This document shows positions 1 through 48,442 of a stretch of 48,442 bases of DNA, piece by piece (the first letter of the stretch is position 1; the number at the start of each line of letters is the position of its first letter). A program made the translations under genes and the position numbers. Source of the stretch: Thermotogota bacterium (GTDB lineage: Bacteria; Thermotogota; Thermotogae; Thermotogales; Thermotogaceae); NCBI GenBank assembly GCA_030550515.1, contig JAUQPE010000011.1:145746-194187 (forward strand), written 5' to 3'. The notes below the pieces were generated by a model. It was given only the letters and a program-made list of their open reading frames with translations, ran no database searches and was not told where the DNA came from.

Positions 1-616
1 GTCTCAACGCTCTCGACCATTCCAAAGGTGTCATGTCGAGCTCCAAGGAATGTACCATCCCCCTGCCGACGGGGATGAACCTGTCTATGTAGAGGGCCGA
101 AACCCCCAGACTCTTCGCAAGTTTTATCGTTTCCTCGATCTTCATCCAGTTCCTTTTGTTCATGACGTTCAGTATGGTCACCTCGAAACCCTCTCTCACG
201 AAATTCTTTATCCCCTCGATCGCGCGCTGGAAGTTCCCTTTTCCTCTCACGTAATCGTTCGTCTCGGGATCGGGTCCCTCTATGGACACTCCTACCAAAA
301 CGTCCGGGTTGGTCCTCTTTATCTTCCTCACCATTTCAGGCGTTGCGAGCGAACCGTTGGTGTTGATCATTACGCGCTGACCGACTTCCTTGGCGAAGGC
401 CAGCACGTCCAAAAGGTTTGGGTGGAGTAAGGGTTCACCTCCCACGAGATCGAGCGCCCACACGCCGAGTGTCTTCATGTCGAGGATGACCTTCTTTATC
501 TCCTCAAACGTGAGCTCTCTCTTGCTCTTCTCCCCAGCCTCGCAGTAGCAGTGGATACACCTGAAGTTGCACCGGGTGGTGATCTCGTATTCGACGATGA
601 AGGGTGGTTTTCGCAT
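1..616 (-). CDS. Radical SAM protein, N-terminal part (gene continues beyond the window)
   Basis: The reading frame enters from the window edge and gives the first 205 residues. The ATG at 616-614 has a strong ribosome-binding site (GGAGGTGA, 629-622) just upstream. Cys16, Cys20 and Cys23 form the CxxxCxxC motif that holds the 4Fe-4S cluster of radical SAM enzymes, and a GGEPL motif follows for SAM binding. The TIM-barrel pattern continues to the cut. This family cleaves SAM to a 5'-deoxyadenosyl radical. The N-terminus resembles SPASM/PqqE/heme-maturation type enzymes, but the C-terminal part that would show auxiliary cluster cysteines is missing, so the substrate cannot be named. It is divergent from the next gene and shares a 127-base intergenic region with it. 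Confidence 0.88.
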   Translation of the reverse strand, partial: MRKPPFIVEYEITTRCNFRCIHCYCEAGEKSKRELTFEEIKKVILDMKTLGVWALDLVGGEPLLHPNLLDVLAFAKEVGQRVMINTNGSLATPEMVRKIKRTNPDVLVGVSIEGPDPETNDYVRGKGNFQRAIEGIKNFVREGFEVTILNVMNKRNWMKIEETIKLAKSLGVSALYIDRFIPVGRGMVHSLELDMTPLEWSRALR

Positions 617-659
617 TGAATCACCTCCGTGAGTATTTTAAATCGACGGCGTCTCCCCC

Positions 660-720
660 TTCTATCCTGAAACCAATTGTAATAGTACTTACACCCTTAA
701 TTAAAGTACGAGGGATAGAA
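660..720. repeat. Two inverted repeats in the divergent intergenic region
   Basis: The 127 bases between the radical SAM gene and the small gene at 744 are A+T rich. They contain the arms TTCTATCC (660-667) and GGATAGAA (713-720), enclosing a second pair GTACTT (685-690) and AAGTAC (704-709). Inverted repeats in a divergent promoter region can be operators. No clear -35/-10 pair was found in either direction. TAGAAT at 715-720 could be a -10 for the rightward genes but lacks a good -35. Confidence 0.4.
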
Positions 721-743
721 TCGGAGCGGAGGGGTGATGCCCT

Positions 744-914
744 TTGGAGAGAAAAGTCTCGAAGAATCCCAGAGTGGCTTCTCAGATAGAGCTCCTCAAA
801 ATGATTGAGAAGGGCGATGAGAAGGCTTATCAGGAAATGAAGAGGAGGTTGAAGCTACTAGAGGAGAACGAGAAGAGAGATGCCAAAGGACAGGACGGTT
901 CCAATAAGGTTTGA
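744..914 (+). CDS. Small charged protein of unknown function, 56 aa
   Basis: A short open frame starts at TTG 744 behind GGAGGGGTGAT (728-738) and ends at TGA 912-914. It overlaps the next gene (ATG 880) by 35 bases in another frame. The product is rich in Lys, Glu and Arg, has no membrane segment, and its middle part (from about residue 13 to 43) is a probable amphipathic helix. The ribosome-binding site, the charged helical composition and the position as first gene of a long series make it likely to be real. I do not recognise the family. Its overlap with the ABC-type ATPase suggests translational coupling and possibly a shared job. Confidence 0.6.
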   Translation: MERKVSKNPRVASQIELLKMIEKGDEKAYQEMKRRLKLLEENEKRDAKGQDGSNKV

Positions 915-1596
915 GAACTTTTCCGTCTTCATCGATGAGAGGAAGATACTGGACGATGTGAATCTGGACCTGATTGATGGCGTGAACGTCATTTACGGCC
1001 CGAGGGGATCCGGTAAGTCCACACTGTTGAGGGCGGTTGTAAAACTCAACAAAGAATTTTTCTCGGACGTTGAAGAAATCGGGAAAATTTTCCTGTTCGG
1101 TGAAGATTTGGAGAAACTCGACGACGTGACTGTGAGGGAGAAGATTCTCTACCTAGATACGAGTTTCATTGACGCCATGGGATTTTACAATTTCGAAGAA
1201 CTACTGAAGTTGAGCCTGAGGAAGGATATCGATCTGGAGGAATTCTCTGAGAAACTTGACGAGTTCGGTTTGCTCAAGTCTCTGAAGAACGGAAAGAAGA
1301 CGTCCCTTCAACACTTTTCCCCCGCCGAGAGGATCTCCCTCCTGCTCTTCATAATGGAAGAGAAGAAACCCAGGATTGCCATCATGGACTGCATCCTGGA
1401 CCACTTGGACGACGAAACGGTTGAAAGGCTCGTTCCAAAGATCACCAGGATGAAGACGGGTACCACTTTCGTGATATCGACGCGCATCTTCCAGAGATTC
1501 CTTCCCTTTGCCGATCTGCTTGTGATCGTAAAAGATGGTAAAATCAGTTATACGGGAAGACCCAGGGATTACGTTCTGAGGATATCGAACGCTTGA
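880..1596 (+). CDS. Degenerate ABC-type ATPase
   Basis: 238 residues, the size of a stand-alone ABC nucleotide-binding subunit. The Walker A motif GPRGSGKST is intact at residues 40-48. The usual LSGGQ signature is replaced by FSPAER (146-151). In the Walker B region Asp170 is followed by Cys171 where the catalytic Glu is expected. The D-loop/H-loop region is also unusual, with no clear switch histidine (the strand ends in VISTR). It should therefore bind nucleotide but may hydrolyse poorly. No permease or substrate-binding protein gene lies nearby: neighbours are a 56-residue protein (overlapping) and a sugar kinase 19 bases downstream. It could be a regulatory or structural ATPase rather than a transporter subunit. 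Confidence 0.8.
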   Translation: MPKDRTVPIRFENFSVFIDERKILDDVNLDLIDGVNVIYGPRGSGKSTLLRAVVKLNKEFFSDVEEIGKIFLFGEDLEKLDDVTVREKILYLDTSFIDAMGFYNFEELLKLSLRKDIDLEEFSEKLDEFGLLKSLKNGKKTSLQHFSPAERISLLLFIMEEKKPRIAIMDCILDHLDDETVERLVPKITRMKTGTTFVISTRIFQRFLPFADLLVIVKDGKISYTGRPRDYVLRISNA

Positions 1597-1615
1597 ACGT
1601 CGTCGAGGTGAGGAA

Positions 1616-2575
1616 ATGGTCCTCACAGTCACGATGAACCCTGCGGTGGACAGGGAGATATACCTTGAGGACTTCCAAGTCAACAAACTCCACAGGATAA
1701 GGGACTACACCAAGACGCGTATGAGTCCTGGTGGGAAAGGAATAAACGTTTCCATCGCGCTTTCCAGGTTGGGTATCCCGTCCATAGCTATGGGTTTTGT
1801 GGGTGGGCACATGGGGCGCATCCTCCTCGAGGAATTGCGGAGGACGTCACACTTGATCACCACGAATTTTGTGCACGTGGATGGTGAGACAAGAGAGAAC
1901 ATAGAGATAATAGACGAGAAGAGACACACGATCACTGAGATAAACTTCCCAGGTCCCGAGATAAAGAAGAGTGATCTGGAGGCCTTCCTGAGGAGGTACA
2001 GGACTGTCCTGGCGAGGGCCAACTGTGTCGTGATCTCCGGGAGTCTCCCGCTTGGCGTGAACGAGGAAGTCTGTGCGGAACTCGTGAGAATGGCCAAAGA
2101 AAGCGGAGCCACCGTTTTTGTGGAACTCGTCCCATCCATAGTGGAAAAGATGCTTCTCGCGGGATATGCGCCGGATGTGGTGAAGCTGGACCTTCGAGAG
2201 AGCGGTCAAACTTTCTTCTCCAGGAAACTGGAAACGTTCGAGGTGCACGTTGAGATCGCGGAGGAAATAGCGTCCAAATCCAAACTCGCCATCCTCTCCT
2301 ACGAAGTGAAGAACGACATCGTCGCACTGGACGGGGAGGTTTGGATGATCACGGCCAGGGAGGAGATAGACCTTTCCCACACTTTGGGAGCTGGGGACGC
2401 GTACGTGGCCGGCATGGTGTACTACTTTCTCAAACACGGCTTGAAGCCCTTGGAGATGGCGAAATACGGTTTCGCGGCAGCCTTGGCTTCCACGAGGATG
2501 AAGGAAAAGACTTGGCCAACCCTTGAAGAGATAGAGAGAGAGCTCTCATTTTTTGACTTGGAGAGGGTGAAGTGA
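1616..2575 (+). CDS. PfkB-family sugar kinase, 1-phosphofructokinase-like
   Basis: 319 residues with the ribokinase/PfkB fold signatures. Near the N-terminus, TVTMNPAVD and the SPGGKGINVS segment are typical of the FruK/LacC branch, which phosphorylates fructose-1-phosphate or tagatose-6-phosphate. The C-terminal GAGD anion hole carries the catalytic base Asp261. No PTS or fructose-uptake gene is next to it, so the true substrate stays open. From memory the T. maritima counterpart is TM0828. The ATG at 1616 is preceded by GAGGTGAGG. The stop TGA is followed immediately by the ATG of the CBS gene. Confidence 0.85.
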   Translation: MVLTVTMNPAVDREIYLEDFQVNKLHRIRDYTKTRMSPGGKGINVSIALSRLGIPSIAMGFVGGHMGRILLEELRRTSHLITTNFVHVDGETRENIEIIDEKRHTITEINFPGPEIKKSDLEAFLRRYRTVLARANCVVISGSLPLGVNEEVCAELVRMAKESGATVFVELVPSIVEKMLLAGYAPDVVKLDLRESGQTFFSRKLETFEVHVEIAEEIASKSKLAILSYEVKNDIVALDGEVWMITAREEIDLSHTLGAGDAYVAGMVYYFLKHGLKPLEMAKYGFAAALASTRMKEKTWPTLEEIERELSFFDLERVK

Positions 2576-3028
2576 ATGAAGGTGAGGGACGCGATGGTCT
2601 ACGACCTCTCGGCGGTCTTCGAGGACGAAACCGTTGAAAACGTCATAAGGATGCTCTCCAAACAAGAGCTCTCTGGTTTGCCCGTGGTGGATCGGGAGAT
2701 GAGAGTGGTGGGTTTCGTCAACGAGGAAGATCTGATAAAGGCTATCGTTCCAAGTTATTTCTCGCTTTTGCGATCGGCCTCTTTCATTCCTGACACGAAC
2801 CAGTTGATGAAGAACCTCGTCAAAATCAAGGACAAACCCATCTGTAACTTCATGAACAAAGTGCCCGTTGTGGTGAAGGAAGACGACGCGCTCATAGTCG
2901 CCGCGGATTACTTGATCAGGTACGGTTTCAGGTTTCTCCCGGTGGTGAACGACAACATGCAGCTGCTCGGCATCATAAGGAGGATAGACGTGCTGAAGGT
3001 GGTGTTGGAGGGGAAGGAAGAGATATGA
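2576..3028 (+). CDS. CBS-domain pair protein
   Basis: 150 residues consisting of two CBS domains: one at the N-terminus (roughly 1-60) and one from about 90 to 145, each with the usual V-x-D pattern such as GLPVVD and FLPVVND. Such stand-alone Bateman modules bind adenine nucleotides (AMP, ATP, SAM) and report energy state to partners. The linker between the domains is longer than usual. The start lies directly on the stop of the sugar kinase and the stop overlaps the mtaB start (ATGA, 3025-3028), so it is made from the same message. Its partner is unknown. Confidence 0.85.
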   Translation: MKVRDAMVYDLSAVFEDETVENVIRMLSKQELSGLPVVDREMRVVGFVNEEDLIKAIVPSYFSLLRSASFIPDTNQLMKNLVKIKDKPICNFMNKVPVVVKEDDALIVAADYLIRYGFRFLPVVNDNMQLLGIIRRIDVLKVVLEGKEEI

Positions 3029-4305
3029 GGACGGTGAGGATCATCACCTTCGGGTGTAAGGTGAACCAGTACGAGAGCGAGTACATGGCTGAACAACTCG
3101 AGAGAGCGGGTTTCGTGATAATACCCGAAGGTGAAGCTTCTTACTACCTCGTCAACTCCTGCGCCGTGACCGAAGAAGCGGAGAAAAAAGTCAAGAGGTT
3201 CGTGAAGGGTCTGAAGAAAGAGCATCCGAACGCGAGGATAATCCTCACGGGTTGCTACGCTCAGCTCAAACCGGAAGAAGCGAAGAATCTGGGAGTGAAT
3301 TTGGTGCTCGGCGTGAAAGAGAAGAGAGACATCGTCAAATACATTTCGAACCTGAACGGAAAACAAGAGGTGTTCGTGTCCGAAGCTGACGGCTTGGTCT
3401 ACGAGAGGGTGAAAGGAAGCTTCGAGGAGAGGACGAGGGCTTACATAAAGGTGGAGGACGGTTGCGACAACGCTTGCGCTTACTGCGTGATCAGACTGGC
3501 TCGCGGCAGGAAGGTTAGAAGTAAGCCTGTGGAAGTGTTCCTCCAAGAATTTTTGGAGATGCTGGAAGAAGGCTACAAGGAGATCGTTATCACGGGAGTG
3601 AATCTGGGAAAGTACGGGAAAGATATGGGGTTGAAGCTTGCCGATCTCTTGAGAGAAACGGAAAGGTACGACGGTGATTACAGGATCAGGCTTAGTTCCA
3701 TAAACGTGGAGGACATAGACGAGGATTTCTTGGAAGCGTTCTCGAGAAACCCCAGACTTTGCCATCACCTTCACATATCGCTTCAAAGCGGATCCGACAA
3801 GGTGTTGAAGAGGATGGGTAGGAGGTACAGCGCATCCGATTTCTTGAGGATAGTTGACGGTCTGAGAAGGATAGATGAGGACTTTTCCATCACAACGGAC
3901 ATCATAGTCGGCTTTCCTGGAGAGACCGATGAAGACTTCGAGCAGACCCTCCGCGTGGTGGATGAGGTCAACTTCAGCAGGATCCATGTCTTCCGTTTCT
4001 CACCAAGGCCAGGCACTCCCGCTTCTTCCTTCCTTGACCAAGTTTGTGAGGAGAAGAAGAGGGAGAGGATGGAGGTATTGAAGGCGAAGGCTGAAGAATC
4101 GTCCAAGAGGTACAGGGAGAAAACCGTGGGTAAGACGAGGATCGTGTTGGCCGAGGGATTCGTTTCGAAGGGTGTCCTCGTGGGTTACGACGAGTACTAC
4201 GTGAGGCACGAATTCGTCGGGGAAAAACTCGGAAGGTTCTACACCGTCCGGGTGAAGTCCCTGTGCGATGGGGGAGTGATCTCCTGCCGTGCTGATGTGG
4301 TTTGA
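3025..4305 (+). CDS. mtaB: tRNA (N6-threonylcarbamoyladenosine37-C2) methylthiotransferase MtaB
   Basis: 426 residues with the full methylthiotransferase layout. The N-terminal UPF0004 domain has Cys11, Cys46 and Cys77, the auxiliary cluster ligands. The radical SAM domain has Cys147, Cys151 and Cys154 (CDNACAYC), and a C-terminal TRAM-like segment ends near residue 420. The ARGRKVRS segment after the cluster fits MtaB (ms2t6A formation) better than MiaB. The enzyme adds a methylthio group to t6A37 in ANN-decoding tRNAs, which ties it to the Sua5 gene at 25174 that makes the t6A precursor. It overlaps the next gene by 17 bases. Confidence 0.88.
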   Translation: MRTVRIITFGCKVNQYESEYMAEQLERAGFVIIPEGEASYYLVNSCAVTEEAEKKVKRFVKGLKKEHPNARIILTGCYAQLKPEEAKNLGVNLVLGVKEKRDIVKYISNLNGKQEVFVSEADGLVYERVKGSFEERTRAYIKVEDGCDNACAYCVIRLARGRKVRSKPVEVFLQEFLEMLEEGYKEIVITGVNLGKYGKDMGLKLADLLRETERYDGDYRIRLSSINVEDIDEDFLEAFSRNPRLCHHLHISLQSGSDKVLKRMGRRYSASDFLRIVDGLRRIDEDFSITTDIIVGFPGETDEDFEQTLRVVDEVNFSRIHVFRFSPRPGTPASSFLDQVCEEKKRERMEVLKAKAEESSKRYREKTVGKTRIVLAEGFVSKGVLVGYDEYYVRHEFVGEKLGRFYTVRVKSLCDGGVISCRADVV

Positions 4306-5109
4306 TGGGGATTTCAGGGAGGACGGAGTTCTTACGGTGGATGGGGAATTCCTGGAAGAGGTATCCCAAGGGCTCGTCTACGAAACGCTGAGGACTTACA
4401 ACAGGTTGCCCTTCGCCGCTTGGAAGCACTACGAAAGGTGGAACAGGTCTCTCTCTTTTTTTGGGCTCACCGCCCCGATCACCTTTGAGCGGTACATGAA
4501 GATCCTGTCGGAAGGTATCGAGAAGTTGGAAGGCGAGGTCAGGATGAAAGTATACTTCTCCTTGAAAAGCCACAAGGTGTTGGTCGTGTTCCAACCCCTT
4601 CCGCGCGCGAACGTAGAGGAAGGCGTGAGTGTGAAGTTCGCGAGATACCGCAGAATCCCCGACCTTTCCACTCCCCCATTTCTCAAGATCACGGGTAGAA
4701 CGGACATCGTCCTGGCCAGGAGAGATATAAAGGACTGCTACGACGTTCTCATAATTGGAGCGAGCGGTCAACTCTGTGAGGGAAGTTTCAGCAACGTCTT
4801 CCTGGTGAAAGATGGTGTGCTGATCACACCTTCATTGGAATCCGGGATTCTGGACGGTATCACTCGAGAAAACGTGATAGAGCTCGCCAAGAGCTTGGAC
4901 ATAACCGTGGAGGAAAGGATAGTCCAGGCCTGGGAAGTCTTCACGGCGGACGAGGTGTTTCTCACGCACACGAGCATGGGGGTTGTGCCCGTCAGGAAGG
5001 TTGAGAATCGAATCCTGTTCGAGGAAGAAGCGGGGCCCATCACGAAAACTCTCATGGAAAACTTCGAACCTTTCGCCCTGAACAGGAAGGAGAACTGGGT
5101 GGGTGCGCT

Positions 5110-5113
<4 letters not shown>
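4289..5113 (+). CDS. Class IV PLP aminotransferase / aminodeoxychorismate lyase-like protein
   Basis: 274 residues of fold-type IV PLP enzymes. Lys133 in the FLKITGR segment is the likely Schiff-base lysine, and Glu164 in CEGSFSNVF matches the conserved E-x-x-x-SN motif that contacts the pyridine ring. A phosphate-binding TSMGVVPV motif lies near residue 230. The family includes PabC (aminodeoxychorismate lyase), branched-chain and D-amino acid aminotransferases. The length fits PabC, but I cannot assign the substrate. The start is GTG 4289 with GGGGGAGTGAT (4270-4280) upstream; ATG 4295 is an alternative. The stop overlaps the dciA start (ATGA). Confidence 0.8.
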
Positions 5114-7310
<2,197 letters not shown>

Positions 7311-7312
7311 TC

Positions 7313-7912
7313 ATGAAAGTGCTCAGAGTGCTCCTGATCCTGAACGTTCTAATGGTGTTCACTTTGGTGATCAAACCGTTCTTCAGAGACGGCGATCTTT
7401 CCAGTTACAGTGTTGTCCCAGAAGACTACCGGATGTTCTTTCCGCCGAACGCCAGCGTTTTTCCAAAGAGACCCCCGCACAACTTGATAAGAGAATTCGA
7501 AGTACGTAACAAAAGTATTATAATAGAACCAAGGAGACCGGTTGGCGTCGTCTTGGATAACGATCACTACTATCTTTGCTCGGAAGATGGGTACCTTCTG
7601 TTTTCGATCGGAAACAAAGAGTATTTGAAAGCGTATCCCATTTTTCTCGAGGTCTTCTTGAACGGCACGAAATTTTCGCGGAAAAGTTTGGAAGTGTTGG
7701 AGAGGATAAGACCTTTGTTGGAAGAACCCATCGTTTCCGTTGTTTTTTTCGAGAGCAAGCGACTCGTGCTTTTAAAAGGGATAACCATCGACTTGGCGAG
7801 CTGGAGGGATGCGGTCGAAAATGTGAGGGTGTTGAAGGAGAAATTCCCAGAGTTGAAGCCAGGAGGAAGGTATCTGTTGACGTCGGAAGGCGTGTTGGTA
7901 GAAATGAAATGA
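7313..7912 (+). CDS. Single-pass membrane protein, candidate divergent FtsQ/DivIB
   Basis: 199 residues: a short cytoplasmic start, one hydrophobic helix (about residues 4-22) and a large extracytoplasmic part. Features recalling FtsQ are the segment around residues 65-95, where a charged strand leads into PVGVVLD and then CSEDGYLLF (compare the E-x-P-V-A ... D-x-x-G-x-x-F pattern of FtsQ). The end is also similar: an ILLKG-like strand, a helix, then LKPGGRYLLTSEGVLVE. The gene lies directly before ftsA-ftsZ, the usual place of ftsQ. The N-terminal POTRA domain is short or missing, so ordinary searches may label it hypothetical. The 5' half is more A+T rich than its neighbours. Confidence 0.55.
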   Translation: MKVLRVLLILNVLMVFTLVIKPFFRDGDLSSYSVVPEDYRMFFPPNASVFPKRPPHNLIREFEVRNKSIIIEPRRPVGVVLDNDHYYLCSEDGYLLFSIGNKEYLKAYPIFLEVFLNGTKFSRKSLEVLERIRPLLEEPIVSVVFFESKRLVLLKGITIDLASWRDAVENVRVLKEKFPELKPGGRYLLTSEGVLVEMK

Positions 7913-7924
7913 GGGGTGATAGAG

Positions 7925-9178
7925 TTGCCGAAGACGGAGACTTACACCTCGATCGATATAGGTGCCAGGTACATCAAGGGATTGGTGGTCAGGAAGCGGG
8001 AATCCGAATGGGAGATCTTGGCCCACGCCAGCGTGAAATCCCGGGGGATAGACGAGGGTGAGATAAAAGACGCCGTCGCGTTCAAAGAATCAGTGAACTT
8101 GCTCATCGAAGAGCTCAACGAGCAACTCCAGAAGGCTGTCAGGTCCGAGTTCGTGATATCGCTCACGAGTGTGGCCTTCGAGAAGAGAGACGTCGTCAGG
8201 GAGATCACTTTTGGTGGAGAAAAGAGGGTGATCACCGCGGAAGTCTTGGATGAACTGAAACGCGAAGCCTACGAAAACCTCGAGGGAGAAGGAAAAAAAG
8301 TGCTCCACCTCTACCCGAAAAGGTACGTCTTGGATGGGGAACGGGTGGTCTTCAACCCTGTGGACATGAGGGCCTCGAAGCTATCCATCGAGTACACGTC
8401 GGTGGTGCTCCCTGTCAAGGTGTACGACATGTTCTACAATTTCCTGCAGGACATCGTTTTCGGAGGGCTCCAGCTGAGGTCCTCGCTCGTGTCGGCCGCC
8501 GAAGGTGTGCTCACCTCTTCCGAGAAAGACAGAGGGGTTGTCGTGTTGGACATGGGGTACAACTTCACCGGCGTCATCGCCTACAAGAACGGCGTTCCCA
8601 TAAGGGTGGCCCACGTCCCGATAGGGATGAGACACGTTATAAGGGACGTCGCCAGCGTGTTCGACACAACCTTCGACGAAGCTGAACGCTTGGTCGTCAC
8701 GCACGGTAACGCGGTTTACGCCGATCTGAAGGAGAGCGAGGAGGTGCAGTACAAAGGACTCGACGGTAAGAGCGTCAGGAAGACCAGCATCAGAAAGTTG
8801 GCCGTTGTGATCCACGCAAGGCTAAGGGAGATCATGAACAAGTCGAAGAAGATCTTCAGGGAGATAGAGGTCGTGGTTGCCGAAGAAGGTGAGACGAGCG
8901 TACCGGGTGGTGTGGTGATCACCGGTGGGGGCGCGAAGATCCCAAGGATCACCGACCTGACGACCGAGATCTTCAAAACGCCTGTGAGGATAGGAGATTA
9001 CGCCGGTTCCGACAAACCCACGATGAAGAACGCGGACGAGGTGGCGCAAGATCCCTCCTTTGCGGCCGTGTTTGGGAACATTTTCTCTCTCGTCGAAAAC
9101 CCCTACGAAGAGCTCCCGGTGAAGCGTGAAGGTTTGTTGTGGCGCATATTCAAGTTGTTCAAGGAACTCATAGAATAG
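7925..9178 (+). CDS. ftsA: Cell division protein FtsA
   Basis: An actin-fold ATPase that tethers FtsZ to the membrane. Visible are the phosphate-1 motif (SIDIGARYIKGLV), the 1C domain, the phosphate-2 motif (VVLDMGYNFTGV), the adenosine motif (VITGGGAKIP) and a C-terminal amphipathic helix (LLWRIFKLFKELIE) that serves as membrane anchor. I place the start at TTG 7925 because GGGGTGAT (7913-7920) sits four bases before it. GTG 7916 in the same frame, three codons earlier, is possible but lies inside that ribosome-binding site. FtsZ follows 12 bases downstream. The length (about 417 residues) is normal. Confidence 0.95.
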   Translation: MPKTETYTSIDIGARYIKGLVVRKRESEWEILAHASVKSRGIDEGEIKDAVAFKESVNLLIEELNEQLQKAVRSEFVISLTSVAFEKRDVVREITFGGEKRVITAEVLDELKREAYENLEGEGKKVLHLYPKRYVLDGERVVFNPVDMRASKLSIEYTSVVLPVKVYDMFYNFLQDIVFGGLQLRSSLVSAAEGVLTSSEKDRGVVVLDMGYNFTGVIAYKNGVPIRVAHVPIGMRHVIRDVASVFDTTFDEAERLVVTHGNAVYADLKESEEVQYKGLDGKSVRKTSIRKLAVVIHARLREIMNKSKKIFREIEVVVAEEGETSVPGGVVITGGGAKIPRITDLTTEIFKTPVRIGDYAGSDKPTMKNADEVAQDPSFAAVFGNIFSLVENPYEELPVKREGLLWRIFKLFKELIE

Positions 9179-9190
9179 GGGGTAACGAAG

Positions 9191-10246
9191 ATGGGGTTCG
9201 ACCTCGACGTTGAACAGAGGAGAGAAGGCAGGAACATACCTGAGGCGAAGAACCTGAAAATAAAGGTGATCGGCGTCGGTGGTGCGGGAAACAACGCCAT
9301 AAACAGGATGGTCGAGATGGGCATACACGGTGTGGAGTTCGTCGCCGTGAACACCGACCTTCAGGTCTTGGAAGTTTCCAAGGCGGACGCGAAGGTCCAG
9401 ATCGGCGAGAACCTCACCAGAGGATTGGGAGCGGGGGGCGATCCCAGAAAGGGAGAGCAGGCAGCGCTCGAGAGCGAAGAAAAGATAAGGGAAGTTTTGG
9501 AAGGCACGCACATGGTGTTCATAACGGCGGGTTTCGGGGGCGGAACGGGTACAGGCGCGTCTCCCGTCATCGCCAAGATAGCGAAGGAGATGGGTATCCT
9601 CACCATAGCCATAGTGACCACGCCGTTCTACTTCGAGGGGACCGCGCGACTCAGGATAGCCATAGAGGGTTTGAAGAAGATCAGGAACCACGTGGACACC
9701 CTCATAAAGATCTCGAACAACAAACTGTTGGAAGAGCTTCCCAAAGACGTTCAGGTGATAGACGCCTTCCTGAAAGCCGACGAAACACTCCACCAAGGCG
9801 TCAAAGGCATATCCGAGCTCATCACCAAGAGGGGCTACATAAACCTCGACTTCGCCGACATAGAGTCCGTCATGAAGGACGCGGGAGCGGCCATTCTCGG
9901 CATAGGTATAGGTAAAGGGCCAAACAGGGCCCAAGAGGCGGCGAGAAAGGCGATGGAGAGCAAGCTCATAGAACATCCCATCGAAAACGCGAACTCCATC
10001 ATCCTGAACATCTCCGCCCCGAAGAACATCAGGATGGACGAAGTTCACCAAGCGGCGATGATCGTCAGGCAGAACAGCAGCGAGGACGCGGACGTCAAGT
10101 TCGGGCTCATCTTCGACGAGGCCATGCCGGAAGACGAGATGAAGGTGATCCTGATCGCCACTCGCTTTCCAGACGAGGAGAAGATACTGTTCCCGGAGGG
10201 TGACATCCCGGCCATCTACAGGTACGGCTTGGAGGGACTCCTGTAA
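9191..10246 (+). CDS. ftsZ: Cell division GTPase FtsZ
   Basis: 351 residues. The tubulin-like GTPase domain has the G-box [10 protein letters not shown] at about residue 116, the T7 synergy loop region ([11 protein letters not shown]) and a complete C-terminal domain. The tail is short and ends in the conserved peptide [14 protein letters not shown], the docking site for FtsA and other partners, with almost no disordered linker. This is normal for Thermotoga. The stop codon TAA shares its last A with the ATG of the pilB-like gene (TAATG, 10244-10248), so the division genes and the pilus-type ATPase are translated from one message. Confidence 0.97.
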
Positions 10247-11946
10247 TGTTGAAGAGGTACAAGAAGCTCGGAGAGCTCTTGCTGGAGAAAGGTTTCATAA
10301 CTGAAAGCGAGTTGGAAAGGGCCTTGGAGATCCAAAAGCAAACCAGGAAACCGCTGGGAGAGGTTTTGTTGGAATTGGGATACGTCACGGAAGACGAGAT
10401 TTTGGACGCCCTCAGCGAGCAGTACGGCGCCCCTATTTTGAAGAACCTACCGAAGAACATCCCGCTGAACGTGATAGGATCTTTGCCGAAGAACATGGTC
10501 GAAACCCTCAGGGTCATACCCATAGAGAAGAAAGAGGACGGAACCCTCGTGGTCGTCACCGACAACGGTGTAAACATACCCCGTATCAGACAGGAGATCA
10601 GGTTCCTCACCGGCAAGATGCCCGAGGTGTACCTCGTCACCTCCAGGGACTTCTCCCTCCTCTACCAGACGCACGTACTCGGAGTGCCCCTCGACCTCTT
10701 CGAGGAACCCTACGTGGTGATGGAGGAAACCCCGGTGGAGCAGGAAACGAAGGAAGAGACGGAGGTCGAGGCGGAAGAGGCTCCCATAGTGAGGCTCGTG
10801 AACAACATCATAAACAGGGCCATAGAGATGGGCGCGAGCGACATCCACATAGAACCTTTCAAGAGGAGCGTCAAGGTGAGGTTCAGGATAGACGGCATGT
10901 TGAGGAAGATCCTGGAGTACCAGAAAGCCCAGCACGGTGCGGTCGTGGCGAGGATAAAGATCATGAGCAACCTGGACGTCTCGGAGAGGAGACTCCCACA
11001 AGACGGCAAATTCTACACCATAAAGAACGGCGAGCAGTACGACTTCCGCGTGTCCACGATGCCATCGGCGTTCGGCGAAAAGGTCGTTCTGAGGATCCTG
11101 AAGGTCTCAGAGGCGAACAGGAGGCTGGAGGAACTTGGATACAGCGATTACAATTACAACCGCATCATGGAACTCCTGAGGAAACCCTACGGCATCATCT
11201 TGGTGACGGGACCGACGGGTAGCGGTAAATCGACCACGTTGGTGGCCATGATAAACTACCTCAAAGACGAATCGGTCAACATCATCACCGCCGAAGACCC
11301 GATCGAGTACACGATAGAGGGCGTGACGCAGTGTCAGGTGTTTCCAGAGATAGGTCTCACCTTCGCCAGGTACCTGCGCGCGTTCTTGAGGCAAGACCCG
11401 GACATCATAATGGTCGGCGAGATCAGGGACAGGGAGACCGCCCAACTCGCCGTCGAAGCATCGCTCACGGGGCACTTGGTGTTGAGCACACTCCACACCA
11501 ACACCGCCGCCGGAGCCGTCACCAGGCTCGTGGAGATGGGTGTGGACCCACACCTCCTGGGCACGTCGCTCCTCGGCGTCATAGGTCAAAGGCTGGTGAG
11601 GAGGCTCTGCGAGAAGTGCAAAGTACCCACCCCAATCGAGGATAAGAAAATCGCGGAGCACTTTGAGAGGCACTTCGGTTACGTCCCCGAAAGGATCTTC
11701 GCTCCCTCCCCCGAAGGGTGTCCGGAGTGTCGCGGGATGAAGTACAGGGGAAGGATGGCCATAGGAGAGGTTCTGATAGTGAGCAGCGAGATAAAGAGAC
11801 TGTTGTCGAGCAGGGCGACCGAGCAGGACATTTTCGAGGTCGCGGTCAGAGAGGGCATGAGACCTATGTTTGTGGACGGCCTCGAGAAAGTCGCCCAAGG
11901 CCTGACCAGCTTCGAAGAGGTCCTGAGGGTGGTTTCTCCGTTGTGA
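10246..11946 (+). CDS. pilB: PilB/GspE-type secretion ATPase
   Basis: 566 residues. An MshEN-type N-terminal domain (about 1-150, starting with GELLLEKGFITESELERAL) is followed by an acidic linker and the N2/C domains. The C domain has Walker A GPTGSGKST (about 321-329), the Asp box, Walker B (IIMVGEIRD), the His box (LVLSTLHTNTA) and two CxxC pairs (CEKC and CPEC) that hold zinc in extension ATPases. Such hexamers drive type IV pilus or type II secretion assembly. No PilC, pilin or secretin gene lies beside it. It overlaps ftsZ by one base and the next gene by four (GTGA). Confidence 0.9.
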   Translation: MLKRYKKLGELLLEKGFITESELERALEIQKQTRKPLGEVLLELGYVTEDEILDALSEQYGAPILKNLPKNIPLNVIGSLPKNMVETLRVIPIEKKEDGTLVVVTDNGVNIPRIRQEIRFLTGKMPEVYLVTSRDFSLLYQTHVLGVPLDLFEEPYVVMEETPVEQETKEETEVEAEEAPIVRLVNNIINRAIEMGASDIHIEPFKRSVKVRFRIDGMLRKILEYQKAQHGAVVARIKIMSNLDVSERRLPQDGKFYTIKNGEQYDFRVSTMPSAFGEKVVLRILKVSEANRRLEELGYSDYNYNRIMELLRKPYGIILVTGPTGSGKSTTLVAMINYLKDESVNIITAEDPIEYTIEGVTQCQVFPEIGLTFARYLRAFLRQDPDIIMVGEIRDRETAQLAVEASLTGHLVLSTLHTNTAAGAVTRLVEMGVDPHLLGTSLLGVIGQRLVRRLCEKCKVPTPIEDKKIAEHFERHFGYVPERIFAPSPEGCPECRGMKYRGRMAIGEVLIVSSEIKRLLSSRATEQDIFEVAVREGMRPMFVDGLEKVAQGLTSFEEVLRVVSPL

Positions 11947-13148
11947 GGTACTACTCGAGAAGTCCGGAGGAGTGGAAGAGGATCGACGAGGAGAAAGAGA
12001 GGAAGAGGAGAGAGCAACTGGCACTCAAAAGGAAGAGAATCGCGTACCTCATGATCTTCACCGCCCTTCTGGTGTTGTCCTTCACGCTGATTCCCAGGTT
12101 GTTTCCCACTCGTGAGGTCCCGGGTGTGGTGGGGCCTTTCCAGTTGATCTTGGAGGCGAAAGATGAGTACAGACCGGGAGAAGCCTTGGACGTCAAGGTG
12201 AGGGTCTTCAACAGGGAAAAGAGGAAGGAAAAGATGGAAATGGACAACTTTGTCTTCCGCGTGACGAGAGGTGAAGACGTCGTCTACCAGTTCGACTATC
12301 CCCAGAAGGTCGAGAGGGAGTTCTCTTCGCTCGAGGGTGCGCTCTTGTTCGATCTGTCCAGGGAGGTCTCGTTGGTTGACCTCGAAGGTGGTGAGTACAA
12401 AGTGACGGTCTCGGCCAGGTTGAACGGCCGTCGCATCGCCCTGTCGAAGGTCGTCGTCGTGAAGGAGGAGTGGAACCTGAGGGTTGCGAACTTCGAGGAT
12501 TTCTACACGCCAGGTGAGAAGGCCTCCGTGAGTTTGTACCTGGAGAACGTCAGCACCAGAGAAAGGAAGGTCTTCGTTCAAAGCGTCAGGGTGACGCTTT
12601 TTGTCAGAAACAAACCGATGAAGGAATGGACGTACGACCTCTCCAGAGAAGAGAAGCTGAAACCCATGGAAGCTGTGGAACTTTTGAAACTCGAGCTTCC
12701 CATACCCACGGAACCTGCCGATTACTCGATCGGTTTTGAAGTGAACCTGGAAGGTCAAAGGGTAAGCCTCGCAAAGCCCCTCGTCGTGACGAAGGAGAGA
12801 GACGACACTTTCAGGGGATTGGACTTGGTCATCGAGGGGATGAGATTTGTGCGAAGGGGAACCGCGTACGACTTCTCCGTGAAGTTGGTGAACAAGGAGA
12901 GGGGCAGAAAGTACCTTCGCATCAAGAGGCTCCTGGTGGTGTTGGCGGGCAAGGAACCCGTCTACTCCCACTCCACAACCGATGGTTGGCGCGTCGTGGT
13001 CGACGCCTTCGCTTCCAGGGAACTGTTCCGCACCACCTCCTACGATCGGATCGTTTTCAAGGAGGAGGGAAGTTACAGACTCGTGGTGATAGTGGAGACG
13101 GAAAGGGACAGGATCGTGAAGGAGATGGGGATCGTCGTTTCCGAGTGA
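11943..13148 (+). CDS. Membrane-anchored protein with repeated beta-sandwich-like domains
   Basis: About 401 residues from GTG 11943, which overlaps the pilB stop (GTGA). A very basic and acidic N-terminus of about 35 residues is followed by one hydrophobic helix (about 36-55). The rest should be outside the membrane. It looks like three similar units, each beginning with a strand and a turn such as YRPGEALDVKVRV, YTPGEKASVSLYL or RRGTAYDFSVKLV, and ending in a VVV(V/T)KE(E/R) or IVVSE strand. This pattern suggests Ig-like or BsuPI-like beta-sandwiches. I know no function. Its position between a pilus ATPase and a FtsW/RodA gene suggests an envelope role, possibly an assembly platform or wall-binding factor. 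Confidence 0.75.
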   Translation: MRYYSRSPEEWKRIDEEKERKRREQLALKRKRIAYLMIFTALLVLSFTLIPRLFPTREVPGVVGPFQLILEAKDEYRPGEALDVKVRVFNREKRKEKMEMDNFVFRVTRGEDVVYQFDYPQKVEREFSSLEGALLFDLSREVSLVDLEGGEYKVTVSARLNGRRIALSKVVVVKEEWNLRVANFEDFYTPGEKASVSLYLENVSTRERKVFVQSVRVTLFVRNKPMKEWTYDLSREEKLKPMEAVELLKLELPIPTEPADYSIGFEVNLEGQRVSLAKPLVVTKERDDTFRGLDLVIEGMRFVRRGTAYDFSVKLVNKERGRKYLRIKRLLVVLAGKEPVYSHSTTDGWRVVVDAFASRELFRTTSYDRIVFKEEGSYRLVVIVETERDRIVKEMGIVVSE

Positions 13149-13157
13149 GGTGGGATC

Positions 13158-14225
13158 ATTCCGCTGGAGAACAAGAGGGTGGACTGGTTTTTCCTATCGC
13201 TCGTCGCCGTCTTGATGTTCTACGGACTGTTCGTGTTGAGGAGCGCCGTTTTGGGCGAGGCGGAGGGCCTTTTCGTGAGGCAGGTCTTCTGGAACGTGAT
13301 GGGCTTCTCTCTGATGGTCTCGATGCTGTTCGTTCGCGAGGACACGGTGAAGAGGTTCTCGAAGCTGTTGTACGTCCTCGCCTTGGCGTTCCTCGTCGCG
13401 GTGCTCTTCGTGGGAACGGAGGTGGGGGGATCCAGGAGGTGGATCAGGACTCCCGTCGGAGGGTTTCAACCTTCGGATTTGGCGAAACTCGCCCTCATAG
13501 TTCTGTTGCCGGAAGTGTTGACGGAGGGGAGATTCTGGCTCAGCTTGATCTTGGCGACTGTACCGACCGCTTTGGTCTTCGTCGAGCCGGACCTTGGAAC
13601 GTCCGTCGCTTTGATCGTCGTGTGGTTCTTCGCAGTTTTGGCGTCGCGAGTGAGGAAGAAGCCTCTCTGGATTCTGCTTCTTTTGTGCGTCGCGTTCTTT
13701 CCAATTTTCTTCTTCTTCGGCCTGAAGGATTACCAAAGGGTGAGGATCCTCGCCTTCTTGGAACCCGAAAAGTACGGCAAGACCTACTCTTACAACGTCA
13801 TACAGTCCATGAGAGCGATCGGCTCGGGAGGCTTGTTCGGGAAGGGTTACATGCGCGGCACCGCGAACCTGATGGGGCTTGTACCCATCGCGCACACGGA
13901 TTTCATCGTGTCGGTGATAGGAGAGGAGTTCGGCTTTTTGGGGATTCTGTTCACCGTTTCGCTGTACTCTCTTCTGCTCTTCAGGATCGCCCGATGGCTT
14001 CCCCACGTGAAGAGCGAGTACTGGGAGATCCTCATGGTGTCCGCCTCGTCTCTCCTGTGGTTCCACGTTCTGGAGAACGTTTCGATGTGTCTTGGTTTGC
14101 TCCCCGTCACGGGCATACCTTTACCCTTCGTGAGCTACGGTGGAAGCTCCACCCTCACCTTCTCCATCATCATGGGCCTCGTCCTAAAAGGCATCGCGAT
14201 CGCGCATATAGAGAGAAAAGAATGA
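13158..14225 (+). CDS. FtsW/RodA-family peptidoglycan polymerase (SEDS)
   Basis: A polytopic SEDS protein with about ten membrane helices. Conserved elements include GSRRWIR after helix 4, the EPDLGTS motif with the catalytic-type Asp, the GKGY-x-RGT loop and the C-terminal GIPLPFVSYGGSS motif. It polymerises lipid II glycan chains with a class B PBP partner. Whether it is FtsW (division) or RodA (elongation) is uncertain; the ftsAZ context favours division. The start is unusual: no ATG, GTG or TTG lies between the in-frame stop (13146-13148) and GTG 13179, yet the family normally has residues before the DW that opens helix 1. GAGGTGG (13147-13153) points to ATT 13158; GTG 13179 is the conservative choice. 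Confidence 0.9.
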   Translation: MPLENKRVDWFFLSLVAVLMFYGLFVLRSAVLGEAEGLFVRQVFWNVMGFSLMVSMLFVREDTVKRFSKLLYVLALAFLVAVLFVGTEVGGSRRWIRTPVGGFQPSDLAKLALIVLLPEVLTEGRFWLSLILATVPTALVFVEPDLGTSVALIVVWFFAVLASRVRKKPLWILLLLCVAFFPIFFFFGLKDYQRVRILAFLEPEKYGKTYSYNVIQSMRAIGSGGLFGKGYMRGTANLMGLVPIAHTDFIVSVIGEEFGFLGILFTVSLYSLLLFRIARWLPHVKSEYWEILMVSASSLLWFHVLENVSMCLGLLPVTGIPLPFVSYGGSSTLTFSIIMGLVLKGIAIAHIERKE

Positions 14226-14278
14226 ATGCTGAACAAATTTAAACCAATTTAAGTCAAAGAAGAAAAGGAGGTGAAGAC

Positions 14279-14884
14279 ATGAAATGGGCCGTCTTGGCAA
14301 CGCTCGTGGTTTTGGTAGTGGTGGGTTGCGTGCCGCCCATTTTAGAAGAAAGACACGAGTTCGTGGTGGAGGTCGCGGGAAGGGAGCGCTTGGATGAAGT
14401 CATGAATTGGTACCGACCGAGCTACAGTGACTACATCTTGCAGAAAAAACCTGTGATCGTGCTGTATTACGATAACGGTAACGAATCTTTTGTAGCAGCC
14501 GCCGGTGAGATATTTTCCTCGGGTGACTTGAAAGCCTTTTTGGAAGAGAAGTGGGAATCTTACGATCCGAGTTGGGACGTGGACGTGTTTGTGACGGATA
14601 ACAAGTACTACGCGAAAATTTCGTTCAGAAAAGCTGAGCCGATCACCGTTACGCTCGTGGAGTTTGAGAAAAGAACTTATAGTTCCTCAAAGAACTACTA
14701 TAAAGTCCAAAAAGTCACTCTTCTTGAAGAAAAGAACGGCCTGTACGAGTTGGGTGATCCCTCCCAGTTGAGAACGTCAACAAAAGGCTTTGCAGTCTTG
14801 GTTAGATCGGTTGAAAAAGTGGCAATAGTACCAGAAATAACCAAAATCCTCGGTGCCGAGGTCGTGTGGCCAGTATCTCAATAA
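14279..14884 (+). CDS. Predicted lipoprotein of unknown function
   Basis: 201 residues. The N-terminus is a lipoprotein signal: two charged/polar residues, a hydrophobic run, then VVGC with Cys17 as the lipidated residue. The mature protein alternates beta strands and charged loops, with no family I recognise. It is rich in Tyr and Lys. A strong GGAGGTGA (14268-14275) precedes the ATG. The gene and the 53 bases before it (stretches such as AATTTAAACCAATTTAAG) are more A+T rich than neighbouring genes, which suggests rapid drift or separate origin. It lies 19 bases before the PEGA-repeat protein and may act with it at the envelope. Confidence 0.75.
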   Translation: MKWAVLATLVVLVVVGCVPPILEERHEFVVEVAGRERLDEVMNWYRPSYSDYILQKKPVIVLYYDNGNESFVAAAGEIFSSGDLKAFLEEKWESYDPSWDVDVFVTDNKYYAKISFRKAEPITVTLVEFEKRTYSSSKNYYKVQKVTLLEEKNGLYELGDPSQLRTSTKGFAVLVRSVEKVAIVPEITKILGAEVVWPVSQ

Positions 14885-14903
14885 GGTAAAGGGGGTGTGA
14901 GAG

Positions 14904-16274
14904 ATGAAGAAGTCTCTGATCGTCCTGTTGTTGTGCCTCGTGGCCTTGTCTTTCGCCTTCGAGGTGAAGAGCATCATCATCGTGCCGGAAAAAGTGGAGT
15001 TCTCCGTGGACGTGTGGTTGGACAAGCCGGAGGGGTCCGTCTATCAGGTCGGCGAGAAGATCGAGATCTTCGTGAAAACCACAAGGGACGCTTACATACT
15101 CGTCTACGACATAAACGCCGAGGGAAAAGTGAGGCTGTTGTTCCCGAACAAGTACGACGACAACAACTTCGTGAAGGCCAACGAGATCAAGAAGATCCCC
15201 ACAAAACCCACTTATTCCTTCAGGGTCACGCCTCCGCAGGGTAAAGAGTTCATCCAGGTGATCGCCTGCACCACGCCGATTCCCATCTTCGAAGAGCTCA
15301 AAGAGCTCGGAAGGACCAAAGAGTTTCCAATCATTTCAGAAAACGTCGAGGACTACGTTCAGAAAAAGCTTCGCCCTTACCTGAGGGGAAGCTGGGCCTC
15401 CGACATCACGTACTTCTACGTCGGGAAGGCACCCGCTTTTGGGACGTTGATAGTCGACTCCGACCCACCGAGGGTGCCCGTCTTCGTGGATGGCTCGTAC
15501 AAGGGTGAAACCCCGATCTCGATACTGCTGGACGAGGGCACGCACTACGTCACGGTCTACTTCGACCAAGGAGCCTACTCGCAGGAAGTTTACGTGAGGG
15601 CGAACCAAACGACCAGGGTCTTCGCCACGCTCCCACAGGCCACGCTCTCCCTGTCTTCGAGCCCAAGCGGCGCGAGAGTCTTCGTGGGTGGGATTTACAG
15701 GGGCAACACTCCCTTGACGCTCAGGCTCTCCCCCGGCACCTACACCGTCAGGTTCAGCCTGGAAGGGTACCGGGAAGAGGAAAGGCAGGTGACGCTGAGA
15801 TCGGGCGAATCGAGGAGCATCAGCGTGACGCTCAAACCAGCCCAGGCGACCCTCAGGTTGAGAACGATCCCGGGCGACGTTTCCGTCTACATAGACGGCA
15901 AATACATGGGAAGAACATCGGGAGGCGTGTTGAACGTGGTACTCAGTCCCGGAAGCCACGAGGTGAGGTTGGAGAAGAGCGGTTACAAAACGGACGTTTT
16001 CACCATCACGCTGAGTGCCGGCGAGGAGAGGGAGATCTTCAGGCAACTCCAGAAGGAGATCTTCTACTCCCGACTCACCATCTCGACCACTCCTTCCGGT
16101 GCGACCGTCTACCTCAACGGTTACTATTACGGGATCACGCCGCTCACGGTCTACATAGAAGCTGGCACTTACGAGCTCACCTTGGTGAAGCCAGGCTACA
16201 AGACGATCGTGAGAACCCTGGTTTTGGACGAAGAGGTAAAAAGTTTCAGGTACACCATGGAAGTCATCAAGTGA
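14904..16274 (+). CDS. Secreted protein with DUF4384-like domain and four PEGA repeats
   Basis: 456 residues. A signal peptide (about 1-18, ending SFAFE) leads to a DUF4384-like domain (about 35-150) with the telltale segments AYILVYDINAEGKV and LLFPNKYDDNN. Four PEGA repeats follow, starting near residues 175, 240, 310 and 385. Each has the pattern strand, P-x-x-(V/A)-x-V-(Y/F)-(V/L)-(D/N/G)-G, then G-x-(T/Y)-P-(L/I) and a PG-x-(Y/H)-x-(V/L)-(T/R) turn. PEGA domains are surface or periplasmic beta modules, often linked to S-layer or outer sheath proteins. In Thermotogales the place would be the toga/periplasm, which is inference. The ATG follows GGGGGTGTGA. Expression with the upstream lipoprotein is likely. 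Confidence 0.85.
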   Translation: MKKSLIVLLLCLVALSFAFEVKSIIIVPEKVEFSVDVWLDKPEGSVYQVGEKIEIFVKTTRDAYILVYDINAEGKVRLLFPNKYDDNNFVKANEIKKIPTKPTYSFRVTPPQGKEFIQVIACTTPIPIFEELKELGRTKEFPIISENVEDYVQKKLRPYLRGSWASDITYFYVGKAPAFGTLIVDSDPPRVPVFVDGSYKGETPISILLDEGTHYVTVYFDQGAYSQEVYVRANQTTRVFATLPQATLSLSSSPSGARVFVGGIYRGNTPLTLRLSPGTYTVRFSLEGYREEERQVTLRSGESRSISVTLKPAQATLRLRTIPGDVSVYIDGKYMGRTSGGVLNVVLSPGSHEVRLEKSGYKTDVFTITLSAGEEREIFRQLQKEIFYSRLTISTTPSGATVYLNGYYYGITPLTVYIEAGTYELTLVKPGYKTIVRTLVLDEEVKSFRYTMEVIK

Positions 16275-16310
16275 CGAGTGAAAAACGAGAAAAATGGTGT
16301 AAAATCGAAA

Positions 16311-16339
16311 GGAAAGGGGATGCCCTGCGTCCCCTTTCC
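16311..16339 (+). other. Ten-base-pair hairpin between the PEGA gene and the response regulator
   Basis: GGAAAGGGGA (16311-16320) and TCCCCTTTCC (16330-16339) form a perfect 10-bp stem with a 9-base loop. No T run follows (GTGTTAAACC), so it is not a standard intrinsic terminator. It lies 30 bases before the ribosome-binding region of the response regulator and may act as an RNA stability or attenuation element. The 95 intergenic bases also hold TAAAAT at 16300-16305, a possible -10 without a good -35. Confidence 0.5.
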
Positions 16340-16369
16340 GTGTTAAACCAGGAGAGGGAGCCGAGGCCT

Positions 16370-17134
16370 ATGGAGGCAAGAGTGCTCGTCGTGGACGATT
16401 CGAAGATCGCGTACCTCGCCGTGAAGAACACCTTGGAGAGGGAGGGCATAGAGGTCCTGTGGGCGAGGGACGGTGCGGAGGCCCTCAACAGACTGAAGGC
16501 GGAGAAGGTGGACCTCGTCTTCGTCGACGTATTCCTCCCCGGAGAGAACGGGGTGGACTTGATAAGACAGATGCGTGGTCTCTTTCCCAACGTCCCCGTG
16601 GCCGTTTTGAGTTCGTACGTGGACAAGGAGCTCATCCTGAGCGCGGTGAAGGCCGGGGCGATCGACTACATACTGAAACCCTTCAAGAGGGAGTACCTTC
16701 TCGAGCGCGTGAAGAGGATTATTCTGGGGGAGAAGGTGCGCGTTGTTCAATTTTCTCCTCAAAAGCTCGAGGAGCTGGAGATCACGTTGAAGTTCGAAGA
16801 CATCGTGCGAAAGGAAGTGAAGCGTTGCAGCAGGGCTGGCGGGCATTTCTGCGTGATGTACGCGAAGTTTCCTAGTTTTGTCAAAAACTTCGACGAGCTC
16901 AAGGAGTTCCTCAGGGAGACGGACTTCGTCATACCGGTGTCGGCCAACGAGATTCTCTTCGTGCTCACCCTGACCGGAAAGAACGGCGTGACCGCCGTCG
17001 TGAGGAGGACGAAGGAGAGGATAAGAGAAGATTTCACCTACGCCTTCGTCTGTTATCCGGACGACGGCAAAAACGCGGACGAAATAATATCGAGTTTGAA
17101 GGAGAAAATCAGGCAGGAGGGGATCAAGGCTTGA
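16370..17134 (+). CDS. Response regulator with a degenerate GGDEF-like output domain
   Basis: 254 residues from ATG 16370 (GGGAG just upstream). Residues 1-120 are a receiver domain: the acidic pair in VVDDSK, the phospho-acceptor Asp in VFVDVFLP, Ser in AVLSSYV and Lys in YILKPF. The rest (about 130-254) begins with an F-x-DIV-x-KE helix and continues with beta strands spaced as in diguanylate cyclases (FCVMYAKF, ANEILFVLTL, FTYAFVCYPDDGKNADE). It lacks the GGDEF catalytic loop and looks inactive. The output could be protein binding or c-di-GMP sensing without synthesis. No histidine kinase is adjacent; the kinase at 28462 is a candidate partner. The end overlaps the next gene by four bases. 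Confidence 0.82.
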   Translation: MEARVLVVDDSKIAYLAVKNTLEREGIEVLWARDGAEALNRLKAEKVDLVFVDVFLPGENGVDLIRQMRGLFPNVPVAVLSSYVDKELILSAVKAGAIDYILKPFKREYLLERVKRIILGEKVRVVQFSPQKLEELEITLKFEDIVRKEVKRCSRAGGHFCVMYAKFPSFVKNFDELKEFLRETDFVIPVSANEILFVLTLTGKNGVTAVVRRTKERIREDFTYAFVCYPDDGKNADEIISSLKEKIRQEGIKA

Positions 17135-18045
17135 AGCTGATAGAATCCGTCCCGAACTTCAGCGAGGGAAGAAGGAAGGAAGTTGTGGAGAAGATCGTGA
17201 GGGAGGCGGAAAAGTACGAAAACGTTTGGGTGCTCGACTGGTCATTGGACGCCGACCACAACAGGTCCGTCGTGACGCTGGCGGGAGAGCCGGCAAACGT
17301 TCTGAACGCGCTCTTCGACATGACGAAAAAAGCCGCCGAGCTCATCGATCTCAGGAACCACAGGGGAGAACACCCCAGGATGGGCGCCACGGACGTGATA
17401 CCTCTGGTTCCGCTCTTCAACACCACGATGGAGGAGTGCGTGGAGTATTCTAGGATGCTCGGAAAGCGCATAGGAGAGGAGTTGGGTATTCCCGTCTACC
17501 TGTACGAGAAGTCCGCCACCAGGCCCGAGAGGCAGAACTTGGCCGAGATAAGGAAGGGGGAGTTCGAGGGGTTCTTCCAGAAGATCAAGGACCCCAACTG
17601 GAAGCCCGATTTTGGACCGGACAGGGTGCATCCCACCGCCGGCGTCGTGGCCGTCGGCGCTCGCGAGTTCCTCATCGCCTTCAACGTGAACCTCGGGACG
17701 CGCGACGTGAGGATCGCAGAAGCAATTGCGAGAGCCGTGAGGAACTCCAGCGGGGGATTTCGCTACGTGAAGGCCATGGGGGTCGAGCTCAAGGAGAAGG
17801 GGATGGTCCAAGTCTCGATGAACATCACCAACTACAAGAAGTCCCCGATCCACAGGATCTTCGAGTTGATCAAGATCGAGGCGGAGCGGTACGGCGTCCC
17901 CATTCTGGGCACGGAAATCGTGGGGTTGTTCCCCTTGGAGGCCATACTGGACGTCGCGTCGTTCTACCTCAAGACCGAACTCAAGAACAAGAAAGTGATA
18001 GAGTCGAACCTCTTGGAGATATTCGTGAGGAAGTACGAGAGATGA
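17131..18045 (+). CDS. ftcD: Glutamate formimidoyltransferase
   Basis: 304 residues matching the N-terminal transferase half of FtcD, with no cyclodeaminase domain. Family signatures include ESVPNFSEGR at the start, DADHNRSVVT, the catalytic-region motif HRGEHPRMGATDVIP and AFNVNLGT. It moves a formimino group from N-formimino-L-glutamate to tetrahydrofolate in histidine degradation. The start is TTG 17131, with AGGAGGGGAT upstream, and it overlaps the regulator stop. No hut genes lie nearby; neighbours are a response regulator and rlmH. The local reason for its presence is unclear, and it may serve one-carbon supply. Confidence 0.88.
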   Translation: MKLIESVPNFSEGRRKEVVEKIVREAEKYENVWVLDWSLDADHNRSVVTLAGEPANVLNALFDMTKKAAELIDLRNHRGEHPRMGATDVIPLVPLFNTTMEECVEYSRMLGKRIGEELGIPVYLYEKSATRPERQNLAEIRKGEFEGFFQKIKDPNWKPDFGPDRVHPTAGVVAVGAREFLIAFNVNLGTRDVRIAEAIARAVRNSSGGFRYVKAMGVELKEKGMVQVSMNITNYKKSPIHRIFELIKIEAERYGVPILGTEIVGLFPLEAILDVASFYLKTELKNKKVIESNLLEIFVRKYER

Positions 18046-18497
18046 GGATCAGGGTGTTGGTCTCGGGGAAGGTCGACGATTTCTTGAGGTCAGGTGTGGA
18101 GCACTACGGCGAACTTCTGAGGAGGTTCTGCAAGCTTGAGCTCCTCGAGGTGAAGAGGCACACCCTCAAGACCGTAGAGGAAACGGTGAAGAGGGAAACG
18201 GAAGAGTTGAAGAAGAGGATTCTACCCGAGAGCGTGGTCCTGGTGCTCGACAGGAGGGGAAAAGAGATCTCTTCCGAGGAGTTCGCGGAGTTCTTGAGGG
18301 AAGTGCGCGACAGGGGGAAGGATTTGACCGTTCTGATCGGGGGACCGTTCGGCCTGGACGAAACCGCTTTGAGCGACGCGGATTACGTTCTGTCGCTTTC
18401 CAAAATGACCTTCACGCACGGCACGTGCGTGTTCTTGATGTTAGAGCAGATCTTCAGGGCCTTTAAAATAATACAAGGAGAGAGCTATCACTACTGA
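18042..18497 (+). CDS. rlmH: 23S rRNA (pseudouridine1915-N3)-methyltransferase RlmH
   Basis: 151 residues, a complete SPOUT-class enzyme. The knot region has the SAM-binding loop LIGGPFGLDE. The C-terminal tail HGTCVFLMLEQIFRAFKI ends in GESYHY, the conserved end of the family. RlmH methylates pseudouridine 1915 in helix 69 of 23S rRNA on the assembled ribosome. It overlaps ftcD by four bases (ATGA). The tail carries TTTAAAATAATAC, locally A+T rich because of the Phe-Lys-Ile-Ile codons. Confidence 0.93.
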   Translation: MRIRVLVSGKVDDFLRSGVEHYGELLRRFCKLELLEVKRHTLKTVEETVKRETEELKKRILPESVVLVLDRRGKEISSEEFAEFLREVRDRGKDLTVLIGGPFGLDETALSDADYVLSLSKMTFTHGTCVFLMLEQIFRAFKIIQGESYHY

Positions 18498-18515
18498 TAG
18501 GGAGGTGGAAAGAAG

Positions 18516-19880
18516 GTGGAAGAATCCGTGAGTGAAAACTTCGCCGTATTGGGATTGGAAGCGATCTTTCTCTTGCTTCTCATTTACCTCTCCAACTTCT
18601 TCTCTTCCTCAGAAACCGCCCTCACGCTCACGAGCAAGCTCAAGATCAAGGAGTTCATAGAGAAGCACGAAGAGAAGGACCAGAGGGAATCTTACATGCA
18701 CCTGTTCAACAAGTACCTCACGACCATCCTCATAAGCAACAACCTCGTGAACCTTCTCGCTTCTTCCATATCGACCATCATCTTTCTCAACTTGCTCAGG
18801 GGTGTCAACGAGGAGGTCGTGGCGCTCATCTCCACTCTGTTCATCACCACGGTTTTGCTCGTCTTCGGGGAGATCACGCCGAAGATCGTCGCGAGGCTCC
18901 AACCGGACAGGGTCTTCCACAGGTCGATCAAAGTCGTTCGGGTGCTCTCCAGGCTCCTCGATCCTGTGGAAAAGTTCATCCTGAAGGTCTGCGACGCCCT
19001 CATCTGGTTGAGGTACAGACGGAGGGTCTCCGAGGACATCTTGATCACGGAGGAGGACATCATCTCCATCGTTCAGGTCGGGGGGGAGATGGGGGTCATA
19101 GAAGAAGAGGAAGAGAGGATCGTGAAGAGGGCCTTCGAGATGAAAGAGATCGAAGTGAAGGAGATCATGACGCCCAGGATAGAGATCGTTGCAATCGAGG
19201 AAAATCAGACGATCGGAGATCTGGTAGAGCTCATAAAGGAGGAAGGTTACTCGAGGATCCCGGTCTTCCGCGAGACCATCGACAACATCGTCGGTGTCTG
19301 TTACGCAAAGGACGTGTTGGCCCTCCTGACGATGAAGGACTGCGAAGAGCTCATGGGTATGCGGGTGAAGGACATCATGAGGGAGGCCATATACGTGCCG
19401 GAGACGATGAACATAGACCAGCTCCTCAGGATCCTCAGGAGCAAGAAGGTGCACATCGCGGTGGTGGTGGACGAGTACGGCGGAACGGCCGGTCTGGTGA
19501 CCTTGGAGGACATCATAGAAGAGTTGGTGGGAGACATCATGGACGAGTACGACTACGACGAGATCTCGGAGATCAGAAAGATCGGCGAGAGGACGTACGT
19601 GGTGGATGGTGGCACTCCCATAAACGACCTGGAGATAGAGCTGAAGATCCAGTTCCCGGAGACGGAGTACGAAACGATCGCCGGATACCTTCTCGAACAG
19701 TTCAAGAGGATACCGTCCGTGGGGGACGAGTTGAGGGTGGGGAACCTGTACTTCAGGGTCCTCGCCGTCGGAAAGAACAGGATAGAGAGGGTACTCGTCA
19801 GGATAGAGGAGGAAGGGGAGCGTGGACGTGAAGAAGCTGATAGAAGAAGCGAGGAAAGCGAAGGAGAAGGCGTACGCTGA
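18516..19880 (+). CDS. CorC/HlyC-type membrane protein (CNNM-CBS-CorC domains)
   Basis: 454 residues. The DUF21/CNNM membrane domain (about 1-190) has several helices and the SSSETALT motif near residue 30. A CBS pair follows (about 210-335), with MTPRIEIVAIEE and DEYGGTAGLVTLEDI, and then the small CorC_HlyC domain (about 350-435) with the VDGGTPINDLE motif. Such proteins are linked to magnesium efflux and are often called hemolysin-like. The start is GTG 18516 with GGAGGTGG (18500-18507). The last 20 residues are highly charged (Glu/Arg) and the coding end overlaps cytidine deaminase by 59 bases. Confidence 0.9.
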   Translation: MEESVSENFAVLGLEAIFLLLLIYLSNFFSSSETALTLTSKLKIKEFIEKHEEKDQRESYMHLFNKYLTTILISNNLVNLLASSISTIIFLNLLRGVNEEVVALISTLFITTVLLVFGEITPKIVARLQPDRVFHRSIKVVRVLSRLLDPVEKFILKVCDALIWLRYRRRVSEDILITEEDIISIVQVGGEMGVIEEEEERIVKRAFEMKEIEVKEIMTPRIEIVAIEENQTIGDLVELIKEEGYSRIPVFRETIDNIVGVCYAKDVLALLTMKDCEELMGMRVKDIMREAIYVPETMNIDQLLRILRSKKVHIAVVVDEYGGTAGLVTLEDIIEELVGDIMDEYDYDEISEIRKIGERTYVVDGGTPINDLEIELKIQFPETEYETIAGYLLEQFKRIPSVGDELRVGNLYFRVLAVGKNRIERVLVRIEEEGERGREEADRRSEESEGEGVR

Positions 19881-20211
19881 GTACTCGAAGTTCAAAGTGG
19901 GGGCGGCGCTCCTCACCAAGTCCGGCAAGATCTTCACCGGCGTGAACGTGGAGAACGCCTCCTACGGTTTGACGGTGTGCGCGGAGAGGGTCGCCGTGTT
20001 CAAGGCGGTATCCGAGGGGGAGAGGGAATTTCTCGCGATAGCTGTGGTTTCCGATTCCCAGGAGATAACGCCACCGTGCGGTGCCTGTAGACAAGTCCTG
20101 TTCGAGTTCTCGGAAGACATGGACGTGATCATGGCGAACAAGGACGGGAAATATGAGATAATGAAGTTGAAAGATCTGATGCCGAAAGGTTTCAAGCTGA
20201 GGGGAGGTTGA
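19822..20211 (+). CDS. cdd: Cytidine deaminase
   Basis: 129 residues, the small tetrameric zinc type. Zinc ligands are Cys53 (in TVCAER), Cys86 and Cys89 (PPCGAC); Glu55 is the proton shuttle. [12 protein letters not shown] and NVENASYG form the substrate pocket. It converts cytidine and deoxycytidine to uridine forms in pyrimidine salvage. The start GTG 19822 lies inside the previous gene, 59 bases before its stop, preceded by GGAAGGGGAG. The frame is open and family-like from this codon, so the overlap looks real and not a sequencing error. The stop overlaps the era start region. Confidence 0.93.
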
Positions 20212-21113
20212 GTACCATCAAGTCCGGTTTCGTTGCCCTCGCGGGAAAACCGAACGTTGGGAAGTCCACCTTCATAAACACGGTGTTCGGCAGGAAAGTG
20301 GTGATCGTCTCGGACAAACCCCAGACGACCAGGAACAGGATAAATTGCATCTACACGGACAAGGACGCCCAGATCGTCTTCGTGGACACGCCGGGTATAC
20401 ACAAGCCGCTGCACAGACTGGGAGAGTACATGGTGAAGGCGGCGATACAGGCCTTGAAAGGAGTCGACGTGGTGCTGTTCATGCTCGACGCTGAGGACGG
20501 CTTCACCAAGACGGACGAACACGTCGCCCAAATCGCCAAGGAGGCGGGCACGAAGACGATCATCGTCGTCAACAAGATCGACGCGGTCGAGCGGGAAAGG
20601 GCGGAAGCGATCGGAGAAACGGCGAAAAAGCACGTGGAAAACTTCGTTTCCGTGCACTACATCTCCGCCCTTCGGGGAGAAGGCGTCCCCGAGGTCCTCG
20701 AGAAGATAAAGGAGATCCTCCCGGAAGGGCCCCAGTACTATCCGGAAGACATGGTGACGGACAGGCCTTTGTCCTTCATGGTCTCGGAGATCGTGAGGGA
20801 GAAGATCTTCCACCTCACCTACCAGGAGGTCCCCCATTCAACCGCGGTGATAGTGGAGGAGATAAAGGATCGTCCCAACGGCGTGCTCTACATAAGGGCG
20901 ACCATTTACGTCGAGAGGGAATCCCAAAAAGGTATCCTCATCGGAAAGAACGGTTCCATGATCAAAAAGATAGGAACCTTGGCCCGCGAGGAGATAGAGT
21001 TCCTCGTGGGAAGGAAGGTCTTCCTGGACCTGAACGTGAAAGTGAAAGAGAAGTGGAGGGAAAAGGACTTCATCATCCTCCACGAGATCGGGATGAAGGA
21101 CGAGGTAAGGTGA
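20208..21113 (+). CDS. era: Ribosome-assembly GTPase Era
   Basis: About 301 residues. The GTPase domain has G1 GKPNVGKST, a G2 TTR-N-R motif, G3 DTPGIHKP and G4 NKID. The KH domain has [11 protein letters not shown]. Era binds the 3' end of 16S rRNA and helps mature the 30S subunit. The start needs care. TTG 20208 overlaps the cdd stop, but its ribosome-binding site would be only about three bases away. GGGGAGGTTGA (20201-20211) is spaced correctly for the in-frame ATC at 20217, which would give a start at Ile-Lys-Ser-Gly-Phe. I keep TTG in the coordinates. YqeH follows 12 bases downstream. Confidence 0.94.
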
Positions 21114-21125
21114 GGAGGAAGAGGT

Positions 21126-22217
21126 GTGAAGTGCCCGGGTTGCGGTGCCGAGATGCAGTTCGAGGACCCCAGGAAACCAGGTTACATCCCTCAGGAAGTC
21201 TACGAAAGGCGAATCCAAGAGGGGAAAGAGGTACTCTGTCAAAGGTGCTTCAGGATGAAACACTACGGGAAGTTGGAGTGGATCGACTTCGACTGGGATT
21301 TCAAAAAGGAGCTGAAGTCCTACCTCGGCGGCTTCGACGTGGTGCTTTGGGTCATCGACGTGTTCGATTTCGAGGGTACTTACAGGGAAGACATCGCAGA
21401 ACTTTTGAGAGGAAAGCGCGTGATCTACGCGGTGAACAAGCTGGACCTTCTCCCGAAAGCGGTGAAGGTGGCCGAGCTGAAAGAGTGGCTGAAGGAGAGG
21501 ATGAGGGTCGACGATCCAGACGACATACGGGTGGTGAGCGCGGTCAAGGGCTTTGGGATAAATTCTCTCGTGAAGCACGTGGCGTCGTTGACCGACAAGA
21601 TCTTGGTCATCGGCGTCACCAACGTTGGGAAATCTTCCCTTTTGAACCGAATCTGCACGCACGAGAACACCGTGAGCCCGTTTCCTGGAACGACGCTCGG
21701 TATCATGAAGAGGAAGGCCAAGGACGCGGACGTCCACTTCTACGACACACCCGGCATAATGACGCGCGACAGGGTCTTGGACCTCCTGGATCCAGAGTGC
21801 CAAAAGGTCATCCTTCCCCAAAAAGAACTCTCCAGGAAGACCTTCAAGCCCGACAACGGCAGGGTCATCTTCATGGGAGGGTTGTGCCGTTTCGACATCA
21901 GCTTTGAAGGTGAAAAAAGGCCCATTTTTTTGCTTTTCGCCTCGGAGAGCGTGGTCTTTCACGAAACCAACAAGACGAAGGCGGAAGAGCTGATGAGGGA
22001 AAGGCTCGGCGACTTGCTCGTTCCACCGTGTAGGAAGGCACGTTACGAGGACTTCAAATGGAAGAAAGAAAGATTCGTTCTGAAGGAAGGAGAAGAGTTG
22101 GTGGTGGCGGGACTTGGTTGGATGAGCGTGAGAAGGGACCCCTTCACCGTCGAGGTCACCGTTCCAGAGAGCGTGAAACTGGTGGTGAGGAAAGCGCTGG
22201 TGTCTCCCAAAGGCTAG
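21126..22217 (+). CDS. yqeH: YqeH-like circularly permuted GTPase
   Basis: 363 residues. An N-terminal zinc finger (CPGC at residues 3-6 and CQRC near 39-42) precedes a permuted GTPase whose motifs run G4 (NKLD), G5, G1 (GVTNVGKSS), G2 and G3 (DTPG). The C-terminal part follows the YqeH pattern with GLGWMSV near the end. YqeH helps 30S subunit assembly, so it pairs well with Era upstream. The start is GTG 21126 after GAGGAAGAGG. The stop TAG (22215-22217) overlaps the dnaJ stop on the other strand within CTAG, with no hairpin between the two convergent genes. Confidence 0.9.
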
Positions 22218-23326
22218 GAGATCTTTATACCCCTCTTCCTTGCGAGCTCTTCCAAAATGGCCTTTTCTTCCCTCGTCAAATCTTTAGGTATCTCCACGTG
22301 CACGTTCACGAGCAAGTCTCCCCTCCTGCCGTGTTCGTCGGGGAGTCCTTTGCCCTTCAACTTGAAGATCGTTTCGGGTTGCGTGCCGGCGGGGATCTTC
22401 AGGAGCGTGGTGTCTCCCTCCGGTAGGGGAACCTCCACGGTTGTCCCGAGCAGGGCCTGGAGGTAATCGATGGTGAGGTCGTAGATCAAGTCCCTTCCGG
22501 ATTTTTTGAACCTGGGGTCTGGTCTGAGCCTCACCACGACGATGAGGTCACCGTAGGGACCCCCGTAAAAACCCGCGTTTCCCTCTCCCGAGAACCGCAC
22601 TCTCGCACCGTCTTCGACGTATGGGGGAAGCTTGATCGTCCTTCGAACTTTCCTCTTCACCCTACCGGAACCACCGCACTCGCGACAGAACTCCTTGGGA
22701 ATCCTACCCGTTCCCTCGCACCTGGTGCAGGGTCTTTCGCTCACGAAGTAACCGAAGAACGACCTCCGTTCTTCCCTGATCCTTCCCGTGCCGCCGCAGA
22801 CGGGACAGTCGACGTACCCGCTTCCCGGTTCCACACCGCTTCCTCTACAGCGTGGGCACGTTTCGTACCTGTCGTACTCTATGGTGATCTCAGCGCCCTT
22901 CAAGAGCGTGGACAAGTCGACCTCGACGAAGTACTCAACGTCCTCTCCCCTTCTCGGGGCAAACCTTTCCCTTCGTTCCCTTGGGGTCTCTCCGAAGAAG
23001 ACTTCAAAGATGTCCCTGTTGAAGAAGTCTTCAAACTCCCTGAAGATATCTTCGAAAGGTGTCCCGTGTTCTTGGGCCTCCTGGTAGACCGGCTGTTCGC
23101 CAACGTAGCCGAAACGATCGTACATGGCCCTCTTCTGTGGATCGCTGAGGACCTCGTAGGCCTCCTGTATCTCCTTGAACCGCCTCTCCGCTTCCTCTCT
23201 GTTCTCGGGGTGCCTGTCCGGGTGCCACTCTTTGACCAACTTCCTGTAGGCCCTCTTTATGTCTTCCAAGGAGGCATCGCGAGGAACGCCGAGTATCTCG
23301 TAGTAGTCTTTTCTCCTCCTCGTCAT
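22214..23326 (-). CDS. dnaJ: Chaperone protein DnaJ
   Basis: 370 residues, full class I architecture. The J domain carries His35-Pro-Asp37. A Phe/Gly-rich linker follows, reduced to a Phe/Glu-rich stretch ([23 protein letters not shown]) listed here only for its Phe content. Four zinc-finger repeats come next ([32 protein letters not shown]), then the C-terminal substrate-binding domains. It stimulates DnaK ATPase and delivers unfolded proteins. It is the last gene of hrcA-grpE-dnaJ and overlaps grpE by four bases (ATGA). No dnaK is present here, so it must lie elsewhere. The near absence of a Gly-rich linker is a mild oddity. Confidence 0.95.
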
Positions 23327-23853
23327 GGCTCATTCTCTCCCTTCTCCTCTTGAACGCTCGCCTGCTCGACGACTGGTTTCGCGGGTTTCACAGCCACTTT
23401 GACTTTGGCGGGCTTGAGGACCTTGCCGTGGAACTTGTAACCTTCTTCCAAGACCTCCAAGATCGTGTACTCCTCCACGCTGTCCGTCTCCACCCTCTCG
23501 TACGCCTCGTGCTCGAAGGGGTTGAACTTCTCGCCAGCCCTCACGCTTATTTTGACCAACCCCTCCTTTTCCAGAACGTTGATGAGTTTTTTGTATATCA
23601 ACTTCACACCCTCGTAGAAGGACGTGTTGGAGTGATCGGTCTGGTTGAGCGCCCTCTCGAAATCCTCGAGGATCGGGACCAATTTTGCGATCAAGTATTC
23701 GTTCGCGTTCTTTATGATCTCCCTTCTCTCCCTGGCGACCTCATCCCTGTAGTTCTCGTACTCCGCCTTGAGCCTCTTCGCGTACTCTTCCAATTCTTTG
23801 CACCTTTCTTCGAGTTCTTTCAGCTTGACTTCCACGTCGTTCTTCTCGCACAT
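23323..23853 (-). CDS. grpE: Nucleotide exchange factor GrpE
   Basis: 176 residues. A long N-terminal coiled coil (about 5-60, [20 protein letters not shown]) ends in the R-x-R-R-EI-x-x-x-A segment. The four-helix region then includes [10 protein letters not shown], and the beta wing holds the [15 protein letters not shown] motif. GrpE releases ADP from DnaK and is often a heat sensor. The ribosome-binding site GGAGGTGA overlaps the stop codon of hrcA. The C-terminus has a Lys/Pro/Val/Glu-rich tail ([11 protein letters not shown]) likely to be disordered. Confidence 0.94.
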
Positions 23854-23859
23854 CGCGTA

Positions 23860-24882
23860 TCACCTCCTGGAGATCGTCGTGAAGTACTCGGATAGCCTGT
23901 TGAGGACGTACTCCATCACCCTGAAGTTGGTGTCGTACTTGGTGATCTTTGAGGTGAACAGGTGGACCGCTCCTATGGGTGTGGAGTCCTTGTAGTACCA
24001 ACCCGAGAAGACCGCGAACTTCTCCATCCTCTTCCTCCCTATCTCTTTCCCTATCTTCACCACGATCTCTCCTCGAGAGCCTTCCAGAAACTCTTTCAAG
24101 TTTCTCTTGTCCGACAAGAACTCCAGAAGACCCTTGATGTCTTCCGTGTCCAGGGTGTCGTCGCTCAGGAGGTTTTCAAAGCCAAGCTCTATGTAGCTTT
24201 CCCTGGTCTCGCTTATTATGCTCTCCAGGAGCTTCAAAAATTGGCTTCCTTTGAAATACTCTATCTTTCCTTCGAGTATCTCGCTCACGGAATGTCCCCT
24301 TAAAACGAGGTTCAAGTGTTCTTCGATCCTCCGCCAATCCGGTATCTCCTCCACCCTCATTGGCGTCGTCTTGAGAACGCCAAGCTCCGTCAAGAGGGAG
24401 AACACCATGTAGTTTTCGGCGATCGGTGTGAGAACGACGCGAACGATCCTCAGGTTCCTCAAGTTCGGCTTCTCGATAACGACGTAGCCCTTTGTTGCTC
24501 TTTCGAGCACGCTTCCTATCATCGTCAAGATCTTCTCGGGATCGGCTAAGGGTATCATTCTCAGCACTTCAACTTCCACGCTCGGAGTCGAGGTCTCCCT
24601 CAAGAGCTTCAACATTTCTTCAAAGTAGAACCTCAGCCCCTTATCGGTCGGTATGCGACCGGCGGAGGTGTGGGGTTGGTAGATGTACCCCAGGTGCTCG
24701 AGTTTTTTCATGTCGTTCCTGATCGTGGCACCGCTGTACTCGATGTTCGTGACGTCGAGCACCTGTTGTGAGCTGACGGGTTTTTTCTTCTCGATGTACT
24801 CTCTGACGATGCAGTAGAGCACCTTCCTCTGCCTCTCGTTGAGTTCTCTGGATTTCTTCCTTTCGGGTTTTCTCGCAGCCAT
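23860..24882 (-). CDS. hrcA: Heat-inducible transcription repressor HrcA
   Basis: 340 residues. The winged-helix domain (about 15-90) has the typical VSSQQVL and SGATIRNDMKKLEHLGYI recognition helix, followed by HTSAGRIPT. The GAF-like dimerisation domain then shows the family end pattern with SGWYYKDSTPIGAV, AVHLFTSKITKYD and the VMEYVLNRLSEYF helix. HrcA binds CIRCE and is kept active by a chaperonin, usually GroE. A perfect CIRCE lies four bases before its own ATG (24882), so it represses its own operon and the chaperone genes downstream. Thermotoga HrcA was the first of the family with a known crystal structure, as I recall. Confidence 0.96.
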   Translation of the reverse strand: MAARKPERKKSRELNERQRKVLYCIVREYIEKKKPVSSQQVLDVTNIEYSGATIRNDMKKLEHLGYIYQPHTSAGRIPTDKGLRFYFEEMLKLLRETSTPSVEVEVLRMIPLADPEKILTMIGSVLERATKGYVVIEKPNLRNLRIVRVVLTPIAENYMVFSLLTELGVLKTTPMRVEEIPDWRRIEEHLNLVLRGHSVSEILEGKIEYFKGSQFLKLLESIISETRESYIELGFENLLSDDTLDTEDIKGLLEFLSDKRNLKEFLEGSRGEIVVKIGKEIGRKRMEKFAVFSGWYYKDSTPIGAVHLFTSKITKYDTNFRVMEYVLNRLSEYFTTISRR

Positions 24883-24885
24883 ATC

Positions 24886-24912
24886 TTAGCACTCCCTTTT
24901 TTCGAGTGCTAA
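24886..24912 (-). promoter_or_regulatory. CIRCE operator
   Basis: TTAGCACTC (24886-24894) and GAGTGCTAA (24904-24912) form a perfect 9-base inverted repeat with a 9-base spacer, identical to the CIRCE consensus. It lies between the promoter and the ATG of hrcA, so bound HrcA would block transcription of hrcA-grpE-dnaJ. At the RNA level it falls in the leader, next to the start codon. Confidence 0.98.
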
Positions 24913-24916
24913 AAAT

Positions 24917-24945
24917 AGTTTATCACAACTACCGGAAAGATTCAA
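24917..24945 (-). promoter_or_regulatory. Sigma-A type promoter of hrcA-grpE-dnaJ
   Basis: On the minus strand, TTGAAT (24945-24940) is separated by 17 bases from TAAACT (24922-24917). Each box matches four of six consensus bases. Transcription would start within or just before the CIRCE element, as in other HrcA-controlled operons. Confidence 0.7.
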
Positions 24946-24991
24946 GTTTTATGAAACTTCCCGGTTCGGTTGCGCTCGCTCTTCGACGGTG

Positions 24992-25020
24992 TTGTCAACT
25001 TGCCGCCCTTGTGATAAAAT
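24992..25020 (+). promoter_or_regulatory. Promoter of tRNA-Leu
   Basis: TTGTCA (24992-24997), a 17-base spacer and TAAAAT (25015-25020), each matching five of six consensus bases. It ends 17 bases before the tRNA. It is back-to-back with the hrcA promoter, and the roughly 45 bases between them hold no other feature that I see. Confidence 0.85.
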
Positions 25021-25037
25021 AGATACACGACAGGAGT

Positions 25038-25124
25038 GCCGAGGTGGCGGAATGGCAGACGCGGCTGACTCAAAATCAGCTGGGGGATAACCCCGTGCGG
25101 GTTCAACTCCCGCCCTCGGCACCA
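25038..25124 (+). tRNA. tRNA-Leu (anticodon CAA)
   Basis: An 87-base gene. The acceptor stem GCCGAGG pairs with CCTCGGC, followed by discriminator A and an encoded CCA (25122-25124). The anticodon stem GCTGA/TCAGC holds the loop CTCAAAA, giving anticodon CAA for codon TTG. A long variable arm with paired GGGG/CCCC (class II) is typical of Leu. The T arm is GGG-TTCAACT-CCC. The encoded CCA matters because the tRNase Z at 37785 belongs to the Thermotoga type known to cut after CCA. Confidence 0.97.
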
Positions 25125-25129
25125 GTGGA

Positions 25130-25155
25130 AGGGGCTCTCGCCCCTCTTAATTTTT
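25130..25155 (+). terminator. Terminator after tRNA-Leu
   Basis: AGGGGC (25130-25135) and GCCCCT (25140-25145) form a stem with loop TCTC, followed by CTTAATTTTT. The T run starts a few bases after the stem. It lies between the tRNA and the sua5 start, so sua5 may have partial read-through. Confidence 0.75.
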
Positions 25156-25173
25156 GTGTGGGGCCGTGATGGG

Positions 25174-26184
25174 ATGACGAGGGTGGTCAGAGTCGATCCC
25201 TTGGATCCAAGGGAGGAAGATCTAAGGGAAGCGGTGGACCTGCTGAAAGGTGGGGAGGTCGTGATCTTCCCCACGGAAACTGTCTACGGTTTGGGAGCGG
25301 ACGTCTTCAACGAAAGAGCTTGCAGGAAGATCTTCGAGTTGAAGAAGCGCCCACTCGATAACCCTCTGATAGTCCACATAGACTCCTTCGAGCAACTCTT
25401 CAAGATCGCAAAGGCGCAAGACCGCTACCTCCACATCCTGGAGAGGTTTTGGCCGGGTCCCCTAACGGTGGTGTTGGAAAAAAAGGATGTCGTATCGGAC
25501 GTGGTCACCGCTGGGCTCGAAACGGTGGCCGTGAGGATGCCGGCACACCCCGTTGCCCTGAAGTTGATAAGGCTCCTCGGGAGTCCGATCGCCGCTCCCA
25601 GCGCCAACGTGTCGGGACGCCCCAGCGCCACGAGCGTCGAGCACGTCTTGGAGGACTTCATGGGAAAAGTGAAGCTGGTGATCGACGCCGGCCCCACCCC
25701 CTTCGGACTCGAGTCGACGGTCGTGGACCTCACCAAATCTCCCCCCGTTCTCTTGAGGCCCGGACCCGTCGAGGTGGAAAAACTGGTGGAGATCTTTGAA
25801 GGTCTGATCGTGCCGGATTTCGTCCGCGAAAAGAAAGGTTTCTCGGGCGTACCCCCTTCCCCTGGCGTGAAGTACAGGCACTACGCCCCCTCGAAACCCC
25901 TCGTGCTCGTCGAAGACTTGAACAAGATGCCCCAGGTCCTGAGGGAGCACCCCAACAGCGTTGTTCTGTGCGTGAAGGAGCATTCCCACCTGTACGAGGA
26001 ACCTCTGGTGCTTGGCTCTCTGGAGAACCCCTACAGCATAGCGCAGAACCTCTTCAGGGCGCTGAGAGAGGCCGAAAAGATGGTTGGGAAAGAGTGGATA
26101 GTGGTGGAAGGTTTCGAAGAGAAAGGGATCCTGTTCGCCGTGATGAACAGGTTGAGGAAGGCCGCCACGGAGATCGTGAGGTGA
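25174..26184 (+). CDS. Threonylcarbamoyl-AMP synthase, Sua5 type
   Basis: 336 residues from ATG 25174. The YrdC domain (about 1-205) has the FPTETVYGLGAD start, the KKRPLDNPLIVH motif and the SANVSGRPSATS ATP/substrate loop. The C-terminal Sua5 domain (about 225-336) starts after SPGVKYRHYAPSKP. It makes threonylcarbamoyl-AMP from threonine, bicarbonate and ATP for t6A37 synthesis in ANN-decoding tRNAs. This product is the substrate precursor for MtaB at 3025. An in-frame GTG at 25156 lies next to the tRNA terminator and is less likely. The ribosome-binding site is weak (GGGGCCGTGAT). Confidence 0.9.
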   Translation: MTRVVRVDPLDPREEDLREAVDLLKGGEVVIFPTETVYGLGADVFNERACRKIFELKKRPLDNPLIVHIDSFEQLFKIAKAQDRYLHILERFWPGPLTVVLEKKDVVSDVVTAGLETVAVRMPAHPVALKLIRLLGSPIAAPSANVSGRPSATSVEHVLEDFMGKVKLVIDAGPTPFGLESTVVDLTKSPPVLLRPGPVEVEKLVEIFEGLIVPDFVREKKGFSGVPPSPGVKYRHYAPSKPLVLVEDLNKMPQVLREHPNSVVLCVKEHSHLYEEPLVLGSLENPYSIAQNLFRALREAEKMVGKEWIVVEGFEEKGILFAVMNRLRKAATEIVR

Positions 26185-26194
26185 TCACAAAAAG

Positions 26195-26223
26195 TTTCCT
26201 TTGCGTTCAGATGATAGTAAACT
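26195..26223 (+). promoter_or_regulatory. Possible promoter for the membrane pyrophosphatase
   Basis: TTTCCT (26195-26200), 17 bases, TAAACT (26218-26223). The -35 match is poor (three of six), the -10 matches four of six. It lies in the 110 bases between sua5 and the pyrophosphatase gene, which otherwise hold no feature I can identify. Confidence 0.3.
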
Positions 26224-26294
26224 TTCCTGTGCTAGGATGGATGCGGGTGAGTGGGAACGGAGGCAACCATCTCAAAAACGTGGGGGGTGTGCTC

Positions 26295-28346
26295 ATGGCG
26301 TGGCTTGTGTTCAGCACCCTAGCAGGAGCTGGTTCCATGGTCGTAGCCTTGTTGCTGTTTGAACGCATCTTGCGCAAGGACCCCGGGACTGGAAGGATGC
26401 TCGAAATCTACTCGGCCATCAAAGAAGGCGCCCTGGCCTACTTGAGAAGACAGAACAGAACCCTCGCCGTGTTCGTTCTCGTCATGGCCATCATACTCGG
26501 CGTGGTGGCAACAGTTCTCAGGAACGCAACCATCGGACTGTCCATGGCAATCGCCTACGTGTTGGGATCCGCCTGCACCACCCTGGCGGCCTACCTCGGG
26601 ATGAGGGCGGCTGTGGAGACGAACGTGAGGGTGGCCTCGGCCGCCCGCAAAGGTTTGAAAGAAGCCTTCCCGGTAGCGTACTACGGTGGAGCCGTAATGG
26701 GTTTGTTCGTGGTTGGGATCTCCCTGTTCGGCATCACCGTACTATTCTTCGTCTTCAGGGAGCTTCTGGGGTGGGCTGACGTGGACGCCACCGACGTTGT
26801 CTTGAGCTTCAGTTTCGGTGCGAGCGCGCTTGCCCTGTTTGCCAAAGCTGGTGGAGGTATCTACACCAAAACGGCCGACATAAGCGCTGACTTGGTCGGG
26901 AAGGTGGAACTTGGGATACCCGAGGATGACCCGAGGAATCCGGCGGTGATCGCGGACAACGTGGGAGACAACGTTGGAGACGTCGCCGGTATGGGTGCAG
27001 ACCTCACAGACTCTTACATCGCGAGTGTCGCCGCCACGATGGTCATAGGCGCAGAGATAGGAAATCCAAAGCTTGTGACCTTGCCACTCCTGATAGCGGC
27101 GATGGGTTTGTTCGCTTCTATCATCGCTTTGGCTTTCGTGGCGCGGAGTATCAGAAGGAGCCCGGGTAGGGCATTGAACCTTGGAACGTTCCTGACGTGT
27201 GGAATATTCGTCGTGCTCCTTCTGATCGCGGTGAGGTTTTCGGGCCTCGAAGGCAACAGTTGGCTTGGAGTCTTCCTTCCGACGCTGGCGGGACTTGGTG
27301 CGGGAGTCGTCATAGGTCTCACCTCGGACTACTTCACCTCGATCGAGAAGAAGCCAGCTAGAAGGATCGCCGAGGCCTCGGTGACTGGTACCGCGATCAA
27401 CATACTGATGGGGTTCTCATACGGGATGGTAAGCATCACGCCCCCGATACTCTGTATCGCTGCCACGACGATAGCTGCGTGGTACCTGGCGAAGGCCTTC
27501 GGGATAGATCCGTTCTACGGGATCGCCTCGGCGGCACTCGGGATGCTCTCGATAGTCGGAACGGTGATATCGGCGGACGCCTACGGTCCCATATCCGACA
27601 ACGCCAAAGGGATAGCGGAGCAAGCGAGTCTTGGAGAAGAGGTGGTCGCCGTCACGGACATGCTCGACGCAGCCGGAAACACCTCCAAAGCGATCACGAA
27701 AGGGTTCGCCATCGGGTCAGCTGCCCTGACCGTTCTTGCCCTGTTCGCGGCTTACGCGCACCTTGTGAACATCAAATCGTTGGAACTGATGTCCCCACAG
27801 GTGATCGCCGGTCTTTTCATAGGAGTGATGATGCCCCCGGTCCTCTCGGCCATGCTCATACTCGCCGTCTCCAGGAACTCCGAGAGGATGATAGAGGAGA
27901 TCAGGAGGCAGTTCAGAGAGATCCCTGGATTGGCTGAGGGAACCGCCAAACCGGATTACGCCAAGTGTGTCGACATAGCGACCGCGGGCGCCCTCAGGGA
28001 GCTGCTGCCTTCCGGTATCGTGGCGATCGTGGCACCAGCACTGACGTTGATAGTGCTTGGAAAAGAAGCACTAGCAGGATTTTTGGCGGGAAGCATTCTG
28101 AGCGGTATCATCTTCGCCCTCTTCATGGCGAACGCTGGTGGGGCTTGGGACAACGCGAAGAAGTACATCGAGGAAGGGCATTTTGGTGGGAAAGGTTCCG
28201 AAGCCCACAAGGCGGCCGTTGTGGGAGACACCGTCGGCGATCCGTTCAAGGATACCGCGGGACCTTCCTTGAACACGATGATAACGGTGATGTCGCTGGT
28301 TGCCGAGGTTTTTGCTCCCTTACTCCTCTTGATCTTCAGCAGGTGA
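26295..28346 (+). CDS. hppA: Membrane-bound proton (or sodium) translocating pyrophosphatase
   Basis: 683 residues and about 16 membrane helices. The PPi site is clear: [11 protein letters not shown], the [16 protein letters not shown] repeat, and the late [16 protein letters not shown] motif. It pumps ions with energy from PPi hydrolysis. Two positions differ from the K+-dependent Na+-pumping enzyme of T. maritima as I remember it. GNTSKA has Lys465 where K+-dependent enzymes have Ala, which predicts K+ independence. GADLTDSY has Asp239 where a gate Glu is usual. The ATG 26295 follows GGGGGGTGT. The gene is closed by a strong terminator and seems to be an independent unit between tRNA-modification and kinase genes. 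Confidence 0.93.
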
Positions 28347-28366
28347 GAAAAAACTTTGGAAACGCG

Positions 28367-28397
28367 AACTCCTGGGCGCAAGCCCAGGAGTTTTTTT
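28367..28397 (+). terminator. Strong intrinsic terminator after hppA
   Basis: AACTCCTGGGC (28367-28377) and GCCCAGGAGTT (28382-28392) form an 11-bp stem closed by a GCAA tetraloop, followed by seven T (28391-28397). The T run overlaps the -35 of the next promoter. Confidence 0.96.
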
Positions 28398-28423
28398 GGC
28401 CCCTCAGAGCTCCCTGGTATGAT
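28396..28423 (+). promoter_or_regulatory. Promoter of the histidine kinase operon
   Basis: TTGGCC (28396-28401, four of six) with a 16-base spacer and TATGAT (28418-28423, five of six). It starts right after the hppA terminator and would drive the kinase-HDOD-rbfA-truB-ribF genes. Confidence 0.65.
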
Positions 28424-28461
28424 ATCATTTTGGGGAAACTGACTGTGAGGTGTGATGAAGA

Positions 28462-29931
28462 GTGGAAAACGTGGTGAGGGATCGCGGAGGGAGTGCGACT
28501 TCTTCCGGCAAACTACTCACGCTCTTGTCCCTGTTCGTCATGGAGTTCTCCGGGGTGAGAGAAGAGGACGAAGCTCTGAAAGCCCTCACGAGCGTGTTGA
28601 AACGTGCCGTGGACGTGAAGGGAATATCCCTGCTCGACCAGGATATGAAGAAGGTCACGGGCGAGGACTTCGACGTTCAACGGTACGAGGACCTGATGAA
28701 GTGGTGCAAAGAGAACTCGGTTTCAACTTTCGTGCAGGATGGGGATCATTTCGTTGGGATAGTACCGGTGATGAAGCGTGAGAACCTCTTCGGTTTCATC
28801 CTCGTCGTCCTTCCCAACCAACCGTCTCTCGAGGAGACCGAGACGTTCAGGATCTTCTCTTTCCTTGCGGCGATCGTTTTGGAGAACATAAAGTTGTACA
28901 AGAGTCTCGAAGAGACGTACAACTACGTTTCGAACATCATGAACGCGTTACCAGAGGCAATCTTTGTGTACGGCAAGGACGGGGTGAGTTTCAGAAACAG
29001 GAGGTTCATCGAGGCCAACTTCCCAGACCAGGTGATGAGGAAGGCCTTCCAACTTTCCGAGGAAGTCCTGGAACTCGGCAAAGCGCGCGTTGGAGAAGTC
29101 GAGTTCGAGAGGGAGTACTATTCCATCGTCTCGCAACCCCTCGTTTACGGCGAACGTGTCTTCGCGTTGACCGCTGTAGCCAACGTCACGGCTACGAAGG
29201 AGTTGGAAAAGCTACGTCAGATCGATAGGATGAAGACCGAGTTCATCGCCAACATCTCCCACGAACTGCGCACCCCTCTCGCCGCGATAAAGGCCTACGC
29301 CGAAACCCTGCTGAACAACTTGGAAGAGTTGGACGCGGAAACCCTGAGGGAGTTCGTCAGGATCATCCTCCAACAGAGCGATCACCTCGAGAAGATCCTG
29401 GAAGAGCTACTGGACTTTTCGAGCTTGGAACGAAAGTCGTTGAAGGTAGTCAAAGAAGAGGTCGACCTGTGCTCGATGATCGAGGAAGCGGTGGACGCGA
29501 TGAAGGAATACGGGGCTTCCAGGGGTGTGGAGCTGTACTTCGAGCCCGGAACCGACGAAGCCCGCGTGATGGGAGACCCAAGGAGGCTGAAGCAGGTTTT
29601 GTTGAACCTTCTCAGCAACGCGATAAAGTATTCGAAGGAGGACGAAAGCGAGAAGTTCGCGAGAGTCACTTTGGAAAGGAATGGAAACGGTTACCTGATC
29701 GCGGTGGAGGACAACGGGATAGGGATTCCCGAAAGCATGAAGGACAAGATATTCGAGAAGTTCTTCAGGGTCGATTCTTCTTTGACGTACAAAGTTCCTG
29801 GCACGGGCCTTGGACTCACCATCGCGAAGGAGATCGTGGAGATGCATGGGGGGAAGATCTGGGTAGAGAGCGAGGAGGGCAAGGGATCCAAGTTCTTCGT
29901 TTGGATCCCTGAGGGACATGACGGCGGCTAA
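28462..29931 (+). CDS. Sensor histidine kinase, HK853-like
   Basis: 489 residues. The catalytic half is nearly complete in motif terms: HisKA domain with the phospho-accepting His267 (ISHELRTPL), then HATPase with N box ([10 protein letters not shown]), G1 (DNGIGIP), F box and G2 (GTGLGL). It agrees strongly with the T. maritima kinase HK853 (TM0853) that I remember, which has similar length. The N-terminal half looks like a GAF domain (about 20-145) and a PAS domain (about 155-240), with no convincing membrane helix. This suggests cytosolic sensing. No response regulator is adjacent. The start is GTG 28462, with GAGGTGTGATG upstream; the end overlaps the HDOD gene by 14 bases. Confidence 0.92.
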
Positions 29932-30775
29932 GGTGTTGGAAAAGGTGATAGAAAGCATAGAGAAGCTCCCCTCGCCGAGCTTCGTCGTTCAGAGGATCAT
30001 ATCCGTGTGTTCCAAACCCGACGCCTCCTCCGAAGAGGTGGCCAGGGCTCTCTTGATGGACGCCAGTTTGAGCGCGCGCGTGCTGAGGCTCGCAAATTCC
30101 GCTTATTATGGGATTCCCAGGAAGATAACGACGCTCTCGGAAGCGGTGATGATACTCGGTTTCAAGACCGTGAGGAACATCGCGTTGAGCGTTTTCACCT
30201 ACGACATGATCTTCAAAAACCAAGAGAGCGTCGTCGACAGGAAGAAGCTCTGGGCGCACTTTTTGTACACAGCGATCGTTTCCGAAACGGTTGCGGAAGT
30301 TGTCGGCTACCCTTTGAAAGAGGAAGTTTTCGTGGCGGGGCTCCTGCACGATATAGGGAAGGTGGTCTACGATTACGTCTTCCCAAAGCTTTTCGAGACG
30401 ATGGTCAAGATAGCGGAAAAGGGGAAGATGAACATGTTGGACGTGGAACGCGAGTTGGGGATGCCGTCGCACGAACTGGTGGGGAAGAAGCTCCTCGAGT
30501 CGTGGAATTTCCCAGATTTGCTCGTGTTCTCAACGGCGCACCACCACTCTGTGGAATCGTTGTCCAGCGACTTCTTCCTGAGTCAGGTGTCCATGGTGCA
30601 ACTTGGAGACGTTCTTGCGAATCTGATCGCGAGGGGGCGCTCTTTTTCGTGGGGGGATCCGATCCTCTCGCCGACCGCCATGCGCACGCTGAAGATGAAA
30701 CCCAGGCTCATTTCGAAAATCTTGGAGAGGGCGAAGGTGAAGATATCGAAGGCTGAGGAGTTGATGGAAATTTGA
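29918..30775 (+). CDS. HDOD-domain protein
   Basis: 285 residues. An HDOD domain covers most of it: LPSPSFVVQRI at the start, the LRLANSAYYG motif, LGFKTVRNIALS, and then LLHDIGK, where the His-Asp pair is kept, unlike many HDOD proteins. A later AHHHS motif adds further histidines. The retained HD motif and histidines leave open a metal-binding or weak phosphohydrolase activity. HDOD proteins are usually signalling partners of kinases, and the 14-base overlap with the histidine kinase supports a functional link. The ribosome-binding site of rbfA follows the stop directly. Confidence 0.88.
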   Translation: MTAAKVLEKVIESIEKLPSPSFVVQRIISVCSKPDASSEEVARALLMDASLSARVLRLANSAYYGIPRKITTLSEAVMILGFKTVRNIALSVFTYDMIFKNQESVVDRKKLWAHFLYTAIVSETVAEVVGYPLKEEVFVAGLLHDIGKVVYDYVFPKLFETMVKIAEKGKMNMLDVERELGMPSHELVGKKLLESWNFPDLLVFSTAHHHSVESLSSDFFLSQVSMVQLGDVLANLIARGRSFSWGDPILSPTAMRTLKMKPRLISKILERAKVKISKAEELMEI

Positions 30776-30788
30776 GGAGGTGAACCGG

Positions 30789-31181
30789 ATGCACCCGCTG
30801 TACAGGAAGGCCATGATCGAATCGGAGATACAAAAACTCTTGGTTGAAGCGCTTCAGGAGATGAAGGACCCTCGGTTGAAGAAGGAGTTCGTCACCTTTT
30901 CGAGGGTGGAGCTGTCGAAGGACAGGAGGTACGCGGACGTGTACGTGAGTTTTCTGGGAACACCGGAAGAAAGGCAAAAGACCGTCGAACTGCTCAACAA
31001 AGCGAAGGGATTCTTCAGGACGTACGTGGCGAAGAACCTCCGCCTTTACGTCACCCCAGAGATAAGGTTTTACGAAGACAAAGGAATCGAGAGCAGCGTG
31101 AGGGTACACCAGTTGTTGAACCAACTCGGGTTCGATCCTTTCAAAGAGGAAGAGAAAGAAGAGGGTGAAGGAGAAGGATGA
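30789..31181 (+). CDS. rbfA: Ribosome-binding factor A
   Basis: 130 residues from ATG 30789, placed five bases after GGAGGTGA (30777-30783). An in-frame GTG at 30780 lies inside that site and is rejected. The KH-like fold is seen from IQKLLVEALQEMKDPRL and the ADVYVSFLG strand, then ELLNKAKGFFRTYVAKNLRLYVTPEIRF, quoted only in part here as RLYVTPEIRFY. RbfA acts in 16S 5'-end maturation and cold adaptation. The C-terminus has a Glu/Lys-rich tail (EEKEEGEGEG). The end overlaps truB by four bases. Confidence 0.93.
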   Translation: MHPLYRKAMIESEIQKLLVEALQEMKDPRLKKEFVTFSRVELSKDRRYADVYVSFLGTPEERQKTVELLNKAKGFFRTYVAKNLRLYVTPEIRFYEDKGIESSVRVHQLLNQLGFDPFKEEEKEEGEGEG

Positions 31182-32107
31182 TCTCGGGTATACTCGTCGC
31201 TTACAAGCCGAAGGGCCCCACCTCGCACGACCTCGTCGACGAGGTGAGGAAGAAGCTGAGGATCGAGAAGGTTGGTCACGCGGGTACCCTGGATCCCTTC
31301 GCCTGTGGTGTGATGGTGGTGGGTGTGGGACAGGCGACGCGGATCTTGGAGTACTACAAAGACCTGAACAAGGTGTATTGGGTGAGGATGAGGCTCGGTT
31401 TGATCACGGAGACGTTCGACATAACCGGCGAAGTGATGGAAGAAAGAGAGTGCAACGTCACGGAAGAACAGATCCTCGAGGCACTCTTCTCGTTCGTTGG
31501 AGAGTACGACCAGGTCCCCCCCGCCTATTCTGCGAAGAAGTACAGAGGGGAGAGGCTCTACAAGCTCGCCAGGGAGGGAAAGATCGTTTCCCTTCCTCCC
31601 AGGAGGGTGAAGGTGCACGGGATATGGGACGTGGAGGTCCAGGGGAGGGACGTGACGTTCAGGGTGGAGGTGTCCCCTGGGACTTACGTGAGGTCCCTGT
31701 GCATGGACGTGGGATACAAGCTCGGGTGCGGTGCGACGGTGGTGGAATTGGTCAGGGAAAAGGTGGGCAACTTTTCACTTGAAGAGAGCTTGAACGTCTT
31801 CGAGGCGTCACCCGGAGAGATAGAGGAAAGGTTGATCCCACTCAAGCTCTGTCTCGAGTGGATGCCATCGGTTGAAATCTACAACGAACACGTGAAGTGG
31901 GTCGCCAACGGAGGCCAAATCTTTCTGAACATGCTGAAGAGGTGGGAAGAATTCAAAAAAAGTGATTTGGTGAGGGTTTTCAACGAGGATGGGGAATTCC
32001 TGGCCTTGGCCAGAGCGGAGAGGAATTCCCCCTTCCTCGAGACCCTGAAAAGGCAAGGAAGGAACGAGCGCGTTCTGACGCTGGAGAAGGTCTTCGTCAC
32101 GAGGTGA
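31178..32107 (+). CDS. truB: tRNA pseudouridine55 synthase TruB
   Basis: 309 residues. The catalytic motif GHAGTLDPFA has Asp39 as nucleophile; YKPKGPTSHD opens the domain; the YSAKKYRGERLYKLAR motif and the RVKVHGIW strand follow. A C-terminal PUA domain (about 225-300) completes it. It makes pseudouridine 55 in the T arm of tRNAs. The start ATG follows GGAGAAGG and overlaps the rbfA stop. The rbfA-truB-ribF order is a common bacterial arrangement. Confidence 0.95.
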   Translation: MISGILVAYKPKGPTSHDLVDEVRKKLRIEKVGHAGTLDPFACGVMVVGVGQATRILEYYKDLNKVYWVRMRLGLITETFDITGEVMEERECNVTEEQILEALFSFVGEYDQVPPAYSAKKYRGERLYKLAREGKIVSLPPRRVKVHGIWDVEVQGRDVTFRVEVSPGTYVRSLCMDVGYKLGCGATVVELVREKVGNFSLEESLNVFEASPGEIEERLIPLKLCLEWMPSVEIYNEHVKWVANGGQIFLNMLKRWEEFKKSDLVRVFNEDGEFLALARAERNSPFLETLKRQGRNERVLTLEKVFVTR

Positions 32108-32112
32108 AGCGT

Positions 32113-32973
32113 GTGATAGCGAGTTTGGGCGTCTTCGACGGTGTGCACGTCGGCCATCAAAGGATCCTCTCCACCCTCAAGGATCTTTCTGAGAAACTCG
32201 GTTTACCATCCGTGGTTTTCGTCATCTCCCACCCCCCAGAGTACTCCTCTCCGGATTTTCCAGGCCTTTTGATGCCTTTGGAAAAGAGAGAGGAGATGAT
32301 CTCCTCTTTCGCTCGTCCGGTCGTGATCGACTTTTCAAGCGTAAGGGATCTTTCCGCGGAAGACTTCGTGGAGAGATTCTTGAAGGACGTCAAGATCGTC
32401 GTCGTCGGGAGGGACTTTAAGTTCGGAAGGGGTGGTCGCGGGGACGTGAGGCTCTTGGAGGCGAAGGGAAAGTACGTCGTTCTGGTGGATGACGTGGTGG
32501 TCGACGGGATGAGGGTGAGCAGTTCCCTCGTGAGAAGACTCGTCCAAACGGGAAGGGTGGAGGAAGCCCGGCGTTACTTGGGACGTCCCTTCGAGTTGTT
32601 CGGGAAAGTCTACAGGGACCGCCAGTACGGAAGGGTTTTGGGCTTTCCAACCGCCAATTTAGATAGGGGGAGCGAAAAACTCGTGAATTTAAAGAGTGGC
32701 GTTTACTTTGTCAGGGTCACCCTACCAAGCGGTGAGGGAAAGTTCGGCGTCATGAACGTCGGGTACAGGCCGACCGTTCTCGAAACGCGGGACGTCAAGT
32801 ACGAGGTGCACGTGCTCGAGTTCGAGGGAGACCTGTACGGAAAGGAGTTGAAAGTGGAGGTGTTGAGGTACCTGAGGGAGGAGAGGAAGTTTGGAAGCGT
32901 CGAGGAGTTGAAGGAAGCGATCTCCCGCGATGTTGAAACTGCCAAAGAGATTTCAAAAGATTTTCTGATATAA
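32113..32973 (+). CDS. ribF: Bifunctional riboflavin kinase / FAD synthetase
   Basis: 286 residues. The FAD synthetase domain has the GVFDGVHVGHQ nucleotidyl-transfer motif and the VGRDFKFG and SSSLVRR segments. The kinase domain follows from GRVLGFPTANLD with the PTAN motif. It turns riboflavin to FMN and FAD. I choose GTG 32113 because GAGGTGA (32101-32107) is five bases before it and because the T. maritima protein, as I recall it, begins at the same point (two residues before S-x-GVFDG). GTG 32104 is the alternative. The stop overlaps a perfect -10 box for the next operon. Confidence 0.94.
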   Translation: MIASLGVFDGVHVGHQRILSTLKDLSEKLGLPSVVFVISHPPEYSSPDFPGLLMPLEKREEMISSFARPVVIDFSSVRDLSAEDFVERFLKDVKIVVVGRDFKFGRGGRGDVRLLEAKGKYVVLVDDVVVDGMRVSSSLVRRLVQTGRVEEARRYLGRPFELFGKVYRDRQYGRVLGFPTANLDRGSEKLVNLKSGVYFVRVTLPSGEGKFGVMNVGYRPTVLETRDVKYEVHVLEFEGDLYGKELKVEVLRYLREERKFGSVEELKEAISRDVETAKEISKDFLI

Positions 32974-32974
32974 T
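32966..32974 (+). promoter_or_regulatory. Extended -10 promoter for the ECF-yajC-secDF genes
   Basis: TGATATAAT: a perfect TATAAT (32969-32974) with a TG two bases upstream, overlapping the ribF stop codon. The -35 region is not conserved, which fits extended -10 promoters. It would start a message near 32981, upstream of the GTG at 33012. Confidence 0.7.
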
Positions 32975-33011
32975 CCTCATGAGCGAACCACGGAAGAGGA
33001 GGTGTTGAAGT

Positions 33012-33518
33012 GTGAGAAAAGTTGTGTACACAGCGATGTGGATAGCCGTTGGGATAGCTCTCGCCTACATCTTTCACCTCCTGAACGCGGGGAGAATCTT
33101 CCTTCCCCTGCATCTTGTGGCCATGCTTGCCGGTGCGTCCTCTGGAGCCGTAGTTGGGGGGTTGACGGGTGCCCTCTTGCCCTTGCTTTCTTCCCTCACC
33201 ACCGGCATGCCACCTTTCCCGATGTTCCTCTTCATGATGCCGGAGGTGTTCTGTTACGGTTTCCTGCTGGGCATCCTGAAGAGGTGGAACATCTTCTTGA
33301 GACTCGCCATAGCGATCGTCGCCGGCAGAGCCGTTTACTCCTTGGCCTATTACACGATAGGGGCACTCTTGAACATAAAGCTTCAACCTTTGAGCGCCAT
33401 CCTGTTGAGTTTCACCACGGGTATTCCCGGTATCGCGATCCAGTTCGTGTTGGTTCCGCTCGTTTACAAGAGACTGCAGTCGGTTTTGATGGAGAAAGGA
33501 GGAGAGGAACATGGTTGA
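33012..33518 (+). CDS. ECF transporter S component (substrate unknown)
   Basis: 168 residues, almost all hydrophobic, with about five or six helices. The loop LPLHLVAMLAGASSGAVVGG and the following TTGMPPFPMFLFMMPE region fit the substrate-binding S subunits of energy-coupling factor transporters. These use a shared EcfT/A module, which is not in this window. The place directly after ribF makes riboflavin a tempting substrate, but other known S components (pantothenate, folate, queuosine precursors) look alike and I cannot decide. GTG 33012 has AGGAGGTG (32997-33004) upstream. The end overlaps yajC by eight bases. Confidence 0.75.
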   Translation: MRKVVYTAMWIAVGIALAYIFHLLNAGRIFLPLHLVAMLAGASSGAVVGGLTGALLPLLSSLTTGMPPFPMFLFMMPEVFCYGFLLGILKRWNIFLRLAIAIVAGRAVYSLAYYTIGALLNIKLQPLSAILLSFTTGIPGIAIQFVLVPLVYKRLQSVLMEKGGEEHG

Positions 33519-33861
33519 CATCGTCTACGCCGCGGCACCCGGTGCCACGAGTAACACCCAGACGACCACTGGGGGCAGCTGGGGAAGCCTCCTCTTCATG
33601 CTCGTGTTCTTCCTGGTGATCTTCTACCTACTCATCGTGCTACCCCAGAGGAGAAGGGAGAAGCAGTTTCAAAAGATGATCGGCGAGCTCAAGAGGGGAG
33701 ACACGGTGGTCACAATAGGAGGTATCGTCGGAAAAGTTGTGGACATAAAGAGGGACACCGTGAAGATCAAGACGGCCAACACGACGGAACTTGAAATCAC
33801 CAAGAGAGCGATCGCTACGGTGATAAAAGAGAGAGAGCAGACAGAGCAGCAGGAGGGGTAG
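33511..33861 (+). CDS. yajC: Preprotein translocase subunit YajC
   Basis: 116 residues. After an unusually polar N-terminal stretch with APGATSNTQTTTGGS, one membrane helix (about 28-50) leads to LPQRRREKQFQKM and the GDTVVTIGGIVGKV motif that defines YajC. It joins SecDF in the accessory part of the Sec translocon. The start ATG 33511 lies within the end of the ECF gene. The C-terminus is Glu/Gln-rich. Confidence 0.95.
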   Translation: MVDIVYAAAPGATSNTQTTTGGSWGSLLFMLVFFLVIFYLLIVLPQRRREKQFQKMIGELKRGDTVVTIGGIVGKVVDIKRDTVKIKTANTTELEITKRAIATVIKEREQTEQQEG

Positions 33862-33864
33862 CGG

Positions 33865-35265
33865 ATGAGAGCCGACAGGGTCAAGTTGATCGTAGTGCTT
33901 TTGGTGCTGGCTGTGGCACTTGTGGCTCTCCTTTGGCCAACCAAGGAGGGATTCTCCTCCAAGTTGAAGTTGGGGTTGGACATAAAGGGAGGGGCTAGGA
34001 TCGAGTACCTTGTGGAGATAGAGAGAGAAGTGGAGAATCCCAGCGCCGTCGTGGACGACGTGTGGACCGTCCTGAGGAACAGGCTCGACGCGGCGGGTTA
34101 CACGGAAGCCACCCTGAAAAAGGCCTTTCGGGAGAACAACTCGTACATCGTCGTGGAGATACCTGGAGTGACTGATACGGCGCAGGCGGAAGCCCTCATA
34201 GGTTCCACGGGTGTGCTCTACTTCGCGCAGGTCTTGAACGAGTACTACGGCGACGATCCCACGAAGATACCGGAGTACGTCTTCGAAGCCAACAGGGAAA
34301 AGGCCGTCTGGTTGAAGGGAAGGGACGGCAAGTGGTACCTGGTCAGGAAGGAGATCATGGGAAGAAGAGACCTCGTGTTGGAAGCCCCCCGTATCCTTTA
34401 CGCGCGTCCCGAGGTGGAAACGCGTGTGGGTAGGTACGGTTACAAGGTCTCCTTCGAGCTGGCCAGGGATCACGTGGGTGTCTTCGAGAGGATCACCCGA
34501 GCCCTCTACGTCCCAGAAGGAACCTACGATCCAAGGAAGAGGCTGGCGATCGTGCTGGACGACGTGGTCCAGTTCGCGGGACAGGTGGTGGCCGTGATAA
34601 CGGACGGTAGAGCGGAGATCACCGGTAACTTCTCGCTTCAGGAAGCCAAAGATCTCGCGGCCATATTGAGGAGCGGCGCTCTACCCGCCAGGCTCGTCAA
34701 GACGTCGGCCGGTTGGGTTGCCCCTCTCCTCGGGAAGGACGTGGTGGATGCGTCCCTGAAGGCTGGAATAATCGGGCTCGCCTTGGTTTTGGTGTACATA
34801 GTGGTCTATTACAAGACCATGGGGATCGTGGCAGCCCTTGCGTTGCTCTACAACACGGTGCTTCTCTTCGGTGTTATGGCCCTGGGACGCTTCATCCTCA
34901 CCCTCCCCGGTATAGCGGGTATCATCATCACCATCGGAACCACAGTGGACGGAAACATCATCATATACGAGAGGATAAAGGAGGAACTCCGAACCGGTAA
35001 ACCCGTGAAGACTTCCATCGCGCTCGGCTTTGAAAGGTCCTTCTTTACCCTCTTCGATGCAAACGTTACGACCATACTCGCTGGCCTCGTTTTGTATTAC
35101 TTCGGCACCGGGACGATAAAAGGCTTCGCCATCACCCTCATCATCGGAGTGATGGGTAGCATGTTCGTCAACCTGGTGTTGAGCAGGGTACTTCTCGACG
35201 CCTTGGCACCACACATAAAACTCCCCAAGGTTGCGGAGACCCAGCAGGGAGGGAGTCAGAGATGA
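33865..35265 (+). CDS. secD: Protein translocase subunit SecD
   Basis: 466 residues. Helix 1 (about 7-25) is followed by the LGLDIKGGARIEY motif and a large periplasmic domain. The C-terminal five-helix bundle contains GTTVDGNIIIYERIKEE, with the conserved Asp used for proton coupling. The protein pulls translocating chains with SecF using ion-motive force. It is translationally tied to yajC (stop TAG, then ATG three bases later) and overlaps secF by four bases. Confidence 0.95.
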   Translation: MRADRVKLIVVLLVLAVALVALLWPTKEGFSSKLKLGLDIKGGARIEYLVEIEREVENPSAVVDDVWTVLRNRLDAAGYTEATLKKAFRENNSYIVVEIPGVTDTAQAEALIGSTGVLYFAQVLNEYYGDDPTKIPEYVFEANREKAVWLKGRDGKWYLVRKEIMGRRDLVLEAPRILYARPEVETRVGRYGYKVSFELARDHVGVFERITRALYVPEGTYDPRKRLAIVLDDVVQFAGQVVAVITDGRAEITGNFSLQEAKDLAAILRSGALPARLVKTSAGWVAPLLGKDVVDASLKAGIIGLALVLVYIVVYYKTMGIVAALALLYNTVLLFGVMALGRFILTLPGIAGIIITIGTTVDGNIIIYERIKEELRTGKPVKTSIALGFERSFFTLFDANVTTILAGLVLYYFGTGTIKGFAITLIIGVMGSMFVNLVLSRVLLDALAPHIKLPKVAETQQGGSQR

Positions 35266-36143
35266 AGAGAGAGATAGATTTCATGAGTAAGAGTTCCTTC
35301 TTCATTGTGGTTTCTCTTGTACTGATAACGATCTCGCTGGTGTCCATCTTCGTGAAAGGCTTCAACTTTGGTGTCGAGTTCACCGGCGGTTCCGAGATAC
35401 TGTTGAGGTTCGAGGGAAAGAGGATCACGGAAAGCGAGCTGAGAGGCATACTTTCCGGCATTTCGGAAGAGTTCAAAACGGCGAGGATCGTTCGCGTGAG
35501 CTCGATGGGTGATCCCGCCGATGTCTTGAAGTACTCCGTCGTGGTGCCGAAAACCTACGCTTCGGATGAGAAGAAAAGCCTTCAAGAAAAAATGGAGAGT
35601 TTGACCGGAGGAAAACTGGTTTCCTTCAACGAGATCACCGGTACAGCTGCCGAGGAGATCAGGAAAGGCACCTGGACGGCCATCGTCGTGGCTTTCATCG
35701 CCATGCTCTTCTACATCGCGATCAGGTTCAGACTCGTCTACGGAGTGGCGGCTATAATCGCCCTCGTCCACGACGTCGTGATCACGCTCGGTTTCTTCTC
35801 CCTGTTCGGTTACGAGATCAACGTGGCGGCCGTGGCGGCCTTGCTGACTTTGATCGGTTACTCGATAAACGATACCATCGTTCTGTGTGACCGGATCAGG
35901 GAGAACGCCAAAAGGTACAGGGGAAAGAGCATGGCCAGTATAGTGAACGCGAGCATAAACGAAGTCCTGGCGAGGACCATCAATTCGTCTTTGACGACGT
36001 TCATAGTGGTCTTCGTGCTGTTGCTGTTCGCAGGAACGGTGGTCAAGCCGTTCGCCTTCGGTATGACGGTGGGAGTGGTGGTTGGGACGTACTCGTCCCT
36101 CTACGTTGTCTCCCCGATAGTGGCAAGGTGGGGAGGAAGATGA
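35262..36143 (+). CDS. secF: Protein translocase subunit SecF
   Basis: 293 residues. Helix 1 leads to FNFGVEFTGGSEILLRF and a short periplasmic domain, then five helices with the SINDTIVLCDRIRENAK motif (conserved Asp and Arg). The overlap with the secD stop is ATGA. The gene ends directly at a terminator hairpin whose first base is the last base of the stop codon. Confidence 0.95.
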   Translation: MKREIDFMSKSSFFIVVSLVLITISLVSIFVKGFNFGVEFTGGSEILLRFEGKRITESELRGILSGISEEFKTARIVRVSSMGDPADVLKYSVVVPKTYASDEKKSLQEKMESLTGGKLVSFNEITGTAAEEIRKGTWTAIVVAFIAMLFYIAIRFRLVYGVAAIIALVHDVVITLGFFSLFGYEINVAAVAALLTLIGYSINDTIVLCDRIRENAKRYRGKSMASIVNASINEVLARTINSSLTTFIVVFVLLLFAGTVVKPFAFGMTVGVVVGTYSSLYVVSPIVARWGGR

Positions 36144-36167
36144 GAGGGGGCGAAAGCCCCCTCTTTT
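36143..36167 (+). terminator. Terminator after secF
   Basis: AGAGGGGGC (36143-36151) and GCCCCCTCT (36156-36164) form a 9-bp stem with a GAAA tetraloop, followed by TTTTCTC. On the minus strand no T run follows, so it serves secF. The convergent gene stops at 36169. Confidence 0.92.
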
Positions 36168-36168
36168 C

Positions 36169-37239
36169 TCAGAGATCCACGGAACTCACGTCCCCAAGGA
36201 TCAAGTTCATGACGGAGGGTTTTTTCTTGGAACTCCTCACCGAAACGCCCTTTCCCAGTATCGAAGAATCTATCCTCTTATCCAAGTTGACCACCGAACA
36301 CTCGTCCATCACGATCGAGTTTTCGATCTCGCAGCTCTCCAATATCACGCCGTTCCCTATCGAAGAGTAAGGACCCACGTAAGAATCCTTTATGAAGCAG
36401 TCCTCACCCACGATTACGGGACCCCTGATCACGGAGTTGATCACCTTGCTGCCCTTCCCTATCCTCACGATCCCCTGCACGACGGAGTTTTCGTCCACCG
36501 TTCCCTCTACACCCTCTTCCTTCAACTCCATGAGGATCTTCCTGTTCGCCTCGAGCAGGTCCTCGGGTTTTCCCGTGTCCTTCCACCACCCGTAGATCAC
36601 GTACCCTTTCACCTTCTCGCCCTTCTCTATCAGGTATTCGATGGCGTCGGTGATCTCCAGCTCTCCCCTCCAAGAAGGTTTTATGTTCACGATGCCCTCG
36701 AATATCTTGTTCCTGAAAAGGTAAAGCCCCACGATCGCGAGGTTACTCGGTGGAACTTTCGGCTTCTCAACCACCCTCAAGACGCGCTCCCCTTCCATGA
36801 TAGCGACTCCGAAACGGCTGGGATCTTTCACGGGAGAGAGCAAGATCGAGGCGGCGCAGTCCGACCTCTCGAAGTCTTCGACGAACTTCTTCAAATCCTC
36901 CAGGATGAGGTTGTCTCCGAGGTACATGAGGAAGTCGTCGTCCCCTATGAAGTCCTTCGCCACCCAGACGGCGTGCGCGAGTCCCTTCGGTTCCTCTTGA
37001 ACTATGTAAGAGATCCTAAGACCAAACCTGGCCCCGTTTCCCACTATCGCCACGAACTCGTCTCTGTTGGAGGGGCTGACGACGATACCAACCTCTCTTA
37101 TCCCCGTCTTCGCGATGCTCTCCAAGCTGTAGAAAAGGATAGGCTTGTTCGCGACGGGTATGAGGTGTTTGGCGGTGGTAAACGTCAGGGGGCGGAGCCT
37201 GGTACCCCTTCCGGCGCACAGAATGATGGCCTTGTCCAC
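36169..37239 (-). CDS. Sugar-phosphate nucleotidyltransferase (glucose-1-phosphate thymidylyltransferase-like)
   Basis: 356 residues. The Rossmann-like transferase domain (about 1-235) starts AIILCAGRGTRLRPLT with Lys and the conserved LIPVANKPI; GDN holds the metal site; VVEKPK and the WKDTGKPEDLLEANR motif follow. A left-handed beta-helix of hexapeptide units (about 250-345: IGKGSKV, VGEDCF, IGNGV) ends the protein. This is the long form seen for dTTP:glucose-1-phosphate enzymes. It makes NDP-sugars for surface glycans, which would also supply the glycosyltransferase at 45224; that is inference. GTG start with GGAGGTGTGAT upstream. Confidence 0.88.
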   Translation of the reverse strand: MDKAIILCAGRGTRLRPLTFTTAKHLIPVANKPILFYSLESIAKTGIREVGIVVSPSNRDEFVAIVGNGARFGLRISYIVQEEPKGLAHAVWVAKDFIGDDDFLMYLGDNLILEDLKKFVEDFERSDCAASILLSPVKDPSRFGVAIMEGERVLRVVEKPKVPPSNLAIVGLYLFRNKIFEGIVNIKPSWRGELEITDAIEYLIEKGEKVKGYVIYGWWKDTGKPEDLLEANRKILMELKEEGVEGTVDENSVVQGIVRIGKGSKVINSVIRGPVIVGEDCFIKDSYVGPYSSIGNGVILESCEIENSIVMDECSVVNLDKRIDSSILGKGVSVRSSKKKPSVMNLILGDVSSVDL

Positions 37240-37263
37240 AGATCACACCTCCTTCTCTACCAG

Positions 37264-37269
37264 ATTATA
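37264..37269 (-). promoter_or_regulatory. Possible -10 box for the nucleotidyltransferase gene
   Basis: A perfect TATAAT on the minus strand, 25 bases before the GTG. The -35 region at 16-18 base spacing does not match TTGACA. It shares the 96-base divergent region with a rightward -10. Confidence 0.45.
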
Positions 37270-37294
37270 TAACCTTTTCTTCACACAGAGGGTG

Positions 37295-37300
37295 TATCAT
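37295..37300 (+). promoter_or_regulatory. Possible -10 box for rplI
   Basis: TATCAT (37295-37300), five of six, about 36 bases before the TTG of rplI. The -35 is poor (ACCTTT or AACCTT). Confidence 0.4.
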
Positions 37301-37335
37301 AGAGCATGAGAGCGAAAAAAAGGGAGGTGCGTGAG

Positions 37336-37788
37336 TTGAAGGTCATCCTGTTAGTGGATGTCCCAAAGGTTGGCAAAAAGGGAGAGGTGAAAGAGGTGTC
37401 CGATGGCTTCGCCAGGAACTACCTGATCCCGAGGGGACTCGCGAGAGAATACACCGAGGGACTGGAGAGGGCCATGAAAAACGAAGAAAAGATCAGAAGG
37501 ATGAAGGAAGAACGCGAGAGGGCCGAAAGTGAAAAGATACTGAAGGAGTTGAAGAAGAGGACGCACGTGATGAAGGTGAAAGCTGGTGAGAGGGGCAAGA
37601 TCTTTGGAGCCGTCACCTCCGCCGACGTGGCCGAGCACCTGTCGAAATCCGTGGGAGCGGTCATCGACAAGAAGTGGGTGGAACTCGAAAAACCCATAAA
37701 GGAGATCGGCGAGTACGAAATAAACCTCTCCCTTCCGGGCGGGGTCAAGGGAACCATAAAGATGAGGGTGGAGAGGGAAGAGGAATGA
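37336..37788 (+). CDS. rplI: 50S ribosomal protein L9
   Basis: 150 residues, standard for L9. It starts at TTG 37336 (M-K-V-I-L-L), eight bases after GGGAGGTG (37322-37329), where L9 proteins normally begin. In-frame upstream codons from ATG 37306 would add ten residues not found in the family. The N domain holds [21 protein letters not shown], cited for its [12 protein letters not shown] core. A long helix follows, then the C-terminal domain. Its stop overlaps the tRNase Z start (ATGA). Confidence 0.96.
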
Positions 37789-38627
37789 ACATCGTGGCCT
37801 TCTCGAAGGCGCTCTTTTCAACGTGGATCTTCTACGTGCCGGAGAGGATACTTTTCGACGCGGGAGAGGGTGTGTCCACAACGCTTGGAAGCAGGGTTTA
37901 CGCTCTCAAATACGTGTTTCTCACGCACGGTCACGTGGACCACATAGCGGGGCTTTGGGGAATCGTGAACATCAGGAACAACAGCATGGGAGACAGGGAA
38001 AAACCCCTCGACGTCTTCTACCCGAAAGGAAACGAGGCCGTCGAGGAGTACATCGACTTCATAAAGAAAGCGAACCCAGACCTGCGCTTCTCCTTCAACG
38101 CGCGCGCGGTGGAAGAAGGGGAAAGGATCTTTCTGAGAGACGCCGGTGGATTCAAGAGGTTCGTGGTGCCCTTCAAAACGAAGCACGTCGGCGGCGAGGC
38201 GAGTTTCGGCTACCACGTGTACGAAGTCAGAAGAAAGCTCAAGGACGAGTTCAAAGATATGGATGAAAGAACGATCGCGAGGATCGTCAAGGAGCGGGGG
38301 CGGGACTTCGTTACAGAGGAGTACGAAAAGAAGATCCTGACGGTCAGTGGGGATTCCCTCGCGCTCGAGCCCGAAGTGATCGAAGGAACCGAGCTTTTGC
38401 TCCACGAATGCACCTTTTTGGACGCGCGTGACAGGAAGATAAAGAACCACGCCTCGATAGAAGAGGTGATGGATTCTGTGGTGAAGGCGGGCGTGAAGAA
38501 GGTGGTCCTCTACCACATCTCGACACGTTACGTCTTCAACATGAAGGGCATCATCAAGCGCTACAAGGAGATGTTCCCGGATGTGGAGATAGTCTACATG
38601 GATCCCCGCAAGACCTTCGAGCTGTGA
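37785..38627 (+). CDS. rnz: Ribonuclease Z (tRNA 3' processing endonuclease)
   Basis: 280 residues from ATG 37785. The metallo-beta-lactamase motif THGHVDH gives zinc ligands His48, His50, Asp52 and His53; later ligands lie in TKHVGG, SGDSL and the HIS segment near the C-terminus. It agrees in length and most segments with T. maritima tRNase Z (TM0864) as I recall it, including the short exosite arm typical of that group. The T. maritima enzyme cuts tRNA precursors after an encoded CCA, which fits the CCA in the tRNA gene at 25038. It overlaps rplI by four bases. Confidence 0.96.
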
Positions 38628-38645
38628 CGGAAAGGGGGGAAGACC

Positions 38646-39068
38646 GTGGAAGCCTGGACGTTTTGGCTGATCTTGGGAGTGATACTCATGGTCGCGGAGA
38701 TCTTCACGCCAACGTTCTTCATCTTCTGGTTCGGTGTTGGGGCGATGGTCGCCGCCCTCGTGTCGCTTTACTTTGGGGTTTACGTTCAGGTTTTGACCTT
38801 TGGGGCGGTTTCCATGGTCCTTGTTTTGCTGACGAGAAGGCTCGTTCTGAGTTGGGAGCCTTCGAGGAAGATCCACGTTGAGGAGATCGTGGGGAAGGAG
38901 GCGTTGGTGATCGAAACGATCGACAACAAGCAGGGAACGGGTCTCGTGAAGATCAACGGGGACGTGTGGAGGGCCTTCTCGGAGGACGACGACGTCATCG
39001 TGGAGAAGGGAGAACACGTGAAGATATTGAGGGTAGAGGGGGCACACGTGGTCGTGAGAAAACTCTGA
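38646..39068 (+). CDS. NfeD-like membrane protein
   Basis: 140 residues, the short NfeD1b type. Two to three N-terminal helices (about 1-70) lead to a C-terminal OB-fold (about 80-140) with GKEALVIETI and VKINGDVWRAFSEDD. It has no serine protease domain. NfeD proteins are nearly always paired with an SPFH/stomatin protein, and that gene follows directly at 39088. The start is GTG 38646 with GGGGGGAAGA upstream. Confidence 0.92.
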   Translation: MEAWTFWLILGVILMVAEIFTPTFFIFWFGVGAMVAALVSLYFGVYVQVLTFGAVSMVLVLLTRRLVLSWEPSRKIHVEEIVGKEALVIETIDNKQGTGLVKINGDVWRAFSEDDDVIVEKGEHVKILRVEGAHVVVRKL

Positions 39069-39087
39069 GGGCTGGGAGGTGTGTGCC

Positions 39088-39999
39088 ATGTTTGTGGCGC
39101 TCGTGATCATCGCCGTTTTCCTCATAATCGTCGCCGCGAGCTCTCTGAAGATCGTGAGACCGTTCGAGCGGGGTCTGATCGAAAGGTTGGGGAAGTTCAA
39201 GAGGGAAGTTGGTTCTGGCGTCCACTTCATCATTCCTTTCTTCGAGAAGATGATCAAGGTCGACATGAGGGAGAAAGTCATAGACGTTCCCCCGCAGGAA
39301 GTGATCACGAAGGACAACGTGGTGGTCACCGTGGACGCGGTCATCTACTACGAGGTGACGGACGCGTACAGGGTCGTCTACAACGTGAGCAGCTTCGAGA
39401 TGGCCACCATAAAGCTCGCCCAGACGAACCTCAGAAACGTGATCGGAGAGCTCGAGCTCGACCAAACGCTCACCTCCAGGGAGAAGATCAACATGAAGCT
39501 CAGAACGGTGCTCGACGAGGCGACGGACAAGTGGGGCGTGAGGATCACCAGGGTCGAGATAAAGAAGATCGATCCACCTCAGGACATCACCGAAGCCATG
39601 AGCAAGCAGATGAAGGCGGAGAGGACCAAGAGGGCGGCCATCCTCGAAGCGGAGGGATACAGGGAGGCCCAGATCTTGAAGGCCGAGGGGGAAAAGAACG
39701 CGGCCATCCTCAGGGCGGAGGGAGAGGCCGAAGCCATAAAGAGGGTAGCGGAGGCGAACAGGCAAAAGCTGATCCTGGAGGCTATGGGGCAGGCCGAGGC
39801 CATCAGGATGATATTCCAAGCGATACACGAAGGAAAACCCACGAGCGACTTGATCACCATCAGGTACCTCGACGCCCTCAAAGAGATCGCCAACGGGCAG
39901 GCCACCAAGATTTTCCTCCCGTTCGAGGCCAGCTCCATCCTCGCGAGTTTGGGTGCGATAGCCGAGATCTTCAAGGAAAGGGAAGGTAGAAAGGAATGA
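39088..39999 (+). CDS. SPFH/stomatin-like membrane protein
   Basis: 303 residues from ATG 39088, with GGGAGGTG (39074-39081) correctly placed. One N-terminal helix (about 2-20) is followed by the SPFH domain: IVRPFERGLIERLGKF, the VDMREKVIDVP strand and the VITKDNVVVTVDAVIYY motif. A long Ala/Glu-rich coiled coil (about 170-250) and the C-terminal FLPFEASSILASLGAI close it. Such proteins form oligomeric rings and organise membrane zones. It pairs with the NfeD-like protein upstream. Confidence 0.94.
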   Translation: MFVALVIIAVFLIIVAASSLKIVRPFERGLIERLGKFKREVGSGVHFIIPFFEKMIKVDMREKVIDVPPQEVITKDNVVVTVDAVIYYEVTDAYRVVYNVSSFEMATIKLAQTNLRNVIGELELDQTLTSREKINMKLRTVLDEATDKWGVRITRVEIKKIDPPQDITEAMSKQMKAERTKRAAILEAEGYREAQILKAEGEKNAAILRAEGEAEAIKRVAEANRQKLILEAMGQAEAIRMIFQAIHEGKPTSDLITIRYLDALKEIANGQATKIFLPFEASSILASLGAIAEIFKEREGRKE

Positions 40000-40478
40000 G
40001 TTGGCTCTTCGAGGGGTTGATCTTGTCCAGCGGGGGTCTCTTCACCTCGCTGGCCTTTTCTTACTTGTACTTGAAGGGAACGGAAAAGGCGAACCTCTCA
40101 CCCCTTCGGATCTTCAACGAGATCACCACGTTGGGACTTCTCATCCTCTTTTCCGAAATCTTCACGAATTTCGTCTTCTTCCTTTTGGCGTACGCGGTCT
40201 CCGTGCTGTTCTTTCTCGGCGAGATGTACGATCCGTTGCTGAGGATAGATCGAAGGTACAGGCTGATCTTTTTGGCGCTCGATTACGACGGGAAGGAGTT
40301 CAGCCTGTACCAGATAAGGAAGAAGTTGAGCCGATCTTTCGTGAGGCCCTTCCTGAAGTTCCTAGGGCTCTACGTGGTCTTTTCCTTCCTCGCTTTGGAA
40401 GGGAAGGTCCTGATACCCCTCCTGTTGGTTTTGGGTGTAACAATGGGTTTACTGAACGATCTAGAAAAATTCGACTAA
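39996..40478 (+). CDS. Small multi-pass membrane protein of unknown function
   Basis: 160 residues that overlap the SPFH stop (ATGA). Hydrophobic segments lie near residues 8-27, 43-75 (probably two helices) and 120-150, giving about four or five membrane helices. A charged loop in the middle (LRIDRRYRLIF to IRKKLSRSFVRPF) should face the cytoplasm. I recognise no family. The coupling to nfeD-SPFH suggests it is a third partner of that membrane system. The A+T-rich stretch after the stop (TTTGGTTAAAATATAGG) may hold a weak promoter for the next gene. Confidence 0.75.
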   Translation: MSWLFEGLILSSGGLFTSLAFSYLYLKGTEKANLSPLRIFNEITTLGLLILFSEIFTNFVFFLLAYAVSVLFFLGEMYDPLLRIDRRYRLIFLALDYDGKEFSLYQIRKKLSRSFVRPFLKFLGLYVVFSFLALEGKVLIPLLLVLGVTMGLLNDLEKFD

Positions 40479-40509
40479 TTTGGTTAAAATATAGGTGGAG
40501 GTGGAAGTC

Positions 40510-41175
40510 ATGGGTTTGTTGTCCAACAAGGACGTCGCGTACCTGAGGGATCTGTTCGAGAAGGAGTTGGAGAAGAGCGTGAGACTTGTGTTCTTCAAAT
40601 CGGAAGATCCTGCCCGCTGTCAGTACTGTGAGATCACCGAGCAGGTGTTGTCCGAGCTGGTCGGTATCGATTCGAGGTTGACGCTCGAGGTGCACGACTT
40701 CGACAGGGAAAAGGATCTCGTCGCAAAGTACGCTGTCGAGATGGTGCCAGCACTCGTTTTGGAATCTGAGGAAGGGAAAGACTACGGGATCAGGTTCTAC
40801 GGTGTCCCGTCGGGTCACGAGTTCGGAACGCTCATACAGGACATAATAACCGTCTCGAAGGGCACGCCGCAGCTCTCCTCCGAAACGCTGAAGAAGTTGG
40901 AAAAACTGGAAAGACCCGTGAGAATAAGCGTTTTCGTGACGCCGACGTGTCCCTACTGTCCCAGGGCCGTCTTGACCGCGCACAACATGGCCGTGGCCAG
41001 CGACAAGATCGTTGCGGAGATGATCGAGGCCAACGAGTTCTGGGAATTGAGTGAAAGGTTCGGGGTTTCTTCCGTGCCGCACATCGTGGTCAACAGAGAC
41101 CCGGACAAGTTCTTCGTGGGCGCCTACCCGGAGAGGGAATTCGTGGAAGAAGTGCTCAGGCTCGCTGAGGGGTGA
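40510..41175 (+). CDS. Protein disulfide oxidoreductase with two glutaredoxin-like domains
   Basis: 221 residues from ATG 40510, five bases after GGAGGTGG (40497-40504). Two thioredoxin folds in tandem carry CQYC (Cys37, Cys40) and CPYC (Cys147, Cys150). This is the architecture of the PDO/glutaredoxin-like proteins of hyperthermophiles. It makes or reshuffles disulfides and is reduced by the neighbouring thioredoxin reductase; the gene pair with trxB supports this. The second CPYC is the usual main active site in the family. Confidence 0.93.
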   Translation: MGLLSNKDVAYLRDLFEKELEKSVRLVFFKSEDPARCQYCEITEQVLSELVGIDSRLTLEVHDFDREKDLVAKYAVEMVPALVLESEEGKDYGIRFYGVPSGHEFGTLIQDIITVSKGTPQLSSETLKKLEKLERPVRISVFVTPTCPYCPRAVLTAHNMAVASDKIVAEMIEANEFWELSERFGVSSVPHIVVNRDPDKFFVGAYPEREFVEEVLRLAEG

Positions 41176-41180
41176 AAGGG

Positions 41181-42131
41181 ATGTTCTTCGAAGTGGACGT
41201 ACCGAAAAGATTCGAGATCAAGGACAGGTACGACATCGTGGTGATCGGCGGGGGTCCCGCAGGCTTGACCGCGGCGATCTACGCCAGAAGAGCAGGGCTC
41301 TCGGTCTTGGTCGTGGAAAAGACGCTGGAGGGTGGCTACGTGAACTTCACCCACCTCGTCGAGAACTACCCCGGTTTTCCCAAGATAAAGGGTGAAGAGC
41401 TCGCCTCTCGCTTCAAAGAGCACGCGGAGAGCTTTGGGGCGGAGTTCGTCAACGCTGAGGCGATCAAACTAGAAGTGAAAGCTGACAAGAAGATCGTGGA
41501 GCTCGACAACGGGAAGAAGGTGGAAGCGCCCGTCGTGATCGTCGCCACCGGCGCCAACCCGAAGCGCCTGAACGTGCCTGGCGAGAAGGAGTTCTTCGGA
41601 CGGGGAGTTTCTTACTGCGCCACCTGTGACGGTTACCTGTTTTCCGGGAAGGACATCGTGATCGTCGGTGGAGGGGACAGCGCCTGCGACGAGGCGATGT
41701 TTTTGGTCAACTTGGTGAACAGGATAACGATGGTCCAGCTCCTCGAGACGCTCACCGCGGCAAAGGTGCTCCAAGACAGGGTCTTGAGCCATCCGAAGAT
41801 CGAGGTGATCTACAACTCCACGGTGAAGGAGATCAGAGGGAAAGAGAAGGTCGAAGAGGTGTTGGTGGAGAACGTCAAGACGGGTGAGCGAAAGGTCCTG
41901 AAGACCGACGGGGTCTTCATATTCATCGGTTTGAACCCCAACTCCAAACTCGTTGAAGGTCTCGTGGAAATCGACCCATACGGTTACATCGTGACGGACG
42001 AGAACATGGAAACCAGCGTCAAAGGCTTGTACGCGATAGGCGACGTCAGAAGGAAGAACTTGAGGCAGATCGTGACGGCAGTCGCGGATGGCGCGATAGC
42101 GGTCGAGCACGCGGCGAAACACTACTTCTGA
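41181..42131 (+). CDS. trxB: Thioredoxin reductase
   Basis: 316 residues from ATG 41181, five bases after GAGGGGTGA. The FAD-binding GGGPAGLTAA motif is followed by the NAD(P)H-binding GGGDSACDEA motif, with the redox pair Cys146/Cys149 (CATC) between them and a final IGDVR FAD motif. It passes electrons to the double-CxxC protein upstream. The NAD(P) loop after GGGDSA lacks the usual HRR-type pattern (here TMVQLLET), so NADPH preference is not certain. It converges with and overlaps the PBP gene by 10 bases. Confidence 0.94.
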   Translation: MFFEVDVPKRFEIKDRYDIVVIGGGPAGLTAAIYARRAGLSVLVVEKTLEGGYVNFTHLVENYPGFPKIKGEELASRFKEHAESFGAEFVNAEAIKLEVKADKKIVELDNGKKVEAPVVIVATGANPKRLNVPGEKEFFGRGVSYCATCDGYLFSGKDIVIVGGGDSACDEAMFLVNLVNRITMVQLLETLTAAKVLQDRVLSHPKIEVIYNSTVKEIRGKEKVEEVLVENVKTGERKVLKTDGVFIFIGLNPNSKLVEGLVEIDPYGYIVTDENMETSVKGLYAIGDVRRKNLRQIVTAVADGAIAVEHAAKHYF

Positions 42132-43897
42132 AGGTAGAGGACCACTCTACCTTCCAAGATGGGTTCGAACGGGGATGGCGATTGGTCCCGCACCAGCCAT
42201 CCCTTTCCTTTCGTCTCCACGTCCTTGACACCCATCTCTTCCAGGACGAGCAGCGCATCCCTCAGGGAGAGTCCCCTCAGGTCGGGCATCAGGCCCTTTG
42301 GGACGGTGATCATCCTCGCCTGTTTCCTCTCCCTTTCGAGCAGCACTTTCGCGATCTGCGCGAAAATCGGCGCCGCCACGTCTCCACCGTAGTACAATCC
42401 CTTCGGCGCGTCCACGTGGACGAGGATGGTGTAGCGCGGGTTGTCCGCCGGGAAGAAACCCACGAAAATCGAGTGGTACACATCCGCGTACCTTCCACCG
42501 ATCGCCTTCTGGGCGGTTCCGGTCTTTCCGGCGACGGAGAAACCCTCGAGTCGCGCCATCCTGCCCGTTCCCTCTTCCACCACCTTCACCATCGCGTCCC
42601 TTACGATCTGGGCGGTCTTGGCGGAGATCACCCTCTTCTTCGAAGGGGTCTGGTCTTTGAGAAGGGTTGGTCTCACGTACTCTCCATCGTTTGCGAACAC
42701 GTTCAGCGCCGCCACAAGTTGAATTGGAGTCACCCCGATCCCTTGACCGATCGACACGGTCGCGAAGTCCAAAAGCGACCACTCTCTCGGTTTCCTCAAC
42801 ACCCCCTTAATCTCGCCCGCAAACTCCACGCCAGTTTTCTCGCCAAATCCGAAGTTTCTGAGCCAAGCGTAGAAACCTTCTACGCCTATCTTCTCGACGA
42901 TCTTCCTACCGACCTCCACGCTCATCACGTTGCAGGATTTCACGATACCGTTCAAGAAATCGATCTCCCCGTGGGCTTCGACGTCTCGTATGATGTTGGG
43001 GAGTTTGTCGACGGGCTTTACCCTTCCCCGACAGACGAGGGAAAAGTTCGTCCTGACGGCTCCAGTCTCGAGGGCGATGGCGTAAACGATGGGCTTCATG
43101 GTGGATCCCGGTTCTATGTAACCGCAGGCGAGGTCGTTCCAGCCCTTGAGCGTCACGAGGGAAAGGATTCTTCCCGTTTTTGATTCCATCACGACGACGT
43201 GACCGTTCTCGGCGGACAAGCTCTCGACTGACTTCTTCAGGATCTCGTAGGTGGTTCTCTGAAGGTCCAAATCCAACGAGAGTTGCACGTCCTCGCCGTC
43301 GGAAGGTCTTTGGTAATCCACCAAGACGGGAGAAAGCCTCATGGAACCCTTGTACGCCAACCTCACGAACCCTTTCTTGCCGTTGGAAAGTTGGGTGTCG
43401 AAGAACCCTTCCAACCCTCCGGAACCTCTCCCGTCCAGGACGCTACCCAAGATGGGAGAGAGGCCGTAATCGGTGAGCTTTCTCCTTCTGGTCTCGTAAG
43501 AGATGTTCACGTAAGGGAGGAGATCGCTTTCTATCCTTTTGAGGACTTCTTCCCTACTTTCCGATTCATAGAGCTTGAAAAACCTGTAATTTTTGAGAAT
43601 CTCGTCGGCCTTTCTGTCCACACCGCAGTTCTTCAGGGTTTTCTCCAGAGCGGTGAGGTTTTTCGAGTGCTTCCTGAAAAAACCGACGTCCAAGTAAGCC
43701 ACGTGAACGTAGACGTCATAGGAGAGCTTTCTTCCCTTGCCGTCCAGTATGCTCCCCCTTCTTGGAGGGATCGTCACCCTCCAGGTGGGTCCCACACCCC
43801 CTTCCGGGAAGAAGAGGATGTTGACAAAAGAGATCAGCAGGTATACCCCAAAAACCAAGAGAAGGTAGTTAAGTCTTCTCATCCAACATCCGTTCAC
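42122..43897 (-). CDS. ftsI: Class B penicillin-binding protein, FtsI-like, with PASTA domain
   Basis: 591 residues. One membrane helix (about 10-30) is followed by a dimerisation domain starting IPPRRGSILDGKG. The transpeptidase domain has Ser265 in GSTMKP, SCN and the KTGTAQK motif. One PASTA domain ends the protein (about 535-591). It cross-links septal peptidoglycan with a FtsW-type partner such as the protein at 13158. The order rsmH-ftsL-ftsI is the classical dcw start. The GTG at 43897 overlaps the ftsL stop (GTGA); ATG 43882 is an alternative, and neither has a good ribosome-binding site. The stop overlaps trxB. Confidence 0.93.
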   Translation of the reverse strand: MNGCWMRRLNYLLLVFGVYLLISFVNILFFPEGGVGPTWRVTIPPRRGSILDGKGRKLSYDVYVHVAYLDVGFFRKHSKNLTALEKTLKNCGVDRKADEILKNYRFFKLYESESREEVLKRIESDLLPYVNISYETRRRKLTDYGLSPILGSVLDGRGSGGLEGFFDTQLSNGKKGFVRLAYKGSMRLSPVLVDYQRPSDGEDVQLSLDLDLQRTTYEILKKSVESLSAENGHVVVMESKTGRILSLVTLKGWNDLACGYIEPGSTMKPIVYAIALETGAVRTNFSLVCRGRVKPVDKLPNIIRDVEAHGEIDFLNGIVKSCNVMSVEVGRKIVEKIGVEGFYAWLRNFGFGEKTGVEFAGEIKGVLRKPREWSLLDFATVSIGQGIGVTPIQLVAALNVFANDGEYVRPTLLKDQTPSKKRVISAKTAQIVRDAMVKVVEEGTGRMARLEGFSVAGKTGTAQKAIGGRYADVYHSIFVGFFPADNPRYTILVHVDAPKGLYYGGDVAAPIFAQIAKVLLERERKQARMITVPKGLMPDLRGLSLRDALLVLEEMGVKDVETKGKGWLVRDQSPSPFEPILEGRVVLYLQK

Positions 43898-44118
43898 TCC
43901 GAGGGAGCGTGGATCTCGAAGTGCGTCATGAGCTGTTTGGACTCGTCGACGAGGGAGCGGTAGGTGAGTTCCAACCTCGTGATCTCCAGCTCGAGCCGCC
44001 TGTTCTCTTGGACGACGTGGAAAGTGTGTGCGCTCACCTTGAAGACGGCGACGCCCAGAAAGAGCACAACCCCAACCAACAGGATCGTGATAAGGAGTTG
44101 CTCGGGAAGGACCAACAC
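43894..44118 (-). CDS. FtsL-like division protein
   Basis: 74 residues: one helix (about 8-27) then a coiled coil (about 36-65) with VQENRRLELEITRLELTYRS. This is the full plan of FtsL/DivIC proteins, and the position between rsmH and ftsI is the standard ftsL place. Sequence identity in this family is poor, so the call depends on topology and place. With FtsQ it would form the FtsQLB complex, and a candidate FtsQ is at 7313. The start is GTG 44118 or TTG 44115, after GGGAG. Confidence 0.82.
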   Translation of the reverse strand: MLVLPEQLLITILLVGVVLFLGVAVFKVSAHTFHVVQENRRLELEITRLELTYRSLVDESKQLMTHFEIHAPSE

Positions 44119-44125
44119 CTTCTCC

Positions 44126-45113
<988 letters not shown>

Positions 45114-45132
45114 AAATAAAGTAAACACGCCT

Positions 45133-45199
45133 GAAAATTATAAATTTTCGGTTTGGTGGAGGGAAACGAGGCGTCACGCGATGGTACACTTTTGTGTAC
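45133..45199. repeat. Two palindromes in the intergenic region before rsmH
   Basis: The 174 bases between rsmH and the glycosyltransferase hold GAAAATT-ATA-AATTTTC (45133-45149) and GTACAC-TTTT-GTGTAC (45184-45199). Neither has the G+C-rich stem plus T run of a terminator. They could be operators for the rsmH promoter just downstream (minus strand) or weak ends for the message of the large gene. I see no other feature in this stretch. Confidence 0.45.
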
Positions 45200-45223
45200 A
45201 TGTTTTGGACGGAACGCAAAAGG

Positions 45224-47803
45224 TCACGGTCTCTTGCGGACGGCCTTGAGGAAGAAGAGCCCCTCTCCTTTCCTCTCCAACCTCTCGATCGCGTACCCCG
45301 CTTCTTCCAGGGCCTTCCTCATCTGGCGCGGTGTCCTCAGCACTCGGAAGGCCGGGTAATACCAGACGGGATCGTCCCTCCTGATGGGATTTGGGGAAAA
45401 GAAGAAGAGAAAGACCGCGCGACTCTTACCCAACACCTTCGACAGATCTATCTCTCTCTCCACGCCGGAAACGATCAGGAGGTTTTCGGAAGAAGCGTTC
45501 ACTCTGACGTCGTCTTTCAGGAGGTCTTCAAGTTGCGTTCCTTCCGGGTAAACCTTCACTTCGTCCACGTCCAGCGTGGCCAACACTTCCATCACCGTCT
45601 TCTCGTCCACCCGAAACGGTGGGGTCTTGTAGGTTTCCCTTTCCCTCTCTTCGTACATCTTCAAGGCCTCGTCCGTCGGGAAGGGGACGCAGTAGTAAAA
45701 GCCTTCGCCCTTCTTCCACATCCTCACGGGGTGCACGACGCCGAGCGTGGAAAACTTCTCCGAGACGTTTCCAACCCAGGCGATCTCGTGCTCTTCCCTC
45801 ACGAACGGGAGGGTGAGGCTCGGATAGAGCCCCGTGTACGGGTACCTTCCGAGCGCGATGTCGGCCAACTTCTCGTTCTCCTCGACCGCCTTCAGGTGTA
45901 GCTCGAAGGCCCTCTTGGGATCGTCCTCCTCGTACAGTTTGGCGAGCCTGTAGTGGTAGAACGGGAACCTCTTCGGGTTTGAAATCCTTTCCAAGAGCTT
46001 CTTCGCCTTTTCCCTGTCTTTGCTCGAGATGGCGACGGCCGAAGCGTAGAGGGCCAAGGGGTGGTCGGAGATCAGGTGCAACTTTTCCGTTTCTTCCCCG
46101 AACATCGAAGGAACGTCCAGCAGGAACTCCCTCCTCTCGTTGAAGTACGAGTGGAGTTCCTCGAAGACGCCCTCCGTCTCGGGGTCCAGGCGCGTCTTCA
46201 GGTCTTCGATCACGGGTTTGACGAACCTCGCTATCTCCGGCAGGGTCTCGATCGCCTTCCTGTACCTCGAGATCGCCTCTTGGAAGTTTCCAAGTCTCAG
46301 GTAGAGGTCTCCGACGATCGCTTGGGCCACGCCGACCAACCTTTCGTCCCCTTGAACCTTGGAGAAGACCCTGATCAGTCTCGCCTCGCTCTCTTTCGCG
46401 CGCAAGATGTCGAAGATCGTGAGAAGGCCAGGAACGCCCGTTCTCTTCAAGAAACCGTCCAAGTCCCCGCTCGTGAGAAACTCGTAGAGCATGTCTCTTC
46501 CCGTCTTCAGCCTTTCGACGGCGAGCGACGCGATCCTGCTGGAGACCCTAAGTTTATCCAAGAGCCCTTCTGGGACCTTCAAGTCGAGCTCCGCCATCTT
46601 CTCCACGACGGGGTCGAAGGAAAGACCGTCCACTTTCGCGAGCTCCTCGATCATCGGGAAGGCCTTTTCGAAGAGTTCCCTGTCCTCCACCTCGGCCAGA
46701 ACTTTGAGCGTGAGCGAGAATTTTTCCGGATCGACCCTGTTTTCGATGGCCTTCAGCAGGTGATCGTGGGCCTCTTCCATTCTGCCGAGCTTGACGCAGG
46801 CGTGGCACATGAGAAGGTGCGCCGTGCCGACCTCTTTCAAGCTCATCAGGGTGAACACGTACTCTTCCTTCTTGGAGAGCGCCCTCTCCAGGACCTCCAA
46901 AAACTTTTCTCCCCACTCCAACACGTCTTCCCAGTCCTTCTTGCGCTCGTGGTACGCCACCATCCCGAAATAGGGGTCCGGGTTGTCCGGGAAGGCCCTC
47001 AAGGCGAGCTCGATGAGTTGCCTTCCTTTCTCAAAGAAACCTTCGACGATCAGCCTCAAGCCGAACAGGTACAGGAACTCGAGACCTATGGGAGGGATCT
47101 CTTTGACCTTCTCCATCTCTTTCAGGGTCTCCCAGGCGATCCTGTTGGCCTCGTGCGACTTCCCCCCGATCACCTCCGTCTTGTACAGCTGGGCGAGGTA
47201 GTAGATCCTCTCGAGAGGGTTTTTCGTGTTTTTCAACTGCTCCCTTATGAGCGAGGCGTTCCGCTCGTACTTTTGCTTTCTGAGCTTTCTGGACCAGATG
47301 TAACCGTAGTGGAGCAGCATGAACGGCGCGTGCACCACCTTGGGTTTGTACACGGGTTGCTCGTGCACGATGTTTTCGAAATGGACGGTGCCGTTTCTGA
47401 AGATCCTCGGAACGGAAGCGATCTCGGTCCTCTTGAAGTCCCAGTCCAGATAGCTCAGAATGGGCACGTAGACGGTGTTCACGTCTTGGGGGAGTTTTTC
47501 AAGGAAATCCCTGATCTTTTCCCTGAACTCCCGAGAGGCCTCCTCGTCGGCGTCCAATATCAACACCCACTCGCAGGTGGGAAACTGGAGGGAGAAGTTT
47601 CTGGCCTCCGAGAGGTCGTTCCTCCACTCGTGAAAGTAGAGCTTGTCGGTGTACTCCTTGACGATCTGGGGCGTTCTGTCTTTGGAGCCGGTGTCCACCA
47701 CGACGATCTCGTCCACCACTTCCTTGACGCTCTCCAGGGCCCTTCTTATGTTGTGCTCTTCGTCCTTCACGATCATGGCGACGGAGAGCAGGCACTTTTT
47801 CAT
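45224..47803 (-). CDS. Large glycosyltransferase-TPR protein, probable flagellin glycosylation factor
   Basis: 859 residues. The N-terminal family 2 glycosyltransferase domain (about 1-230) shows SVAMIVKDEEHNI, VVDTGSKDRT and the metal-binding LDADEE. A long helical region (about 230-660) has TPR-like units such as AQAIVGDLYLRLGNFQEAISRY (only its GDLYLRLGNFQEAI core counts). The last about 100 residues look like a piece of a Rossmann/methyltransferase fold (VFLFFFSPN, then LEEAGYAIERLE). The TPR-glycosyltransferase plan resembles SPINDLY/OGT-like or flagellin-modifying enzymes. The gene lies just downstream of flagellin with a terminator between. The target is inferred from place alone. Confidence 0.82.
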   Translation of the reverse strand: MKKCLLSVAMIVKDEEHNIRRALESVKEVVDEIVVVDTGSKDRTPQIVKEYTDKLYFHEWRNDLSEARNFSLQFPTCEWVLILDADEEASREFREKIRDFLEKLPQDVNTVYVPILSYLDWDFKRTEIASVPRIFRNGTVHFENIVHEQPVYKPKVVHAPFMLLHYGYIWSRKLRKQKYERNASLIREQLKNTKNPLERIYYLAQLYKTEVIGGKSHEANRIAWETLKEMEKVKEIPPIGLEFLYLFGLRLIVEGFFEKGRQLIELALRAFPDNPDPYFGMVAYHERKKDWEDVLEWGEKFLEVLERALSKKEEYVFTLMSLKEVGTAHLLMCHACVKLGRMEEAHDHLLKAIENRVDPEKFSLTLKVLAEVEDRELFEKAFPMIEELAKVDGLSFDPVVEKMAELDLKVPEGLLDKLRVSSRIASLAVERLKTGRDMLYEFLTSGDLDGFLKRTGVPGLLTIFDILRAKESEARLIRVFSKVQGDERLVGVAQAIVGDLYLRLGNFQEAISRYRKAIETLPEIARFVKPVIEDLKTRLDPETEGVFEELHSYFNERREFLLDVPSMFGEETEKLHLISDHPLALYASAVAISSKDREKAKKLLERISNPKRFPFYHYRLAKLYEEDDPKRAFELHLKAVEENEKLADIALGRYPYTGLYPSLTLPFVREEHEIAWVGNVSEKFSTLGVVHPVRMWKKGEGFYYCVPFPTDEALKMYEERERETYKTPPFRVDEKTVMEVLATLDVDEVKVYPEGTQLEDLLKDDVRVNASSENLLIVSGVEREIDLSKVLGKSRAVFLFFFSPNPIRRDDPVWYYPAFRVLRTPRQMRKALEEAGYAIERLERKGEGLFFLKAVRKRP

Positions 47804-47850
47804 CCTCGATCACCCCAATGGTATCTTTCCACAAAAAGCGCGAGCGTTCC

Positions 47851-47887
47851 TAAAAAAAACGAAAGGGGGACCGTTCGGTCCCCCTTC
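47851..47887 (-). terminator. Flagellin terminator
   Basis: On the minus strand a 10-bp stem (47886-47877 with 47872-47863, arms AAGGGGGACC and GGTCCCCCTT, loop GAAC) is followed by TCG and eight T (47859-47852). It ends the flagellin message. The glycosyltransferase gene, 48 bases further, must use read-through or its own promoter; none is clear. Confidence 0.94.
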
Positions 47888-47902
47888 TCGCCTTGCGGGA
47901 GA

Positions 47903-48442
47903 TCACCTCAAAAGCTGCAGCACGTTCTGCGGTATCACGTTGGACTGGGCGAGCATCGCCATGCTGGACTGGAGCAGGATCTGCTGCCTCGTGAACTCCA
48001 TCATCTCTTTGGCCATGTCGGCGTCCCTGATTCTGGACTCCGCCGCGGTGAGGTTCTCCGCCGCGACGCCGAGGTTGGAGATGGTGTGCTCGAGCCTGTT
48101 CTGGATGGCGCCGAGTTGGGCCCTGGCGCTGCTCACGCGGTGGATCGCAGCGTCTATGACCATGATCGTCCTCTCGGCGCTGTTCTGGTCGGTGACTTTG
48201 AGGGAGTCCGGGGTCAGGCCGAGCGCGGCAGCCCTCATGTCGTCGAGGCCCGCGAGCATGTTGTGGCCCTCGTTGGCGCCGATCTGGAAGACCAACGAGG
48301 TGTCCTTGTACCACCTCTCCTCCGCCCTGACCACGCCGCTGTCGATCACCTGCTCCATCGGGAGCGCGCCGCCGAAGCTGTCGATGCTGTAGACGGTGGT
48401 CGACCAGGTGAAGATGAGGCCTTTCCCGGTGAGGGTAACATC
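47903..48442 (-). CDS. Flagellin, C-terminal part (gene begins beyond the window)
   Basis: 179 residues and the stop; the frame is open up to the window edge. The C-terminal D1/D0 region is clear: FQIGANEG, then a helix with INRLEHTISNL-like text (here IQNRLEHTISNLGVAAENLTA, of which NRLEHTISNL is the family core), SRIRDADMAKEM, and the final NVLQLLR. This is the filament core that also exports through the flagellar type III system. The part upstream (WYKDTSLVFQIG) contains the end of the variable domain. The strong terminator suggests high expression. It starts outside the window, so its promoter is not seen. Confidence 0.96.
   Translation of the reverse strand, partial: DVTLTGKGLIFTWSTTVYSIDSFGGALPMEQVIDSGVVRAEERWYKDTSLVFQIGANEGHNMLAGLDDMRAAALGLTPDSLKVTDQNSAERTIMVIDAAIHRVSSARAQLGAIQNRLEHTISNLGVAAENLTAAESRIRDADMAKEMMEFTRQQILLQSSMAMLAQSNVIPQNVLQLLR

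Follow-up and report, generated by a model that had tools for sequence, protein, structure and literature searches.

A DUF4894 protein encoded between gyrB and ftsA is very probably the FtsQ/DivIB of Thermotogota, with its POTRA domain reduced to a linker

FtsQ is a hub of the division machine, and its contact with FtsB and FtsL is a drug target in bacteria other than the Thermotogota, a phylum whose divisome has looked incomplete because no FtsQ had been recognised there. In DivIB, of the same family, there is a C-terminal tail in addition to a POTRA domain. In the FtsWIQBL complex of P. aeruginosa, it is the beta domain of FtsQ, together with FtsB, that tethers FtsQ, and the sheet is completed by FtsL; the POTRA domain and membrane helix of FtsQ are flexible, and FtsK is predicted to dock on the POTRA domain (PMC7614612). 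For E. coli, FtsB binding maps to the beta domain around Y248, and a hot spot on the POTRA side, around R75, is mainly in contact with FtsL (PMC6134095). A 2022 study recognised ftsQ in many genomes by its position, 'just before ftsA', and left the Thermotogae out of its tree (PMC8871954).

We analysed a window (the whole stretch of DNA under study) of 48,442 nucleotides from a Thermotogota bacterium, in which an earlier sequence-only reading had placed a cryptic FtsQ/DivIB between gyrB and ftsA. A real gene does sit there, namely an ORF for 199 aa with an ATG start, lying 2 bases downstream of the gyrB stop (7310) and 3 bases upstream of the ftsA start (7916). The features of this locus are as follows:

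5388..7310, + strand: gyrB, the upstream neighbour, kept in most families (ORF and tblastn synteny)
7313..7912, + strand: ftsQ (PF16235/DUF4894), very probably a shortened FtsQ/DivIB, 199 aa (ORF, Pfam, Foldseek)
7316..7384, + strand: single N-terminal transmembrane helix, residues 2-24 (model helix and hydropathy)
7385..7507, + strand: short linker, residues 25-65, at the position of POTRA in full-length FtsQ and too short for a POTRA domain (spacer length; low model confidence there)
7508..7909, + strand: very probable FtsQ/DivIB beta domain (DUF4894), residues 66-199 (Foldseek ranks 1-4, PF16235, in-register profile alignment)
7916..9178, + strand: ftsA (PF14450, E 3.1e-25; SHS2, E 3.7e-10)
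9191..10246, + strand: ftsZ (PF00091, E 1.9e-51; PF12327, E 3e-20)
10246-11946: pilB-like gene, 3' of ftsZ

The 199-aa protein matched PF16235 (DUF4894) in Pfam over residues 80-197 (E 2e-23; 83.5 bits against a cut-off of 28), and a profile of its family matched 81 of 103 Thermotogota genomes, so that the ORF is a conserved gene and not a chance one. The DUF4894 family spans the Thermotogota; of 14 control genomes, the only one to contain it was that of Thermotoga maritima, and a search of viral contigs found no relatives of the gene. The gene is cryptic in the sense that its Pfam entry carries no function, not in the sense of being new to databases, and the literature searched made no mention of DUF4894. 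The protein matched neither PF03799 (FtsQ_DivIB_C) nor any other FtsQ model of Pfam and NCBIfam, nor any PDB sequence, and profile searches of the PDB with the family alignments, including the 18-protein set used below, returned nothing relevant.

The topology that had been proposed was recovered: a single hydrophobic helix at the N-terminus, whose best 19-residue window averages 2.39 on the Kyte-Doolittle scale, precedes a beta-rich part. Both quoted motifs are present (EPRRPVGVV, residues 72-80; DGYLLF, residues 92-97). The helix is general to the family, the best 19-residue window near the N-terminus averaging at least 1.48 in all 66 members, and the protein would be bitopic with its beta-rich part outside.

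Structures were predicted from a three-sequence alignment. The AF2 model of residues 66-199 was of modest confidence (mean pLDDT 68.9, pTM 0.58), with block means of 86-93 in pLDDT across the last ~45 residues, and its elements run in the order of four strands, a helix, three strands, a helix and two strands. When this domain model was searched with Foldseek against 350,542 PDB chains, ranks 1-4 were all FtsQ/DivIB (probability 0.75-0.99, TM-scores by query 0.39-0.56) and not some different fold: FtsQ of the P. aeruginosa FtsWIQBL complex (8bh1_C; probability 0.99, with the best E-value, 0.0038), FtsQ (2vh2; 0.93), FtsQ in complex with FtsB (6h9o; 0.84) and, at rank 2, DivIB (1yr1; 0.75). Among the best 50 matches listed, the highest probability outside FtsQ/DivIB was 0.11. 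Taken by themselves the E-values are modest, and the strong argument for an FtsQ-type beta domain, given a model of this confidence, is that the four leading matches all belong to one family. The full-length model (pLDDT 52.7), for which FtsQ was absent among the Foldseek matches listed, was counted neither for nor against this assignment, being of low confidence and giving no useful match.

Like FtsQ of E. coli, Yersinia and P. aeruginosa (2vh1/2vh2, 6h9o, 8bh1), the window protein has one N-terminal helix and a beta domain and is encoded directly before ftsA-ftsZ; unlike them, it carries a 49-residue linker in place of POTRA and matches no FtsQ sequence model. With DivIB (1yr1) it shares the predicted beta-domain fold, whereas the POTRA domain and C-terminal tail of DivIB are not seen in it.

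Relatives of the protein bridge the distance to FtsQ. In two proteins of 248-250 aa from family f7 (P0002 and P0003; loci L094 and L095), a POTRA_1 domain, labelled by Pfam as 'POTRA domain, FtsQ-type', is followed by DUF4894 in one chain. For POTRA_1 the E-values are 1.2e-4 and 1.3e-3, both matches falling narrowly short of the cut-off for whole proteins, and for DUF4894 they are 7.4e-5 and 1.2e-5, respectively. In a protein of family f10 (P0005, L101), DUF4894 (E 1.1e-7) and FtsQ_DivIB_C (E 0.0027; 19 bits, cut-off 21) cover the same residues. We aligned the family by hhalign with a reference profile of 10 proteobacterial FtsQ proteins: a set of 18 Thermotogota proteins, full-length ones included, scored 44.4 (p 9.8e-6) in register over POTRA and the start of the beta domain, and the 66-sequence family scored 27.1 in register over the beta domain, compared to 18.7 and 15.3, respectively, for the best of 150 column-shuffled decoys and 13.9 and 10.8 for reversed controls. 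With the membrane helix removed the score was still 34.7, against 17.9 for the best of 60 decoys, which shows that more than a common hydrophobic helix underlies the signal; the beta domain alone scored 20.4-22.0 against at most 16.8 in 60 decoys, a modest margin (p ~0.01). Profile alignment also suggests that the POTRA-length region of family f5 is an FtsQ-type POTRA. Scattered, weak matches of relatives to Methylase_S and PorZ were discarded.

These data bear on whether the gene might encode a bitopic protein, specific to Thermotogota and unrelated in fold, that happens to occupy the ftsQ site, its likeness to FtsQ being the convergence of beta-rich sequences. The window protein alone does match only a DUF, and sequence identity is low throughout, as such a protein would have it; the POTRA_1-DUF4894 fusion at the canonical ftsQ site, the in-register alignment scoring above every decoy and the four FtsQ/DivIB chains leading the fold search speak against it, and we consider it very unlikely. 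DUF4894 is very probably the FtsQ/DivIB beta domain, and a corresponding function would follow.

Gene order was compared across the phylum. In ~65 genomes from ten families, the ftsQ-like gene (X) is the immediate upstream neighbour of ftsA, in the same orientation. It is itself directly preceded by gyrB except in f3 (14 genomes) and f7 (2 genomes), and the gyrB-X-ftsA order is conserved over most of the Thermotogota. In f7 the order is murC-murB-X-ftsA-ftsZ-pilB, with X the DUF4894 gene (Mur ligase and MurB identified by Pfam), which is the classical ftsQ site, murC-murB-(ddl)-ftsQ-ftsA-ftsZ, as in E. coli; since f7 keeps it, the gyrB-ftsQ order of the other Thermotogota is probably derived. 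The exception to the position upstream of ftsA is f5 (9 genomes). There the ftsQ-like gene, which encodes a POTRA-length region, has its place downstream of gyrB, and ftsA-ftsZ follow a tmk-like gene in the 3 genomes looked at; loci with the two apart are L117-L124, L156, L157 and L161. Five profile-negative genomes of f9 hold a gene of 154-162 aa between gyrB and ftsA with one hydrophobic N-terminal stretch, assigned by position and pattern only. Records of 2-5 Mb that carry ftsQ and are filed as plasmids (for example NZ_OL790811.1, NZ_AP026896.1 and NZ_CP119142.1) are evidently chromosomes.

The neighbourhood invites one more comparison, since FtsA resembles PilM and the pilB-like gene follows ftsZ in most families, as might be expected if the protein were a PilN/PilO-like component of the type IV pilus in the inner membrane. 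The window protein has no PilN/PilO match, and the 25 families listed for its relatives include none; moreover, the gene precedes ftsA, stays with gyrB far from ftsA-ftsZ in f5, and gives FtsQ in the fold search. On these grounds a PilN/PilO identity, which we regard as barely conceivable, was rejected.

No clear FtsQ was found elsewhere, either in the window's own genome or in the 103 Thermotogota genomes, none of which has a PF03799 match over cut-off; the same model did match the controls E. coli, B. subtilis, Caulobacter, Bacteroides and Lactococcus. The only POTRA_1 match in the window's own genome is weak (E 0.109) and lies within a 730-aa frame.

To compare POTRA regions, we measured the spacer that separates the membrane helix from the column of the 'ER' strand, which is 79 residues long in E. 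coli FtsQ and 49 in the window protein. Across the families its length is:

early branches: f4, 69-92; f5, 66; f6, 64; f7, 69-73; f10, 70
f11, 52-57; nearest f1 relatives of the window protein, 31-32
rest of f1, f2, f3, f8 and f9, 8-21

The proposal of little or no POTRA is thus borne out against both E. coli FtsQ and the early-branching relatives, and the 49-residue spacer, together with the absence of a POTRA_1 match in Pfam, marks the 199-aa protein as a shortened orthologue and not a full-length FtsQ. As the spacer falls from 64-92 to 49, to 32 in Thermotoga-type relatives and, in several families, to ~10 residues, POTRA appears to have been eroded or lost. In an FtsA tree rooted on E. coli, a provisional rooting given the very long E. 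coli root branch and some open deep forks, long-spacer forms branch first and the spacer classes (long, middle, none) require 3 changes; on this reading the short spacer reflects loss of POTRA within the lineage and not its primitive absence. This reduction is the new part of the finding.

Candidate partners of the protein are encoded in the window and elsewhere in the genome:

43894..44118, - strand: ftsL-like gene, 74 aa, between rsmH and ftsI, the classical ftsL site (PF04999 the best family, E 0.015, below cut-off)
42122..43897, - strand: ftsI (class B PBP) with C-terminal PASTA (PF00905, E 4.6e-68; PASTA, E 1.6e-6)
13194..14189, + strand: FtsW/RodA-family SEDS protein, one of two in the genome (PF01098, E 9.6e-78; G000:C27:158939-159934)
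G000:C8:38172-39233: second FtsW/RodA-family gene
L145:2183-2491, own genome G000:C22, - strand: candidate FtsB/DivIC, 102 aa (position and relatives' DivIC matches)

The FtsL-like gene and FtsI are both as the sequence-only reading had described them. The candidate FtsB has one hydrophobic stretch and a likely coiled-coil, and is flanked by an hslU-like gene and an RsmJ-like methyltransferase gene; its relatives at the same place match PF04977 (DivIC) at E 1.6e-6 to 6.8e-5, under cut-off. A genome scan with PF04977 was by itself uninformative, giving weak coiled-coil matches everywhere; the one candidate taken forward was this conserved small gene next to the methyltransferase gene.

Taken together, these results make us highly confident that the window gene is the ftsQ of Thermotogota, its product a bitopic inner-membrane protein with an FtsQ/DivIB beta domain outside and POTRA eroded to a linker. 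Its fold, the bridge proteins and its position point to an orthologue of FtsQ/DivIB; given that it has neither POTRA nor a match to the FtsQ models of Pfam, it is best called a shortened FtsQ. By analogy with the FtsQ-FtsB and FtsWIQBL complexes, the beta domain would bind an FtsB/DivIC-type protein at the latter's C-terminal part and FtsL at its end strand, and could hold FtsB-FtsL against FtsW-FtsI, from which control of septal peptidoglycan synthesis at the FtsA/FtsZ ring would follow. As the beta domain carries the FtsB tether and POTRA is flexible, an FtsQ consisting of the beta domain could still hold FtsB-FtsL, and we lean towards the view that in most Thermotogota this domain, carried on a short stalk, suffices for the role of FtsQ. 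We infer a septal location and essentiality for the product, and the role of POTRA may have been lost or taken over by other proteins.

DUF4894 could also descend from FtsQ and have lost the job, serving as a lineage-specific FtsA/FtsZ accessory with a drifted beta-domain surface, while FtsB-FtsL-FtsWI is activated without FtsQ. A POTRA region of some ten residues in several families and a sequence drift so large that most DUF4894 members miss every FtsQ model would agree with this, as would the Y248 site, which is not obviously kept: it has no certain counterpart in the 199-aa protein, where T190/S191 would face it in a hand alignment. The part retained is nevertheless the beta domain, which binds FtsB and FtsL in solved complexes (PMC7614612, PMC6134095), W164, G93, G156 and G193 are nearly invariant within it (32-sequence alignment), and FtsL-like and DivIC-like candidates persist. 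We hold such a loss of function to be unlikely and retain the assignment as a working FtsQ.

Assigning DUF4894 to FtsQ fills the divisome gap for most of the phylum, and the natural series from full-length to beta-domain-only FtsQ makes the need for POTRA directly testable. The proteins are small and probably heat-stable, which would suit structural work on the FtsQ-FtsB-FtsL contact.

The FtsK 4TM membrane domain was recognised in none of 61 Thermotogota genomes, those of POTRA-bearing families included, a result that is not proof of absence since the same model also misses B. subtilis. It is consistent with a lost docking role of POTRA, and a POTRA-less FtsQ would then be recruited via FtsL/FtsB or by another route. 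In the window, the FtsW/RodA-family gene lies near the ftsA-ftsZ-pilB cluster, and the C-terminal PASTA domain of the FtsI-type PBP is a feature also found in some Gram-positive bacteria.
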